The notes beneath the pieces are model-generated. The model did not search any database and had not been told where the DNA came from. It saw nothing but the letters and a program-made list of their open reading frames with translations. Of a DNA stretch of 64,000 bases, positions 1 through 64,000 are shown piece by piece (position 1 is the first letter of the stretch; each line of letters opens with the position of its first letter). Source of the stretch: Aeromicrobium senzhongii (lineage in GTDB: Bacteria > Actinomycetota > Actinomycetes > Propionibacteriales > Nocardioidaceae); contig NZ_CP060587.1 in assembly GCF_014334735.1 (NCBI RefSeq), positions 930,001 through 994,000 of the forward strand, given 5' to 3'. A program made the translations under genes and the position numbers.

Positions 1-1
1 G

Positions 2-601
2 CGCAGCTCGGGCGTGCCGGTCACGGTCGACGGTGCTCCCTCGGTCGAGCACCACGTCAGGGCCGAGACCGAGCACCTGCAACGGGTGCTGCACACGGCC
101 GAGCCGGCCATCGAGCGCGCGGCGGAGCTGCTGGCGGCCAGCGCGTCGGTCACCGTCGTCGGGCTGCGCAACAGCTACCCGGTCGCGCTCCACCTGGCCC
201 AGCAACTGGGCCAGGCACGCGCGCGCGTGCGTGTCTCGCCGGCGCCGGGTCAGTCGCTGTCCGACGATCTCGTGGGTCTCGGGCCGGAACACGCCGCCGT
301 GGTGGTCGCGTTCCGGCGGCGGCCCCCGCAGGTGCCCGGGCTGCTGCGGCTGCTGCGCGAGGAGGGCACACCGGTCGTGCTGCTCGGCGACCCGTCCGGG
401 CGACGGCTGGCGCGCCACGGCGACGTCTGGATCGAGTGCGGGGCGTCGACCCAGACCGCGTTCGACAGCTACGCGGCGGCGATGAGCGTCGTGGCGGCCC
501 TGTCGGCGCGCGTGCTGGACCGGGTGGGCCCCGATGCCACGGCACGGGCGGCGGCGATCGACGCGTCCTACCGCCTCGTCGGCGAGATCGAGGCCGGGTG
601 A
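2..601 (+). CDS. MurR/RpiR-type regulator, C-terminal SIS part (5' end outside window)
   Basis: The reading frame is open from the first bases, so the true start and the N-terminal helix-turn-helix expected for this family lie upstream. The visible ~199 residues look like a sugar-isomerase (SIS) sensor domain: a Rossmann-like strand with VVGLRNSYPVA near the start, a second strand-turn AAVVVAFRRRPPQ, and PVVLLGDPSGR. RpiR proteins use this domain to bind a phosphorylated or other small ligand. It ends 4 nt before the FAD-subunit gene, so it probably belongs to the same transcript and may control the oxidase/transport module. The ligand cannot be read from sequence; a purine-related effector is inferred from neighbours only. 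Confidence 0.7.
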   Translation, partial: RSSGVPVTVDGAPSVEHHVRAETEHLQRVLHTAEPAIERAAELLAASASVTVVGLRNSYPVALHLAQQLGQARARVRVSPAPGQSLSDDLVGLGPEHAAVVVAFRRRPPQVPGLLRLLREEGTPVVLLGDPSGRRLARHGDVWIECGASTQTAFDSYAAAMSVVAALSARVLDRVGPDATARAAAIDASYRLVGEIEAG

Positions 602-605
602 CCTG

Positions 606-1382
606 ATGGACCTGCACACCGTCGAGACGTTCCGGGCGGCCGGGACCGACCTGCGCCTGGCTCCGGGCGAGACGTGGGTGGCCGGCGGCACCTGGCTGTT
701 CTCCGAGCCGCAGCCCGGTGTGCGCGGCCTGGTCGACCTGACGGCTCTGGGCTGGCCGGCATGGGAGGAGCAACCCACCGGGGTGTCGATCGCGGCCACC
801 TGCACCGTCGCCGAGCTGGTCGAGCGCGCGGAGACGTCCGACCTGCCGGCGTGGGCGGTCGCGCGCCCGTGCGCCGAGTCGCTCGTGATGTCGACCAAGA
901 TCTGGGGCGCGGCGACGGTGGGCGGAAATGTCTGCCTCGCGCTGCCGGCCGGTGCGATGACGTCGCTGCTGGCGGGACTGGGTGCCACGGCGGTCGTGCT
1001 CGGGACGGCGGGGGAGCGCCGCGAACCGGTGGCCGACCTGGTGCGCGGGGTGCGGCGGACCTCCCTGGCCCCCGGCGAGGTGGTGCGGTCCTTCGAGATC
1101 GACCGCGAGGTGCTCGCCCGTCCGGCCGCCTTCCGGCGCTTCGCGCTCACCGACATGGGCCGGTCCGGCGGTGTCGTCATCGGCCGGTCCGTGGGCGACC
1201 GCGTCCTCGTGACGATCACCGGCGCGACCCGGCGCCCGTGGGTCCTCGACGTCGATCGCGGTTCCGTCGACGAGGTCCTGGGCCTGGTCGGCCGGTGGTA
1301 CGACGACCCCCACGGTGCCCCGGACTGGCGCCGGGCCCAGACCCGCCGGTGCGTGCACGAGATCCTCGAGGAGCTGTCATGA
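606..1382 (+). CDS. FAD-binding subunit of a molybdenum hydroxylase (XdhB/CoxM type)
   Basis: A 258-residue protein resembling the medium, FAD-binding subunit of xanthine dehydrogenase/CO dehydrogenase-type enzymes. It carries electrons from the iron-sulfur clusters to NAD or another acceptor. Visible features are the early GGTWLF loop (FAD pyrophosphate-binding region of this VAO-type fold) and TKIWGAATVGGNVCLALPAG, matching the second flavin loop (usually IRN.ATVGGN). At 258 residues it is slightly shorter than the usual ~290. ATG at 606 was chosen because it falls 4 nt after the preceding stop. Its stop overlaps the next start (ATGA), indicating translational coupling to the catalytic subunit. 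Confidence 0.85.
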   Translation: MDLHTVETFRAAGTDLRLAPGETWVAGGTWLFSEPQPGVRGLVDLTALGWPAWEEQPTGVSIAATCTVAELVERAETSDLPAWAVARPCAESLVMSTKIWGAATVGGNVCLALPAGAMTSLLAGLGATAVVLGTAGERREPVADLVRGVRRTSLAPGEVVRSFEIDREVLARPAAFRRFALTDMGRSGGVVIGRSVGDRVLVTITGATRRPWVLDVDRGSVDEVLGLVGRWYDDPHGAPDWRRAQTRRCVHEILEELS

Positions 1383-4108
1383 CCCGCATCAACGGGACCC
1401 CCGTCGACACGTCGCCCCGGCCGGGCCAGTGCCTGCGCACGTTCCTGCGCGAGCACGGGGGAACCGAGGTCAAGAAGGGCTGCGACGCCGGGGACTGCGG
1501 CGCCTGCACGGTGCTGTTGGACGGGAAGGCCGTGCACTCGTGCGTGACGCCGGCCGTGCGAGCCGTGGGTCACGAGGTCACCACGGTCGCGGGCCTCGGT
1601 GCGCCGGATGCGCTGCACGACGTCCAGCGCCGGTTCGTCGACGCGGCCGGGTTCCAGTGCGGGTTCTGCACCGCCGGCATGGTCGTCACGGCCGCGGCCC
1701 TCGACGAGGGTCTGGAGGACCGCGAGCCCCGGTGCCGGGCGATGAAGGGCAATCTGTGCCGTTGCACGGGATACCGCGCGATCCACGATGCCCTCGTGGG
1801 GAACGTCAACGTGCAGACCCCGCAGGACGGGCAGGCCTTCGGCACGTCGACGCGGTCGCCCGCGGCGGAGCGGATCGTCAGCGGACAGGAGCCGTACACG
1901 CTCGACCTCCCGGCCCCCGAGGGCCTGTTGCACGTGGCGGTGCTGGGCAGTCCGCACGCCCACGCCCGCATCGTGAGCATCGACGCGCGCCGCGCGGCCG
2001 CGCTCGACGGCGTGCACCTCGTGCTGACGCACCACGACGTCCCGGGCGTCCTGTACTCCACCGGTCGTCACGAGAACCGGCTCGACGACCCGGACGACAC
2101 GCGGATCCTCGACCCGGTGCTGCGCTTCCACGGGCAGCGGGTCGCGGTCGCGGTGGCCGAGACCGTCGCGCTGGCGCAGGCCGCACTGGCGCTGGTCGAG
2201 GTCGAGTACGAGCCGCTGCCGGCCGTCTTCGACCCTGAGGAGGCGCGACGTCCCGGCGCCCCCGTGCTGCACGGTGACAAGGACCCGGCCGAGTCCCGCG
2301 TCGCCGACCCGTCCCGCAACGTCGTCGCCCAGTTGCACGACGAGCACGGGGACGTCGAGACGGCACTGGCCTCGGCGCACGCGACGGTGTCGGGCACGTG
2401 GCGGACCGGACGGGTCTCGCACGCCCAGTTGGAGACCCACGGCGGCCTGGGTTGGCTGGACGACGACGGCACGCTCGTGGTGCGCACCAGCACGCAGGTG
2501 CCGTTCCTGGTGCGGGCCGAGCTGGCCCGGTTGTTCGACCTGCCGGCCGAGCGGGTGCGGGTCATCGCCGCCCGCGTCGGGGGCGGCTTCGGCGGCAAGC
2601 AGGAGCTGCTCGTCGAGGACCTGATCGCGCTGGCGGTGCTGCGCACCGGGCGTCCGGTCCAGTACGAGCTCAGCCGTGAGGACCAGTTCACGATCGTGCC
2701 GTGCCGACACCCGATGCGGGTCGAGGTCGCGCTGGGCGCGGACGCCGACGGCCACCTGGTCGCGATGAAGCTCGACGTCCTGACCGACACCGGTGCGTAC
2801 GGCAACCACGCGATCGGCGTGATGTTCCACGGCTGTCACGAGTCGGTGGCGCAGTACCGCTGCCCGAACAAGCGGGTGGACGCCGAGGCGGTCTACACGA
2901 ACCAGCTGCCCTCAGGTGCGTTCCGCGGTTACGGGCTGGGTCAGGTGATGTTCGGACTCGAGTCGGCGATGGACGAGTTGGCGCGCGAGCTGGGGATCGA
3001 CCCGCTCGAGCTCCGTCGCCGCAACGCCGTCGTGCCCGGCGATCCCTTCGTCGTGACGTCGGCCGAGCAGGGCGACCTGCAGTACGGGGGCTCGTACGGC
3101 CTGGACCAGTGCATCGACCTCGTGGACGAGGCGTTGGCGTCCGGACGAGGCCTCCCGGCGCCCGCGGGATGGCCCACCGGCCGCGGCGTCGCCATGGCGA
3201 TGATCGCGACGATCCCGCCGCGCGGGCACTTCTCGCACGTCACCGTCTCGGTCGACCCGTACGGCGTCTACACGGTGGCGGTGGGCACGGCCGAGTTCGG
3301 CAACGGCACCACGACGGTGCACGTCCAGCTCGTCGCGACCGAGCTGGGCACGACGCCCGACCGCGTCCGGGTGCTGCAGAGCGACACCGCGTCCTCCGGC
3401 TACGACACGGGCGCGTTCGGGTCCACGGGCTCGGTGGTCGCGGGTCGCGCCGTGCAGACCGCGGCCGAGCGCCTGCACGCGGAGCTCCTGACCCTCGCGG
3501 CACGGGCCGCGGGCGTCGACAGCGGCCACTGCGCGATCCGTCGAGACGGAGTCCTGCTGCCGGACGGGACGCTCGTGCCGTTCGCGCGGATCGCGCCCGA
3601 AGGGCTGACTGCCGACGGCAGCCACGACGGCACGCCGCGGTCGGTCGCGTTCAACGTGCACGGCTTCCGGGTCGCCGTCGACCCGGCCACGGGCGAGGTC
3701 CGGATCCTGCAGTCGGTGCACGCCGCCGACGCGGGTGTGGTCATCAACCCCGAGCAGCTGCGCGGCCAGATCGAGGGCGGCGTGGCGCAGGGGATCGGCT
3801 CGGCGCTGCAGGAGGAGATCGTGGTGGACGACGGGATCGTGGTCACCCGGACCTTCCGCAACTACCGCGTCCCGCAGATGGCCGACGTCCCGCACACCGA
3901 GGTGCTCCTGGCCCAGACCGTCGACGCACTCGGCCCGCGAGGGGCGAAGTCGATGAGCGAGGCGCCCTACAACCCTGTGGCCCCCGCGCTGGCGAACGCG
4001 ATCACCGAGGCGATCGGCGTGCGGCCGAGGGAGCTGCCGATGACCCGGGACCGGGTGTGGCGACTGGCGCAGCAGGTCAGCGGTGCAGGGGACCGCCGGT
4101 CCGACTGA
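1379..4108 (+). CDS. Fused 2Fe-2S / molybdopterin-binding subunit of xanthine-dehydrogenase-like oxidoreductase
   Basis: A 909-residue polypeptide joining two domains that are separate subunits in many bacterial xanthine dehydrogenases. Residues 1-~145 hold both 2Fe-2S clusters: plant-type ligands C35, C40, C43, C55, then the all-helical pair C94/C97 and C127/C129. From ~150 on is the Mo-pterin domain with the GGGFGGKQ loop and a C-terminal GPRGAKSMSEAP segment, whose Glu (E861) lines up with the catalytic base of the family (usually GVGE). The architecture and length resemble aldehyde-oxidoreductase (Mop)-type enzymes, but here a separate FAD subunit precedes it. Likely reaction: hydroxylation of a purine or similar N-heterocycle; the exact substrate is not determinable. 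Its last 32 nt overlap the convergent xdhC-like gene. Confidence 0.9.
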   Translation: MTRINGTPVDTSPRPGQCLRTFLREHGGTEVKKGCDAGDCGACTVLLDGKAVHSCVTPAVRAVGHEVTTVAGLGAPDALHDVQRRFVDAAGFQCGFCTAGMVVTAAALDEGLEDREPRCRAMKGNLCRCTGYRAIHDALVGNVNVQTPQDGQAFGTSTRSPAAERIVSGQEPYTLDLPAPEGLLHVAVLGSPHAHARIVSIDARRAAALDGVHLVLTHHDVPGVLYSTGRHENRLDDPDDTRILDPVLRFHGQRVAVAVAETVALAQAALALVEVEYEPLPAVFDPEEARRPGAPVLHGDKDPAESRVADPSRNVVAQLHDEHGDVETALASAHATVSGTWRTGRVSHAQLETHGGLGWLDDDGTLVVRTSTQVPFLVRAELARLFDLPAERVRVIAARVGGGFGGKQELLVEDLIALAVLRTGRPVQYELSREDQFTIVPCRHPMRVEVALGADADGHLVAMKLDVLTDTGAYGNHAIGVMFHGCHESVAQYRCPNKRVDAEAVYTNQLPSGAFRGYGLGQVMFGLESAMDELARELGIDPLELRRRNAVVPGDPFVVTSAEQGDLQYGGSYGLDQCIDLVDEALASGRGLPAPAGWPTGRGVAMAMIATIPPRGHFSHVTVSVDPYGVYTVAVGTAEFGNGTTTVHVQLVATELGTTPDRVRVLQSDTASSGYDTGAFGSTGSVVAGRAVQTAAERLHAELLTLAARAAGVDSGHCAIRRDGVLLPDGTLVPFARIAPEGLTADGSHDGTPRSVAFNVHGFRVAVDPATGEVRILQSVHAADAGVVINPEQLRGQIEGGVAQGIGSALQEEIVVDDGIVVTRTFRNYRVPQMADVPHTEVLLAQTVDALGPRGAKSMSEAPYNPVAPALANAITEAIGVRPRELPMTRDRVWRLAQQVSGAGDRRSD

Positions 4109-5009
4109 GCGGGAGACCGGTCGCCCCGTGCTGGACGGCGAGGACCTCGGCGAGGATGGCCACGGCCGTGTGCTCGGGCGTCGAGCCGCCGAGGTCGAGC
4201 CCGATCGGCGAGCGCAGCCGCGCGATCTCGGCGGTCGTGGCCCCCAGCTCGCGGAGCGCCTCGACCCGGCGCTCGTGCGTGGCGCGCGAGCCCATCGCGC
4301 CGACGTACCCCGCGCCGGCACGCAGTGCGGCGAGGATCGCGGGGGTGTCGTGCCCGAGGTCGTGCCCCAGGACGCAGATCGCGTCGTCGGGCGCCCAGCC
4401 CCGCTCGGCGATCCACGCGCCGGGAGGGCCGACGACGACCGCGGTCGCGTCGGGGAAGCGCTCCTTCGTCGCGAACGTGGCGCGGTGGTCCAGGACGGTC
4501 ACGGCGAAGCCGGTGCGCGCGGCCAGGGCGCCCAGTGCCACACCGAACTCGACCGCGCCGACGACGACGAGGTGGCGTGGCCGGCGCACGGAGAGCGTCA
4601 CCACCGGGTCGTCGGCGCAGCCCCGGCCGAGGGCGTCCAGCGACAGGGTCGCGTCCAACCCGGCGGCGGCGCGCTCGACCTGGTGCCAGGCCGCGTCGTC
4701 GAGCGCGGCGACGTCGCTGATGAGGACCTCGACGGTGCCCCCGCACATCAGGCCCGGCTCCAGCCAGTCGCCCACGCCGTAGCGGCGCCGTCGGGCCGGT
4801 CCGCCCGCGAGGACCTGCTCGCACTCCGCCACCAGGTCGGCCTCGACGCACCCGCCCGAGACGCTGCCGGCGACGCGACCGGTGTCGTCGACGGCCAGGG
4901 CGGCGCCGACGCCCCGCGGGGCGCTGCCGTCCACGGCGACCAGGGTGGCCACCGCGACCCGGCGGCCCTCGGCCGACCAGGCTCGAAGGGTGGTGGCGAT
5001 CTGCAGCAT
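4077..5009 (-). CDS. XdhC/CoxI-family molybdenum cofactor insertion protein
   Basis: A 310-residue XdhC-type protein. The family binds molybdenum cofactor, helps its sulfuration and inserts it into xanthine dehydrogenase. The N-terminal XdhC/CoxI signature is visible (GSAPRGVGAALAV, then GSVSGGCVE with its conserved Cys, then MCGGTVEV), followed by a C-terminal Rossmann half (residues ~170-290) ending in YVGAMGSRATHERRVEAL. The nucleotide loop reads GAVEFG, where family members usually have a GAGHV-like loop, so dinucleotide binding may be altered. It is encoded opposite the oxidase genes, overlaps the catalytic subunit by 32 nt, and has its own promoter facing the deaminase gene. Confidence 0.85.
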   Translation of the reverse strand: MLQIATTLRAWSAEGRRVAVATLVAVDGSAPRGVGAALAVDDTGRVAGSVSGGCVEADLVAECEQVLAGGPARRRRYGVGDWLEPGLMCGGTVEVLISDVAALDDAAWHQVERAAAGLDATLSLDALGRGCADDPVVTLSVRRPRHLVVVGAVEFGVALGALAARTGFAVTVLDHRATFATKERFPDATAVVVGPPGAWIAERGWAPDDAICVLGHDLGHDTPAILAALRAGAGYVGAMGSRATHERRVEALRELGATTAEIARLRSPIGLDLGGSTPEHTAVAILAEVLAVQHGATGLPLSRTGGPLHR

Positions 5010-5015
5010 GGGGCG

Positions 5016-5021
5016 ACACTA
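5016..5021 (-). promoter_or_regulatory. -10 box of the xdhC-like gene (leaderless)
   Basis: On the minus strand TAGTGT lies 6 nt before the ATG at 5009, so the transcript would begin at or very near the start codon. The inverted pair GTGTTTC (5030-5036) / GAAACAC (5065-5071) in the same divergent spacer could be an operator. Confidence 0.5.
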
Positions 5022-5114
5022 AGAGACGCGTGTTTCATGCGGGGGACGGCGACGAAACGGACAGGAAACACCCGCTTGCGACGATGACCGTCCGCCCCGT
5101 CCCGAAGGAGCTCC

Positions 5115-5591
5115 ATGACGCGACAGCACGACATCCGGTGGTTGGGGACGGCGATCGACCTCGCCGTCGAGAACGTCGACGCCGGCGGCGGGCCCTTCGC
5201 CGCCCTGGTCGTCCGCGGGGACGAGCTGATCGCGACGGGCCGGAACCGGGTCACCCCGGACGTCGACCCCAGCGCCCACGCCGAGGTGGTCGCGATCCGT
5301 GCCGCGTGCCGCGAGATCGGCGATTTCTCGCTGGCAGGACTGACCTTGTACACGTCGTGCGAGCCGTGTCCGATGTGCCTGGCGACCTCGCTGTGGGCCC
5401 GGGTCGACCGGGTCGTCTACGCCGCCGACCGTGACGACGCGGCGCGCGGCGGCTTCGACGATCGCGAGTTCTACGACCTGTTCGCCCGGGATCGGTCGAC
5501 GTGGCCGACGGCGGTGGTGGAGGCCCGTCCGGCCGACGCCGAGCGACCGTTCACCACGTGGCTGTCCAAGGCCGACCGCGTCCCTTACTGA
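5115..5591 (+). CDS. Nucleoside/guanine deaminase-like zinc enzyme
   Basis: A 158-residue cytidine-deaminase-superfamily protein. Zinc ligands and catalytic residues are present: H55-A56-E57 (general acid/base Glu) and PCPMC with C85 and C88. Size and the C-terminal aromatic/Tyr tail (KADRVPY) fit guanine deaminase (GuaD) more than the tRNA adenosine deaminase TadA, but the two are hard to separate by eye. Guanine deamination yields xanthine, the substrate of xanthine dehydrogenase, which fits the neighbouring oxidase. ATG at 5115 follows an AAGGAG ribosome site (5104-5109). The 105-nt spacer to the divergent xdhC gene must hold both promoters. Confidence 0.8.
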   Translation: MTRQHDIRWLGTAIDLAVENVDAGGGPFAALVVRGDELIATGRNRVTPDVDPSAHAEVVAIRAACREIGDFSLAGLTLYTSCEPCPMCLATSLWARVDRVVYAADRDDAARGGFDDREFYDLFARDRSTWPTAVVEARPADAERPFTTWLSKADRVPY

Positions 5592-5599
5592 CCGCCGAG

Positions 5600-5655
5600 G
5601 ATTAACGCCCACGTAATCGGCTGCGTCGAGACGTGAAACGAACCGCTCATAGCGT
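5600..5655 (+). promoter_or_regulatory. Promoter/operator region of the ABC importer operon
   Basis: An inverted repeat GATTA-N9-TAATC (5600-5618) lies upstream of a TAGCGT -10 candidate (5650-5655). A transcript from it would carry a leader of about 60 nt before the ATG at 5722. The assignment rests on motif appearance only. Confidence 0.35.
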
Positions 5656-5721
5656 CACGGCCTGACACGGGGGTTTCGTCGCAGCGGTCGAACAGGTCGC
5701 TCGGACTAGGGAGTTCACACC

Positions 5722-6783
5722 ATGAAGATGTCGTTCCGTCGAGGTCATGGCGCGCGGTGGGCCGTCGCGCTGTCGGCCGCAGCACTCACTCTGGCCGCGT
5801 GCGGCTCCGACTCCGAGGACTCGGGTTCGGGTTCGGGTGGAGAGGCCGACTTCGGCGCGCTGACCGTGCAGCTGTCGTGGGTCAAGAACGCCGAGTTCGC
5901 GGGTGAGTTCATGGCCGACTCCAAGGGCTACTTCGCCGACGCCGGCTTCTCCAGCGTGAAGCTCAACGCCGGCCCGGGCGCGACCGAGAACCTGGTGGCG
6001 TCGGGCAAGGCCGACTTCGGCCTGACGAACGCCGTGACCGCCGCCCAGGTGATCACGCAGGAGGACGCGCCGCTGAAGATCATCGGCACGACCTACCAGA
6101 AGAACCCCTTCACGATCCTGTCGCGCAAGGACACGGGCAACATCGCGACCCCCGCCGACCTCAAGGGCAAGAAGATCGGCGTGCAGGCCGGCGGCAACGA
6201 GATCCTGTTCAAGGCGCTGCTGTCCGCGAACGACATCAAGGAGGACGAGGTCACGATCGTCCCCGTCGAGTACGACCCGGCGCCGCTGGTCAACAAGGAG
6301 GTCGACGGGTTCGTCGCGTACCTGACCAACGAGTCGATTCTGGTCGCGTCGCAGGGCATCGAGGTCACCAACCTGCCCTTCGCCGACAACGGGCTGCCGT
6401 TCGTCGCCGAGTCGATCATCGCGACCGACCAGACCATCGAGGAGGAGCCCGAGATGGTCAAGGCGTTCCTCGAGGCCGAGATCAAGGGCTGGAAGGACGC
6501 GTGCGCGGACCTCGAGGCCGGCGCGAAGCTCGCCGTCGACGAGTACGGCAAGGACCTCAAGCTCGAGCTGCCCAAGGAGATCGAGCAGAACACCGTGCAG
6601 TGCGAGGACCTCATCAACACCGACGAGACCGCGACGAACGGCATCTTCACGATCAGCGACGAGTTGCTGGCCGAGAACCTGAAGTCGCTGGCCGGTGCCG
6701 GCATCGACGTCGAGGCCGACGAGGTCTTCGACCTGTCGCTGCTGGACGAGCTCTACGAGGAGAAGCCCGACCTCAAGGGCTGA
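5722..6783 (+). CDS. ABC transporter substrate-binding lipoprotein, NMT1/THI5-like
   Basis: A 353-residue exported receptor. It has a basic N-terminus, a hydrophobic signal segment and a lipobox ending LAAC with C27 as the predicted lipidated residue, followed by a Ser/Gly/Asp-rich linker. The mature part resembles the NMT1/THI5-like (ThiY, SsuA/TauA-related) fold: [17 protein letters not shown] with ligand-facing Trp and Asn, KADFGLTNA, and [14 protein letters not shown]. Members bind pyrimidines, riboflavin-type molecules, alkanesulfonates or nitrate. With xanthine-dehydrogenase and deaminase genes next door, a purine or pyrimidine-like ligand is the best inference. First gene of a five-gene run to 9806. 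Confidence 0.85.
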
Positions 6784-6790
6784 CGGATCG

Positions 6791-7627
6791 ATGAGCACGC
6801 CCGAAGTGCTGGCCGCGTCCGGTGCCGTGGGAGCCGATGGCTCCCTCGGCACCGGCGTCCGCCTGCAGAACCTGACCAAGACGTTCACGATGGGGCGCAA
6901 GAGCGTCACCGCGTTGGACGACGCCACCCTCTTCACCGACCGGGGCAGCTTCCTGTCGCTGCTGGGACCGTCGGGCTGCGGCAAGTCCACGATCCTGCGC
7001 ATCCTGGCGGGTCTGGAGAAGCCGACCAGCGGCACGGCGCTCGTCGACGGGAAGTCGCCGCTGGAGCTGCGTCGCAACCACGAGCTGGGCATCGCCTTCC
7101 AGGACTCGGCGCTCCTGCCGTGGCGCAGCGTGCTGTCGAACGTCCGGCTGCCGTTCGAGGTCTCGGGCCGCACGGCCGACGAGGCGCTCGTGGCCGAGCT
7201 GATCAAGCTGGTCGGGCTCGAGGGGTTCGAGAAGGCCAAGCCGGCGCAGCTCTCGGGCGGCATGCGCCAGCGCGTCTCGATCGCCCGGGCGCTCGTGGTC
7301 AAGCCCTCGGTGCTGCTGCTGGACGAGCCGTTCGGTGCGCTCGACGACATGACACGCCAGCGGCTCAACATCGAGCTGCTGCGGATCTGGACCGAGAAGC
7401 CCGCGACGACGCTCATGGTCACGCACGGCATCTCCGAGGCGATCTTCCTGTCCGACCAGGTCGCGGTGATGAGCGCGCGCCCCGGACGGGTCGTCGAGGT
7501 CATCGACGTCGACCTGCCCCGCCCGCGCGTGCCGGAGATGATGCGCACGCCCGAGTTCCACGCGCTGCACGACCGGGCCTCGGAGCTGCTGTTCGGAGCG
7601 CACGGAGTGGCCGCCGATGGCCAGTGA
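6791..7627 (+). CDS. ABC transporter ATP-binding protein (SsuB/TauB-like)
   Basis: A 278-residue ATPase energising the adjacent permeases at the inner membrane face. Walker A is GPSGCGKST (residues 59-67), the Q-loop reads [10 protein letters not shown], the signature is [15 protein letters not shown], Walker [14 protein letters not shown], and the switch His is in MVTHGISEA. This pattern is typical of the nitrate/sulfonate/taurine/thiamine-precursor importer family. ATG at 6791 is chosen 7 nt after the receptor's stop; longer in-frame starts would overlap that gene. An N-terminal extension of ~20 residues precedes the first strand. The next gene starts before this one ends (11-nt overlap). 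Confidence 0.9.
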
Positions 7628-8438
7628 GTCCCGGACGAGGACCGTCCTCACCGGCTCGATCGGTCTCGGGGCGATCGTGCTGGTGTGGGCCGTGGCCGCC
7701 GCGACGGTGTTCGCGGACAAGGCGATCCCGACGCCGTGGGGCGTGATCACCGGGTTCGCCGACGACGGCTTCGAGTTCTACCGGAGCAACTTCACCGGCA
7801 CGGTGACCGAGGCGGCCATCGGCTTCTTCTGGGGCAACCTGATCGCCTTGGCGCTCGCGGCCGTGGTGCTGCTGGTGCCGCTCTTCGAGAAGGTCGTCAC
7901 GCAGATCGCGGTGATCAGCTATTGCGTCCCGGTCGTGGCGGTCGTCCCGATCCTCTACATCATCCTGGGGCCGCCGGAGACGCCCACCGATCCGTCGCCC
8001 ACGGCGGTCGTCCTCGCGGGTGTCTCGGTGTTCTTCACGACCGTCGTCGGGGCGGTGCTCGGCTTCCGGTCCGCCGACCCGACGAGCCTCGACGTCGTCA
8101 GCGTGTACGGCGGCGGACGCTGGAAGCAGATGACGAAGGTGCAGCTCATGTCGGCGGTGCCGGCGATCATCTCGGCGCTGCAGGTCGCTGCGCCGGCGGC
8201 GTTCCTCGGCGCGATCCTGGGCGAGTACATCGGCGGCCTCGACCGCGGCGTCGGGCCGGCGTTGGTCAACGCCCAGCAGAGCCTCGACGTCGAGCGCGCC
8301 TGGGGGATCATGTTCGTCTGCGCGCTGGTCGCGGGTCTGGCCTACGCGATCCTGGGCCTGGTCGGCCGGATCTTCGCCTCGTGGTCGGCGGGGACGTCGA
8401 TCCCGGGTTCCTCGTGGCTCCGGGGAGGGACGGCGTGA
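7617..8438 (+). CDS. ABC transporter permease, first of two
   Basis: A 273-residue integral membrane protein with about six hydrophobic segments, of the SsuC/TauC/ThiX-like binding-protein-dependent permease family. The cytoplasmic coupling (EAA-type) loop is recognisable around [21 protein letters not shown]. The first segment (residues ~12-32) starts near the N-terminus. It starts inside the ATPase gene and its TGA overlaps the GTG of the next permease, so the three are translationally coupled. It is clearly related to, but divergent from, the permease that follows, suggesting that the transporter core is a heterodimer. Confidence 0.85.
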
Positions 8439-9262
8439 GCGCGGCGGCTCCGGTCCGCGAGAGCGTCGCGCTGACGATCGGTCGCGGGGTGGCCCGCGCT
8501 CTCGGCAACGCCCTGCTGGTCGTCGTCATGGTCTACCTGCTGTGGATCCTGGTCGTGGGGCTGGTCGACAACCCCTTCGTGGCGAAGGGTCCCGGCGACG
8601 TCGCCGAGTACCTGATCACCGGCGACGACGCCGCCCAGCACCGCTCCGAGGTGATGGAGCAGCTGATGGTGACGCTGCGCGACGCGGCGATCGGATTCAC
8701 CGCGGGCATGCTCGCGGCAATCCTGCTGGCCGGCGCGATCGTGCTGTCGCGTGGCGTCGAGTCCACGGTCATGCCGGTCGCGATGATCCTGCGCGCGGTG
8801 CCGCTGATCGCCCTCGCGCCCGTGATCCGGCTGATCTTCGGCCGGGGGATCTCGACGGTGGCGGTGATGAGCGGCATCGTCGTGCTGTTCCCGGCGCTCG
8901 TCGGCATCGTGTTCGGGCTGCGCTCGTCGAGCAAGCAGATGCACGACGTCGTGCAGGTCTACGGCGGCAGTGAGCGCGACGTCCTGTTCAAGGTCTCGTT
9001 CCCGTCGGCACTGCCCTCGCTCTTCGCGGCGATCCGGATCTCGGTGCCGGGCGCCATCACCGGCGCTCTGATCGCCGAGTGGCTCGCCACCGGGAAGGGC
9101 ATCGGGTACGCCGTGGTGTCCGCGGCCGGGCAGTCCAAGAACAACGAGGTCTGGGCGCTGGTCATCGTCGTGACGCTCGTGTCGCTGCTGCTCTACACGC
9201 TTGCGCAGGTGCTGGAGACGTTCGTGCTGGCGCGGTACGGCAAGGACGCGGGCCGTGCCTGA
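8435..9262 (+). CDS. ABC transporter permease, second of two
   Basis: A 275-residue membrane permease starting at a GTG that overlaps the previous stop by 4 nt. It has about six hydrophobic segments, a longer soluble loop near residues 40-75, and a coupling loop EWLATGKGIGYAVVSAAGQS near residues 215-235 that matches the family EAA motif better than its partner does. It ends in LARYGKDAGRA. Its 3' end overlaps the start of the nucleotidyltransferase gene by 8 nt. It probably pairs with the first permease to form the substrate channel, with the single ATPase as a homodimer beneath (inference). Confidence 0.85.
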   Translation: MSAAAPVRESVALTIGRGVARALGNALLVVVMVYLLWILVVGLVDNPFVAKGPGDVAEYLITGDDAAQHRSEVMEQLMVTLRDAAIGFTAGMLAAILLAGAIVLSRGVESTVMPVAMILRAVPLIALAPVIRLIFGRGISTVAVMSGIVVLFPALVGIVFGLRSSSKQMHDVVQVYGGSERDVLFKVSFPSALPSLFAAIRISVPGAITGALIAEWLATGKGIGYAVVSAAGQSKNNEVWALVIVVTLVSLLLYTLAQVLETFVLARYGKDAGRA

Positions 9263-9806
9263 CCGGTCGGTCGGCATCGTGCTGGCCGCGGGGGAGGGGC
9301 GCCGGTACGGCATGCCCAAGGCGCTCGCCCGAGCGTCCGACGGGAGGCCGTGGTGCGCGCGGGCGGTCGACACCCTGGTGGAGGGCGGCTGCGACGAGGT
9401 GGTCGTCGTCCTCGGGGCGATGGCCGAGACGGCACTGCACCTGGTCCCTGCGCACGCCGAGGTGGTGCTGGCACGGGACTGGGCGGACGGTCCGGCCGCG
9501 TCCCTGCGTGCCGGGCTCGCCGCGTGCGGTGCCGAGGTCGCGGTCGTGACCCTCGTGGACCTCCCGGATCTGACACCTCGGTCCGTGGCGCGCCTACTGG
9601 CAGGAGCGGACGTCACGACGGTCGCCCGGGCGACCTACGGCGGACGGCCCGGCCATCCCGTGGTGATCGGCCGGCAGCACTGGCCGGTGTTCACCGACGA
9701 CCGACGGCCCGGCGAGGTGCTGGCCGCGCTGGGCGCGGCGTCGGTGGACTGCAGCGCACTCGGCGGCGGTGACGACATCGACCACCGCCCCCGAGATTTG
9801 CTCTGA
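9255..9806 (+). CDS. MobA/MocA-like nucleotidyltransferase (molybdenum cofactor modification)
   Basis: A 183-residue GT-A-fold nucleotidyltransferase. The N-terminal signature LAAGEGRRYGMPKAL is the CTP/GTP-binding loop with the catalytic Lys, and TLVDLPDL holds the metal-binding Asp. MocA and MobA add CMP or GMP to molybdopterin; next to a molybdenum hydroxylase and xdhC, a cytidylyltransferase (MocA-like) role is most likely. GTG at 9255 overlaps the permease stop by 8 nt; upstream in-frame codons lie inside the permease. The final codons and the TGA (9804-9806) lie inside repeat A1, so insertion of the repeat apparently set the present C-terminus (PRDLL). Confidence 0.75.
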   Translation: MPDRSVGIVLAAGEGRRYGMPKALARASDGRPWCARAVDTLVEGGCDEVVVVLGAMAETALHLVPAHAEVVLARDWADGPAASLRAGLAACGAEVAVVTLVDLPDLTPRSVARLLAGADVTTVARATYGGRPGHPVVIGRQHWPVFTDDRRPGEVLAALGAASVDCSALGGGDDIDHRPRDLL

Positions 9807-9856
9807 GTCTCACCTTTCATCTCCCGCGAAAGGTGGAATGCGGAGCACATCTGGGG
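9790..9856 (+). repeat. Palindromic repeat family A, copy A1
   Basis: A 67-bp near-palindrome. Imperfect outer arms run CCCGAGATTTGCTC (9790-9803) to GAGCACATCTGGGG (9843-9856); inner arms are CACCTTTC (9811-9818) and GAAAGGTG (9828-9835). It contains the stop codon of the upstream gene and ends just before the convergent YCII gene. Same length and orientation as A2 and A3. Confidence 0.85.
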
Positions 9857-9859
9857 ACG

Positions 9860-10201
9860 TCAGCTCTCGGGATCGGGGATGAACTCGCGCACCTCGAGGA
9901 CGCAGCGGCACGCGGCCGCGAACGTGGCCGCCCACTCCAGGGCGTCCTCGAGCGACTCGACGTCGACCACGCCGAGGCCCGCGAGGTGGCTGTGGCGTTG
10001 GGGGTCGGGGCCGTCGGCGACCGTGCCGTCCGGGTAGACGACGGTCGAGAGCTCGTGGTGCATCAGCCCGCCGCCCAGGACCCAGGCGTCGGCCGCCCGG
10101 GCCTGCTCGACCGCGGCATGGGCCGCCGCGACCACCGCGGGGATCTCCTCCTCCGGGATGTCCATCGCGCCCTCGGCGAACGAGATCAGGAACTTGGACA
10201 T
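9860..10201 (-). CDS. YCII/DGPF-domain protein
   Basis: A 113-residue small protein resembling the YCII-related family: it begins MSKFLISFAEG and ends with a strand carrying EVREF, the usual ferredoxin-like pattern. The family has a conserved His-Asp pair that suggests enzymatic activity, but the reaction is unknown; larger relatives are linked to ECF sigma factors. No sigma gene is present here. GGAAGGAC sits a few nt before the ATG. It is convergent with the nucleotidyltransferase gene, with repeat A1 between them. Confidence 0.65.
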   Translation of the reverse strand: MSKFLISFAEGAMDIPEEEIPAVVAAAHAAVEQARAADAWVLGGGLMHHELSTVVYPDGTVADGPDPQRHSHLAGLGVVDVESLEDALEWAATFAAACRCVLEVREFIPDPES

Positions 10202-10293
10202 GCTCAGTCCTTCCGATCGTCCCCCGCCGGCCGGTTCGGGCCGCTACCTCCAGTGTGGACCCGCGAGCGGTCGACCAGCCGTCCTCGCAGTGT

Positions 10294-10299
10294 TAGACC
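10294..10299 (+). promoter_or_regulatory. -10 box TAGACC before the glutamate-synthase-like gene
   Basis: TAGACC is followed by 6 nt (TGAGGG) and the ATG at 10306. The same 12-nt string TTAGACCTGAGG recurs at 13836-13847 before a glyoxalase gene. Confidence 0.55.
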
Positions 10300-10305
10300 T
10301 GAGGG

Positions 10306-11877
10306 ATGGACGAAGGCACACGCAGGCGCCGAGGGGCCGGCGCCGCGGTCACGGGACTGGCAGCAGCGGCGCTGGGCGGAGTGGCGGTGCACGACCTGAC
10401 CCAGCGCAAGCACGCGCTGTTGCGGAACTTCCCGGTGATCGGTCACTTCCGCTACTGGGTCGAGACGGTCGGTCCCGAGCTGCGCCAGTACATCGTGACC
10501 AGCAACGACGAGGAGCGGCCGTTCTCGCGGGACCAGCGCCGCTGGATCTACGCCAGCTGCAAGGGCGAGAACAACTACTTCGGATTCGGCACCGACAACG
10601 ACGTGGAGCACAGCTCGGGCTACCCGATCATCAAGCACCGCACGTTCGCCGGTCCGGGCGCCAGCACGTCGCGGCACGGCAGCGAGGGCGTCCCCCTGCC
10701 GTCCGCCAAGGTGCTGGGCGGCCCGCGTGGCCGGCGCCACGCCTTCCGGCCGGCCTCGGTCGTGAACGTCTCGGGGATGAGCTTCGGGGCGCTGTCGGAC
10801 CCGGCGATCCAGGCGCTCAACGAGGGCTCCGCCCTGGCCGGCTGCACGCAGAACACGGGGGAGGGGTCGATCGCGCCGGCGCACCGCCACGGCGGCGATC
10901 TCGTCTTCCAGATCGGCACGGCGTACTTCGGCTGCCGTGACGAGCAGGGCCGCTTCGACCTGGGGCGGCTGGTCGACCTGGTGCAGTCGGCACCGGTGCG
11001 GGCCATCGAGATCAAGCTCTCCCAGGGCGCCAAGCCCGGACTGGGCGGGATGCTGCCGGGGGCGAAGGTCGACGCGACGATCGCCCGGATCCGCGGCATT
11101 CCCGAGGGGGTCGACTGTGTCTCGCCGAGCCGGCACACCGCGTTCGACGACGTGGACTCGATGCTCGACTTCGTGGAGACGATCGCCGACGCGACCGGGC
11201 TGCCGGTGGGGATCAAGTCGGCCGTGGGCAACCTGGGCTTCTGGGACGACCTGGTCGAGCAGATGGTCCCGCGCACCCGCGGTGTCGACTTCCTCACCAT
11301 CGACGGCGGCGAGGGCGGTACAGGGGCCGCGCCGATGATCTTCGCCGACTCGGTGGCGTACCCGTTCCGGATCGCCTTCACCGAGGTCTACAAGCGGTTC
11401 GCGGCCGCCGGGCTGACCGACGACCTGACGTTCATCGGGGCCGGGAAGCTGGGCCTCCCCGAGAACGCCCTGGTGGCGTTCGCCCTGGGTGCCGACCTGG
11501 TCAACGTGGGCCGCGAGGCCATGTTGTCGATCGGCTGCATCCAGGCGCAGAAGTGCCACACCGACCACTGCCCGGTCGGAGTGGCCACCCAGAACCCGCG
11601 CTATACCCGCGGGCTCGACCCGACGCTCAAGAAGCACCGGCTGGCCGGCTACGTCCTGGCGCTGCGCCGCGACCTGCTCAAGGTCGCCGAGGCCGTCGGC
11701 GTCGTCCATCCGGGCCTCATCACGGCCGACGACATCGACATCCTGGACGGCCAGCGCTCGAAGGTGTCCCTGCGTGAGCTCTACGGCTACGAGCCCGGCT
11801 GGGGTGAGCTCGGCAAGGGCGTGCGGCAGGAGCTGTTCGACGTCATGGCGACGTTGGGCGAGGACCAGGCGTCATGA
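10306..11877 (+). CDS. FMN-binding glutamate synthase family protein (stand-alone synthase domain)
   Basis: A 523-residue protein similar to the central FMN/synthase half of the glutamate synthase large chain, without the glutaminase and C-terminal structural domains. It has a likely N-terminal membrane anchor (residues ~12-30), the FMN barrel core (NVSGMSFGALS, IKLSQGAKPGLGGMLPG, TIDGGEGGTGAAP) and a 3Fe-4S-type cysteine set CIQAQKCHTDHCPVG near residues 410-425. Archaeal-type glutamate synthases and other FMN oxidoreductases share this layout, so the substrate is open. It is probably transcribed alone from a leaderless promoter. Confidence 0.85.
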   Translation: MDEGTRRRRGAGAAVTGLAAAALGGVAVHDLTQRKHALLRNFPVIGHFRYWVETVGPELRQYIVTSNDEERPFSRDQRRWIYASCKGENNYFGFGTDNDVEHSSGYPIIKHRTFAGPGASTSRHGSEGVPLPSAKVLGGPRGRRHAFRPASVVNVSGMSFGALSDPAIQALNEGSALAGCTQNTGEGSIAPAHRHGGDLVFQIGTAYFGCRDEQGRFDLGRLVDLVQSAPVRAIEIKLSQGAKPGLGGMLPGAKVDATIARIRGIPEGVDCVSPSRHTAFDDVDSMLDFVETIADATGLPVGIKSAVGNLGFWDDLVEQMVPRTRGVDFLTIDGGEGGTGAAPMIFADSVAYPFRIAFTEVYKRFAAAGLTDDLTFIGAGKLGLPENALVAFALGADLVNVGREAMLSIGCIQAQKCHTDHCPVGVATQNPRYTRGLDPTLKKHRLAGYVLALRRDLLKVAEAVGVVHPGLITADDIDILDGQRSKVSLRELYGYEPGWGELGKGVRQELFDVMATLGEDQAS

Positions 11878-11907
11878 GCGCCGGCGGACGGCGTCGCCAC
11901 GCCGGGC

Positions 11908-12114
11908 TCAGGACGCGGCGTCGAGCGAGCGGTAGGCGTCGATGAGCTGGTCGATGGCGCGCCCCAGGTAGTCCGCCAATTCGAGGGCGGTCTCGTCGCT
12001 GCGGCCCTGCTCGAGGTGGGAGCAGATCGTCCGCCAGGAGCTGCCCACCGAGGGGATGACCTGGGTGCGGTCCAGGTGCCGGCGTCGGGCCTGATCGTCT
12101 TCATGGACGATCAT
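11908..12114 (-). CDS. Small hypothetical protein
   Basis: An unrecognised 68-residue, mainly helical, acidic protein (C-terminal part DYLGRAIDQLIDAYRSLDAAS) starting at an ATG at 12114; the frame could also start further upstream at 12207 (99 residues). It is divergent from the nuclease-like gene and convergent with the glutamate-synthase-like gene. No motif ties it to a family, and it may not be real. If it is, its position suggests it could accompany the nuclease-like gene. Confidence 0.35.
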   Translation of the reverse strand: MIVHEDDQARRRHLDRTQVIPSVGSSWRTICSHLEQGRSDETALELADYLGRAIDQLIDAYRSLDAAS

Positions 12115-12236
12115 CCGGTCACGGGCGGTACCCGGTTCATCCGTCTCGCGCCGGACCTCGCCGCGACTGCCGGCCCGACTCAGGGATGACACGGACCGAC
12201 CTTGCAAAAGCGCTCGCGGGTGCCTCGTCCGGTGAT

Positions 12237-12242
12237 TAGGGT
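12237..12242 (+). promoter_or_regulatory. -10 box TAGGGT of the nuclease-like gene
   Basis: TAGGGT lies ~40 nt before the chosen TTG start, and a GGGGAAG ribosome site (12271-12277) lies between them. Unlike most promoters in this window it predicts a leadered mRNA. Confidence 0.45.
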
Positions 12243-12281
12243 TGATTGGCCCAAGCCTGTGACCGATCGGGGGGAAGTTAC

Positions 12282-13616
12282 TTGAGTGAAGAAGCCTGGC
12301 ATGAGGCTCGCCTGATCCCGACGAGCGGCATCAATGGCGCTCAGGAGCAGGAGAAGCGAGCGACGTCGGCACTGCTGGCAGTGATGGGCGCGGTTCCCGA
12401 GTTCTCCAAGGCCCTACTCAGCCCACTGGGCGCCCCGGCCCGTGTGCCTGCGACCTACATCGAGGTCCCTTTCGACCTGTCGGGGAAGAAGGTCATTCCC
12501 GACGGACTCATCCGCGTGACCCGGGGGAGCAAGACCTGGACCGCCCTGGTGGAGGTCAAGACGGGGAAGAACGAACTACAGACCGAGCAACTCGACAACT
12601 ACCTCGACGTCGCCCGGGGTGAGGGTTTCGATGCGCTCATCACGATCAGTAACGAGGTTCCGTCGTTGCCGGGCGTGCATCCGACACCCGTCGACAAGCG
12701 CAAGCTTCGCAAGGTGCAGATCTTCCACTGGTCGTGGTCCTACGTCCTGTCCACCGCGATTGTCCAGAAAGAGCACCGCGGCATCTCCGACCCTGATCAA
12801 GCGTGGATTCTCGGTGAGCTGATCCGGTATCTGGAACACGATCGGTCCGGCGCATTGGAATTCGACGACATGGGTCCCAATTGGGTCTCCATCAGGGATG
12901 CGGTGGCCGCAGGGACACTGCGCGCCAATGACAAGGTGGCTCCCGAGGTGATCGCCCGGTTCGATGCGCTGTTGCAGTATCTCGCGCTCCGCTTGGGCCG
13001 TCGGCTCGGTATCGATGTGTCGCAGGTAGTGGACCGCAAGAGCGCGACCAATCCCACCGCGTACTTGGCGGACCGTATGAATGACCTCGCAGCCAACGGC
13101 ACCCTGACAGGTTCACTCCGGATCCCGAATGCTGTGGGGCACCTCGTGGTGACGGCCGACCTTCGCGCCAATCTCATCACCAGCCACGTCGAGCTCGATG
13201 CGCCCAAGGAAGGACGACAGACCACACGCGTGAACTGGTTGCTCCGCCAGCTGCGAGATGCGCCCGACAGTGCACGGGTGGAGTCCTTCGCCGTACGCTC
13301 CCGAACCGGAAACGCGGAGCTCCTGTCGGTGGCACGGGAGGATCCGAAGTTGCTCGCCCCGGATCCCTCGAAGGAACTTCGTTCGTTCCGCGTCGCCATG
13401 GACTCGAAAGCCGGCGCCAAGCGTGGCAGTGGCCAAGGCAGCTTCATCGATTCCGTGGTGAAGTCCGTCGATCAGTTCTACGGGGAGGTCATGCAGAACC
13501 TGAAGGCGTGGACCCCGACGGCCCCGAAGATGCGCCCAGAAGTCCCCGCTGCGGAAGACGGTCTGCGGTCCGTATCGCTCTCCTCTCAGGATGGCCCTGC
13601 GTCCAGTGCTCCCTGA
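12282..13616 (+). CDS. Hypothetical protein with a PD-(D/E)XK nuclease-like domain
   Basis: About 444 residues from the TTG at 12282, which is preceded by GGGGAAG; a longer frame from 12246 has no ribosome site. Residues ~60-125 look like a PD-(D/E)XK core: D74 in IPDGLIRV, then E91 and K93 in TALVEVKTG, then Q103 in the helix LQTEQLDNYLDVAR. Such domains occur in restriction, repair and defence nucleases. The remainder (~130-444) is unrecognised, with a Ser/Pro-rich tail. Base composition is visibly less GC-rich than its neighbours and codon use is more relaxed, hinting at acquisition by transfer. No methylase, helicase or integrase lies nearby, so a restriction system cannot be claimed. Confidence 0.65.
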   Translation: MSEEAWHEARLIPTSGINGAQEQEKRATSALLAVMGAVPEFSKALLSPLGAPARVPATYIEVPFDLSGKKVIPDGLIRVTRGSKTWTALVEVKTGKNELQTEQLDNYLDVARGEGFDALITISNEVPSLPGVHPTPVDKRKLRKVQIFHWSWSYVLSTAIVQKEHRGISDPDQAWILGELIRYLEHDRSGALEFDDMGPNWVSIRDAVAAGTLRANDKVAPEVIARFDALLQYLALRLGRRLGIDVSQVVDRKSATNPTAYLADRMNDLAANGTLTGSLRIPNAVGHLVVTADLRANLITSHVELDAPKEGRQTTRVNWLLRQLRDAPDSARVESFAVRSRTGNAELLSVAREDPKLLAPDPSKELRSFRVAMDSKAGAKRGSGQGSFIDSVVKSVDQFYGEVMQNLKAWTPTAPKMRPEVPAAEDGLRSVSLSSQDGPASSAP

Positions 13617-13674
13617 TTTCCGATGGGAATGGCGGAAAGCACGAGGCTCTGGCGCGCGTGAGTGGCCGCGGAGC

Positions 13675-13791
13675 ATGAGGATTCGTCGCGCCATGCCGGT
13701 GCTCACCACGAACGACCCCGCGGTTGCCCGTGAGTTCCACGTCCTGTCTGGGCTTCCGGGTCGCCATGGACGAGGACGGGATGAGGATTTG
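13675..13791 (+). pseudogene. Decayed 5' fragment of a glyoxalase/VOC gene
   Basis: The fragment starts ATGAGGATTCGTCGCGCC and translates MRIRRAMPVLTTNDPA, almost the same as the intact gene at 14225 (MKIRRAIPVLTTDDPA). After TTCCACG it lacks 2 nt relative to that gene, so the homologous FRVAMDEDGM segment is in another frame, and homology stops near 13791. It is a broken partial duplicate lying between the nuclease-like gene and the two intact VOC genes. Confidence 0.75.
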
Positions 13792-13836
13792 ACAGGGCTC
13801 GGGGTCGTCGGTGTCGACAGCGGACGACCGGGGGGT

Positions 13837-13842
13837 TAGACC
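13837..13842 (+). promoter_or_regulatory. -10 box TAGACC before VOC gene 1
   Basis: TAGACC, 6 nt (TGAGGT), then ATG at 13849, predicting a leaderless mRNA for the tandem VOC genes. Confidence 0.5.
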
Positions 13843-13848
13843 TGAGGT

Positions 13849-14220
13849 ATGGCAGCGAGGAGCGTGGGCTCGCTCAGCGGAGTGGCACTGGAGGGCCGAG
13901 ACCCGGCCGCCCTGGCCGCGTTCTACAGCGCCGTCACGGGCTGGCCGATCCTGCACTCCGACGAGGACTGGTACTCGATCGGTGCGCCGGACGGGGCGTT
14001 CCACCTCTCGTTCCAGCTCGCTCCCGAGCACGAGCCGCCGGCGTGGCCGGACCCCGCGTCCTCCATGCAGGCCCACCTGCACGTCCGCGTCGACGATCTC
14101 GATGCCGCCGAGGCGCGCGTGCTGGAACTCGGCGCGACCCGGTTCGCGCACCAGCCGAACCCCGACGGATCACGGGTCTTCGCCGATCCCGCGGGCCACC
14201 CGTTCTGCCTCTGCGGCTGA
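13849..14220 (+). CDS. VOC-superfamily (glyoxalase-like) protein 1
   Basis: A 123-residue protein of the vicinal-oxygen-chelate type with two beta-alpha-beta-beta-beta units: VALEGRDPAALAAFYSAVTGWP at the N-terminus, and MQAHLHVRVDDLDAAEARVLELGA in the second half, ending DPAGHPFCLCG. The terminal DPAGHPFCL pattern is typical of the glyoxalase-like group found widely in actinobacteria, mostly of unknown substrate. It is followed after 4 nt by a second VOC gene, and probably shares its mRNA. Confidence 0.75.
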   Translation: MAARSVGSLSGVALEGRDPAALAAFYSAVTGWPILHSDEDWYSIGAPDGAFHLSFQLAPEHEPPAWPDPASSMQAHLHVRVDDLDAAEARVLELGATRFAHQPNPDGSRVFADPAGHPFCLCG

Positions 14221-14224
14221 GACC

Positions 14225-14605
14225 ATGAAGATCCGTCGCGCCATTCCCGTGCTCACCACCGACGACCCTGCCGCCGCTCGCGCGTTCTACGAGTCCTACT
14301 TGGGCTTCCGGGTCGCGATGGATGAGGACGGGATGCTGATGTTCTCGTCTCCCAGCACCCCGACGACGCAGGTCATCGTCACGTATCCCAGCCCGACCGC
14401 GGTCGACCCGGAGGCGGCCACGGTCGACGTCTCCGTGGAGGTCGATGACGTGGACGAGGCCCACCGCGCCGCCCTGGACGCCGGCTGGGAGGTCGTGCGC
14501 GAGCTGCGCGACGAGCCGTGGGGGATTCGCCGGTTCTTCGTCCGCGACCCGACCGGTCGCGTCATCAACGTCGCCGCGCACCTCCAGGAGCCGGGCGTCC
14601 CCTGA
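14225..14605 (+). CDS. VOC-superfamily (glyoxalase/bleomycin-resistance-like) protein 2
   Basis: A 126-residue VOC protein: MKIRRAIPVLTTDDPAAARAFYESYLGFRV at the start, VDVSVEVDDVDEAHRAALDAG in the middle, and RRFFVRDPTGRVINVAAH at the end, the usual bleomycin-resistance/dioxygenase superfamily pattern. The function could be thiol-dependent detoxification or antibiotic sequestration; the sequence does not say which. The ATG at 14225 lies 4 nt after the stop of VOC 1. A damaged copy of its first third lies at 13675-13791. Confidence 0.75.
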   Translation: MKIRRAIPVLTTDDPAAARAFYESYLGFRVAMDEDGMLMFSSPSTPTTQVIVTYPSPTAVDPEAATVDVSVEVDDVDEAHRAALDAGWEVVRELRDEPWGIRRFFVRDPTGRVINVAAHLQEPGVP

Positions 14606-14619
14606 GACAGTCCCGTGAG

Positions 14620-15012
14620 TCAGACCAGGACGAACCGCAGGCACACGATCGGAGTGTCGTCCTCGACGGGCGTCCCCTCGGCCGCCCAGAAGCCGCGATG
14701 CCCGTCCCGCCACTCCTCGAGGTCGGCGTCGCCCTCGCCCTCTGCGGCGGCGAACTCCCAGGGCACGTCGATGAACGGCACGATCTGCAGGTCCGTGATC
14801 TCGACCGTCGCGATCTGGTCGCCCAGGTCGTCCAGCAGTGCGAGCCGTTCGCCGACGTGCTCGAGCTCTTCACCCTCGGTCTCGTACTCCGACAGCAGCC
14901 CTGCCGTGGCCCGCTTCTGCCCCGCCAGGACCAGGCCGTTCAGTCGCTCCCGCATCCGACCGGGCGTCCCCAGCTCGAGTCCGCGCAGCGCTCCCACTCG
15001 TGGCCAGCTCAT
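14620..15012 (-). CDS. ASCH-domain protein
   Basis: A 130-residue protein with the ASCH (PUA-like) pattern: the helix MRERLNGLVLAGQKRATAGLL carrying the basic Lys-Arg motif, then DQIATVEITDLQIVPF and, C-terminally, EGTPVEDDTPIVCLRFVLV. ASCH proteins are predicted RNA-binding regulators, and some are amidohydrolases acting on modified cytidine. The ATG at 15012 has AGGAG 6 nt upstream; longer in-frame starts run into the upstream zinc-finger gene. It is the second gene of a minus-strand pair with the DksA-like gene (20 nt apart). Confidence 0.75.
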   Translation of the reverse strand: MSWPRVGALRGLELGTPGRMRERLNGLVLAGQKRATAGLLSEYETEGEELEHVGERLALLDDLGDQIATVEITDLQIVPFIDVPWEFAAAEGEGDADLEEWRDGHRGFWAAEGTPVEDDTPIVCLRFVLV

Positions 15013-15031
15013 CGTCGTCTCCTGACTGCTG

Positions 15032-15379
15032 TCAGCGCCGTGCCGACGCACACTCGATGCAGGTGCGCGCCACGGGCCGGGCCTCGAGCCGCGCTGCCGC
15101 GATCGGTCGTCCGCAGCTCTCGCACACTCCGTACGATCCCTCATCGAGGCGCGATTGCGCGTCGTCGATCTCGTCGAGGTGCCGGCGGGCCTGCTGCAGG
15201 AGCGAGTCCACCTGGGACCGCTCGAAGGCCACGGTCGCCCCGTCGGGGTCGTGCTCGTCGTCGGCGTTGGAGTCCTTGGACGCCTCGACGACGGCGTCGA
15301 AGTCCCGGCTCAGGCTCGCCAACTGCTGCACCGTTCGCAGCCGCTCCGTTTCGAGTCGTTCACGATCCTCGACCGTCAT
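15032..15379 (-). CDS. DksA/TraR-type C4 zinc-finger protein
   Basis: A 115-residue protein with a coiled-coil-like N-terminal half (LRTVQQLASLSRDFDAVVEA) and a C-terminal zinc finger GVCESCGRPIAAARLEARPVARTCIECA with four Cys in the CxxC...CxxC arrangement. DksA/TraR proteins bind the RNA polymerase secondary channel and alter promoter responses to starvation; actinobacterial short forms such as this are mostly uncharacterised. A GGAGG site precedes the ATG at 15379. It lies upstream of the ASCH gene in one likely operon. Confidence 0.8.
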   Translation of the reverse strand: MTVEDRERLETERLRTVQQLASLSRDFDAVVEASKDSNADDEHDPDGATVAFERSQVDSLLQQARRHLDEIDDAQSRLDEGSYGVCESCGRPIAAARLEARPVARTCIECASARR

Positions 15380-15478
15380 GTCGGACCTCCGTTCGTCGAC
15401 CGGCATCGCCTCCCCATGATCCCCGCCGTGCCAAGGCCAGGGGTTCCGCGACGGCCGGCAGACGACGACACTGCGGGT

Positions 15479-16060
15479 ATGGACACGTGTGAGCTGGATC
15501 CGGCCTGCCGGACCTTGATGGGGATCGTCGAGGACATCGAGGACGGGCACCTCGACCGGCCCACGCCCTGCGAGGGCGTCTCCGTGGGACAGCTGCTCCA
15601 GCACATCGTCGGGTTGACCCTCGCCTTCCGGGCCGCTGCCGACAAGGAGTTCGGCCCGTTGACCGACACGAGCCCGGACGCGGGCGGCTGGCCCGACCTC
15701 GAACCGGGCTGGCGCGATGCTCTGCGCGAGCAGGTGCCGCAGTTGGTGAAGGCGTGGTGCGCGGACTCGGCCTGGGAGGGCATGACGCGGGCCGGGGGAG
15801 TGGATCTGCCGGGCGCGGTGGCCGGTTTGGTGGCGCTCAACGAGGTGGTCCTGCACGGCTGGGACCTCGCCCGCGCCACGGGCCGGGAGTACACCCTCGA
15901 CGCCCCGACGGCCGCCGCCTGCCTGGAGTTCGTGGAGGAGTTCGATCCCGCAGGGACGCCGGGCATGTTCGGGCCCGCGGTCCCGGTCGCCGAGGACGCG
16001 ACCGTCCTCGACCGGCTGGTCGCCCGGGCCGGACGCGATCCGCACTGGGCGCCCGCCTGA
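15479..16060 (+). CDS. TIGR03086-like / DinB-fold metal-binding protein
   Basis: A 193-residue protein of the mycothiol-dependent maleylpyruvate isomerase/DinB-like fold. It has the N-terminal PTPCEGVSVGQLLQHIVGL, where a first metal-ligand His is expected, and LVALNEVVLHGWDLARATG with the second His. These proteins form a four-helix bundle with a divalent metal; some use mycothiol as a cofactor. The substrate is unknown. The start ATG at 15479 was chosen because upstream in-frame sequence overlaps the divergent zinc-finger gene. Confidence 0.7.
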   Translation: MDTCELDPACRTLMGIVEDIEDGHLDRPTPCEGVSVGQLLQHIVGLTLAFRAAADKEFGPLTDTSPDAGGWPDLEPGWRDALREQVPQLVKAWCADSAWEGMTRAGGVDLPGAVAGLVALNEVVLHGWDLARATGREYTLDAPTAAACLEFVEEFDPAGTPGMFGPAVPVAEDATVLDRLVARAGRDPHWAPA

Positions 16061-16064
16061 CACC

Positions 16065-16406
16065 TCAGGCGCGCAGGATCTTCTCCATCGCCTTGCCCTT
16101 GGCCAGCTCGTCGACGAGCTTGTCGAGGTAGCGGATCTGCTGCATGAGCGGGTCCTCGACGTCCTCGACGCGGACGTGGCAGACGACGCCGGTGATGAGG
16201 GAGACGTTCGGGTTCAGGCGGGCCTGGGCGAAGAACTCCTCGAAGGTCGTCCCCTCGTCGAGGTGGCGGCGCAGAGCGGCGTCGTCGAATCCGGTGAGCC
16301 ACTCGATGATCTCGTCGACCTCGGCGCGCGTGCGCCCCTTGCGCTCTGCCTTGGCCACGTAGAGCGGGTACACGTCGGCGAAGCTGGTCGTGAAGATCCG
16401 GTGCAT
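16065..16406 (-). CDS. DUF2200-family protein
   Basis: A 113-residue small basic/acidic protein beginning [26 protein letters not shown], with [21 protein letters not shown] and [21 protein letters not shown]. This layout matches the uncharacterised DUF2200 family (about 110-120 residues, no assigned function). It is convergent with the DinB-like gene (4-nt gap) and lies 19 nt downstream of the MarR-type regulator gene, so it may share that transcript. Confidence 0.7.
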
Positions 16407-16425
16407 CCGGCGAGTGTAAGCCCGA

Positions 16426-16875
16426 TCAGCGACGCGAGGCAGCCTCGTTGTAGGCGGAGGCGAAGGCGCCGAAGTGCTCGAGGAACCGTGATCGCTCGTT
16501 CTCCGGCAGGCACTGGAGGGCCTGCTCCAGCAGGGCCAGGTGATCCTGCAGGTCCTGCGTGAACTCGTCCATCGTCTCGTCGACGGGCAGGAACTGCCAC
16601 GCGTTCTGGCCGGGTTCGCGGAACCGGCGCACGTGACCGGCCTTGAGTGCACCGTTCACCTGCCGGTTCACCGTCGACTGCTCGAGGCCGAGCTCGTCGG
16701 CGATCTCGCGCAGGGTGCGCGGCCTGCCGTCGGAGAACATCCACAGCAGCCGCTGGTCGGCATGGTTGAAGCGCAGGCTGTCGGCGGCTCGGCGGCCCCG
16801 CTCGATCCTCGCGATCGCCGCCAGAGCGCCCCAGGCCGGGTTGGCGCGGGCGGCGGCCTGCGTGAGGGACGTCAT
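16426..16875 (-). CDS. MarR-like winged-helix transcriptional regulator
   Basis: A 149-residue DNA-binding protein. A winged helix-turn-helix spans residues ~38-95 ([20 protein letters not shown], then [20 protein letters not shown], then the wing HVRRF.....AWQFLPVD), followed by a helical dimerisation tail. It is divergent from an MFS transporter gene across a 96-nt spacer with two near-identical palindromes, the classical arrangement for a repressor of an efflux gene that also controls itself. The inducer is unknown. GGAG lies just before the ATG at 16875. Confidence 0.8.
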
Positions 16876-16905
16876 GCGTGCTCCGATGGGACGAGGGCGT
16901 CGACA

Positions 16906-16920
16906 TGTGTAGTCTACATA
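16906..16920. promoter_or_regulatory. Operator 1 of the MarR/MFS divergent promoter
   Basis: TGTGTAGTCTACATA is a 15-bp palindrome with one mismatch. On the minus strand it contains TAGACT, a good -10 box for the regulator gene, so occupation would block that promoter. Confidence 0.65.
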
Positions 16921-16929
16921 TCCGCTGCG

Positions 16930-16944
16930 TGTGTAAGTTACACA
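16930..16944. promoter_or_regulatory. Operator 2 of the MarR/MFS divergent promoter
   Basis: TGTGTAAGTTACACA is a perfect 15-bp palindrome whose centre lies 24 bp from that of operator 1. It includes TAAGTT, a possible -10 box for the transporter gene. Confidence 0.7.
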
Positions 16945-16971
16945 TCGCTGTTCGGACAGGACGACCTCTCC

Positions 16972-18390
16972 ATGCACTCTCCCTCTGCCGTCGACGCGCC
17001 CGTCGAGACCCGGTTCCCGCCGATCGCGGTGATCCTCGTGCTGTGCTTCGGCAGCCTCGCCGGCGCGCTGATGCAGTCGCTCGTGATCCCGATCCAGAGC
17101 GAGCTTCCCCAGTTGCTGGACACGGCACCGGGCAATGCTTCGTGGGCTGTCACGGCCACGCTCCTCGCGGCCGCGGTGACGATGCCCGTGACCGGCCGGC
17201 TGGCCGACCTGTACGGCAAGAAGAAGGTCATGGTGGCCTCGGCGGGCATCCTCGTCGTCGGCTCGATCGTCGCCGCCCTGTCGAGCTCGCTCGCGCCGTT
17301 CCTGGCCGGGCGCGCCCTGCAGGGCATGGCGATGGGATACATCCCCGTCGCGATCAGCATGGTGCGCGAGGTCGCCCCCGTCGAGAAGCGCGCCACCGCC
17401 ACCGCCGCCGTCAGTGCGACCCTCGGTGTGGGCGGCGCCCTCGGCCTGCCGCTGGCCGCGTGGATCGCGCAGGACTACTCGTGGCACGCGCTGTTCTGGT
17501 TCTCGGCCGTGCTGGCCGCCGTGGTCTTCGTGGCGACCCTGGTCGTCATCCCCAGGGTCCACGACGAGCACCCCGCCAGGATCGACGTCGTCGGCGTCAT
17601 CGGGCTGGCCGTCGGTCTGGTCTCCGCGCTGATCGGCGTCAGCAAGGGCAGTGAGTGGGGCTGGTCTGACGGCCGGACGATCGGCGCGATCGTCGGCGGC
17701 CTCGTCGTCCTGCTGCTGTGGGGCTGGTTCGAGCTGCGTCACCACGATCCGCTGGTGGACCTGCGTACGAGCGCGCACCCGCCGGTGCTGTTCACGAACC
17801 TCGCCGCCGTCCTCATCGGCTTCGGCATGATGGCCCAGTCCATCGTGCTGCCGCAGCTGCTGCAGATGCCCGAGGAGACCGGCTTCGGCCTGGGGCAGAC
17901 GATCCTGCAGGCCGGCCTGTGGATGGCTCCGGGCGGCCTGATGATGATGTTCTTCGCCCCGGTCTCGAGCCGGCTGATCACCTCCGTCGGTGCGCGGATC
18001 ACGCTCTCGGTCGGTGCGACCGTCATCGCGGTCGGCTACCTCGTCACGCTCTTCCTCATGAGCGCCCCGTGGGAGCTCATGCTCGGCTCGCTGGTCGCCT
18101 GCGCCGGTGTCGGCATCGGCTACGCCGCCATGCCCACGCTGATCCTGGACAACGTCCCGGAGTCGGAATCTGGCTCGGGCGTCGGACTCAACGCGCTGAT
18201 GCGCTCGGTCGGCACCACGATCGCCGGCGCGGTCATGGCGGCCGTGCTGACCAGCAAGACGGTGGACTTCGCGGGTGTGGCGATCCCGGACAAGGGGGCC
18301 TTCCAGCTCTGCTTCATCATCGGCGCGGGCGCGGCCTTCGCCGGCGCGATGGTCGCGCTGCTGGTGCCTCGTCAGGGCAGCAGGGCCTGA
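16972..18390 (+). CDS. MFS drug-efflux transporter (DHA2-like)
   Basis: A 472-residue membrane protein with about 14 hydrophobic segments. MFS hallmarks are visible: GRLADLYGKKKVMV (loop 2-3 motif A), then GRALQGMAMGYIPVAISMVREVAP, then SATLGVGGALGLPLAAWIA (motif C-like, typical of drug/proton antiporters). It ends LLVPRQGSRA. Probable proton-driven export of drugs or hydrophobic compounds across the cytoplasmic membrane. Control is likely by the divergent MarR-type repressor through two palindromes. After its stop, 76 nt to the next (convergent) gene hold nothing I can identify. Confidence 0.85.
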   Translation: MHSPSAVDAPVETRFPPIAVILVLCFGSLAGALMQSLVIPIQSELPQLLDTAPGNASWAVTATLLAAAVTMPVTGRLADLYGKKKVMVASAGILVVGSIVAALSSSLAPFLAGRALQGMAMGYIPVAISMVREVAPVEKRATATAAVSATLGVGGALGLPLAAWIAQDYSWHALFWFSAVLAAVVFVATLVVIPRVHDEHPARIDVVGVIGLAVGLVSALIGVSKGSEWGWSDGRTIGAIVGGLVVLLLWGWFELRHHDPLVDLRTSAHPPVLFTNLAAVLIGFGMMAQSIVLPQLLQMPEETGFGLGQTILQAGLWMAPGGLMMMFFAPVSSRLITSVGARITLSVGATVIAVGYLVTLFLMSAPWELMLGSLVACAGVGIGYAAMPTLILDNVPESESGSGVGLNALMRSVGTTIAGAVMAAVLTSKTVDFAGVAIPDKGAFQLCFIIGAGAAFAGAMVALLVPRQGSRA

Positions 18391-18466
18391 GCGAGGGTCG
18401 CGCCGGAGTTCCAGATCAACAACACCTGGCGACGCAACCACCGCTACCGGCCGCTTGCGGCGTGAC

Positions 18467-21789
<3,323 letters not shown>

Positions 21790-21856
21790 GACAGGCTATC
21801 TGCCGCGGTGCACGATGAGTGAATCCGGCCGACGCGTCGGCACGCCGGTGCCGATC

Positions 21857-23623
21857 TCAGCGGTACATCGCACGCTCGGCCTCGGAGCGGGCGACGAACG
21901 CGGTGACCGCCTCGCGGAACGCCTCGAGCGTGCGCTGCTCGGGCGGGCCGAGCAGGTAGGTCGCCAGCTTCGAGCGGTACTCGGCCAGCTGGTCGGGACC
22001 ACGGCCGGTGACGACGTCGATCAGCTCGTCGACGCCGCGCGCCTCGCGGTCGAGGATCGTCGCGGCGGCGCTGGACGGGAACTGCTCGCGGAACTGCTTG
22101 GTCGAGAGCCCGGTGTGGTTGAACACCGCGTAGGGCTTCTCGCCGGCGAGCCAGTCCGAGAGGACGCTGGAGATGTCACTGACCAGGGCGGTGGACTGGT
22201 TCATCCATTCGGTCAGGGAGCCGCTGGACACGACGCGGTGGTCGATGCCGGTGCGCAGCTTCGCCTCGTTGAGCCGGCGGGCGATCGACGCGTGGGCGGC
22301 GCGGTACTTGGCGTCGCGCTGGCCCGTGAACGGGTGCGGCTTGTAGACGACGCGCACCGAGCCGTCCGCCAGCAGGGCGTCGATCAGCTTGACGCCGATC
22401 GCGCGCAGCGAGGAGTACTCCTGCAGCTGGTTCACGCCTTCCCACGTCGGCGCGTAGAGCACCGTCGGGATCTCGGTGTCGCCGATGCGCGGCGTGGGCT
22501 CGATCGCGTGCACCTGGGGGCGCCCGACGAACCGGAACTGCGCCTCGGGGATGTTGATCCCGGACCGCCGGTACCGGTCGGCGCCGGCCTCGCCCGCGAC
22601 CCACAGCTCGTCGTAGACGCGCGAGAACGGGTTGTTCGAGGCGCTCTTGTCGCTGTCGCCGTGCCCGATGAAGGCGCTCATCATGGTCGGCAGCCGCAGC
22701 AGGTGGATGTTGTTGCCCGTGTTGCTCGGGTACAGGGCGACCCGGGCCGACGAGAAGTCGAGCATGAGCAGCTCGCTCGGCGCCGGCAGCGACAGGGTGG
22801 GCAGCGTCGAGGGCGCCATCTTCTCGAAGAGCGGGTGGTCGCGCAGGATGACGAAGACGCGCTGGTCGAGGCTCTCGAGCGCCTCGATCCAGGTGTTGAT
22901 CTGGTAGGCCGCGGTGTCGGGGCCGGAGAGGTGCACGACCACCTCGGGCTGGTACTCGTCGATGAACTCCTGGACGGCCGACAGCTGCGGCGTGAAGCCC
23001 GTCGCGCGCTTGGCCGCGCGCATGCGCCAGCTGTCCAGGAACTCCGGCACGGTCCCGGCCATGAGGGCGCCGAAGGCGACGGCGCCCACCAGCAGGACGT
23101 CGTACCAGGCGGCTCCGAAGAGGGCCGGCATGACGGCGGCGAGCTCGACGGTGGCCACCAGCACGGGACGGCTCGTCGGCTCCTCGTCGATGCGCGTGGC
23201 GCCGGGGATGTGGCGGGTGCGCATCGGCTTGAGCGGGCCGATGCGGCGGTACTCCGCGTGCAGGGCGCGGGCGCACAGGCCCGTGACGACGAGCAGCGCG
23301 ACGGCGACGAAGGAGTAGAGGGCCGCGCGGTCGTCGAACCGCGAGGACGCCGCGACCGCCACGAGGGCGCGCAGGGCGAACCGCAGCGGGGGACCGGCCG
23401 AGGCCTGACGCAGCAACAGCGTGGTCGTCGGCGAGCGCCGCTCGAGCCACCACTCCGAGACGATCGAGACCAGCAGCGTGATGACGGCGGCGAGGTCCTG
23501 GCCGAGGGCCACGAGCAGCAGCGCCAGGATGATCGTGCCGTTGACGAGCAGCAGGCCCGGAAGCTCCGAGCTCCGCCCCAGTCGGGCCACGAGCGCACGC
23601 AGGAAACTCGCCGGGGAAGCCAT
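21857..23623 (-). CDS. Membrane-anchored CDP-glycerol glycerophosphotransferase-like protein
   Basis: A 588-residue protein. Residues ~20-200 contain several hydrophobic segments (LLLVNGTIILALLLVALG, FVAVALLVVTGLCA, ALFGAAWYDVLLVGAVAFGA); residues ~230-570 form a TagF-like domain with FIGHGDSDK, then VLYAPTWEGV, then VVYKPHPFTG, then ALVSDISSVLSDWLAGEKPYAV. It resembles the smaller polymerase at 18467 but carries a membrane module, which is not usual for TagF. It may prime or elongate a polyol-phosphate wall polymer. It starts at 23623, 50 nt from the divergent potassium-transporter start, so both promoters share a very short region. Confidence 0.75.
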   Translation of the reverse strand: MASPASFLRALVARLGRSSELPGLLLVNGTIILALLLVALGQDLAAVITLLVSIVSEWWLERRSPTTTLLLRQASAGPPLRFALRALVAVAASSRFDDRAALYSFVAVALLVVTGLCARALHAEYRRIGPLKPMRTRHIPGATRIDEEPTSRPVLVATVELAAVMPALFGAAWYDVLLVGAVAFGALMAGTVPEFLDSWRMRAAKRATGFTPQLSAVQEFIDEYQPEVVVHLSGPDTAAYQINTWIEALESLDQRVFVILRDHPLFEKMAPSTLPTLSLPAPSELLMLDFSSARVALYPSNTGNNIHLLRLPTMMSAFIGHGDSDKSASNNPFSRVYDELWVAGEAGADRYRRSGINIPEAQFRFVGRPQVHAIEPTPRIGDTEIPTVLYAPTWEGVNQLQEYSSLRAIGVKLIDALLADGSVRVVYKPHPFTGQRDAKYRAAHASIARRLNEAKLRTGIDHRVVSSGSLTEWMNQSTALVSDISSVLSDWLAGEKPYAVFNHTGLSTKQFREQFPSSAAATILDREARGVDELIDVVTGRGPDQLAEYRSKLATYLLGPPEQRTLEAFREAVTAFVARSEAERAMYR

Positions 23624-23660
23624 GGCGGCAATCTACCGGGTCGCTCACGCGCAGCCGGTG

Positions 23661-23666
23661 TACCGT
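23661..23666 (+). promoter_or_regulatory. -10 box TACCGT of the ktrB/trkH-like gene
   Basis: TACCGT, 6 nt, then GTG at 23673. This favours that GTG over the ATG at 23622, which lies inside the divergent gene's start. Confidence 0.5.
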
Positions 23667-23672
23667 CGGGGC

Positions 23673-25028
23673 GTGCCCTGGCGCCGCCGTTATCGCCTCC
23701 CGGCGTCGATCGCTCATCCCGTGCGATTGCTGCCGCTGGCCTTCTTTTCCCTGATCGTGATCGGCACGTTGTTGCTGTTGATGCCGTTCGCGCGCGAGGG
23801 CGAGCACGATCCCTCGTTCATGGATGCGCTCTTCACTTCCGCCTCAGCCGTCACGGTGACGGGCCTGGCCACGGTCGACACCGGCACCTACTGGTCGCCG
23901 ATCGGGCAGGGGATCATCGTCGTGCTCGTCGAGATCGGCGGCATCGGCATCATCGCGATGACGACCGTGCTGGGACTGTTCGTCGGTGGCCGCCTCGGAC
24001 TGCGCACCCGGCTAGCCGCCCAGACCGACATGCACGTCGTGAGCCTGGGCGACGTCGGCCCGCTGTTCCGCCGCGTGGCCGTCACGATGCTGCTGTTCCA
24101 GGGCCTCACGGCCATCGTGCTGACCCTGCGCTACTACCTGCACTACTTCGACTCGTTCGGCTACTCGCTGTGGCACGGCGTGTTCGACGCCGTCATGGCG
24201 TTCAACAACGCGGGCTTCTCGCTGCACGCCGACAGCCTCACGGGCTATGCCGGCGACTACGCGGTGATCCTGCCGATCTCGGTCGCCGTGTTCGCCGGCG
24301 GCGTGGGGTTCCCCGTCCTGGCCGAGCTCTACAAGGAGTGGCGCTCGCCCAAGACCTGGACGATCCACACCCGCCTGACCGTGTGGGGCTCGCTGTTCCT
24401 GCTGGTGGTCGCCTCGACGCTGTTCATCGCGGCCGAGTGGAACAACGCCGCGACGATCGGCGGTCTGAGCCCGATCGACAAGTTCATCACGGGCATCGAG
24501 GGCGGCATCATGCCCCGCTCCGGCGGGTTCAACAGCTTCGACTGGGGCAGCGTCGAGCCCGTCACCCTCAACACCGCGATCATCATGATGTTCATCGGCG
24601 GCGGCAGCGCCTCGACCGCCGGCGGCATCAAGGTGACCACGTTCCTGCTGCTGGGCTACGTGATCCTGGCCGAGATCCGCGGTGAGGAGCAGGTGCGCAT
24701 CGGCTCGCGCTCGATCAGCCCGCGCACCATCCGGACGGCGCTGAGCATCGCCCTGATCGCCGTGGGCCTGGTGGCCATGGGATCGATGCTGCTGATGATC
24801 TTCTCCGGGGTCTCGTTCGCGGAGGGACTCTTCGAGGCGACCTCGGCGTTCGGCACCGTCGGGCTGTCGACCGGGCTGACCCCGCTGCTGAACGTGCCGG
24901 GCCAGCTGGTCCTGATCTTCTTGATGTTCATCGGCCGAGTGGGCACGATTACGGCAGCCTCTGCCTTCGTGCTGCGGCGCCGCCAATCCAGGTATCACCT
25001 TCCCGAGGAGCAACCGATCATTGGCTAA
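23673..25028 (+). CDS. TrkH/KtrB-family potassium channel subunit
   Basis: A 451-residue membrane protein with four repeated M1-P-M2 units. Filter segments are seen as TSASAVTVTGLATVD, FNNAGFSLHADS, GIMPRSGGFNSFDWG and TSAFGTVGLSTG, each with the conserved filter Gly. The M2C loop GGGSASTAGGIKVTTF fits the gating loop of KtrB. It takes up K+ (possibly with Na+) under control of the RCK protein encoded next, whose start overlaps this stop by 8 nt. The GTG at 23673 is chosen on the leaderless -10 spacing; ATG 23622 would add 17 residues. Confidence 0.88.
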   Translation: MPWRRRYRLPASIAHPVRLLPLAFFSLIVIGTLLLLMPFAREGEHDPSFMDALFTSASAVTVTGLATVDTGTYWSPIGQGIIVVLVEIGGIGIIAMTTVLGLFVGGRLGLRTRLAAQTDMHVVSLGDVGPLFRRVAVTMLLFQGLTAIVLTLRYYLHYFDSFGYSLWHGVFDAVMAFNNAGFSLHADSLTGYAGDYAVILPISVAVFAGGVGFPVLAELYKEWRSPKTWTIHTRLTVWGSLFLLVVASTLFIAAEWNNAATIGGLSPIDKFITGIEGGIMPRSGGFNSFDWGSVEPVTLNTAIIMMFIGGGSASTAGGIKVTTFLLLGYVILAEIRGEEQVRIGSRSISPRTIRTALSIALIAVGLVAMGSMLLMIFSGVSFAEGLFEATSAFGTVGLSTGLTPLLNVPGQLVLIFLMFIGRVGTITAASAFVLRRRQSRYHLPEEQPIIG

Positions 25029-25695
25029 CAACGACCCCCTCAGCGCACCCGTCCTCGTCGTGGGACTGGGCCGGTTCGGCTCCGCCGTCGCGCGGTCGCT
25101 GGTCCGGCTGGGCCACGACGTGCTCGGCGTGGACGAGGACCCCAACCTGGTGCAGCGCTTCGCCAGCGAGTTCACCCACGTCGTGTCCGCCGACACCACC
25201 GACAGCGAGGCCCTCAAGCAGATCGGTGCCGACCAGTTCGACCGCGCCGTCGTGGGCATCGGCACCGACATCGAGGCCAGCGTCCTGACGGTGCTGAGCC
25301 TCGTGGAGCTCGGCGTCTCCGAGGTGTGGGCGAAGGCGATCAACGCCAAGCACGCCCGCATCCTCGAGCGCGTCGGTGCCACGCACGTCGTGCGACCGGA
25401 GTCGGCCATGGGCGAGCGGGTGGCCCACATGGTCACCGGCGCCATGATCGACTACATCGAGTTCGACGACGGCTTCTCGATCGCGCGCACCCGCGCGCCC
25501 AAGCTCGCCGCCGGACGCACGCTGCTCGAATCGCAGCTGCGCGCCCGCTTCGGCGTGACGGTGGTCGGGGTGAAGCGTCGCGGCGAGGACTTCACGTACG
25601 CCCGGCCCGAGACCTCGATCGAGACCTCGGACGAGCTGATCGTCTCCGGCCCGACGAAGAAGGTCGAGAGCTTCTGCGCCCTGAGCTACACGTAG
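25021..25695 (+). CDS. TrkA/KtrA-family RCK regulator of potassium uptake
   Basis: A 224-residue cytoplasmic ring-forming protein. The N-terminal RCK Rossmann domain has VVGLGRFGSAVARSL (residues ~12-27), GVDEDPNLVQRF with the ribose-binding Asp, and AVVGIGTDIEASV; the C-terminal TrkA_C domain (~140-224) has SLLESQL-like spacing and ends KKVESFCALSYT. It binds nucleotides and gates the KtrB subunit. TTG at 25021 is the only start that keeps the Rossmann strand; GAGGAG lies 9 nt upstream. Single RCK unit, so KtrA-like rather than the double-unit enterobacterial TrkA. Confidence 0.88.
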   Translation: MANNDPLSAPVLVVGLGRFGSAVARSLVRLGHDVLGVDEDPNLVQRFASEFTHVVSADTTDSEALKQIGADQFDRAVVGIGTDIEASVLTVLSLVELGVSEVWAKAINAKHARILERVGATHVVRPESAMGERVAHMVTGAMIDYIEFDDGFSIARTRAPKLAAGRTLLESQLRARFGVTVVGVKRRGEDFTYARPETSIETSDELIVSGPTKKVESFCALSYT

Positions 25696-25723
25696 CCCGC
25701 GTGGGGCGCCCGTGCCCTGCGGA

Positions 25724-25729
25724 TAACCT
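25724..25729 (+). promoter_or_regulatory. -10 box TAACCT of leuS
   Basis: TAACCT, then TGACCG, then GTG at 25736. No ribosome site precedes the GTG, consistent with leaderless initiation. Confidence 0.55.
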
Positions 25730-25735
25730 TGACCG

Positions 25736-28549
25736 GTGAGCAACCAGGACACCCAGGAGGGTGCGGCACCCGAGGGCGCCGCACACCGGTACACCAGTGA
25801 CTTCGCCGGCCGCATCGAGACGGCATGGCAGGACCGCTGGGAGACCGAGGGCACGTTCGAGGCGCCCAACCCGGTCGGCGAGCTCGCCCTGCCCGGCTCC
25901 GCGCACAACGCGCACGGGCCCAAGTTCTTCGTGATGGACATGTTCCCGTACCCCTCGGGCGCGGGCCTGCACGTCGGTCACCCGCTGGGCTACATCGCCA
26001 CCGACGTCATCGGGCGCTTCCGCCGGATGAAGGGCGACAACGTCCTGCACGCCCTGGGCTACGACGCCTTCGGCCTGCCCGCCGAGATCTACGCCGTCCA
26101 GACCGGCCGCCACCCGCGCGAGACGACGCTGGAGAACATCGCCAACATGCGGCGCCAGCTGCGCCGACTGGGCCTGGCGCACGACAACCGCCGCTCGTTC
26201 GCCACGATCGAGCCCGAGTTCGTCCGCTGGACGCAGTGGATCTTCCTGCAGATCTTCAACTCCTGGTACGACGCCGAACAGGGCCGTGCGCGGCCGATCG
26301 CCGAGCTGATCGAGGAGCTGGGCACCGACGACCCCGCGGTCATCGACCAGTACCGGCTGGCCTACATCGACGAGTCGCCGGTCAACTGGTGCCCGGGTCT
26401 GGGCACCGTGCTGGCGAACGAGGAGGTCACCGCCGACGGCCGCAGCGAGCGCGGCAACTTCCCGGTCTTCAAGCGCAGCCTGCGTCAGTGGAAGATGCGG
26501 ATCACCGCGTACGCCGACCGGTTGATCGACGACCTCGAGCGCGTCGACTGGCCCGAGCCGGTCAAGCTCATGCAGCGCAACTGGATCGGCCGCTCGCACG
26601 GCGCGAAGGTGCGCTTCGAGTCCGCCGCCGGCCCGATCGAGGTCTTCACGACGCGGCCCGACACGCTGTTCGGCGCGACCTACATGGTGCTGGCGCCCGA
26701 GCACCCGATGGTCGACGAGCTGGCCGCCGAGACGTGGCCCGAGGCCGTCGACGAGCGGTGGACCGGCGGCGCCCCCGACCCGATCGCCGCGATCGACCAG
26801 TACCGTCGCACCGCGGCCGCGAAGTCCGACGTCGAGCGTCAGGAGAACAAGGAGAAGACCGGTGTCTTCATCGGTTCCTTCGCCACCAACCCGGTCAACG
26901 GCGAGGCCGTGCCGGTGTTCATCGCCGACTACGTCCTGATGGGCTACGGCACGGGCGCGATCATGGCCGTGCCCGGCCACGACGAGCGCGACTTCGAGTT
27001 CGCCACCGAGCTGAGCCTGCGCATCACCCCCGTGGTCGAGTCGCCCGAGGACGTGGTCCTGCCGTGGACCGGCGACGGCGTCGCGATCAACTCCGACAAC
27101 CACGACATCTTCGGCGACGAGGGCGTCAGCCTGGACGGCATGGCCGTCGACGAGGCGAAGCGCGCGATCATCGCGTGGCTGGAGCAGCGCGGCGTCGGCG
27201 AGGGCACCACCACCTACCGCCTGCGCGACTGGCTGTTCAGCCGCCAGCGCTACTGGGGCGAGCCCTTCCCGATCGTCTACGACGAGGACGGCCGCGCCAT
27301 CGCGCTGCCCGAGTCGATGCTGCCGGTCGACCTGCCCGAGGTGCCGGACTACTCGCCCAAGACGTTCGAGCCCGACGACGTCACGAGCATGCCCGAGCCC
27401 CCGCTGGCGCGCGTGCCCGAGTGGGTCGAGGTCGAGCTCGATCTCGGCGACGGCCCGAAGCGCTACCGCCGCGAGACGAACACGATGCCCAACTGGGCCG
27501 GCTCCAGCTGGTACGAGCTGCGGTACACCGACCCGACGAACACCGAGGTCCTGGCCGATCCGCGGAACGAGAGCTACTGGCTCGGCCCGAAGACGCCTGG
27601 CGGCGCCGGCGGCGTCGACCTGTACGTCGGCGGCGTCGAGCACGCCGTCCTGCACCTGCTGTACGCCCGCTTCTGGCACAAGGTCCTGTTCGATCTCGGC
27701 CACGTCAGCGGCGAGGAGCCCTTCCAGCGCCTCGTGAACCAGGGGTACATCCAGGCCTACGCCTACACCGACGAGCGCGGGGTCTACGTGCCGGCCGAGC
27801 AGGTCGAGGAGCGCGACGGCCAGTACTTCTTCGAGGGCAAGCCCGTCAACCGCGAGTACGGGAAGATGGGCAAGAGCCTCAAGAACTCCGTCACGCCCGA
27901 CGAGATGTACGAGGCGTACGGCGCCGACACCCTGCGCGTCTACGAGATGTCGATGGGTCCGCTCGAGCAGTCGCGGCCGTGGGAGACCCGGGCCGTCGTC
28001 GGCTCGCAGCGCTTCCTGCAGCGGGTCTGGCGCCTGATCGTCGACGAGGAGACCGGTGAGGTCGTCGTCGACGACAGCGAGCCCGACACCGCCGCGCTGC
28101 GTGCCCTGCACCAGACGATCGCCGGCGTCACCGAGGACATGGCCGAGCTGCGATTCAACACCGCGATCGCCAAGCTGATCGAGCTGACGAACCACCTGAC
28201 CAAGGAGTCGGTGCGCTCGCGCTCGGTCATCGAGTCGCTCGTGCTCATGCTGGCGCCGTTCGCCCCGCACGTGGCCGAGGAGGCGTGGTCGCGGCTGGGC
28301 CACGACCAGACGCTCACGTACGAGACCTGGCCCACCGCCGACGAGCAGTACCTCGTCGAGGACCTGGTCACGTGCGTCGTGCAGATCCAGGGCAAGGTCC
28401 GCGGCAAGCTGGAGGTCCCCGCCGACATCAGCGACGAGGACCTCACCGCCCTGGCGCTGGCCGAGCCCAACGTCGTCCGCACGATCGACGGCCGCGAGAT
28501 CCGCAAGGTCATCGTGCGCGCGCCGAAGCTCGTCAGCGTCGTCGTCTGA
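25736..28549 (+). CDS. leuS: Leucyl-tRNA synthetase
   Basis: A 937-residue class Ia synthetase charging tRNA-Leu. HIGH-type motif HVGHPLGY (residues 79-86), a CP1 editing domain in the middle ([13 protein letters not shown], and [12 protein letters not shown] with the editing Asp), and the KMSKS equivalent GKMGKSLKN near residue 711, a variant normal for actinobacteria. C-terminal anticodon-binding domain from ~770. The ~60-residue N-terminal tail ([13 protein letters not shown]) is variable. GTG start supported by the adjacent -10 box. Repeat A2 begins 3 nt after the stop and may act as its terminator. Confidence 0.97.
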
Positions 28550-28552
28550 GCC

Positions 28553-28619
28553 CTCGAGATTTGCCCCCGATTCCACCTTTCACCCGGGGTGAAAGGTGGA
28601 ATTCGGAGCATTTCACGGC
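28553..28619 (+). repeat. Palindromic repeat family A, copy A2
   Basis: The inner hairpin is strongest here: TTCCACCTTTCACCC (28571-28585) against GGGTGAAAGGTGGAA (28587-28601), 15 bp perfect. The outer arms (TCGAGATTTGC, GGAGCATTTCACG) have decayed. 67 bp when aligned to A1 and A3. It sits between leuS and degV; no T-run follows, so a terminator role is uncertain. Confidence 0.85.
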
Positions 28620-28700
28620 TCGTGCCTGGCGGACCTCGCGGCCGCAGGGCGGTACGCCGAGGACGTCCACCGACGCCGACTCACAGCACCCGGCACGCAG

Positions 28701-28706
28701 TAGGGT
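28701..28706 (+). promoter_or_regulatory. -10 box TAGGGT of the degV-like gene
   Basis: TAGGGT, 7-nt spacer TTCGGCC, then ATG at 28714. Confidence 0.6.
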
Positions 28707-28713
28707 TTCGGCC

Positions 28714-29556
28714 ATGACCGTGGCCGTGGTGACCGACTCGACCGCTTCGCTCGACGCCGACGACGCCGCCCGCGAGGGCATCAGCGTCGTCCCGACGACG
28801 GTCATCATCGGGGCCCGGGTCTACACCGAGGGCGTCGACGTGACCTCGCAGATGATCGCCGACGCACTGACGCAGAACGTGCCGGTCAGCACGTCGCGCC
28901 CGTCGCCCGAGACGTTCCAGGCGGTGTACCGCGCGCTGGCGTCCACCGGGGTCGACGCGATCGTCTCGGTCCACATCAGCTCCAAGGTCTCCGGCACCGT
29001 CGACGCGGCGCGGCTGGCGGCCGACCGGGTCGACATCCCGGTCCACGTCGTCGACACCCTCCAGGTGGGCCTGGCCACCGGGTTCGCCGCCGGTCAGGCC
29101 GCGCGTGCGAGCGCTGCCGGCGCCACGGTCGAGGAGGTGGCCGCCGCCGCGCTGGAGTCGGCTCGGTCGTCCCGCGTGCTGCTGTACGTCGACACCCTCG
29201 AGTACCTGCGCCGGGGCGGCCGGATCGGCCGGGCCGCGGCGCTCATCGGCTCGGCGCTGGCGGTCAAGCCCATCCTCACGATCGACGACGGGGAAGTCAC
29301 GCCGCTGGAGAAGGTGCGCACCTCGTCCAAGGCGCTGGCCCGGCTCGTCGCCCTGGGGGTCGAGGCCGCTCGCTCCCATCCGGACGGCTACGACATCGGC
29401 ATCCTGCACCTGGCCAGCGAGACCGTGGCCACGTCCGTGGCGGAGTCGCTGGCGCAGGAGCTGGACCGTCCCGCGATCGCGATCGACGAGGTCGGTGCCG
29501 ACATCGGCGCCCACGTCGGGCCGGGGATGATCGCGGTCACCGTCAGCGCCCGCTGA
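28714..29556 (+). CDS. DegV-family fatty-acid-binding protein
   Basis: A 280-residue DegV protein. VVTDSTASLDADDA opens the first domain; TSRPSPETFQAVYRAL and VSVHISSKVSGTVDAARLAAD hold the conserved Ser residues that hold the carboxylate of a bound fatty acid; LYVDTLEYLRRGGRIGRAAALIGSALAVKPIL is the family core. In other bacteria (FakB) such proteins present fatty acids to a kinase for phospholipid synthesis; no kinase gene is here, so the partner is unknown. Conserved neighbour of comEA in actinobacteria. Confidence 0.88.
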   Translation: MTVAVVTDSTASLDADDAAREGISVVPTTVIIGARVYTEGVDVTSQMIADALTQNVPVSTSRPSPETFQAVYRALASTGVDAIVSVHISSKVSGTVDAARLAADRVDIPVHVVDTLQVGLATGFAAGQAARASAAGATVEEVAAAALESARSSRVLLYVDTLEYLRRGGRIGRAAALIGSALAVKPILTIDDGEVTPLEKVRTSSKALARLVALGVEAARSHPDGYDIGILHLASETVATSVAESLAQELDRPAIAIDEVGADIGAHVGPGMIAVTVSAR

Positions 29557-29633
29557 CGGTCCACACCCCGCCTCCGCCCCGGCGTCTGTCCACAGCCGCG
29601 CCGCGGGAGGTTCCGTCGGGAAGGCCGACTTCC

Positions 29634-29639
29634 TAGGGT
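29634..29639 (+). promoter_or_regulatory. -10 box TAGGGT of comEA
   Basis: TAGGGT, 6-nt spacer CGCGGC, then ATG at 29646. Confidence 0.6.
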
Positions 29640-29645
29640 CGCGGC

Positions 29646-30389
29646 ATGGTCCCCGTCCCGCCCGAGACCCGCGCCCAGGTCGCCCGGCAGCGGCTCGCCG
29701 AGCTCGCCGCGACGTTCGACGCCACCCTGCCCGACCCGCAGGACCAGACGAGCGCCGGCCGGCGCCGCAAGCCCGAGCCCGCGCGCCGGCGCCTGCGTCC
29801 GGTGCACGTGCGCTTCGCGGGCGTCACCGCCGGGCTGGCGGCCGTCCTCACGGTGTGGTGGCTGCTCGCCGGCCGCCCGCAGGAGACGGCGGTACCGCCG
29901 GCGTCGACCGTCGAGGTCGCGGGCACGGAGGCGTCGGCCCCCGCCACGGGTGAGCTGGTCGTCGACGTGGCCGGCAAGGTGCGTCGGCCCGGCATCGTCA
30001 CGTTGCCGCCCGGCTCGCGCGTCCATGAGGCGATCGCGGCGGCCGGTGGGGTGAAGGGCCGGGTGGACACGACGGCGCTCAACCTGGCACGCGTCCTGAA
30101 CGACGGCGAGCAGGTGGTGGTCGGGTCGGCACCTCCGCCTGCGGCCGCCGCTCCGGGCGCGTCCTCGGGATCGGCCGCCGCGCCCGGGGCCCCGGCGGGG
30201 CAGGTGAACCTCAACACCGCCGACCTGGTGGCCCTCGACACACTGCCGGGGGTCGGACCGGTCACGGCCGAGGCGATCGTGGCGTGGCGCGACGAGAACG
30301 GACCGTTCCGCTCGGTCGAGGACCTGCTGGACGTCAAGGGGATCGGCGAGGCCACGCTGGCCGAGTTGCGTGACCGCGTCACGGTCTGA
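29646..30389 (+). CDS. comEA: ComEA-like helix-hairpin-helix DNA-binding protein
   Basis: A 247-residue protein with a basic cytoplasmic N-terminus, one membrane segment (residues ~58-78, VRFAGVTAGLAAVLTVWWLLAG), an SLBB-like domain (~98-155, VVDVAGKVRRPGIVTLPPGSRV), an Ala/Gly/Pro linker, and a C-terminal helix-hairpin-helix (~185-247, VNLNTADLVALDTLPGVGPVTAEAIVAWR). In naturally competent bacteria ComEA binds incoming double-stranded DNA outside the membrane. Its 3' end overlaps comEC by 20 nt. Whether this organism is competent is not shown by the window. Confidence 0.88.
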   Translation: MVPVPPETRAQVARQRLAELAATFDATLPDPQDQTSAGRRRKPEPARRRLRPVHVRFAGVTAGLAAVLTVWWLLAGRPQETAVPPASTVEVAGTEASAPATGELVVDVAGKVRRPGIVTLPPGSRVHEAIAAAGGVKGRVDTTALNLARVLNDGEQVVVGSAPPPAAAAPGASSGSAAAPGAPAGQVNLNTADLVALDTLPGVGPVTAEAIVAWRDENGPFRSVEDLLDVKGIGEATLAELRDRVTV

Positions 30390-32589
30390 CCTGCGGGTCG
30401 TCCCGGCCGCCGTGGCGGTGTGGGGGACGGCCGCCGCCCTGTCCCACCTCCGGCCGTGGTGGGCGTTCGTGGTGGTCGCCGCGGCCGCCCTGGTCGGGGC
30501 GTGCGGTTGGCGTCGTCCCGCCCTTGCGTTCCCCGCTGCGTGCCTCGTCCTGGTGGCGGCCTGTTGCGGATGGCGCGCCGCCGCCGTGGAGGCGTCTCCC
30601 GTCACCCGGTTGGCCGAGCGGGGCGCCGTCGTCCGCGCCGAGGTCGTCGTGCGCGAGGACGGCCGCGCCTACGACGGCCGGGCCGGACCGGGCGTCGTCG
30701 TGCCCGTGACGGTGCGGATCGTCGAGTCGGGGGAGCGGACCTGGCGGGTCCGCGTGCGGGCGACGGCCTTCGTCGACGGGTCGCCCGATGCCTTCGTCAC
30801 AGGCACCCGGCTGGCCGTCCGGGCCGACCTGGAGCCGGCGGACGGCACCGACGAGGCTGCCGTCCTGCGCCTCCTGGACTGGCGGGTCATCGGCGGCGGG
30901 CCGTGGTGGTGGCGGTCGTCCGAGGTGGTCCGCGACGGGATCCGCGGGGGCGTCGATCATCGTGACGACCAGCCCGCCGCGCTCGTGCCGGCGCTCGTGG
31001 CCGGGGACGACGCGCGCCTCTCGGAGCAGACGAAGCAGGAGTTCACCCGGACCGGTCTGACCCATCTGCTCGCGGTGTCGGGCGCCAACCTGACGATCGT
31101 GCTGGGCGTCGTCCTGTTGGGGTTACGTGCGGCGGGGGCCTCCCGGCGGGTGCTGCTGCTGGCCGGGGCGCTCACGGTGGTCGCGTTCGTCCTCGTGGCG
31201 CGTCCCGAGCCGAGCGTGCAGCGCGCCGCGGTGATGGGCTCGGTCGCGCTGGCGGGTCTGCTGGTCGGCCGGACCGGCGCGGGCCTGAGGGCGCTGGCGT
31301 GGGCGGTGATCGTCCTGCTCGTGCTGGACCCGTGGCTGGCCGCCCGGCCCGGCTTCGTCCTGTCCGTCTGCGCGACGGCGGGCATCATCGTCCTGGCGCC
31401 CCCGCTGGCTCGGCGCCTGGCCTGGCTGCCGGAGCCCGCCGCGCAGGCCGTCGCGGTCCCGGTCGCGGCGCACCTGGCGTGCCTGCCGGTCGTGGCCTCG
31501 CTCAGCGGCGAGGTCTCGCTGGTGGCGGTGTTCGCCAACGTCGTGGTGGCCCCGGCCGTGGCGCCCGCGACCGTCGCCGGTCTGGCCGCCGGTCTCATCG
31601 ACCTCGTCGTGCCGGCGGTCGCCGTGGTTCCCGGAACCGTCGCCTGGGCGTCGGCGTGGGTCATCGTCGAGGTCGCCCGGGTCGGGGCCGCCGCCCCCGG
31701 CGCCGCGATCACCTGGCCATGGCCGGCCTGGACGCTCGTGCCGGTCGCGGCCGTGACCGGCGTGGTCCTGTGGCACCTGGCGCGGCGACCCGCCCTCGCC
31801 GTGGGGGTGACATTGGGCCTGCTGGTGGCCGTGCTGCGTCCTCCCACGCCGGGTTGGCCGCCGGAGGACGTCGTGGTGGTCGCGTGCGACGTGGGTCAGG
31901 GCGACGCCTTCGTCGTGCCGACGGCACCGGGCGAGGCCATCGTGATCGACGTCGGCGAGGAGCCGGCGCCCATCGACCGCTGCCTGACCGAGCTCGGCAT
32001 CGACCGGATCGCGCTGCTGCTGTTCACGCACGGCGACGCCGACCACGTCGACGGCTGGCGCGGCGCCGTGCGCGGCCGGCGGGTCGACGTCCTCGCCGAC
32101 GGACCCTCGGGCGGGCCCGCGGTCCCGGCCGGCCGTCGCGTGCGGCTGGTGTCGGGGGGACACGTCACCGTGGGCGCGGTCGGGCTGGAGGTGCTGTGGC
32201 CCCGCCGCGACGCCGACCGGGTCCCGGCCGAGGTCCGCAACGACGCCAGCGTCGTCGTCCGTGCCACGGTGCGGGGACACCGGGTGCTGTTCACCGGCGA
32301 TCTGGGGGAGGAGGCCCAGCGTGGCCTCGCGCGGCTGCATCCCGACCTGGCGGCCGACGTCCTCAAGGTGGCCCACCACGGCAGTGCCGACCACTGGCCC
32401 GAGCTGGTCGAGCGCGTCGGGCCGTCCGTGGCCCTGATCGGGGTGGGGGCCGAGAACCCGCACGGACACCCCGCTCCGGCGGCCCTGTCGACGCTGTCCG
32501 ACGCGGGCGTCGCCGTGTGGCGCACGGACCGGTCCGGCACCGTCGCGGTGGTCGAACGCGACGGGGCGCTCGCGGTGTCGGCGCGGTGA
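30370..32589 (+). CDS. comEC: ComEC/Rec2-type DNA uptake channel protein
   Basis: A 739-residue polytopic membrane protein. After an N-terminal hydrophobic pair and an OB-like domain, the competence domain (residues ~210-490) shows FTRTGLTHLLAVSGANLTIVLG, the family signature. From ~500 a metallo-beta-lactamase domain has ACDVGQGDAFVV, FTHGDADHVDGW (metal-binding HxDxDH-like set), and KVAHHGSADHWPEL. It forms the channel through which single-stranded DNA enters, and the C-terminal nuclease-like domain may degrade the other strand. GTG at 30370 overlaps comEA; no other start preserves the first hydrophobic segment. Confidence 0.88.
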   Translation: MTASRSDLRVVPAAVAVWGTAAALSHLRPWWAFVVVAAAALVGACGWRRPALAFPAACLVLVAACCGWRAAAVEASPVTRLAERGAVVRAEVVVREDGRAYDGRAGPGVVVPVTVRIVESGERTWRVRVRATAFVDGSPDAFVTGTRLAVRADLEPADGTDEAAVLRLLDWRVIGGGPWWWRSSEVVRDGIRGGVDHRDDQPAALVPALVAGDDARLSEQTKQEFTRTGLTHLLAVSGANLTIVLGVVLLGLRAAGASRRVLLLAGALTVVAFVLVARPEPSVQRAAVMGSVALAGLLVGRTGAGLRALAWAVIVLLVLDPWLAARPGFVLSVCATAGIIVLAPPLARRLAWLPEPAAQAVAVPVAAHLACLPVVASLSGEVSLVAVFANVVVAPAVAPATVAGLAAGLIDLVVPAVAVVPGTVAWASAWVIVEVARVGAAAPGAAITWPWPAWTLVPVAAVTGVVLWHLARRPALAVGVTLGLLVAVLRPPTPGWPPEDVVVVACDVGQGDAFVVPTAPGEAIVIDVGEEPAPIDRCLTELGIDRIALLLFTHGDADHVDGWRGAVRGRRVDVLADGPSGGPAVPAGRRVRLVSGGHVTVGAVGLEVLWPRRDADRVPAEVRNDASVVVRATVRGHRVLFTGDLGEEAQRGLARLHPDLAADVLKVAHHGSADHWPELVERVGPSVALIGVGAENPHGHPAPAALSTLSDAGVAVWRTDRSGTVAVVERDGALAVSAR

Positions 32590-32591
32590 CC

Positions 32592-32597
32592 TATTCT
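32592..32597 (+). promoter_or_regulatory. -10 box TATTCT of holA
   Basis: TATTCT, 6-nt spacer CGGGAC, then GTG at 32604. It overlaps the region immediately after the comEC stop. Confidence 0.5.
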
Positions 32598-32603
32598 CGG
32601 GAC

Positions 32604-33578
32604 GTGGCGAACCCGTTCGGCAAGGTCTGGCTGATCACCGGCAACTCCGAGTTCCTCTCCGACCGGGCACGGCGCCAGGCGGTCGAGCAGATCCGCGCCG
32701 CCGCGCCCGAGGCCGAGGTCGCCCACGCGGTGGCGTCGTCGCTCGCCCCGGGCGAGTTCACCGCGCTCACCAGCGCCTCGCTGTTCAGCACGGCCGCGGC
32801 CGTCGTGCTCACCGACCTGCAGGACCTGGGCGAGGCGGTGGCCGCCGAGCTGCTGCAGTACGCCGCGGCCCCGTCGGACGACACCGCCGTCATCCTGATC
32901 CACGGTGGGGGAGCCAAGGGCAAGGGCCTGCTCGACAAGCTGCGCAAGCTGCCTGCCGTCTCCGAGGTCTCCCAGCAGGCGCCGAAGTACGAGCGCGACC
33001 TGGTGGCGTGGGTGCGTCAGGAGTCGCGAGCACTCGGTCGGTCGATCGACGAGGAGGGCGCCTCGGTGCTCGTCGCGGCGGTGGGCTCCGACCTGCGGTC
33101 GCTGGCCGCGGCGGTCGACCAGCTCGTCACCACCCTGGCCGAGGGCGAGAGCCTCGACGCCACGGTCGTCCGGCGCTACTTCGGCGGCCGGGCCGAGGTG
33201 CGCGGCTACGAGATCGCCGACGCCGCCCTCGACGGCCGGCTCGACCTCGCCCTGGAGCGGGCCCGGTGGGCCGAGGCCGCCCGGGTGGCGCCGCTGCTGA
33301 TCACCGCCGCCCTCGCCTCGGGCCTGCGTCAGCTGGCGCGTGTCGTCACGGCCGACCCCGGCCTGCGCGACGCCGACCTCGCCCGCGAGATCGGTGCCCC
33401 GCCGTTCAAGATCCGGGCACTGCGCCAGAGTGCGCGCGGCTGGAACGAGACCTCACTGCGCCACGCGCTCGACGCGGTGGCCCGGGCCGACCTGCAGGTC
33501 AAGGGCGGCTCGGCCGAGCCCGGTCACGCGGTCGAGCAGATGATCATCGACGTCGCGGTGGCCCGCTCGCGCAGCTGA
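32604..33578 (+). CDS. holA: DNA polymerase III delta subunit
   Basis: A 324-residue clamp-loader subunit (AAA+-like fold without a working P-loop, as is normal for delta). It begins VANPFGKVWLITGNSEFLSDRAR; the middle has SEVSQQAPKYERDLVAWVRQESRALG, and the C-terminal collar has RYFGGRAEVRGYEIADAALDG and FKIRALRQSARGWNE. Delta wrenches the beta clamp open during loading. Gene order comEC-holA-rpsT(-) is conserved in actinobacteria. The GTG at 32604 is supported by a -10 box 6 nt away. Confidence 0.9.
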   Translation: MANPFGKVWLITGNSEFLSDRARRQAVEQIRAAAPEAEVAHAVASSLAPGEFTALTSASLFSTAAAVVLTDLQDLGEAVAAELLQYAAAPSDDTAVILIHGGGAKGKGLLDKLRKLPAVSEVSQQAPKYERDLVAWVRQESRALGRSIDEEGASVLVAAVGSDLRSLAAAVDQLVTTLAEGESLDATVVRRYFGGRAEVRGYEIADAALDGRLDLALERARWAEAARVAPLLITAALASGLRQLARVVTADPGLRDADLAREIGAPPFKIRALRQSARGWNETSLRHALDAVARADLQVKGGSAEPGHAVEQMIIDVAVARSRS

Positions 33579-33599
33579 GCGACCCGCGTCCGGGCACGC

Positions 33600-33636
33600 G
33601 AAAAGACCCCGCACCCATCGGGTGCGGGGCCTTGTC
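33600..33636. terminator. Bidirectional terminator between holA and rpsT
   Basis: A 10-bp perfect stem CCCCGCACCC (33607-33616) / GGGTGCGGGG (33620-33629) with a 3-nt loop. Read on the minus strand it is followed by TCTTTT, a good rho-independent terminator for rpsT. On the plus strand it is followed by CCTTGT and would be weaker for holA. Confidence 0.8.
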
Positions 33637-33642
33637 AGCGGC

Positions 33643-33903
33643 TCAGAGAGCGGCGGCCTTCTTGGCGATCGCGGACTTGCGGTTCGCGGCCTGGTTCTTG
33701 TGGATGACGCCCTTGGACGCGGCCTTGTCGAGCTTCTTGGCGGTGTCGGCGGCGAGGTTCTTGGCCTCGTCGGCGTTGCCGGCCTCGACGGCCTCCTGGA
33801 AGCGGCGAACCGAGGTCTTCAGTGCCGAGCGCACGGACTTGTTGCGCTCGCGAGCGGCCTCGCTCTGCCGGTTGCGCTTGATCTGCGACTTGATGTTCGC
33901 CAC
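33643..33903 (-). CDS. rpsT: 30S ribosomal protein S20
   Basis: An 86-residue, strongly basic, all-helical protein: [29 protein letters not shown] at the N-terminus, then [22 protein letters not shown] at the C-terminus, the S20 pattern. It binds 16S rRNA early in 30S assembly. It starts at GTG 33903. A TAGAGT box on the minus strand (33992-33997) would give a leader of about 85 nt, long enough for the translational autoregulation known for S20 elsewhere (inference). Terminated by the hairpin at 33607-33629. Confidence 0.95.
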
Positions 33904-34036
33904 GGCAAACCTGTTCTTTCGTCGTTCCGGTGATGAGAAGTCTTGGTCGTATCCGAGCCCCTCGTACGGTGGGCTGGACACGCAAGGAGCAACTCTACCA
34001 GCGCATGGCCGTGCGCCTCAAATCGCAGGGCCCGGA

Positions 34037-34042
34037 TAGGGT
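34037..34042 (+). promoter_or_regulatory. -10 box TAGGGT of the small membrane protein gene
   Basis: TAGGGT, 7-nt spacer TCTGCTC, then GTG at 34050. This decides the GTG start over longer in-frame alternatives. Confidence 0.6.
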
Positions 34043-34049
34043 TCTGCTC

Positions 34050-34385
34050 GTGGAAACCTTGTACACCGTCATCGTCGGCCTGCACATCCTCTCGTGGCTC
34101 GGAGCGCTCGCGCTCATCGATCCGCGCGCCGGCGTGATCCGCAAGGGAGCCGCCCACGCCGTCGCCACCGCGCTGGTCACCGGCATCATCCTGGTCGGCC
34201 TGGGCGAGTCCGTCGCGTCGCTCGACAAGGACTACAACCACATGAAGATCGGCATCAAGCTGCTGGTCGCGGTCGTGGCGACGGTCTACGCCTTCGTGCA
34301 GACCAACAAGCCCACGCCGAACAAGGCCGCCGGCATCCTGTTCGGCCTCGTCGGCCTGAACATCCTGCTCGCCATCCTGTGGTGA
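34050..34385 (+). CDS. Small four-helix integral membrane protein, function unknown
   Basis: A 111-residue hydrophobic protein with about four membrane segments: LYTVIVGLHILSWLGALAL, AVATALVTGIILVGLGESV, IGIKLLVAVVATVYAFV and AGILFGLVGLNILLAILW. Short charged loops include RAGVIRKGAAHA and DKDYNHMKIG. I do not recognise a named family; similar small proteins of this kind are common in actinobacteria. It lies between divergent rpsT and lepA. Downstream, GCACCCGTG/CACGGGTGC (34402-34421) forms a hairpin of unknown role. Confidence 0.65.
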   Translation: METLYTVIVGLHILSWLGALALIDPRAGVIRKGAAHAVATALVTGIILVGLGESVASLDKDYNHMKIGIKLLVAVVATVYAFVQTNKPTPNKAAGILFGLVGLNILLAILW

Positions 34386-34401
34386 CCTCTTGACGATGAC
34401 C

Positions 34402-34421
34402 GCACCCGTGCTCACGGGTGC
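34402..34421. repeat. Short inverted repeat between the small membrane gene and lepA
   Basis: GCACCCGTG, 2 nt, CACGGGTGC: 9-bp perfect arms. No T-run follows, and the lepA start is 16 nt downstream, so it could be a weak terminator or sit in the lepA 5' region. Confidence 0.4.
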
Positions 34422-34436
34422 GAGAATGGACGCATC

Positions 34437-36296
<1,860 letters not shown>

Positions 36297-36321
36297 CCCG
36301 CTCCGGCCCCCGCCCCCACCC

Positions 36322-36384
36322 CCACTTTTGGAAGTGGATCCACGTTATTTCGGGCGGACATGGTGGATCCGGTTCCAAAAGTGG
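36322..36384 (+). repeat. Palindromic repeat family B, copy B1
   Basis: A 63-bp element. Outer arms CCACTTTTGGAA (36322-36333) / TTCCAAAAGTGG (36373-36384) are perfect; inner arms GGATCCAC (36336-36343) / GTGGATCC (36363-36370) are also perfect, around a 19-nt centre. It lies between lepA and the 3' end of the DUF559 gene. By hand alignment about 48 of 63 positions match copy B2 in direct orientation. Confidence 0.88.
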
Positions 36385-36405
36385 TCCCGTGGGCGCCCGC
36401 GTTCG

Positions 36406-37341
36406 CTAGCCCTTCGGGTTGCGGCTGAGTTCCTCGAGTGCCCACGGGACGAAGCGCGGCGGCGGACCGCTGTGCCCGCGTGAGACCAAGGCACGCCAGA
36501 CCCGACCGATCAGGCCGGCCGGGTGGTCCAGGTCGCTGGAGACGACCACGATCACGAGCCATCCCTCGGCCTCGAGTCCCTCGCGGCGAGCGATGTCCTT
36601 GCGCCGCTGTGCGGCACTCCGCTCGTGGTACCAGCCGTCGTACTCGAGCACGATGCGGTGCCGCGGAAGCACGAGGTCGCCGCAGCCGAGGTGCGTTCCG
36701 CGCGGATCGAAGATGTCGAGATTGACCTCGAACTCCGGTAGGCCCGCGATCGCGAGAAGCAAGCGCAGATCGGTCTCCCGGAAGGAGCGCACGCGCTCGC
36801 GCAGCAGGTCGAGGTTGGCACGAGACCGTCGCACACCGGGAAGGTGCCGCGTCCAGGCGTAGTGCGCGAAGCCCTCGGCGGTCATCTGGTCGGCGGCGAT
36901 CAGGGCATCTGCATACCGCACGATGTCGCGGTGGCTGAGCATGATGGCCGCGTCCACGAGGCAGCGATGTGCCGACAGAACGCGGACGCCGTCGATGTCC
37001 ACGGGACGCAACGGCGCCTGACGGCGGTGCAGCGTGACTGAGCGCAGGTCGCGGCGGTGCGGCGTGTTCGTCGACCAGTGCCGCAGACTCGTATCGATGT
37101 CGAGGCCGTGGAGTTGCAGCCCCGTCACGTGACTCACCGCGGCATCCCGGGGCAGGACCAGGAGGTCGGCCCGGAGCAGGAAGCGCAGGTCCCGGGACTC
37201 CTCAGCCACCGCCCACACGCCGCGACCCGGGTGGATCGCCTCGAAGCGGCGCCCTTCGAGCATCCGTCGGGTCACGCCGAGTGCGGCGGCCTCGCCGGTC
37301 GTGAACGGCCGCCCACGCAAGGACTCGGGAATCGGCCGCAC
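36406..37341 (-). CDS. DUF559-domain protein with N-terminal AbiEi-like winged helix
   Basis: A 311-residue protein. Residues ~13-46 (FTTGEAAALGVTRRMLEGRRFE then HPGRGVWAV) look like the winged-helix segment of AbiEi-type antitoxin regulators. Residues ~185-275 are a DUF559 domain, a very-short-patch-repair (Vsr)-like endonuclease fold: E189, then GDLVLP with D222, then VLEYDGWYHE with E233, D235 and H239, D249, and EGWLVIVVVSSDL. Candidate active-site acids are all present. Such genes are multi-copy in many actinobacteria, with no known role. The GTG start is at 37341. No toxin gene adjoins it. It is bracketed by repeats B1 and B2. Confidence 0.8.
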   Translation of the reverse strand: MRPIPESLRGRPFTTGEAAALGVTRRMLEGRRFEAIHPGRGVWAVAEESRDLRFLLRADLLVLPRDAAVSHVTGLQLHGLDIDTSLRHWSTNTPHRRDLRSVTLHRRQAPLRPVDIDGVRVLSAHRCLVDAAIMLSHRDIVRYADALIAADQMTAEGFAHYAWTRHLPGVRRSRANLDLLRERVRSFRETDLRLLLAIAGLPEFEVNLDIFDPRGTHLGCGDLVLPRHRIVLEYDGWYHERSAAQRRKDIARREGLEAEGWLVIVVVSSDLDHPAGLIGRVWRALVSRGHSGPPPRFVPWALEELSRNPKG

Positions 37342-37445
37342 GAACCGAGCCTCGACCGCCGAAGCTCACCGGACCAGTCCCCGCCCCGAGGCTGGGGACA
37401 GCAGCACGGTCCCGCCCGCGGGTGGGGACGAACGCGCCAGCGTGC

Positions 37446-37508
37446 CCACTTTTGGACGTCATTTCACCTTATCCCGGACGGAATACGTGGATCGGCTTCC
37501 AAAAGTGG
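37446..37508 (+). repeat. Palindromic repeat family B, copy B2
   Basis: A 63-bp core whose outer arms extend to 14 perfect bases: GTGCCCACTTTTGG (37442-37455) / CCAAAAGTGGGCAC (37499-37512). The interior shares TTAT.CCGG.CGGA and CGTGGATC-type blocks with B1. It lies 100 nt upstream of the DUF559 start and ~100 nt upstream of the divergent phytase-like gene. No other feature was recognised in the 269-nt spacer 37342-37610. Confidence 0.88.
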
Positions 37509-37610
37509 GCACGGGGTCGGCGGAAGGCGGGCGCGCGCGGTGGGCGAGCGTTCACGCACGCTTCACCTGGATCTTGTTCCACGGTTCGCCCGGTCCGATT
37601 GCCTCGGACC

Positions 37611-39845
37611 ATGACTCACATCGGGGGACGAGCAGCCCGCAGCCTGCTCGCACTGACCACGACCGGCGCGCTCCTGGCCGGTACCGCCGCCGCGGCCCAG
37701 GCCGCACCGGAGCCGCGACCGACGCAGCGCACGACCACCGTTCCCACGCTGGTCGCCCGCGCGACGCTGTCGGCCGACCACCTGGCTCCCGGCCCGCCGT
37801 CGGGCGCCAAGGCCACGGCGGCCAACGGCCGCACCGGCCCGTTCGATGGCCAGGTCGTCCCGGGTTTCTCGGCGATGATCGAGAACCGCGACGGCACGTT
37901 CTGGGCGCTGCCGGACAACGGCTTCGGGTCGAAGGCGAACTCGGCGGACTTCCTGCTGCGGATCTACCGGATCACGCCGCAGTGGGAGACCGTGCGGGGA
38001 GGGCCCGGCCGGATCCGGCTCGACCGGTTCGTGTCCCTGCGTGACCCGCACCGCCGGGCGGGCTTCCCGATCGTCAACGAGGACACGAGGGAGCGCCTGC
38101 TGACGGGAGCCGACTTCGACGTGGAGTCGATCGTCCGGGCGAAGGACGGCACGTTCTGGATCGGGGAGGAGTTCGGTCCGTTCCTGCTGCACGTCGACGC
38201 GACCGGCGTGCTGCTCGAGCCTCCGGTGCCGCTGCCGGGCGTGCAGTCCCCGTCGCACCCGACTCCCGCCGGCGCAGCGAACCTGCCGAACAGCAAGGGG
38301 TTCGAGGCGATGGCCGCCAGCGCCGACGGCCGCTACCTGTACCCGATCCTCGAGGGGGCCCGGACCGACGACGCGCAGCCCAGGCGGCGCTGGATCCACG
38401 AGTTCGACACGCGCGCGAAGCGTTACACCCCGCGTCGGTGGGCCTACGAGTCCGACACGGACGCCTCCCTGGTCGCGGACGCCTTCACGGTCGGCCGTCA
38501 CGAGCTGCTGGTCGCGGAGCGTGACGACTTCGAGGGGGAGCAGGCGGTCGTCAAGCGGGTGTACCGGGTCGACCTGGACCGCCGCGACCGCGACGGCTTC
38601 GTCCAGAAGGAGCTCGTGCTCGACGCGCTGAAGATCGCCAACCCCGCGCGGATCGGCGCGGGTGACGGGTACGGCACGGGCGATCCGTTCTCGCTACCCG
38701 TGCAGTCCTTCGAGACGATCGTGCAGCTGCGCGACGGGCGGCTGTTGATCGGGAACGACAACAACTTCCCCGGGAACGACGCCCGCGTCCCCGGCGAGCC
38801 CGACGACACCGAGATCGCGGTGGTCGAGCTGAGGCGCCAGCGGGTGTCCGCGAACGGTGCGCTGGTGGTCGCCCACCGCGGGGCCTCCGGGCATCGGCCG
38901 GAGCACACGCTGGCCTCCTACGCCGAGGCGATCCGCCAGTGCGCCGACCACATCGAGCCGGACCTGGTCTCGACGAAGGACGGCGTCCTGGTGGCGCGGC
39001 ACGAGAACGAGATCGGCGGCACCACGGACGTCGCCGCGCGGGCCGAGTTCGCCGGCCGGCGCACGACCCGGACGATCGACGGGAGGGCGATCACCGGCTG
39101 GTTCACCGAGGACTTCACCCTGGCCGAGTTGCGGACGCTGCGCGCGAAGGAGCGCATTCCGGCCCTGCGCCCCGCCAACACGGCCTTCGACGGGCTGTAC
39201 CCGGTGCCGACCCTGGACGAGGTGCTCGACCTCGCCCGTCGCTCGCGCACCTGCGACGGCCGGCCGGTGGGGGTCTATCCCGAGACGAAGCACCCGACGT
39301 ACTTCGACTCGATCGGCCTCTCGCTCGAGGAGCCGCTGGTCGAAGGGCTGCGCCGCGCCGGGCTGGACCGGCCCGGCGCCCGGATCGTGCTGCAGAGCTT
39401 CGAGACGCAGAACCTGCGCGAGCTCGACCGGCGGAGCCGGGCCCGCATCGTCCAGCTCGTCGACTGCGCGGGCGCGCCGTACGACCTCGTGGCCGCCGGG
39501 GACCCGCGCACCTATGCCGACCTCGTCAGCCGGAAGGGCCTGCGGGCGATCAGCCGGTACGCCGACGGTGTCGGGCTGTGCAAGGACCGCATGATCCCGC
39601 GCACCGCCGACGGTCGGCTGGGCCGGCCGACGCGGGCGATCACCGATGCGCACGCGGCGGGGCTGACGGTGCACGGGTGGACGTTCCGCCGGGAGAACCA
39701 GTTCCTGCCCGTGGAGTTCCGCCGTGGCGCCGATCCGGCCGGGATCGGTGATCTGGCGGGGGAGATCCGAGCCTTCCTCGCGGTGGGGATGGACGGGTTC
39801 TTCACCGACAACCCGGGGGCGGGGGCCGCGGCCGTCGCGCGCTGA
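37611..39845 (+). CDS. Secreted phytase-like esterase fused to a glycerophosphodiester phosphodiesterase
   Basis: A 744-residue exported protein. Signal peptide of ~35 residues with an AQA cleavage site. Residues ~55-410 match the esterase-like-of-phytase beta-propeller family (DNGFGSKANSADFLLRIYRI, FWIGEEFGPFLLHVD, RWAYESDTDASLVADAF). Residues ~418-744 are a GDPD barrel: VVAHRGASGHRPEHTLASY with the catalytic His, IEPDLVSTKDGVLVARHE with metal-binding Glu/Asp and second His, and FFTDNPG at the end. GDPD cleaves glycerophosphodiesters to glycerol-3-phosphate; such secreted fusions probably scavenge phosphate from lipids or teichoic acids. Stands alone, with no Pho-box I could identify. Confidence 0.88.
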   Translation: MTHIGGRAARSLLALTTTGALLAGTAAAAQAAPEPRPTQRTTTVPTLVARATLSADHLAPGPPSGAKATAANGRTGPFDGQVVPGFSAMIENRDGTFWALPDNGFGSKANSADFLLRIYRITPQWETVRGGPGRIRLDRFVSLRDPHRRAGFPIVNEDTRERLLTGADFDVESIVRAKDGTFWIGEEFGPFLLHVDATGVLLEPPVPLPGVQSPSHPTPAGAANLPNSKGFEAMAASADGRYLYPILEGARTDDAQPRRRWIHEFDTRAKRYTPRRWAYESDTDASLVADAFTVGRHELLVAERDDFEGEQAVVKRVYRVDLDRRDRDGFVQKELVLDALKIANPARIGAGDGYGTGDPFSLPVQSFETIVQLRDGRLLIGNDNNFPGNDARVPGEPDDTEIAVVELRRQRVSANGALVVAHRGASGHRPEHTLASYAEAIRQCADHIEPDLVSTKDGVLVARHENEIGGTTDVAARAEFAGRRTTRTIDGRAITGWFTEDFTLAELRTLRAKERIPALRPANTAFDGLYPVPTLDEVLDLARRSRTCDGRPVGVYPETKHPTYFDSIGLSLEEPLVEGLRRAGLDRPGARIVLQSFETQNLRELDRRSRARIVQLVDCAGAPYDLVAAGDPRTYADLVSRKGLRAISRYADGVGLCKDRMIPRTADGRLGRPTRAITDAHAAGLTVHGWTFRRENQFLPVEFRRGADPAGIGDLAGEIRAFLAVGMDGFFTDNPGAGAAAVAR

Positions 39846-39900
39846 TTGCTACAGCGCAAGGCGAAAGGCTCAAGTCCTCGTCTGGACGGCCCATGGGCGC

Positions 39901-39906
39901 TAGGGT
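39901..39906 (+). promoter_or_regulatory. -10 box TAGGGT of the acyl-CoA ligase gene
   Basis: TAGGGT lies 41 nt before the ATG, giving a leadered mRNA; GGGAGA precedes the ATG at 39948. Confidence 0.45.
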
Positions 39907-39947
39907 GACCTGAATCACACTTCGCCCCACGTCCCCGGGAGAACTTC

Positions 39948-41783
39948 ATGGCAGTGTCCACCGCCGACCAGCTCACGATCGTCGAGAACCGCGCCCGGAA
40001 CGTGGGTGAGCTCTTCTTCGGCAGGGTCGAGGCGTCCGGGCCGCGCGAGGCGTTCCGCTACCCGGACGCCGACGAGAACTGGATCTCGATGACGTGGAGT
40101 GAGACCGGTGACAAGGTCTCCAAGATCGCCGCGGGGCTCGTGGACCTGGGCATCGAGCCCGAGCAGCGCGTCGCGATCGCCTCGGGCACGCGGATCGAGT
40201 GGATCCTCTCGGACCTCGCGGTGAACGCGGCCGGCGCGGCGACGACCACCGTGTACCCGACCTCGAGCACCGACGACGTGGCCTACATCCTGTCCGACAG
40301 CGACAGCCGCGTCGTCTTCGCCGAGGACGACGAGCAGGTGGCCAAGCTGCGCGAGAAGCGCTCCGAGCTGCCCAGCGTCTCGCGCGTCGTCGTCTACGAC
40401 GGCGAGGCCGACGGCGACTGGGTGATCACCCTCGACGACCTCATCGAGCGCGGCGAGAAGTACCTGCTCGACCACCCCGACGTCGTGCGCGAGCGCATCG
40501 CCGGCACCGAGCCGGAGTCGCTCGCCACCTTGATCTACACGTCGGGCACGACCGGGCGCCCCAAGGGCGTGCGCCTGGTCCACGACTGCTGGACGTTCGA
40601 GGGCGCCGCCGTCGCCGCCCCGGGATCGCTGTCCGAGTCCGACCTGGAGTACCGCTGGCTGCCGATGGCGCACTCGTTCGGCAAGGTGCTGCTGACCGCT
40701 CAGCTCACGATCGGCTACCCGTGTGCGGTCGACGGGCGCGTGCCCAAGATCGTCGACAACCTCGCGGTCGTCCGCCCCACGTTCATGGGCGCAGCCCCGC
40801 GCATCTTCGAGAAGGCCTACGGCCGCGTCGTCGGCATGATGGTCGAGGAGGGCGGCGCGAAGCTCAAGCTGTTCCGCTGGGCCGAGAAGGTCGGCCTGCA
40901 GGTCTCGCGCCTCCAGCGCGCCGGCAAGCCGATCCCGGTGGGCCTGAAGATCCAGCACCGCATCGCCGACAAGCTCGTCTTCAGCAAGATCCGCGACCGC
41001 TTCGGCGGGCGCGTGCGCTTCTTCATCTCCGGCGCCGCGGCGCTGTCGACCGAGATCGCCGAGTGGTTCCACGCCGCCGGCGTGCTGGTCATGGAGGGCT
41101 ACGGCCTGACCGAGACGTCGGCCGGCGCGTTCGTCAACGATCCCGACGACTTCAAGATCGGCACGGTCGGCCGGGCGTTCCCGGGCACCGAGGCCAAGAT
41201 CGCCGCCGACGGCGAGGTCATGATCAAGGGCCCCAACGTCATGCGCGGCTATCACAACCTCGAGGGTGAGTCGGCCTCCGCGCTGACCGAGGACGGTTGG
41301 CTCGCGACCGGCGACATCGGCGAGTTCGACGCCGACGGCTTCCTGCGCATCACCGACCGCAAGAAGGACCTGTTCAAGACCTCCGGCGGCAAGTACGTGG
41401 CCCCTTCGCACGTCGAGGGCACGTTCAAGGCCGTGTGCCCGCTGGCCAGCCAGATGGTCGTCCACGGCAACGACCGCAACTTCTGCTCGGCCCTGATCAC
41501 GCTCGACCCGGACGCGGCCGAGGCCTGGGCCGAGAGCCACGGCATGGCCGGTGCGTCCTACGCCGAGATCGCCGCGTCGGACCAGATGCAGGCCGAGATG
41601 GCCGGGTACGTCGACGAGCTCAACTCGCGGCTCAACCGCTGGGAGACGATCAAGAAGTGGGCCCTGCTCGACCACGACCTGTCGATCGAGTCCGGTGAGA
41701 TCACCCCGAGCATGAAGGTCAAGCGCCGCGTCGTCGAGGAGCGCAACGCCGACCTGCTCAACAGCTTCTACGTCGAGGCCTGA
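39948..41783 (+). CDS. Long-chain fatty acid-CoA ligase (FadD15-like)
   Basis: A 611-residue adenylate-forming enzyme. The P-loop-like A3 motif YTSGTTGRPKGVR lies near residues 197-209; A5 is EGYGLTETSAG, A7 WLATGDIGEFDADGF, A8 ITDRKKDLFKTSGGKYVAP, and the catalytic C-terminal Lys lies in PSMKVKRR. It activates fatty acids to acyl-CoA through acyl-AMP for oxidation or lipid synthesis. Length and motif set match bacterial long-chain ligases rather than short-chain or aryl ligases. It is followed 24 nt later by hemW, a common actinobacterial neighbourhood. Confidence 0.9.
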   Translation: MAVSTADQLTIVENRARNVGELFFGRVEASGPREAFRYPDADENWISMTWSETGDKVSKIAAGLVDLGIEPEQRVAIASGTRIEWILSDLAVNAAGAATTTVYPTSSTDDVAYILSDSDSRVVFAEDDEQVAKLREKRSELPSVSRVVVYDGEADGDWVITLDDLIERGEKYLLDHPDVVRERIAGTEPESLATLIYTSGTTGRPKGVRLVHDCWTFEGAAVAAPGSLSESDLEYRWLPMAHSFGKVLLTAQLTIGYPCAVDGRVPKIVDNLAVVRPTFMGAAPRIFEKAYGRVVGMMVEEGGAKLKLFRWAEKVGLQVSRLQRAGKPIPVGLKIQHRIADKLVFSKIRDRFGGRVRFFISGAAALSTEIAEWFHAAGVLVMEGYGLTETSAGAFVNDPDDFKIGTVGRAFPGTEAKIAADGEVMIKGPNVMRGYHNLEGESASALTEDGWLATGDIGEFDADGFLRITDRKKDLFKTSGGKYVAPSHVEGTFKAVCPLASQMVVHGNDRNFCSALITLDPDAAEAWAESHGMAGASYAEIAASDQMQAEMAGYVDELNSRLNRWETIKKWALLDHDLSIESGEITPSMKVKRRVVEERNADLLNSFYVEA

Positions 41784-41795
41784 TTCGGGGCCGCG

Positions 41796-41801
41796 TACTC
41801 T
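41796..41801 (+). promoter_or_regulatory. -10 box TACTCT of hemW
   Basis: TACTCT, 6-nt spacer GGGAGC, then GTG at 41808. Confidence 0.55.
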
Positions 41802-41807
41802 GGGAGC

Positions 41808-42926
41808 GTGGCGTTCGGCATCTATCTGCACGTGCCGTTCTGCTCTGTGCGGTGCGGCTACTGCGACTTCAACACGTACACCGCCGACGAGCTCGGCGGA
41901 CCCGACGTGATCGGCGCGTCCAGGGCCACCTACATCGAGGCGGCCCTGGCCGAGTTGTCGCTCGTCCCCGAGCGCACGGTCGACACCGTGTTCGTCGGGG
42001 GCGGCACGCCGTCGCAGGTTCCGGCCGGCGACCTCGTGCGGTTCCTGCGCGCGGTCGACCACCGCCTGGGCGTGGCGCCCGGTGCCGAGGTGACGACCGA
42101 GGCGAACCCCGACAGCGTCTCGCCGCAGTCGCTGGCCGAGCTGCGCGAGGGCGGGTTCACCCGGATCTCGTTCGGCATGCAGTCGGCCGTGCCCCACGTC
42201 CTGTCGGTGCTCGAGCGCACCCACGATCCCGAGCGGGTCCCGCAGGCCGTCGCCTGGGCGCGCGAGGCCGGATTCGAGCAGGTCAGCCTCGACCTCATCT
42301 ACGGCACGCCGACCGAGTCGATGGACGACTGGCGGCACTCCGTGGAGTCCGCGCTGGCCATGGAACCCAACCACATCAGCGCCTACGCCCTGATCGTCGA
42401 GCAAGGCACGGCCTTCGCGCGCAAGGTCCGCCGCGGCGAGGTCGTCATGCCCGACGACGACGAGACCGCCGACAAGTACCTCCTGGCCGACGACCTGATG
42501 GCGGCCGCCGGACTGCACTGGTACGAGCTGTCCAACTGGGCCCGGGACGAGGCCGCGCAGTGCCGGCACAACATCGGCTACTGGAACGGTGGCGAGTGGT
42601 GGGGCGTCGGTCCCGGAGCCCACTCCTTCGTCGGCGGTGAGCGCTGGTGGAACGTCAAGCACCCGGCGGCCTACGCCCAGCGGCTGACCGCGGGGGAGTC
42701 GCCGCGCGCCGACGGCGAGCGCCCGGATGCCGAAGCGCGGCACCTCGAGGACGTCATGCTGCGGATCCGTCTCGCCGAGGGCATCGAGACCGCGTTGCTG
42801 GGCGGCGCCGATCGGCTGGTCGACGCCGGCTGGCTGACGCCGGTCGGTGACCGCATGGTGCTCACCCGCACCGGGCGCCTCATGGCGGACCGGGTCGTCC
42901 TGGAGGCGGTCGAGGCGCTCGGCTGA
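41808..42926 (+). CDS. hemW: Radical SAM heme chaperone HemW
   Basis: A 372-residue radical SAM protein. The cluster motif C12-x3-C16-x2-C19 is in VPFCSVRCGYCDFNTYT, the HemW/HemN pattern. It has FVGGGTPSQ, then TTEANPDSV, then RISFGMQSAV of the SAM barrel, then a HemN C-terminal domain with LRIRLAEGIE. HemW inserts heme into respiratory enzymes and is distinct from coproporphyrinogen dehydrogenase HemN, with which it is often confused. Conserved downstream of lepA in actinobacteria. Confidence 0.9.
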   Translation: MAFGIYLHVPFCSVRCGYCDFNTYTADELGGPDVIGASRATYIEAALAELSLVPERTVDTVFVGGGTPSQVPAGDLVRFLRAVDHRLGVAPGAEVTTEANPDSVSPQSLAELREGGFTRISFGMQSAVPHVLSVLERTHDPERVPQAVAWAREAGFEQVSLDLIYGTPTESMDDWRHSVESALAMEPNHISAYALIVEQGTAFARKVRRGEVVMPDDDETADKYLLADDLMAAAGLHWYELSNWARDEAAQCRHNIGYWNGGEWWGVGPGAHSFVGGERWWNVKHPAAYAQRLTAGESPRADGERPDAEARHLEDVMLRIRLAEGIETALLGGADRLVDAGWLTPVGDRMVLTRTGRLMADRVVLEAVEALG

Positions 42927-42949
42927 GCGCGGACCGGCCCCGATTCGGC

Positions 42950-42955
42950 TACGTT
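42950..42955 (+). promoter_or_regulatory. -10 box TACGTT of the amino-acid permease gene
   Basis: TACGTT, 7-nt spacer CAACTCC, then ATG at 42963. Confidence 0.5.
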
Positions 42956-42962
42956 CAACTCC

Positions 42963-44408
42963 ATGGGCGAGGCGGGCACGACGACGCATCACTCCACCGT
43001 CACCAAGGTCGGCCGCCCGGTCCTGACCGCGATGGTGATCGGCTCCATGGTCGGCGGCGGGGTCTTCTCACTGCCGGGCGGCTTCGCAACGACCACCGGC
43101 GTGGCCGGCGTGCTCATCGCGTGGACGCTGGCCGGCACGGGCATGCTCATGCTCGCGTTGTGCTTCCAGAACCTGGCCCTGCGCCGACCCGAGCTCGACG
43201 CCGGCGTCTTCGTCTACGCCAAGGCCGGCTTCGGCGACTACGTCGGCTTCAACTCCGCGATCGGCTACTGGGCCAGCGGGGTGGCCGGCAACGCCTTCTA
43301 CTGGGTGTTCATCACCGCGACGATCGGTGCGTTCCTGCCGGGGTTCGGCAGCGGCGGCACGCTGCTGGCGGTCGCCGTCTCGACGGTCGGGGTGTGGGTG
43401 TTCCACTTCCTCATCGCCCGCGGCGTGCGGGACGCGGCGGTCGTCAACCGGATCGTCACGATCTGCAAGCTGGTGCCGATCCTGGTGTTCGTGGTCGTGC
43501 TGGCCACGCAGTTCGACCCGGAGGTGTTCCGCGCCAACTTCCTCGCCCGGGACGAGCTCGGCTCGCTGACCGACCAGGTCAAGAACACGATGATCATCAC
43601 GACGTTCGTGTTCATCGGGGTCGAGGGCGCCAGCGTCTACTCCCGCCACGCCCAGCGCCGTGAGGACGTGGGCACCGCCACCGTGCTGGGCTTCCTGAGC
43701 GTCCTGGCGCTGTTCGCCCTGGTGACGATGGTCTCCTACGGGGCGTTCGACCGGTCCCGGATCGCCCAGACGCGAGAGCCGTCGATGGTCGGCCTGTTCG
43801 AGGGCGTCGTCGGACCGTGGGGCGAGTGGTTCGTCAGCGCCGGCGTCGTGGTGTCCGTGCTCGGTGCCTACCTGGCGTGGACGCTGATGGCGGCCGAGGT
43901 CATGCACGCTCCCGCCCGGGCGGAGGACATGCCAGCCGCGCTGGGGCGCGAGAACGACCACGGCACGCCGGTCGGCGCGCTGTTGGCGACCACCGTGGGC
44001 GCCCAGGTGCTGCTGGGCCTCACGCTGCTGATCAGCGACTCGCTGGACTTCATGCTGGCGCTGAGCACGTGCATGGTGCTGGTGCCGTACCTGCTGGCCG
44101 CCGCCTACGCGCTCAAGCTCGCCGTCACGGGCGAGACCTACGAGCACGACGCACGCCACCGGCGACGGCACGCCGTCATCGCCGTGCTGGCCGTGGCCTA
44201 CGCGATCTTCCTCTTCGTGGCGGCCGGGCCGCCCTTCCTGCTCCTGTCGTGCTTGGTCTACGCGCCGGCAGCACTGCTGTACGTCCGGGCGCGCACCGAA
44301 CGTGGCCGACGGATCTTCACCCGGGCCGAGCTCGTGCTCTTCCTGATCATCTGCGTCGGCGCGATCGCCGGCGTCTACACGCTCGTGACCGGCGGGATCG
44401 ACGTGTGA
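42963..44408 (+). CDS. APC-family basic amino acid permease (arginine/ornithine antiporter-like)
   Basis: A 481-residue membrane protein with 12-13 predicted membrane segments. The APC unwound-helix motif is [16 protein letters not shown] near the N-terminus, and later [27 protein letters not shown] corresponds to helix 6 and its loop. This matches ArcD/LysI-type basic amino acid/polyamine antiporters. The next gene, arginine deiminase, starts 26 nt downstream, supporting arginine import in exchange for ornithine or citrulline. Direction and substrate are inferred from context. Confidence 0.8.
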
Positions 44409-44433
44409 CCCGCCACCACCGGAAGGACCTCCG

Positions 44434-45681
44434 ATGACCCAGCCGTCCGACGCCTACGGCGTCCACTCCGAGGTGGGCCGGCTCCGCAAGGTCCTGGTCT
44501 GCGAGCCGGGGCTGGCCCACGAGCGGCTCACGCCGTCCAACTGCAAGGACCTGCTGTTCGACGACGTGCTGTGGGTCGAGCACGCCCAGCGCGACCACGC
44601 CGACTTCGTGGCGATGATGCGAGCGCGCGACATCGAGGTGGTCGAGCTGCACGACGTGCTCGCCCAGACGATGGCCGACCCCGCCGCGCGCACCTGGCTG
44701 CTGGACCGCAAGATCGTCCCGAACGAGGTCGGCATCGGGCTCGTGGAGGAGACCCGGGCGTACCTCGACGGCCTCGCGGCGGCCGACCTCAGCCGCTACC
44801 TCATCGGCGGCCTGTCGACCCGCGAGCTGCCCAGCGACCTCTCTGCGGGGTACCGCGCCCTCGTCCGCCAGGCGCACGGCGGCCACGAGTACCTGATGCC
44901 CCCGCTGCCCAACACCCTCTACACCCGCGACACGACCTGCTGGGTGCACGGTGGGGTGACGCTGAACCCGCTCTACTGGGCGGCGCGCAAGGACGAGACG
45001 CTCCTGATGAAGGCGATCTACGAGTTCCACCCGGAGTTCGTGGGATCGACCGTGTGGTGGGGCGACCCGGAGATCAACTGGGGCACCGCCACCGTGGAGG
45101 GCGGCGACGTGATGGTGCCCGGCGGGGGCGTCGTGCTGATCGGGATGAGCGAGCGCTCCTCGCGGCAGGGCATCACGCAGCTGGCCAAGGCTCTGTTCGA
45201 GCAGGGCGCGGCGGAGCGGGTCATCGTGGCGGGGATGCCGAAGCTGCGGGCGGCGATGCACCTCGACACGGTCTTCACGTTCGCCGACCGTGACATCGTG
45301 ACGGTCTATCCCGAGATCGTGAACACGATCCATGCCTTCACGATCGTGCCCTCGGACGTCGCACCCGGCATCGAGGTGATCGATCACGACGACACCCCGT
45401 TCCTCGAGGTGGTGGCGAAGGCCCTGGGGGTGGGGAAGTTCCAGGTCGTCGAGACCGGCGGCAGCGAGTACGACATCCAGCGCCAGCAGTGGGACAGCGG
45501 GAACAACCTCGTCGCGCTCGAGCCGGGCGTCGTGGTGGCCTACGACCGCAACACCCACACCAACTCGCTGCTGCGCCAGGCCGGGCTCGAGGTCATCGAG
45601 ATCGTCGGCGCCGAGTTGGGGCGCGGCCGCGGTGGCGGCCACTGCATGACGGGTCCGCTGATCCGCGACGCGGTGGACTGA
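44434..45681 (+). CDS. arcA: Arginine deiminase
   Basis: A 415-residue guanidino-group hydrolase converting arginine to citrulline and ammonia. The N-terminal [18 protein letters not shown], the substrate-binding Asp in [11 protein letters not shown], the catalytic His-containing [11 protein letters not shown], and the nucleophile C404 in [12 protein letters not shown] are all present. GGAAGGA lies upstream of the ATG. arcB and arcC are not in the window, so the energy-yielding pathway is incomplete locally; roles in acid tolerance or nitrogen release remain possible. It is convergent with the DUF3097 gene, with a 3-nt gap between the stop codons. Confidence 0.95.
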
Positions 45682-45684
45682 GCC

Positions 45685-46521
45685 CTACGCCGGCTGGGTG
45701 ACGAAGTCGATGAGCTCCTCGACCCGGCCGAGGAAGGCGGGCTCGAGGTCGGTCCAGGAGTCGACGCGTCCGAGGATCGCCTTCCAGGCCCGGGCGATGT
45801 CGGCCTGCTCGGCGTGGGGCCAGCCGAGGTGGGCGCAGACGCCCTTCTTCCACTCGACGTGGCGCGGGATCGTGGGCCACGCCTCCATCCCGAGGCGCTG
45901 CGGCTTCACCGACTGCCACACGTCGACGTAGGGGTGGCCGACCACCAGCAGGTGCGGCACGTGCTTGACCTCGTCGGCGAGACGCTGCTCCTTCGAGCCG
46001 GGCACGAGGTGGTCGACCAGGACGCCGAGGCGCCGCTTCGCGGTGGGCTGGAAGTCGCGCACGATCGCGGCCAGGTCGTCGATCCCGCCGAGGTACTCGA
46101 CCGCGACGCCCTCGGCGCGCAGGTCGTCGCCCCACACCTTCTCGACGAGCTCGGCGTCGTGGCGACCCTCGACGAAGATGCGGCTGGGCAGTGCCACCTT
46201 GGCGCGGGTGTCGGCGGCCAGGCGCGATCCCGAGGCGGTGCGGGTGGGCGCGGTGGCGGCCTTCGGGGTCGGCGCGACCAGGACGACGGGCTTGCCCTCC
46301 ATCAGGAAGCCAGGCCCCAGCGGGAAGACCTTGCGGCGCAGCCGGCGGTCCTCCAGCTCGACGGTGCCCAGGTCGCGCTCGACGCGCGTGATCTCGCCGA
46401 CGAAGCCGCTGGAGGCCTCCTCGACGACGAGACCGAGGTCGGCGGCCAGCTCGGTCGAGCGGCCCCGCTTGGGCTTGCGCCAGTCGCCGGACAGGACGTC
46501 GGAGCCGTACCGGTCAGCCAT
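45685..46521 (-). CDS. DUF3097-family protein
   Basis: A 278-residue actinobacterial protein of unknown function. It begins MADRYGSDVLSGDWRKPKRG, has a beta-rich N-terminal third (FVGEITRVERDLGTVELEDRRL), and a Toprim-like C-terminal part with IFVEGRHDAELVEKVWGDDLR, VLVDHLVPGSKEQRLADEV and HLLVVGHPYVDVW, suggestive of Toprim Glu and DxD-type acids. A nucleic-acid role is a guess. It overlaps the preceding small gene by 8 nt, forming a two-gene minus-strand operon. Confidence 0.75.
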   Translation of the reverse strand: MADRYGSDVLSGDWRKPKRGRSTELAADLGLVVEEASSGFVGEITRVERDLGTVELEDRRLRRKVFPLGPGFLMEGKPVVLVAPTPKAATAPTRTASGSRLAADTRAKVALPSRIFVEGRHDAELVEKVWGDDLRAEGVAVEYLGGIDDLAAIVRDFQPTAKRRLGVLVDHLVPGSKEQRLADEVKHVPHLLVVGHPYVDVWQSVKPQRLGMEAWPTIPRHVEWKKGVCAHLGWPHAEQADIARAWKAILGRVDSWTDLEPAFLGRVEELIDFVTQPA

Positions 46522-46942
46522 GCCCGAACCACACGCCGAGCAGTCGCTGGTGGAACGCCTCGATGTCGTCCTTGGACCCGCTGTCGAGGGTGTCGTCGAC
46601 GATCAGGCCGATCGCCAGGTCGACGGCGGCGGGCCAGGAGTCCGGAACGGTGTCGGGGACCTCGTCGGTGACCAGGGCGCCGAGGGCGACGTCGGGGGAG
46701 TGGCCCGGACGCGTCACGACCATCACCAGCTCGCCACCGGCGGGACCGTGGCCCAAGTGGGAGACCTCGACGAACGTCTCGCCCACGGACGTGGCCCACA
46801 CCGAGGCCATCGTCCCGCCACGGGACTCGTGCTCGACGGTGGTGCCGTCGGGCGCCGTGACGGCATAGGGGGTGTAGATCAGGACCTCATCGGCGTCGAC
46901 GACCTCGATCGAACCGTCGTCGCGCACGGACACCTCACTCAC
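46514..46942 (-). CDS. Hypothetical protein upstream of DUF3097
   Basis: A 142-residue acidic protein from GTG 46942 (a longer frame reaches GTG 47014 but would cover the hrcA CIRCE element, so is unlikely). It has a beta-rich start VSEVSVRDDGSIEVVDADEVLIYTPY and a helical end DDIEAFHQRLLGVWFGHG. No motif is recognised. Its 8-nt overlap with the DUF3097 gene implies coupled expression. CAATCT lies 6 nt before the GTG on the minus strand and may be a -10 box. Confidence 0.6.
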   Translation of the reverse strand: MSEVSVRDDGSIEVVDADEVLIYTPYAVTAPDGTTVEHESRGGTMASVWATSVGETFVEVSHLGHGPAGGELVMVVTRPGHSPDVALGALVTDEVPDTVPDSWPAAVDLAIGLIVDDTLDSGSKDDIEAFHQRLLGVWFGHG

Positions 46943-47003
46943 CCCGACAGATTGCCATGTCGGCGAGGGGTTCGTGCAGGCGCACCGCCGTGTGACTCGC
47001 CGG

Positions 47004-47034
47004 TAGACTGGCACTGACCCGGGTCGAGTGCCAG
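47004..47034 (+). promoter_or_regulatory. hrcA promoter with CIRCE operator
   Basis: CIRCE: CTGGCACTG (47008-47016), 9-nt spacer, GAGTGCCAG (47026-47034), the classical 9-9-9 layout with one mismatch. The -10 box TAGACT (47004-47009) overlaps its left arm, so HrcA binding would cover the transcription start. GGAGGTGA follows as ribosome site before the GTG at 47053. Confidence 0.85.
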
Positions 47035-47052
47035 CAGTGTGGAGGTGACAGC

Positions 47053-48069
47053 GTGATCGAGGACCGCCGTCTCAACGTCCTGCGTGCGATCGTCGAGGAC
47101 TACGTCGCGACGCAGGAGCCGGTCGGATCGAAGGCCTTGGTCGAGCGCCACCGCCTCGGCGTCTCGTCCGCCACGATCCGCAACGACATGGCCGCCCTGG
47201 AGGACGAGGGGTACCTCACCGCTCCGCACACCAGCGCCGGCCGCATCCCGACCGACAAGGGTTACCGGATGTTCGTCGACCGGCTGGCCGAGGTGAAGGC
47301 ACTCTCCGTCGCCGAGCGCCGCGCGATCGAGACCTTCCTGTCCGGCGCCATCGACGTGGACGACATCGTCATGCGCAGCGTCAAGATCCTGGCCCAGCTG
47401 ACCAACCAGGTCGCGATCGTGCAGTACCCGTCGCTGACCCGCTCGACCGTGCGCCACGTCGAGCTCGTGGCCCTCGAGGGCTCGCGCGTCCTCATCGTCG
47501 TCATCACCAGCAGCGGTCGCGTCGAGCAGCGCATCGTCGAGCTGGTCCAGACCCCGGGCGACCAGCTGCTCGCCGACCTGAAGTCGCGCATCGTGCGCGC
47601 CACCTTGGGCGAGCGGCTGCCGCAGGCCTCCCTGCACCTGGCCGACCTCATCGACACGTTCGACGTCGACGACCGCCCGGTCGTGTCCTCGATCGTCACG
47701 ACCCTGGCCAACACGTTCTCCAACGAGCGGTCCGACGAGCGGGTCGCCGTCGGCGGCACCGCGAACTTGGCCCGGTTCGGCGCCGACTTCGACACCGCCA
47801 TCCGGCCCGTGCTGGAGGCGATGGAGGAGCAGGTCGTCCTGCTGCGTCTGCTCGGCGAGGCCACGACCGGTCCCCACGTGCGCATCGGTCGCGAGACGGG
47901 CCGCGACGACCTGTCCGGGACGGCCGTCGTCGCCAGCACGTACGGCCCCGATGGCGAGTCCTACGCCCAGTTGGGCACGATGGGACCGACCCGCATGGAC
48001 TATCCCGCCACGATGGCCGCCGTCGGCGCCGTCGCCCGTTACGTCGGCCGCATCCTCGCCGACGGCTGA
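47053..48069 (+). CDS. hrcA: Heat-inducible transcriptional repressor HrcA
   Basis: A 338-residue repressor. The N-terminal winged helix includes [29 protein letters not shown] and [35 protein letters not shown], the HrcA hallmark; the rest is the GAF-like dimerisation domain ending [21 protein letters not shown]. HrcA binds CIRCE and is kept active by GroEL. The CIRCE at its own promoter indicates autoregulation of hrcA-dnaJ. GTG start after GGAGGTGA. Confidence 0.96.
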
Positions 48070-48107
48070 GCGCCCACCTCGCGACTGACTGCGAAAGAGA
48101 AGAGATC

Positions 48108-49250
48108 TTGGACTACTACGAACTGCTCGGCGTCTCCCGCGAGGCCACCCCCGAGGAGCTGAAGAAGGCGTACCGCCGGCTGGCGCGCCAGCTGCACCCG
48201 GACGTCAACGACGCTCCCGATGCGTCCGAGCGCTTCAAGGAGGTCACGACGGCCTACGAGGTGCTGTCGGACCCGCAGAAGCGGTCCGTCTACGACCGCG
48301 GCGGCGACCCGCTGTCCGGCGGCGGGATGGGCGGCGGCTTCGGCCAGGGCTTCAGCTTCGACGACATCATGGACGCGTTCTTCGGGCAGACGTCGTCGCG
48401 TGGTCCGCGGTCCCGGGTCCAGCGCGGTCAGGACGCGCTGTTGCGCCTCTCGGTCAGCCTCGCCGAGGCGGCGTTCGGCGTCACGCGTGAGATCAAGGTC
48501 GACACGGCCGTCACGTGCGAGGTCTGCGACGGCTCCGGTGCGAACGAGGGCTCCGAGCCGGTCGCGTGCGGGACGTGCCACGGACACGGCAGCGTCCACC
48601 ACGTGCAGCGCTCGCTGCTCGGCGACATCCGCACCTCGCGTCCGTGCCCCACGTGCCACGGCTACGGCACCGTCATCCCCGACCCGTGCCGCGAGTGCGG
48701 CGGCGAGGGTCGCGTGCGGTCGCGTCGGAGCCTGCAGGTCACCGTGCCGGCCGGTGTCGACGACGGGAACCGGATCCAGCTGGCCGGCGAGGGCGAGGTC
48801 GGCGCCGGTGGCGGACCGGCCGGCGACCTCTACATCGAGATCAAGGTCGCGCACCACCCCGTCTTCACCCGCCAGGGCGACGCGCTGGTCTGCCAGGTCA
48901 CCGTTCCGATGACCGCTGCGGCGCTGGGCACGCGGATCGACCTGCCGACGCTCGACGCCGAGCGTGAGGACCTCCCCGACCTCGAGAAGTCCGTCGCGAT
49001 CGACGTGCCCGCGGGCACCCAGTCCGGTGAGACGATCGTCACCCGTGGCTTCGGGGTCCCGCGGCTGCGCGGCTCGGGTCGCGGCGACCTCACGGTCCAG
49101 GTCGTCGTCGAGACGCCGCGCGACCTCGACGCCGCGCAGCGTGACCTGCTCGAGCAGCTCGCCACCGCGCGCCAGGAAGAGCACATCGACCCGGTCGTCA
49201 GCCACAGCTCCCGCGGCGTCTTCAGTCGCCTGCGCGACGCCTTCAAGTGA
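48108..49250 (+). CDS. dnaJ: Molecular chaperone DnaJ (DnaJ2 type)
   Basis: A 380-residue Hsp40 starting at TTG 48108 after AGAGAAGAG. J domain residues 1-~65 with the HPD tripeptide (QLHPDVND), a Gly-rich segment ([13 protein letters not shown]), four zinc repeats ([32 protein letters not shown]), and C-terminal substrate-binding domains. It stimulates DnaK ATPase. The hrcA-dnaJ pair is typical of actinobacterial DnaJ2; a second dnaJ near dnaK is likely elsewhere. Repeat A3 follows 9 nt after the stop. Confidence 0.95.
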
Positions 49251-49259
49251 CCTCCCCGC

Positions 49260-49326
49260 CCCGAGATTTGCTCCCAAACTGACCTTTCAGAGCTCCTGAA
49301 AGGTCAGTTGCGGAGCAAATCTCGGG
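49260..49326 (+). repeat. Palindromic repeat family A, copy A3 (best preserved)
   Basis: 67 bp with two nested perfect stems. Outer: CCCGAGATTTGCTCC (49260-49274) / GGAGCAAATCTCGGG (49312-49326), 15 bp. Inner: AACTGACCTTTCAG (49277-49290) / CTGAAAGGTCAGTT (49296-49309), 14 bp, 5-nt loop. It lies between dnaJ and the HIT gene, ending 19 nt before the HIT start and just upstream of its -10 box. Confidence 0.92.
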
Positions 49327-49333
49327 AGGTCGC

Positions 49334-49339
49334 TAGAGT
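49334..49339 (+). promoter_or_regulatory. -10 box TAGAGT of the HIT gene
   Basis: TAGAGT, 6-nt spacer CGGCGC, then ATG at 49346. The repeat A3 end is 7 nt upstream, so the -35 region lies inside the repeat. Confidence 0.55.
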
Positions 49340-49345
49340 CGGCGC

Positions 49346-49690
49346 ATGGCTGCTGAATGCATCTTCTGCAAGATCGTCGCGGGCGAGATCCCGGCCGACG
49401 TCGTCGCCGAGAGCGAGCACACGCTGGCGTTCCGCGACATCAACCCCAAGGCGCCCGTGCACGTGCTGGTCGTGCCGAAGGTCCACCAGCGCGACGCCGC
49501 CGCGCTCGCGCAGGCCGAGCCGGCGATCGCCGCCGAGCTGCTGGCCCAGACGCGGGCCATCGCGGCGCAGGAGGGGTACGAGGACTACAACCTGGTCTTC
49601 AACACCGGTGCGAACGCCGGCCAGACCGTCTTCCACGCCCATGCCCACGTGCTGGCCGGGGTCGACGTCTCCAAGCTCTTCCTGGCCTGA
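49346..49690 (+). CDS. HIT-family nucleotide hydrolase
   Basis: A 114-residue histidine-triad protein of the HINT branch: [19 protein letters not shown] at the N-terminus (with Cys pair), [16 protein letters not shown], and the triad HAHAHVLAG near residues 98-106. HINT proteins hydrolyse adenosine phosphoramidates and related nucleotides. Length is typical. It lies between dnaJ and phoH, a conserved actinobacterial setting, though rsmE, often present between dnaJ and this gene, is absent. Confidence 0.9.
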
Positions 49691-49723
49691 GCCGACGTGG
49701 CTGCGTCGACTGCGTCCGAACCG

Positions 49724-49729
49724 TAGACT
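49724..49729 (+). promoter_or_regulatory. -10 box TAGACT of phoH
   Basis: TAGACT, then GGAGGGGT, then ATG at 49738. The spacer is itself a ribosome-site sequence, so the mRNA may have only a very short leader. Confidence 0.5.
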
Positions 49730-49737
49730 GGAGGGGT

Positions 49738-50737
<1,000 letters not shown>

Positions 50738-50760
<23 letters not shown>

Positions 50761-51205
50761 GTCCGGCGTCGAGGTCGACGTCGCCGACCTGACGTCGCTG
50801 TGCCGGTTCGTCATGCGCCGCATGCGCCTGCACCCGCAGACCGAGATGACCCTGCGCCTGGTCGACACCGACACCATCGCCGTGCTCAACGAGCAGTGGA
50901 TGGGCAAGCAGGGCCCCACCGACGTCCTGTCGTTCCCGATGGACGAGCTGACCCCCGGCGACGGTGACGGTGACCGCGGGGAGGCGGGCTACCTGGGCGA
51001 CATCGCCCTGTGCCCGCAGATCGCCGAGCAGCAGGCGCCGGCCGCGGGTCACGAGCGCGACGACGAGATGGCCCTGTTGACCGTCCACGGCATGCTGCAC
51101 CTGCTCGGGTACGACCATGCCGAGCCGCAGGAGCATGCCGAGATGTTCGGCATCCAGGGCCGGCTGCTGCTGGAGTGGGCCGACCCGGCCCTGCGGGAAC
51201 CGTGA
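50738..51205 (+). CDS. ybeY: Endoribonuclease YbeY
   Basis: A 155-residue zinc-dependent RNase for rRNA maturation and quality control. The zinc motif [11 protein letters not shown] is intact near residues 112-122, with [11 protein letters not shown] and YLGDIALCP upstream, the family core. Coupled to phoH by a 23-nt overlap and followed 4 nt later by the CorC/HlyC-like gene, exactly the phoH-ybeY-corC-like-era order seen in mycobacteria. Confidence 0.95.
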
Positions 51206-51209
51206 GCCG

Positions 51210-52493
51210 ATGACCGGCACCGGCGCCCTGTTGCTGGCTGTCGTCCTCGTCTTCCTCGCAGGTCTGCTGGTGGCGGTCGAGGCCGCGATCTCGACCTTCT
51301 CGCGCGCCCGCGCCGACGAGCTCACCGAGGAGGGCGTCAGCGGCGCCAAGCGACTCGCGCGCATCCTCGAAGACCCCGCGCCCTACCTGAACTCGGTCCT
51401 GCTGCTGCGCATCGTCTCCGAGACGGCCGGCGTGGTCCTGGTGGCCGCGGTCGTGGCCGACCGGGTCGCGGGCTACTGGCACAACGTCCTGATCGCCGGC
51501 GGCATCATGTCCGTCGTCTCGTTCGTCGCGATCGGCGTCGGGCCGCGCACCCTGGGCCGCCAGCACTCCGAGAAGATCGCCGTCGCCTCGGCCGGGCCCG
51601 TCATCTGGCTGACGGTCCTGCTGGGACCGGTGCCCCGGCTGCTGATCCACCTCGGCAACGCGCTGACCCCCGGCCGTGGCTTCGCCGAGGGCCCGTTCGC
51701 CTCCGAGGTCGAGGTCCGCGAGCTGGTCGACCTGGCCGCCGCCTCGTCGGTCATCGAGTCCGGTGAGTCCAAGATGATCCAGTCGGTCTTCGAGCTGGGC
51801 GACACGATCGTGCGCGAGGTGATGGTCCCGCGCACCGACCTGGTCTACATCGAGAGCCACAAGACCTTGCGCCAGGCGATGTCCCTGGGCCTGCGCAGCG
51901 GCTTCTCGCGCATCCCGGTCACGGGCGAGAACCTCGACGACGTCATCGGCATGGCGTACCTCAAGGACATCACCAAGCGCGTCTTCGACAACCACGCCGC
52001 CGAGACGACCGAGAAGGTCGACTCGATCTGCCGCCCCGTGGTCTTCGTGCCCGACACGAAGCCCGCCGACGACCTGCTGCGCGAGATGCAGGCCCAGCGC
52101 ACGCACGTGGCCATCGTCATCGACGAGTTCGGCGGCACGGCCGGACTGGTCACGATCGAGGACATCCTCGAGGAGATCGTCGGCGAGATCACCGACGAGT
52201 ACGACGACGAGCCGGACGAGCGCGAGCAGTTGGCCGACGGTGCGTGGCGGGTCAGCGCGCGCTTCGACGTGGACGATCTCGAGGAGCTCTTCGGCATCCC
52301 GGTGCGCGACGAGGACGTCGACTCGGTGGGCGGCCTCATGGCCAAGCACCTGGGCACGGTGCCCATCCCCGGAGCGGTCGTCGAGGTCGACGGACTGCGT
52401 CTGGAGGCACAGGCGCCGGTGGGTCGACGCAACCGGATCGGCCGTGTGGTCGTGTCCCGCGTCGAGCCGCTCGACGTGACCGCCGACGCCTGA
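51210..52493 (+). CDS. CNNM/CorC-family ('hemolysin C-like') membrane protein with CBS pair
   Basis: A 427-residue protein. Residues ~1-180 contain a CNNM-type membrane domain (about four hydrophobic segments, including TGALLLAVVLVFLAGLLVAVEAA); residues ~195-320 a CBS pair (VMVPRTDLVYIE, FSRIPVTGENLDDVIGMAYLKD, then HVAIVIDEFGGTAGLVTIEDILEEIVGEI); residues ~335-427 a CorC_HlyC transporter-associated domain. Family members move Mg/Co ions; the hemolysin name is historical. ATG at 51210 starts 4 nt after ybeY. Confidence 0.88.
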   Translation: MTGTGALLLAVVLVFLAGLLVAVEAAISTFSRARADELTEEGVSGAKRLARILEDPAPYLNSVLLLRIVSETAGVVLVAAVVADRVAGYWHNVLIAGGIMSVVSFVAIGVGPRTLGRQHSEKIAVASAGPVIWLTVLLGPVPRLLIHLGNALTPGRGFAEGPFASEVEVRELVDLAAASSVIESGESKMIQSVFELGDTIVREVMVPRTDLVYIESHKTLRQAMSLGLRSGFSRIPVTGENLDDVIGMAYLKDITKRVFDNHAAETTEKVDSICRPVVFVPDTKPADDLLREMQAQRTHVAIVIDEFGGTAGLVTIEDILEEIVGEITDEYDDEPDEREQLADGAWRVSARFDVDDLEELFGIPVRDEDVDSVGGLMAKHLGTVPIPGAVVEVDGLRLEAQAPVGRRNRIGRVVVSRVEPLDVTADA

Positions 52494-52510
52494 GCGTGAG
52501 TCCCGGGCGG

Positions 52511-52516
52511 TACATT
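52511..52516 (+). promoter_or_regulatory. -10 box TACATT before the degenerate deaminase gene
   Basis: TACATT, 6-nt spacer CGAGGC, then ATG at 52523. It would also serve era. Confidence 0.5.
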
Positions 52517-52522
52517 CGAGGC

Positions 52523-52855
52523 ATGGATCTTCCCCCAGAGGACGCGAAGCTCGTGACGCTCGCCCGGACCTCGCGAGCCCGTCTCGACGTCGCCCAGGGG
52601 GCCGCCGTCCGCGACCTCGACGGTCGCACCTACGCCGCCGCGACGGTCAACCTCGACACCCTGACGATCTCGGCCGTCGATCTGGCCGTCGCCATGGCGG
52701 TGTCCTCGGGCGCCAAGGGCCTCGAGGCCGTCGCGCTCGTGACCGAGGGCGACGTGCCCGTCGGTCTGGACGCGGTCATCGAGTTCGGCGGCGTGGGCGT
52801 CACGGTCGTGGTCGCCGATCCGAAGGGCACGGTCGACACGGTGCTGACCACATGA
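52523..52855 (+). CDS. Degenerate cytidine-deaminase-like protein preceding era
   Basis: A 110-residue protein with the cytidine-deaminase fold pattern (LVTLARTSRARLDVAQGAAVRDLDGRTYAAATVNLDTLTISAVDLAVAMAVSSGAKGLEAVALVTEG) but no His/Cys-Ala-Glu and no PCxxC zinc ligands; the whole protein lacks Cys and His. It should therefore not deaminate. A gene of this type sits in the same place, between the CorC-like gene and era, in mycobacteria. Its 3' end overlaps era by 4 nt, so it may act with Era in ribosome assembly (inference). Confidence 0.75.
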   Translation: MDLPPEDAKLVTLARTSRARLDVAQGAAVRDLDGRTYAAATVNLDTLTISAVDLAVAMAVSSGAKGLEAVALVTEGDVPVGLDAVIEFGGVGVTVVVADPKGTVDTVLTT

Positions 52856-53778
52856 GCACGCCCGAGGGATTCCGCTCCGGCTTCGCCTGCTTCGTCGGCC
52901 GGCCGAACGCGGGCAAGTCGACCCTGACGAACGCCCTGGTCGGCGGCAAGATCGCCATCACGTCGTCGCGCCCGCAGACCACGCGCCACGCCATCCGCGG
53001 GCTGGTCAACCGCGAGAACGCGCAGCTCGTCCTGGTGGACACCCCCGGCCTGCACAAGCCGCGCACCCTGCTGGGCCAGCGGCTCAACGACCTGGTCCGC
53101 ACCACGTGGGCCGAGGTCGACACCGTCGGCATGTGCCTGCCCGCGAACGAGAAGATCGGCCCGGGCGACCGTTACCTGATCAAGGAGATCGCCGCGCTGC
53201 GCCGCAAGCCGGTGTTCGCGATCGCGACCAAGACCGACCTGGTGTCGCCGGAGCGGCTGATCCAGCACCTGTCCGACATCGCCGCGGCCGGCGAGGAGGC
53301 CGGACTGACGTGGCGCGAGGTCGTGCCGGTGTCCGCCGTCTCCGGCGAGCAGGTCGACCTGCTCGCCTCGCTGCTGATCGACACCCTGCCGCAGGGCCCG
53401 GCGCTGTACCCCGAGGGACAGCTGACCGACGAGCCCGAGGCCACCTTGATCGCCGAGATCATCCGTGAGGCGGCGCTCGAGGACGTCCGTGAGGAGCTGC
53501 CGCACTCGTTGGCCGTGGTCGTCGAGGAGGTCGTCCCGCGCGAGGACCGCCCGGCCGACCGGCCGCTGCTGGACGTGCGCGCCAACGTCTACGTCGAGCG
53601 CGACAGCCAGAAGGGCATCATCATCGGCAAGAAGGGCGCCCGGCTCAAGCAGATCGGGATCGACTCCCGCGGCCAGATCGAGCGGCTCCTCGGCACGCCG
53701 GTGCACCTGGACCTGCACGTCAAGGTGGCCAAGGACTGGCAGCGCGATCCCAAGCAGCTGCGCAAGCTCGGCTTCTGA
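52852..53778 (+). CDS. era: GTPase Era
   Basis: A 308-residue essential GTPase for 30S maturation. G1 GRPNAGKST, G2 QTTRHAIRG, G3 DTPGLHKPRTLLG, G4 TKTD (actinobacterial Era has Thr where others have Asn), then the C-terminal KH domain with RANVYVERDSQKGIIIGKKGARLKQIG and KVAKDWQRDPKQLRKLGF. It binds the 3' end of 16S rRNA. The start overlaps the preceding gene (ATGA). Confidence 0.97.
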   Translation: MSTPEGFRSGFACFVGRPNAGKSTLTNALVGGKIAITSSRPQTTRHAIRGLVNRENAQLVLVDTPGLHKPRTLLGQRLNDLVRTTWAEVDTVGMCLPANEKIGPGDRYLIKEIAALRRKPVFAIATKTDLVSPERLIQHLSDIAAAGEEAGLTWREVVPVSAVSGEQVDLLASLLIDTLPQGPALYPEGQLTDEPEATLIAEIIREAALEDVREELPHSLAVVVEEVVPREDRPADRPLLDVRANVYVERDSQKGIIIGKKGARLKQIGIDSRGQIERLLGTPVHLDLHVKVAKDWQRDPKQLRKLGF

Positions 53779-53790
53779 ACCCGGCCGGAC

Positions 53791-54633
53791 TCAGCGCGGC
53801 GCGTGCTGCCGCAGGCGCTCGCTGATCCGGTCGAGCAGGGGCGAGTCGAGCTTCCAGCGCTGCCAGTACAGCGCGACGCGCGTGGTCGAACGCCCCAGCC
53901 GGGCCAGGGCGCCGGCCTCGATCCCGGCCGTCGCCTGGTCGCGAGGCAGCAGGCCCCAGCCCAGGCCGGCCTCGATCGCCGCCCGGAAGTCGTCCGAGGA
54001 CGGCACCTCGTGCACGACCCGCGGCTCGGCGTCGGTGTGCCGCCGCAGCTCCTCGTGCTGCAGCCGGTCCTTGCTGTTGAACACGACCATCGGCAGGGCC
54101 GCCCGGTCGGGGCGTCCGCCGAACCGGTCCAGCAGGCGGGGGTGGGCGACGGGCAGGTAGTGCATCGTGCCCAGCGGCGTCACCGAGCAGCCCTGGACGG
54201 GCGCCGGGTCGCTCGTGATCGCGCCGACGACCTCGCCGCGGCGCAGCAGGTCGTGGCTGTGACCCTCGTCCTCGACCCGCAGCTTCAGTGCGACGTCGCC
54301 CCAGGCGGCGACCTCGGCCAGGACCGGACGGAACCACGTCGCGAGCGAGTCGGCGTTGACCGCCAGGGCCAGGTCGGTCGGTCCGTCGTCGGTGAGGGCC
54401 TCGGCGAAGACCAGCTCCAGCTGTCGACCGAGTCGGACGAGTGCGGTGCCGGCCTCGGTGGGCGTGCACGGCGAGCCGCGGCCGACGAGCACGCGGCCGA
54501 CGGCGTTCTCGAGGGCTCGGACGCGCTGGCTCACGGCGCTGGGCGTGATGTGCAGGCGCTGGGCCGCAGCCTCGAAGGAGCCGTGATCGGCGATCGCGAC
54601 GAGGGTGGCCAGCTGGGCGGGGGAGAGGTCCAC
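53791..54633 (-). CDS. LysR-family regulator, ArgP/LysG type
   Basis: A 280-residue regulator. The N-terminal helix-turn-helix is LATLVAIADHGSFEAAAQRLHITPSAVSQRVRALENAVGR, the ArgP/IciA branch; the effector domain runs from ~85 to the end. It is divergent from a LysE-type exporter gene across 79 nt, the classical lysG-lysE arrangement in which a basic amino acid induces the exporter. GTG at 54633 starts the family-typical VDLSPAQLATLV sequence; upstream in-frame codons run into the divergent gene. Confidence 0.88.
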   Translation of the reverse strand: MDLSPAQLATLVAIADHGSFEAAAQRLHITPSAVSQRVRALENAVGRVLVGRGSPCTPTEAGTALVRLGRQLELVFAEALTDDGPTDLALAVNADSLATWFRPVLAEVAAWGDVALKLRVEDEGHSHDLLRRGEVVGAITSDPAPVQGCSVTPLGTMHYLPVAHPRLLDRFGGRPDRAALPMVVFNSKDRLQHEELRRHTDAEPRVVHEVPSSDDFRAAIEAGLGWGLLPRDQATAGIEAGALARLGRSTTRVALYWQRWKLDSPLLDRISERLRQHAPR

Positions 54634-54640
54634 CCGTCCA

Positions 54641-54657
54641 GTGAAGCATCTCTTCAC
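54641..54657. promoter_or_regulatory. Inverted repeat in the lysR/lysE divergent spacer
   Basis: GTGAAG-N5-CTTCAC, close to the regulator start. A possible regulator-binding site; a T-N11-A motif suitable for LysR binding may also lie within 54660-54680. Confidence 0.4.
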
Positions 54658-54699
54658 GATGTTCAGAATGATTCGTTGGACTTCACCCGGGCCCGGGCC

Positions 54700-54705
54700 T
54701 AGCGT
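54700..54705 (+). promoter_or_regulatory. -10 box TAGCGT of the lysE-like gene
   Basis: TAGCGT, 7-nt spacer CGACCAC, then GTG at 54713. Confidence 0.55.
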
Positions 54706-54712
54706 CGACCAC

Positions 54713-55312
54713 GTGCTGCACGCTCTCGTCACCGGGATGGTGACCGGTCTGTCCCTCATCGTCGTCATCGGCGCCCAGAACGCCTTCGTCCTGCGCCAGG
54801 GGATCAGGCGGGCCCACGTCGTCCTCGTCGTCGCGATCTGCGCGACCTCGGACGTGGTCCTGATCCTGGCCGGTGTCGTCGGCATCGGGGCGATCGTCGA
54901 CCGCGCGGGCTGGGTCATCGACGTCGTCACGTGGCTCGGCGTCGCCTTCCTGGTCTGGTACGGCATCGCGTCGATCCGGCGGGCGAGCCGCCCGGAGCGG
55001 CTGGAGGCCACCGGACGCACCGTGGGCCTGCGCCGGGCGGTCGCGCTGCAGGCACTGGCGCTGACGTGGTTGAACCCGCACGTCTACCTCGACACCGTCG
55101 TCCTGCTCGGCTCGATCGCGCAGACCCACGGGCCCGTCGACCGCTGGTGGTTCGCGGCGGGCGCGTGTCTGGGCAGCGTGGTGTGGTTCTCGTGCCTGGG
55201 CCTGGGCGCCACGAAGCTGGCGCCGTTGTTGGCTCGTCCGCGCGCCTGGCAGGTGCTGGACCTGCTGATCGGCGTCGTCATGTTCGTCATCGCCGCGAGC
55301 CTGATCTGGTGA
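54713..55312 (+). CDS. LysE/ArgO-type amino acid exporter
   Basis: A 199-residue membrane protein with five to six hydrophobic segments. The family signature LSLIVVIGAQNAFVLRQGIRR is at the N-terminus, then DVVLILAGVVGIGAIV, LALTWLNPHVYLDTVVLLG and VLDLLIGVVMFVIAASLIW. LysE/ArgO proteins export lysine or arginine and prevent toxic build-up when peptides are degraded. Regulation by the divergent LysR protein is expected. The start GTG is fixed by the adjacent -10 box. Confidence 0.9.
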   Translation: MLHALVTGMVTGLSLIVVIGAQNAFVLRQGIRRAHVVLVVAICATSDVVLILAGVVGIGAIVDRAGWVIDVVTWLGVAFLVWYGIASIRRASRPERLEATGRTVGLRRAVALQALALTWLNPHVYLDTVVLLGSIAQTHGPVDRWWFAAGACLGSVVWFSCLGLGATKLAPLLARPRAWQVLDLLIGVVMFVIAASLIW

Positions 55313-55333
55313 GTTTTGTCCGGTTCTTGCACG

Positions 55334-56362
55334 ATGGGGTCCGTGGACCCCGTCGAAGCACTGCGTGAGACCGCGTTCTGGCTCGAGCGAGAGCGAGCCT
55401 CCAGCTATCGCGTCGAGGCCTTCCGCAAGGCCGCCGCCGCCCTGGGCGACCTGCCGCCCGAGGAGATCTCCGAGCGGGCGCGGACAGGCGCGCTCGGTCG
55501 GATGAAGGGGCTCGGTCCCCGCACCACCACGGTCGTCGAGCAGGCCCTCTCCGGCGAGGTCCCGGCCTATCTGTCAGACCTGCGTGAGCGGAACACCGAG
55601 CCGCTGGCCAGCGGCGGCACCGAGGTGCGGAAACTGTTGCGCGGCGACCTGCACAGCCACTCCGACTGGTCCGACGGCGGCAGCTCGATCGAGGAGATGG
55701 CCGGCGCGGCGGCCTGGCGTGGCCGCGAGTACCAGGCCATCACCGACCACTCACCGCGCCTGACCGTCGCCAACGGTCTCAGCCGCGAGCGGCTGGAGAT
55801 ACAGCTGGAGGTCATCGCCGAGGTCGACGCCCGTCTCGACGACCTCACCTTGCTGACGGGGATCGAGGTCGACATCCACCTCGACGGCTCCCTGGACCAG
55901 GACGACGACCTGTTGGGCCGGCTCGACGTCGTGGTCGCCAGCGTCCACTCCAAGCTCGCGATGGACGCGCCCTCCATGACCCGGCGCATGCTGGCCGCCG
56001 TGGCGAACCCGCACACCGACGTGCTGGGCCACTGCACGGGTCGTCTGGTCGAGGGCGGTCGCGGCACGCGTCGCCAGTCGCAGTTCGACGCCGAGGAGGT
56101 CTTCCGGGCCTGCGCCGATCACGGCGTGGCGGTCGAGATCAACTCGCGGCCCGAGCGCCAGGATCCGCCGGACGAGCTCATCGACCTCGCGAACGAGCTG
56201 GGCTGCCTGTTCGCGATCGACACCGACGCGCACGCGCCGGGGCAGCTGGACTTCCTCGACCACGGGGCGGCCCGGGCCGCCGCCCGGGACATCGACCCCG
56301 ACCGGATCGTCACGACGTGGCCGCTCGACCGGCTGCGGACCTGGCTGGACCGCTCGCGCTGA
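55334..56362 (+). CDS. PHP-domain phosphoesterase with PolX-like helix-hairpin-helix, no polymerase domain
   Basis: A ~342-residue protein. Residues ~5-85 form a helical/HhH region similar to the start of family X DNA polymerases (ALRETAFWLERERASSYRVEAFRKAA, MKGLGPRTTTVVEQAL). Residues ~105-335 form a PHP domain with metal-binding sets LRGDLHSHSDWSDG, ITDHSP, GIEVDIH, ASVHS, LGHCTGR and DTDAHAPGQL. PHP domains of PolX proteins are exonucleases or phosphatases; here the nucleotidyltransferase palm is missing. The start could also be the ATG at 55316 or GTG at 55343. It is probably cotranscribed with the lysE-like gene. Confidence 0.8.
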   Translation: MGSVDPVEALRETAFWLERERASSYRVEAFRKAAAALGDLPPEEISERARTGALGRMKGLGPRTTTVVEQALSGEVPAYLSDLRERNTEPLASGGTEVRKLLRGDLHSHSDWSDGGSSIEEMAGAAAWRGREYQAITDHSPRLTVANGLSRERLEIQLEVIAEVDARLDDLTLLTGIEVDIHLDGSLDQDDDLLGRLDVVVASVHSKLAMDAPSMTRRMLAAVANPHTDVLGHCTGRLVEGGRGTRRQSQFDAEEVFRACADHGVAVEINSRPERQDPPDELIDLANELGCLFAIDTDAHAPGQLDFLDHGAARAAARDIDPDRIVTTWPLDRLRTWLDRSR

Positions 56363-56365
56363 CCC

Positions 56366-56815
56366 TCAGTCCATCAGCAGCGCGGCCAGCGTGCCGCCCA
56401 GCTCGGTCGCTGCGGCCAGGTGCGGCTCCACGTCCCCGGTGAAGACCAGAGGGCTGGCCGCCGGCGTCCACTGCAGGCCCGTCGTGATCGACTCCATGGC
56501 GCGCTCGGCGCCGGTCGTGTCGTAACCGCCCCGGATCCAGTACGAGAACGGCCGCTTGGCGGTGGGCTCGCGCACGTCGTCGTAGACGGTGTCGAAGAAG
56601 TGCTTGAGCGCACCCGAGAGATAGCCCAGGTTCGCGCTCGTGCCCAGCAGATAGCCGTCGGCCGCGAGCACGTCCTCGACCGTCGCCTCGAGGGCGGGCC
56701 GCACGACGACCTCGACGCCTTCGATGGCGTCGTCGCGGGCCCCGGCCAGCACCGCGTCGCCGATCAGGGACAGGCGCGGGGTCGGGCAGTGCTGGACGAC
56801 GAGGAGGCGAGCCAT
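56366..56815 (-). CDS. Flavodoxin/NADPH-dependent FMN reductase-like protein
   Basis: A 149-residue flavodoxin-fold protein: LLVVQHCPTPRLSLIGDAVLAGA (phosphate loop region), DGYLLGTSANLGYLSGALKHFFDTVYDD (flavin isoalloxazine loop), and YWIRGGYDTTGAERAMESI. It probably binds FMN and acts as a small reductase or electron carrier; the partner is unknown. GAGGAGG lies upstream of the ATG at 56815. It is convergent with the PHP gene (3-nt gap) and divergent from the MoxR gene. Confidence 0.8.
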   Translation of the reverse strand: MARLLVVQHCPTPRLSLIGDAVLAGARDDAIEGVEVVVRPALEATVEDVLAADGYLLGTSANLGYLSGALKHFFDTVYDDVREPTAKRPFSYWIRGGYDTTGAERAMESITTGLQWTPAASPLVFTGDVEPHLAAATELGGTLAALLMD

Positions 56816-56872
56816 GGCGCCACCGTATCGCCGGACTTTGTCGACGACGTGCCCGACGTTGCTCGGTGTGCC

Positions 56873-56878
56873 TACGAT
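56873..56878 (+). promoter_or_regulatory. -10 box TACGAT of the moxR operon
   Basis: TACGAT, 6-nt spacer CAGCGC, then ATG at 56885. Confidence 0.5.
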
Positions 56879-56884
56879 CAGCGC

Positions 56885-57799
56885 ATGGACTTCGCCGCAG
56901 CAGCACAGTCCGTTCTCGACAACGTCGCCACGGTCATCGATGGCAAGCAGCACGCCATCGAGACAGCTCTCGTCGTGATGCTGGCCGAGGGACATCTGCT
57001 GATCGAGGACGTCCCCGGGGTGGGCAAGACGGCCCTCGCGCGTGCCCTGGCCCGCTCGGTCGACTGCTCCGTGCGCCGCATCCAGTTCACCCCCGACCTG
57101 CTGCCCTCGGACGTCACCGGAGTCTCGGTTTTCAACCAGGCGGTGTCCGAGTTCGAGTTCAAGCCCGGCTCCGTCTTCGCCAACATCGTGATCGGCGACG
57201 AGATCAACCGGGCCTCGCCCAAGACCCAGTCCGCGCTGCTCGAGGCGATGGAGGAGCGCCAGGTCTCGGTCGATGGCACGACGTACCCGCTGCCGGCGCC
57301 GTTCATGGTCGTGGCCACCCAGAACCCGTTCGAGATGGAGGGCACCTACCTGCTGCCCGAGGCCCAGCGCGACCGGTTCATGGCCCGGATCTCCTTGGGC
57401 TACCCCGACGCCGACGCCGAGTTGGCGATGCTGCGCGACCGCGACCTGAGCGATCCGGCCGCCCTGCTCCAGCCGGTCGTGATGGCCGACGACCTGCAGC
57501 AGATGATCATCCACGTCCGCGCGGTCCACGTCGCCGAGTCGGTCGAGCGCTACATCGTCGCGTTGGCTCGAGCCACCCGCGAGTCCGGCGACCTGCGGCT
57601 CGGCGCCAGCCCGCGCGCGACGCTGCAGCTGGTCCGGGCCGCCAAGGCCCTCGCGGCCCTGCGCGATCGCGAGTTCGTGCTGCCGGACGACGTCGCCGAG
57701 CTGGCCCCACTGGTCCTGGCCCACCGCCTGGTCCCCCTGCGCGGAGGCGGCTCGACCGATGAGGTCGTCGCGGACGTGCTGCGCCGGGTCCCGGTCTGA
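56885..57799 (+). CDS. MoxR-family AAA+ ATPase
   Basis: A 304-residue AAA+ chaperone-like ATPase. Walker A DVPGVGKTALARAL (GVGKT residues 45-49), Walker B NIVIGDEINRASPKTQSALLEAMEE, sensor 1 FMVVATQNPFEMEGTYLLPEAQRDRF, and sensor 2 in the C-terminal lid LRLGASPRATLQLVRAAKAL. MoxR proteins act with VWA/DUF58 partners to remodel or activate protein complexes. The DUF58 gene starts 2 nt after this stop, then the transglutaminase gene, a widely conserved cassette. Confidence 0.93.
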   Translation: MDFAAAAQSVLDNVATVIDGKQHAIETALVVMLAEGHLLIEDVPGVGKTALARALARSVDCSVRRIQFTPDLLPSDVTGVSVFNQAVSEFEFKPGSVFANIVIGDEINRASPKTQSALLEAMEERQVSVDGTTYPLPAPFMVVATQNPFEMEGTYLLPEAQRDRFMARISLGYPDADAELAMLRDRDLSDPAALLQPVVMADDLQQMIIHVRAVHVAESVERYIVALARATRESGDLRLGASPRATLQLVRAAKALAALRDREFVLPDDVAELAPLVLAHRLVPLRGGGSTDEVVADVLRRVPV

Positions 57800-57801
57800 C
57801 G

Positions 57802-58941
57802 ATGTGGCTCACCGGTCGGTCCGTCGCCCTCATCGCCACCGCGGCGCTGAGTCTGTCGCTGGCGTTCCTGGCCGGGATCCCCGCCCTGCTCTACGTCACC
57901 GGCCTGTGCGCCGGGCTCGTGGTGGTGGCGCTGCTGCTGGCGGTGCTGGCCCGTCCCCGGCTCGAGGTCAGGCGCACGATCGAGCCCGCCATCGTCGAGC
58001 CCGACGAGCCGGTCGAGGTCGTGGTGGACCTGGCGGTGCGCTCGGGCGTCCCCGTCGTGACCGGCCGGTGGCGCGACCGGGTGCCGAGCACGGTCCTGGG
58101 CACGGCCACCGGAACCGTCCCGGTCGCGCAGGGGTCCCGGGTCCGGATCGCGTACGAAGTGCGCGGGCGACGCCGGGGCAGCCACGAGGTCGGTCCGTTC
58201 TCGGTGGTGGTCGGTGACGCGTTCGGCCTGGTCGAGCGATCGCTGAGTGCGGGGGAGCGCGACCGGTTCGTGGTCCTGCCCAGGCGCCGGGCCCTGGACG
58301 TCCGGGGCGGTCCGGCCGGCACCACGGAGGGGACGACCCGCCTGCGCGCGACCTCGGGCCTGGGCCAGGACGACGTCATCGCGCGGCCCTACCTGCCGGG
58401 CGACGCCCTCAAGCGGTGGCACTGGAAGGCCACGGCGCACCACGGCGAGCCCATGGTCCGCCAGGAGGAGTCGCAGATGCGGCCCACGATGCTGGTCGTC
58501 CTCGACGCGGATCCGCGGGTGCACGACCACGCGGGCTTCGAGTGGAGCGTCTCGGCGGCGGCCTCGGTCGTGGCGCACTACGGCGAGCGCGGCTTCGACG
58601 TCGACCTGGCCTGCGGCCCGTCCCTGGTCTCGCTGGAGTCCGGTCACGGGGTGCAGGACGCCCTCGTGACCCTGGCCCTGGCCGAGCCGGACACCGCGCC
58701 CCTGATCGTCCCGAGCCGCGAGCGCACCACCATCGTCCTGAGCGGAGCGCTCGACAGCGCGGCCGCCACCCGACTCGTCGCGGCGGTCCCGTCGCGCGAC
58801 ACGATCGCCTTCGTCGCCCGCTCCACCACGGCCGAGGCCCGCTCGGTGCTGGTCGCCGCCGGCTGGCACGTCGTCGTCCGCGACTCCGGCGACGACCTCG
58901 CCGCGACGTGGGAGACCGCGATGGGGGTGACCTCGCGATGA
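57802..58941 (+). CDS. DUF58-domain membrane protein
   Basis: A 379-residue protein: two N-terminal membrane segments (residues ~5-45), a beta-rich Ig-like region, then the DUF58 core GDALKRWHWKATAHHGEPMVRQEE (around residue 195-218), then a VWA-like region LVVLDADPRVHDHAGFEWSVSAAA. DUF58 proteins are the usual partner of MoxR ATPases; the molecular role is not settled. Its stop overlaps the next start (ATGA). Confidence 0.9.
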   Translation: MWLTGRSVALIATAALSLSLAFLAGIPALLYVTGLCAGLVVVALLLAVLARPRLEVRRTIEPAIVEPDEPVEVVVDLAVRSGVPVVTGRWRDRVPSTVLGTATGTVPVAQGSRVRIAYEVRGRRRGSHEVGPFSVVVGDAFGLVERSLSAGERDRFVVLPRRRALDVRGGPAGTTEGTTRLRATSGLGQDDVIARPYLPGDALKRWHWKATAHHGEPMVRQEESQMRPTMLVVLDADPRVHDHAGFEWSVSAAASVVAHYGERGFDVDLACGPSLVSLESGHGVQDALVTLALAEPDTAPLIVPSRERTTIVLSGALDSAAATRLVAAVPSRDTIAFVARSTTAEARSVLVAAGWHVVVRDSGDDLAATWETAMGVTSR

Positions 58942-61064
58942 GTCGGTCACGCGTGGACGAGTTCGGCGACACGATCGTCGTCCTGGTGGCCTCGGCGGTG
59001 TTGCTGGCCGGATTCGCGCCGCTGCTGGACGGGTACCGCTGGGCGGTCACGGTGCTCGCGGTCCTGGTGCCGGTCGCAGCCGTCACGGCCCTCGTCCGGT
59101 TGCGCGGGCCCGCGTGGGGCACGCCGGTGGCGGCCCTGACCGGTGCGCTGATGCTGGTCTGGGTGTTCGTCCCGGGCACGACCGCCTTCGGCCTGCCGAC
59201 CCCGCGGTCGTTCACCGCCCTGGGCGGCCTCCTGGGCCGATCGCGTTCGGTGATCCTCGAGGAGGTCGCGCCCATCGCGCCGCCGGACTCGATCGTGCTG
59301 CTGCTCGCGGCGACCTTCCTCGTCACCTTCGTCCTGGCCGACGCCGTCGCACGGCAGACGTGGCGCGTGCCGCTGCTGGGCCTGTTGTGGACGACGATGC
59401 TGGTCGTCCCCAGTGTCATCTCGATGCAGATGCCGCAGTGGCCGGTGTTCCTGGGCGTGGCCGCGGCCTGGCTGTGGCTGTGGTGGTCGGAGTCGCCGCA
59501 CGTCGGTCACCTGCCCACGCGCGCCGCCGCTCTCACCGGTGCCGGTGCGCTCCTGGTCGCGCTGGCCCTGCCCGTGCTCGGCCCGGACATCGAGCCCACC
59601 TCGAGCGACTTCGGCGTGACCGAGAGCGAGGTCTTCGGTGCGGGCATCAACCCGATGATCGAGCTCGGACAGAACCTGCGGCAGTCGAAGGCGCGGCGCG
59701 TGCTGACGTACACCTCCGACGCCGGCGAGGGGCAGTACCTCAAGGTCGCGACCTTGCGTCAGTTCACCGGCCGCACGTGGGGTCCGAGCCCCGTGCTGGG
59801 CGACGCCGACATCGAGGGGATCGACGACCTGGCCGAGGACGTCGAGACCCGCGAGATCTCGACGCGGGTCCGCATCGACAGCCTCCGCTCGAACCTGCTG
59901 CCGGTGCCGTACCCGGCCACGCGGGTGCGCGGGCTCGAGGGGCAGTGGCGGTGGCTCCGCGACGGCAGTACCGTCCGCGGCGAGGGCCGCACGACCACCG
60001 AGGACCAGCGGTACACGGTCAGCAGCGTCGACCGCCAGCCGACGGCCGAGCAGGTCCGGGCGGCGGGTCCGGCCGGACCGAGCCTGGACGTCTACCGCAC
60101 CCTGCCGCGGGCGGTGCCCGACACCGTCGACCGTCTCGCGCGGGCGAGGTCAGCGAACGCACGCACCGACTACGACCGGATGGTCGCATTGCAGGACTGG
60201 CTCCGTGGGGACTTCTCGTACTCGGTGGAGTCTCCCGTCGAGGACGGGTACGACGGCAACGGCCTGGACGTGATGGAGGAGTTCCTGCGCAAGAAGTCGG
60301 GCTACTGCGTCCACTTCGCCTCCACGCTGGCCGTCATGGGCCGCGTCGTCGGGGTGCCGACGCGGGTCGCGGTGGGCTACGCCCCGGGTGACAACCTGCT
60401 GAGTCGCACGACCGAGGGCACGACCTACGGCGTCGACTCCGACGACCTGCACGCGTGGACCGAGGCGTACTTCCCCGGCATCGGCTGGATCGGGTTCGAC
60501 GCCACCCCGGGCGTCGGTGACGCGACCGAGTTCGCCGAGGAGACCCAGCCGCAGGACGCACCGGGCTCGGACGCCGAGGTGCCCGAGAGCAGCGGCGGCT
60601 CGGAGCAGAGCCTCGATCCGGGTGACGATGACACCACGGCACAGGCCGAGGAGGCGCCGGCGGCCTCGTGGAGGCCGGCGCTCGTGGCGATCGTGGTGCT
60701 GGCCGTCCTGGGCGCCGTGCCCGCCGTCGTCCGCCAGGTGCGCCGGCGCCGCCGCTGGACCGCCGGGCAGTCGGCCAGCGAGCCGCTGTGGAGCGAGATC
60801 GCCGACACGGCGCGCGATCTGGGCATCGACCCCGACCCGGCCGAGACGCCGCGCGGGTTCGCCCGCCGGTTGGGCACGTACGGGGTGGACGTGACGGCCA
60901 TGGACCGGGTCGTGAGCGCGGTCGAGCAGGACCGCTACGCCGGCACCGTCACGACGAGGTCGCACGTGGGGGAGGCGCAGCAGGTCGTCGAGTCGCTGCA
61001 GGCGTCCCGCGGGCGCCGGGCCCGGTGGCTGGCCCGGATCGCCCCGCGGTCGCTGCTGCGCTGA
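58938..61064 (+). CDS. TgpA-type membrane transglutaminase-like protein
   Basis: A 708-residue protein. Residues ~10-215 hold about six membrane segments (DUF3488-like); an extracytoplasmic transglutaminase-like domain follows with triad C457 (KSGYCVHFASTLA), H505 (DDLHAWTEAYFPG) and D521 (WIGFDATPG). A Ser/Glu/Asp-rich linker leads to a further membrane segment (~575-595) and a short DUF4129-like tail (SEPLWSEIADTARDLGIDPD, ETPRGFARRLG). It may act as a wall-side peptidase or cross-linking enzyme. Third gene of the MoxR-DUF58 operon, coupled by a 4-nt overlap. Confidence 0.9.
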   Translation: MSRSRVDEFGDTIVVLVASAVLLAGFAPLLDGYRWAVTVLAVLVPVAAVTALVRLRGPAWGTPVAALTGALMLVWVFVPGTTAFGLPTPRSFTALGGLLGRSRSVILEEVAPIAPPDSIVLLLAATFLVTFVLADAVARQTWRVPLLGLLWTTMLVVPSVISMQMPQWPVFLGVAAAWLWLWWSESPHVGHLPTRAAALTGAGALLVALALPVLGPDIEPTSSDFGVTESEVFGAGINPMIELGQNLRQSKARRVLTYTSDAGEGQYLKVATLRQFTGRTWGPSPVLGDADIEGIDDLAEDVETREISTRVRIDSLRSNLLPVPYPATRVRGLEGQWRWLRDGSTVRGEGRTTTEDQRYTVSSVDRQPTAEQVRAAGPAGPSLDVYRTLPRAVPDTVDRLARARSANARTDYDRMVALQDWLRGDFSYSVESPVEDGYDGNGLDVMEEFLRKKSGYCVHFASTLAVMGRVVGVPTRVAVGYAPGDNLLSRTTEGTTYGVDSDDLHAWTEAYFPGIGWIGFDATPGVGDATEFAEETQPQDAPGSDAEVPESSGGSEQSLDPGDDDTTAQAEEAPAASWRPALVAIVVLAVLGAVPAVVRQVRRRRRWTAGQSASEPLWSEIADTARDLGIDPDPAETPRGFARRLGTYGVDVTAMDRVVSAVEQDRYAGTVTTRSHVGEAQQVVESLQASRGRRARWLARIAPRSLLR

Positions 61065-61065
61065 G

Positions 61066-62046
61066 TCAGTCCCAGACGGACAGGTCGGGCCCGCGGGGCA
61101 CGATCTGCGTGGGGTTGATGTCGGTCTGCACGACGTAGTAGTGCTGCTTGATCTGCTCGAAGTCGGTGTTCTGGCCGAACGCCGGCTGGTGGTACAGGTC
61201 GCGGGCGTAGCGCCACAGGTTCGGCAGGTCGATCAGCTGGTTCCGATTGCACTTGAAGTGGCCGTGGTAGACCGCGTCGAAGCGCGCGAGGGTCGTGAAG
61301 AGGCGGACGTCGGCCTCGGTGATCTGCTCGCCCATGAGGTAGCGGCGGTCGGCCAGCCGCTCCTCGAGCCAGTCCATCGCCGTCCACAGCCGCTCGTAGG
61401 CGGCGTCGTAGGCCTCCTGGGAGCCGGCGAACCCGCAGCGGTAGACGCCGTTGTTGACCTCGGTGAAGACGCGCAGCATCACGTCCTCCATCTCGTCGCG
61501 GACGTCGGCGGGCCACAGGTCCGGGGCGTCCGGCGCGTGCAGGTCGCGCCACTCGAAGAACAGGTCGTGGGTGATCCAGGGGAAGTCGTTCGTGACGACC
61601 GCGCCGGTGGCGACCTCGACGATCGCCGGGACCGTGATGCCGCGCGGGTAGTCGGGGTAGCGGGCGAAGTACGCGTCCTGCAGGCGCTCGATGCCCAGCA
61701 CCGGGTCGACGCCGCCGGGGTCGAGGTCGAACGTCCAGCTGCGGGCGTCGTGCGTGGGGCCTGGCAGGCCGACGCTGATGGCGTCCTGCAGGCCCAGCAG
61801 GTCCCGGACGATGAGCGCGCGGGTCGCCCAGGGGCAGGCCTTGGCTGCGATGAGGCGGTAGCGGCCGGGCTCGACGGGCCAGGTGGGCGCGTCGGCGACG
61901 GGCGGCTTGCCGGTACCGGCCCGGTCGTCGACCGGCGCTCCGCCCGTGCGGGTGATCCGGTCGGGGATGTAGTTCATGTCGCGGTCGAAGGCGGCGCCGG
62001 CCTTGACGTACGAACCGGACGTGGAGAGGGGGGAGTCGTCGGCCAT
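61066..62046 (-). CDS. Glutathionyl-hydroquinone reductase-like (ECM4/YqjG family) protein
   Basis: A 326-residue GST-superfamily protein. The thioredoxin-fold N-terminal domain has YRLIAAKACPWATRALIVRDLLG with nucleophile C71; the C-terminal helical domain has FTEVNNGVYRCGFAGSQEAYDAAY and YLMGEQITEADVRLFTTLARFDAVYHGHFKCN, the family core. In glutathione users it reduces glutathionyl-hydroquinones; actinobacteria mostly use mycothiol, so the physiological thiol is unclear. Its stop lies 2 nt from the convergent transglutaminase gene's stop. Confidence 0.88.
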   Translation of the reverse strand: MADDSPLSTSGSYVKAGAAFDRDMNYIPDRITRTGGAPVDDRAGTGKPPVADAPTWPVEPGRYRLIAAKACPWATRALIVRDLLGLQDAISVGLPGPTHDARSWTFDLDPGGVDPVLGIERLQDAYFARYPDYPRGITVPAIVEVATGAVVTNDFPWITHDLFFEWRDLHAPDAPDLWPADVRDEMEDVMLRVFTEVNNGVYRCGFAGSQEAYDAAYERLWTAMDWLEERLADRRYLMGEQITEADVRLFTTLARFDAVYHGHFKCNRNQLIDLPNLWRYARDLYHQPAFGQNTDFEQIKQHYYVVQTDINPTQIVPRGPDLSVWD

Positions 62047-62094
62047 GCTTCGACCCTAGCCACCGAGCCCGGACCGCGCCCCGAACGCCGGTGA

Positions 62095-62100
62095 TACGCT
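62095..62100 (+). promoter_or_regulatory. -10 box TACGCT of the leuA leader transcript
   Basis: TACGCT, 9 nt, then the ATG of the leader peptide at 62110, so the RNA would begin 2-3 nt before it. Confidence 0.5.
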
Positions 62101-62109
62101 GACGCCATC

Positions 62110-62162
62110 ATGCGGATCGTGAATCTTCTCGAGTCGAGCCTGCTCCGCGGGCTCCTTCGTCG

Positions 62163-62181
<19 letters not shown>
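62110..62181 (+). CDS. leuL: leuA leader peptide (leucine-rich)
   Basis: A 23-residue peptide read MRIVNLLESSLLRGLLRRR followed by AEVH and a TGA stop. Three Leu pairs (CTT CTC, CTG CTC, CTC CTT) make 6 of 23 residues Leu, including two rare-type CTT codons. Its mRNA overlaps alternative hairpins before leuA. This is the classic layout of ribosome-mediated attenuation: stalling at Leu codons when leucyl-tRNA is scarce would change downstream folding. Confidence 0.8.
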
Positions 62182-63998
<1,817 letters not shown>

Positions 63999-64000
63999 GT

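What the first reader, a model, noticed from the sequence alone, without database searches (positions are those of the whole stretch)
36322..37512. DUF559 endonuclease-like gene bracketed by two copies of a 63-bp palindromic element
The sequence shows two 63-bp elements (36322-36384, 37446-37508), each with perfect outer arms CCACTTTTGG/CCAAAAGTGG and partial internal symmetry. Hand alignment gives about 48/63 matches in direct orientation (about 43/63 if one is inverted). One lies 21 nt past the stop of the gene and the other 100 nt before its start. A gene flanked by small palindromes is the layout of REP elements around RAYT transposases, but this gene encodes a Vsr-like DUF559 domain with all candidate catalytic acids (E189, D222, E233, D235, H239) and an AbiEi-like winged helix. 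Hypothesis: DUF559 proteins recognise or mobilise these palindromes, forming a REP/RAYT-like selfish system with a different nuclease. Alternatives: the repeats are terminators, or ordinary REPs that happen to flank the gene.
Basis: partly seen in the sequence, partly recalled or inferred. Interest (0 to 1): 0.78.

Follow-up and report, generated by a model that had tools for sequence, protein, structure and literature searches.

The report
Nuclease genes bracketed by cognate palindromes
In the soil bacterium of this window and its relatives, genes for a little-studied DNA-cutting type of enzyme are bracketed by matching pairs of roughly 60-letter mirror-image DNA sequences that are also scattered through the genome, much like a known partnership run by an unrelated enzyme.

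Summary
The window lies in an Aeromicrobium-type genome (G000). It has three DUF559 paralogs (A, the one in the window; B; C), and each is bracketed by its own family of ~63-bp palindromic dyads. Exact copies, bracketing ones included, number 9 (A) and 21 (B). In 46 DUF559 genes (43 fetched plus 3 own), upstream and downstream flanks match each other above the 95th percentile of mismatched pairs in 43. In a six-genome clade, families A, B and D number 7-22 exact copies where the cognate gene is present (9 cells) and 0-4 where it is absent (9 cells). The D distribution was predicted before the search. One A element sits in frame in a gene linker, where some genomes carry the family of their own nuclease. 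The protein is predicted to be an AbiEi-antitoxin-like half plus a Vsr/I-Bth0305I (homing-nuclease) half. No RAYT-type (Y1) transposase was found in 49 genomes. Best reading: a REP/RAYT-like system run by an unrelated nuclease on a double-stranded dyad. The cognate pairing is firm. Binding, cutting and dispersal by the protein are inferred.

The parts
36322..36384 (.). family-A 63-bp palindromic dyad, downstream copy (21 nt after the stop of the nuclease gene)
   Evidence: orthologous copy in G005
36406..37341 (-). DUF559 / AbiEi-Vsr-like nuclease gene A (311 aa, GTG start)
   Evidence: orthologs beside lepA in G005, G009, G003
36472..36786 (-). C-terminal Vsr / I-Bth0305I-like nuclease domain (residues 186-290)
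36799..37341 (-). N-terminal AbiEi-antitoxin-like part (residues 1-181), presumed DNA-recognition module
37446..37508 (.). family-A 63-bp palindromic dyad, upstream copy (104 nt before the start codon)
9792..9854 (.). degenerate dispersed copy of family B (cognate to paralog B at G000:C1:1030890-1031747)
   Evidence: seen as a weak hit of the A profile with B-type arms; 20 of 31 self-pairs
28555..28617 (.). degenerate dispersed copy of family B
   Evidence: 25 of 31 self-pairs
49262..49324 (.). exact dispersed copy of family B
   Evidence: G000:C1:979262-979324; 27 of 31 self-pairs

Best explanation
Each DUF559 gene of this family and the two palindromic dyads that bracket it form one cognate unit. 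The protein is an AbiEi-type DNA-binding module fused to a Vsr/EDxHD-type nuclease. Two subunits bind the two inverted ~22-bp half-sites (outer box about 1-12, inner box about 16-22) of the family's own dyad, which has a fixed 19-bp centre in family A, and place the nuclease on or next to it. Nicking or cutting there, followed by host repair, copies or re-inserts the short dyad at other permissive sites, mostly just after stop codons. Solo copies therefore build up only in genomes that carry the cognate gene, while the gene itself stays put and is inherited vertically. Shown: bracketing, one family per paralog, dispersal, co-occurrence, fixed length within a family, predicted protein architecture. 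Inferred: binding by the AbiEi-like part, cutting by the Vsr-like part, and dispersal through repair.
For: Three of three paralogs in this genome are bracketed by three different families. In 46 genes the UP-DN similarity exceeds the 95th percentile of mismatched pairs in 43. Palindromes scoring at least 20 lie upstream of 26, downstream of 32 and on both sides of 21 of 43 genes, against 0.0082 expected per 200-bp window. In a six-genome clade, families A, B and D have 7-22 exact copies with the gene and 0-4 without it. The D prediction was recorded before it was tested (G003 12, G014 7, G045 1, other 46 genomes 0). In an AtuA linker, 6 of 29 parsed linkers (20 of the 29 with DUF559 flanks of the same genome at hand) carry an element of the genome's own family. 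Predicted structure has pLDDT 93.8: residues 186-290 match homing nuclease I-Bth0305I and Vsr, residues 1-181 match AbiEi. AbiEi and Rv2827c bind pairs of 23-bp inverted repeats 3 and 13 bp apart (PMC7319586, passages). No Y1_Tnp match at E 0.001 in 49 genomes, although the search rings in 5 of 14 control genomes.
Against: No binding or cutting has been measured. Copy numbers are low (7-22). Eight of nine A sites of G000 seem still present in G005, so movement is slow. The four presence/absence differences between G000 and G005 have ragged edges and no target-site duplication that I could see, and the AtuA linkers without an element differ in sequence beyond the element. 23 of 29 parsed AtuA linkers have no element matched to their own genome's nuclease. 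Pair covariation at variable stem positions is strong in A (z 8.8), modest in B (2.8) and absent in D (-1.9). In 3 of 46 genes (L067, L074, L081) no matching pair was found; in the class-wide sample 10 of 16 gave none. The clade genomes are related, so gene and elements could share descent without cause.
Confidence: 0.55

Rival explanations
1. The dyads are operators: an AbiEi-like autoregulator binds its own upstream dyad and a small regulon of dispersed sites, maintained by selection for gene control; the nuclease half does something else.
For: AbiEi proteins repress their own promoters through 23-bp inverted repeats (PMC7319586, passages). Where an upstream dyad was found it mostly lies about 65-145 bp before the gene match. 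Conserved half-sites and fixed length fit a protein-bound double-stranded site.
Against: Most genes also have a dyad close to their stop codon. Of 24 copies placed with a crude gene finder (4 of them bracketing copies; 24 of the 30 exact A and B copies known), 14 lie between convergent genes, 8 between tandem genes, 1 inside a coding region and only 1 in a divergent promoter gap, and that one is gene A's own upstream copy. An in-frame element in an AtuA linker is not an operator position.
Confidence: 0.2
2. Homing-type element: the mobile unit is dyad-gene-dyad; the nuclease cuts solo dyads and the gene is copied in by recombination, while loss by recombination between the two dyads leaves solo scars.
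Against: One A-type gene (73% identity or more) per genome was found, and beside lepA in four species, while exact copies number 9-22 in those genomes. No second site with an A gene was seen at E 1e-20.
Confidence: 0.12
3. Defence or self-marking: the dyads titrate, gate or mark host DNA for a nuclease aimed at foreign DNA.
For: AbiEi belongs to an abortive-infection type IV toxin-antitoxin family (PMC7319586 abstract; PMC3985639, listing only); PADLOC calls AbiEi.
Against: No AbiEii toxin gene directly beside it: the nearest genes are lepA and a phytase-like/GDPD gene. Dyad families track the gene genome by genome, which such a role does not require. Relatives are rare on mobile DNA: 2 weak partial hits in viral contigs, 3 plasmid records at 30-35% identity.
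Confidence: 0.08
4. Transcription terminators or ordinary REPs that happen to flank the gene.
For: Many copies lie between convergent gene ends, where terminators would be expected.
Against: No terminator-like site in 36200-37700 and no Rfam family in the window. Outward shoulders of A and B copies are G-rich, not T-rich. Each paralog has its own family and the families follow the genes. No Y1 transposase in 49 genomes.
Confidence: 0.03

Closest known systems
REPtrons: RAYT / TnpA-REP and their REP sequences (PMC2817692, passages; PMC8266576, abstract and outline)
   Same: Gene bracketed by two cognate palindromes; dispersed copies; repeat number follows gene presence; orthologous genes keep their genomic position.
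   Different: The enzyme is not an HUH/Y1 protein but an AbiEi-Vsr-like fusion; elements are ~63 bp with fixed length within a family and two half-sites, share no common GTAG/GTGG head, and number 7-22 where REPs usually exceed 100.
EDxHD (Vsr-like) homing endonuclease I-Bth0305I (family name from paper listings)
   Different: No intron or intein seen; the N-terminal part is AbiEi-like; bracketed by dispersed palindromes.
AbiEi / Rv2827c antitoxins of type IV AbiE systems (PMC7319586, passages)
   Different: Fused to a nuclease-like domain; no AbiEii toxin partner next to it; sites dispersed and mostly at gene ends.
Vsr very-short-patch-repair endonuclease and DUF559 proteins
   Different: N-terminal DNA-binding-like module and cognate palindromes; no link to mismatch repair tested.

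Membership tests
RAYT / REPtron | bracketed gene encodes an HUH Y1 transposase (Y1_Tnp) | tested here: not met
   No Y1_Tnp among Pfam matches of the protein; 0 of 49 genus genomes have Y1_Tnp at E 0.001, while 5 of 14 control genomes ring
RAYT / REPtron | gene flanked by two copies of its own palindrome | tested here: met
   (43 of 46 by flank similarity)
RAYT / REPtron | dispersed copies whose number follows gene presence | tested here: met
   for families A, B and D in one clade; numbers lower than for REPs (PMC2817692: 37-427 perfect copies in Stenotrophomonas)
RAYT / REPtron | conserved GT(A/G)G head beside the palindrome | tested here: not met
   B and D have no GTAG or GTGG in their arms; A has GTGG only as the edge of its own palindrome and C has GTAG inside its arm; no shared head
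RAYT / REPtron | cleaves folded single-stranded repeat | not testable with these tools
   needs purified protein
EDxHD / Vsr-like homing endonuclease | Vsr-like catalytic domain with conserved acid and His residues | tested here: met
   by sequence alone only weak (3hrl E 0.037, 3r3p E 0.17)
EDxHD / Vsr-like homing endonuclease | gene inserted at the site its protein cuts, absent from the empty allele | tested here: inconclusive
   Gene A beside lepA in 4 species; junctions without the gene were not searched
Type IV AbiE toxin-antitoxin | AbiEi-like antitoxin part | tested here: met
Type IV AbiE toxin-antitoxin | adjacent AbiEii nucleotidyltransferase toxin gene | tested here: not met
   Direct neighbours of gene A are LepA and Phytase-like/GDPD; neighbours of the other homologs were not examined
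Rho-independent terminator | GC stem followed by T run | tested here: not met
   0 found in 36200-37700

The most novel reading that the evidence does not exclude
A second, independently evolved REPtron: an AbiEi-Vsr-like nuclease unrelated to any transposase recognises its own ~63-bp double-stranded dyad and spreads it through actinobacterial chromosomes, probably including Mycobacterium-type genomes, by cutting and host repair. Each paralog drives its own family, and elements are occasionally accepted in frame inside proteins.
Probability: 0.5. Interest if true: 0.95.

Novelty: categorically new. Interest (0 to 1): 0.88.

Why it matters
REP palindromes and their RAYT genes are the only such nuclease-palindrome partnership that I met in the papers consulted (listings and passages). 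A parallel built from an unrelated nuclease would show that genomes can breed short palindromes by more than one chemistry. It would also suggest a function for a very large family named only DUF559, AbiEi-family antitoxin or very-short-patch-repair endonuclease (2064 homologs of one mycobacterial-type member among 7999 candidates scored), and would give a ready set of protein-DNA pairs for reading out specificity. It is directly testable: several paralogs per genome, each with its own predicted site.

Tried and rejected
RAYT-served REPs: disfavoured by the absence of Y1_Tnp. Known RNA or terminator: no Rfam match in the window, no terminator-like site. RNA-level pairing: at stem pairs 11-22, G-T and A-C mismatches are equally frequent (A 21 and 20 of 684 cells, B 34 and 35 of 564), so nothing points to RNA. 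Cruciform or hairpin as the selected form: not consistent across families (A z 8.8, B 2.8, D -1.9), so I prefer a double-stranded dyad.

Clean empty sites: looked for between G000 and G005 and in AtuA linkers. Of eleven queries, seven sites had both alleles among the fetched stretches: four are present in one genome and absent in the other (these had been picked because they looked unshared), three are shared; the other stretches were not fetched. Junctions are ragged. The arm conservation of 0/168 between G000 and G005 is biased, because both copies were found with the exact-arm pattern; the site found in G000 only by that pattern, 1069830, has a changed arm in G005. The pairing of sites rests on their centres and order; flanks were checked only for the two bracketing copies, 1069830 and the AtuA site.

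The wider AtuA claim, that most linkers carry the genome's own family, did not hold. 30 of 47 AtuA matches were fetched and 29 linkers parsed (G024 was not caught by my pattern). Six match an element of their own genome's DUF559 genes with scores of 43-98; the highest score to a foreign, non-clade genome among all rows was 41 (G042 to G009). G045 has an A-like remnant without gene A; G021 is weak (33); G001, G015, G016, G023 and G046 have palindromes that I could not assign; 9 of the 29 had no DUF559 flanks at hand.

I first counted G014's 58% protein as gene A; it is the D paralog (91% to G003's D). Genes B and D were typed only in the fetched loci of the six-genome clade and not searched with their own sequences across the genus. 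All copy counts are of exact-arm patterns; degenerate copies are not counted. Left out of the position analysis: 1 A copy (G045) and 5 B copies (one each of G003 and G014, and three matched on one strand only).

Paper searches on DUF559 with palindromic, with repetitive extragenic palindromic, with very short patch repair, inverted repeats or mobile element, with repeat and mycobacteri, with AbiEi, and on MTES_1575 gave no description of this pairing in the listings (open-licence library only). The RepRanger paper (PMC12306157) was searched for terms only; DUF559, Aeromicrobium and RAYT do not occur in its main text.

Full report
WHAT IS THERE. The window is C1:930001-994000 of a 3,134,783-bp single-contig genome, G000. 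Its closest named protein relative is from Aeromicrobium flavum, and most named loci encoding relatives are Aeromicrobium. The genome holds 9 copies of the A palindrome with the spacer allowed to vary from 30 to 60; all 9 are exactly 63 bp, and the reversed control pattern gives none.

A SECOND AND THIRD FAMILY. A profile of the A copies, run over the window and stretches around the A copies and the three DUF559 paralogs (A 966409-967341, B 1030890-1031747, C 2435114-2435998), uncovered a second 63-bp family, CGAGATTTGCTC...GAGCAAATCTCG. Copies of it bracket paralog B at L023 4833-4895 and 5830-5892, with the gene match at 4891-5748. B has 21 exact-pattern copies in the genome. Paralog C is bracketed by a third family, AGATGTGTAGCG...; its two copies are visible as an 86-nt, 80% inverted match around the gene, with further half-arms elsewhere (8 hits in all with up to 3 mismatches). 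So three of three paralogs carry their own palindrome family.

THE RULE IN RELATIVES. 43 loci encoding relatives were fetched and scanned for palindromes without any sequence template. With a score of at least 20 there is one within 200 bp upstream in 26 of 43, downstream in 32 of 43, both in 21 of 43. More than 700 bp away in the same loci there are 17 in 415,696 bp, or 0.0082 per 200-bp window; several of those 17 are themselves elements of the same kind. With the three own paralogs added, the upstream and downstream flanks of the same gene resemble each other far more than flanks of different genes: median 61.5 against 21; 43 of 46 reach the 95th percentile of mismatched pairs (29); same-locus flanks shifted by 1.5 kb have median 22.5 and maximum 37 (42 loci). 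L067, L074 and L081 show no pair. In a class-wide sample, 16 of the smaller PF18741 hits were fetched. Six of 16 (L215, L216, L217, L221, L222, L225) have matching flanks scoring 50 or more against a 95th percentile of 28; the other ten do not, though L218 and L219 have a strong upstream palindrome. L215, L216, L217 and L221 come from the same genus label (g10) as L219, whose protein has its closest named relatives in Mycolicibacterium and Mycobacterium; the genus was not identified directly.

PALINDROME FAMILIES FOLLOW THEIR GENES. In 49 genus genomes, exact A copies number 9, 22, 9 and 13 in G000, G003, G005 and G009, which carry gene A (73% identity or more); 4 in G014, 1 in G045 and 0 in 43 others. 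B copies number 21, 13-14 and 13-15 (by strand) in G000, G005 and G045, which carry gene B (92% and 80% to ours); 1 each in G003 and G014, 0 in 44 others, including G009, whose three DUF559 genes are A, C and a distant type. The second DUF559 of G003 and the only one found in G014 (91% alike) are bracketed by a fourth family, D. I wrote down the prediction that D should be confined to these two genomes. The search then gave G003 12, G014 7, G045 1, other 46 genomes 0. Within this six-genome clade, the nine gene-present cells have 7-22 copies and the nine gene-absent cells 0-4. Caveats: the genomes are related; genes B and D were typed only in the clade; the patterns count exact arms only.

ANATOMY. 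The 57 A and 47 B copies analysed are all 63 bp, and all 20 D copies fit the same frame. The allowed spacer was 41-45 for A, 38-41 for B and 35-39 for D in the genus searches, 30-60 for A in G000. Consensus: A CCACTTTTGGAA..GGaT.CAC, B CGAGATtTGCTCC..tttcgACcTTTCA, D ACTTTTGTGACGc..TTCGgc (D two bases shorter at the edge), each mirrored, with a mostly free centre. Between paired A sites of G000 and G005, arms differ at 0/168, middle boxes at 6/140 and centres at 17/133 positions; the arm figure is biased by the search pattern. Other families differ in length parity, so length looks fixed within a family, not across families. Measured from the ends of the gene match, the upstream dyad mostly lies 65-145 bp before it, the downstream one from 41 bp inside the match end to about 100 bp after it, mostly under 60.

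WHERE COPIES SIT. A crude codon-usage gene finder placed 24 of the 30 exact A and B copies, four of them bracketing copies: 14 between convergent genes, 8 between tandem genes, 1 in a divergent gap (gene A's own upstream copy), 1 inside a coding region. That one lies in an AtuA protein, between the AtuA domain (11-427) and a ferredoxin-like domain (475-574), read in frame as 21 codons. In 29 parsed orthologs the same linker has an A element in G000, G005 and G009, a D element in G003 and G014, and in G017 the family of that genome's own DUF559 gene (score 98 against 37 or less elsewhere). Of the other 23, many have no recognisable element and several have palindromes I could not assign; 9 of the 29 had no DUF559 flanks for comparison. 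Between G000 and G005, three A sites and one B site are present in one and absent in the other, with ragged edges; eight of nine A sites of G000 appear shared.

MECHANISM AND RANKING. The pattern repeats the main arguments used for RAYTs: bracketing, gene-repeat correlation, stable gene position with changing repeats (PMC2817692, passages). But no Y1 transposase was found in 49 genomes. I therefore rank nuclease-driven spread of a double-stranded dyad first (0.55). A regulon of operators comes next (0.2), then homing of the whole unit (0.12), defence (0.08) and terminators or ordinary REPs (0.03). Recognition is close to certain in my judgement; cutting and spread are inference. Repair by end joining is my guess from the ragged junctions, not a result.

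NOVELTY. It works like a REPtron but fails that family's defining test, the enzyme. It contains homing-nuclease-like and AbiEi-like halves without the context of either. The paper searches listed no paper that describes it (open-licence library; listings, plus the passages named). I therefore call it categorically new, while noting that the kind of partnership has a known analogue.

Noticed in passing
L022 6875-6937 (G000:C1:2935874-2935936): A family-A element is read in frame as 21 residues in the linker of an AtuA-type protein; in other genomes of the genus the same linker holds other palindromes.
   Followed up: yes
flanks of A and B elements, about 14 bases each side: Outward-facing shoulders are G-rich on both sides (B about GGACGGGG) in 27 A and 30 B copies; partly expected for gene ends, but it may extend the element or be a target preference.
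   Followed up: partly
L146 2220-2278 and 3319-3377 (G045): Two B elements bracket a ~1-kb stretch with no match to proteins A, B or C, the spacing of a bracketed gene.
   Followed up: partly
L238 2350-2404 (G009) and L152 4075-4127 (G045): A more distant DUF559 type (32-34% to A) is accompanied by yet another palindrome type beginning GGCGGTGAGC.
   Followed up: partly
L079 31-97, 154-220, 358-422 (Nocardioides): Three closely spaced similar palindromes (CTCGA-ACCC-GTGACCCGAACG type), unlike the pair beside the local DUF559 gene.
   Followed up: no
L016 2873-2941 and 2966-3034: Two identical 69-nt quasi-palindromic stretches 93 bases apart.
   Followed up: no
L022 5286-5348 and 6875-6937 (G000:C1:2934285 and 2935874): Two A elements about 1.5 kb apart lie on either side of a reading frame that looks like an acyl-CoA dehydrogenase (my reading, no domain search); both have counterparts in G005.
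   Followed up: partly
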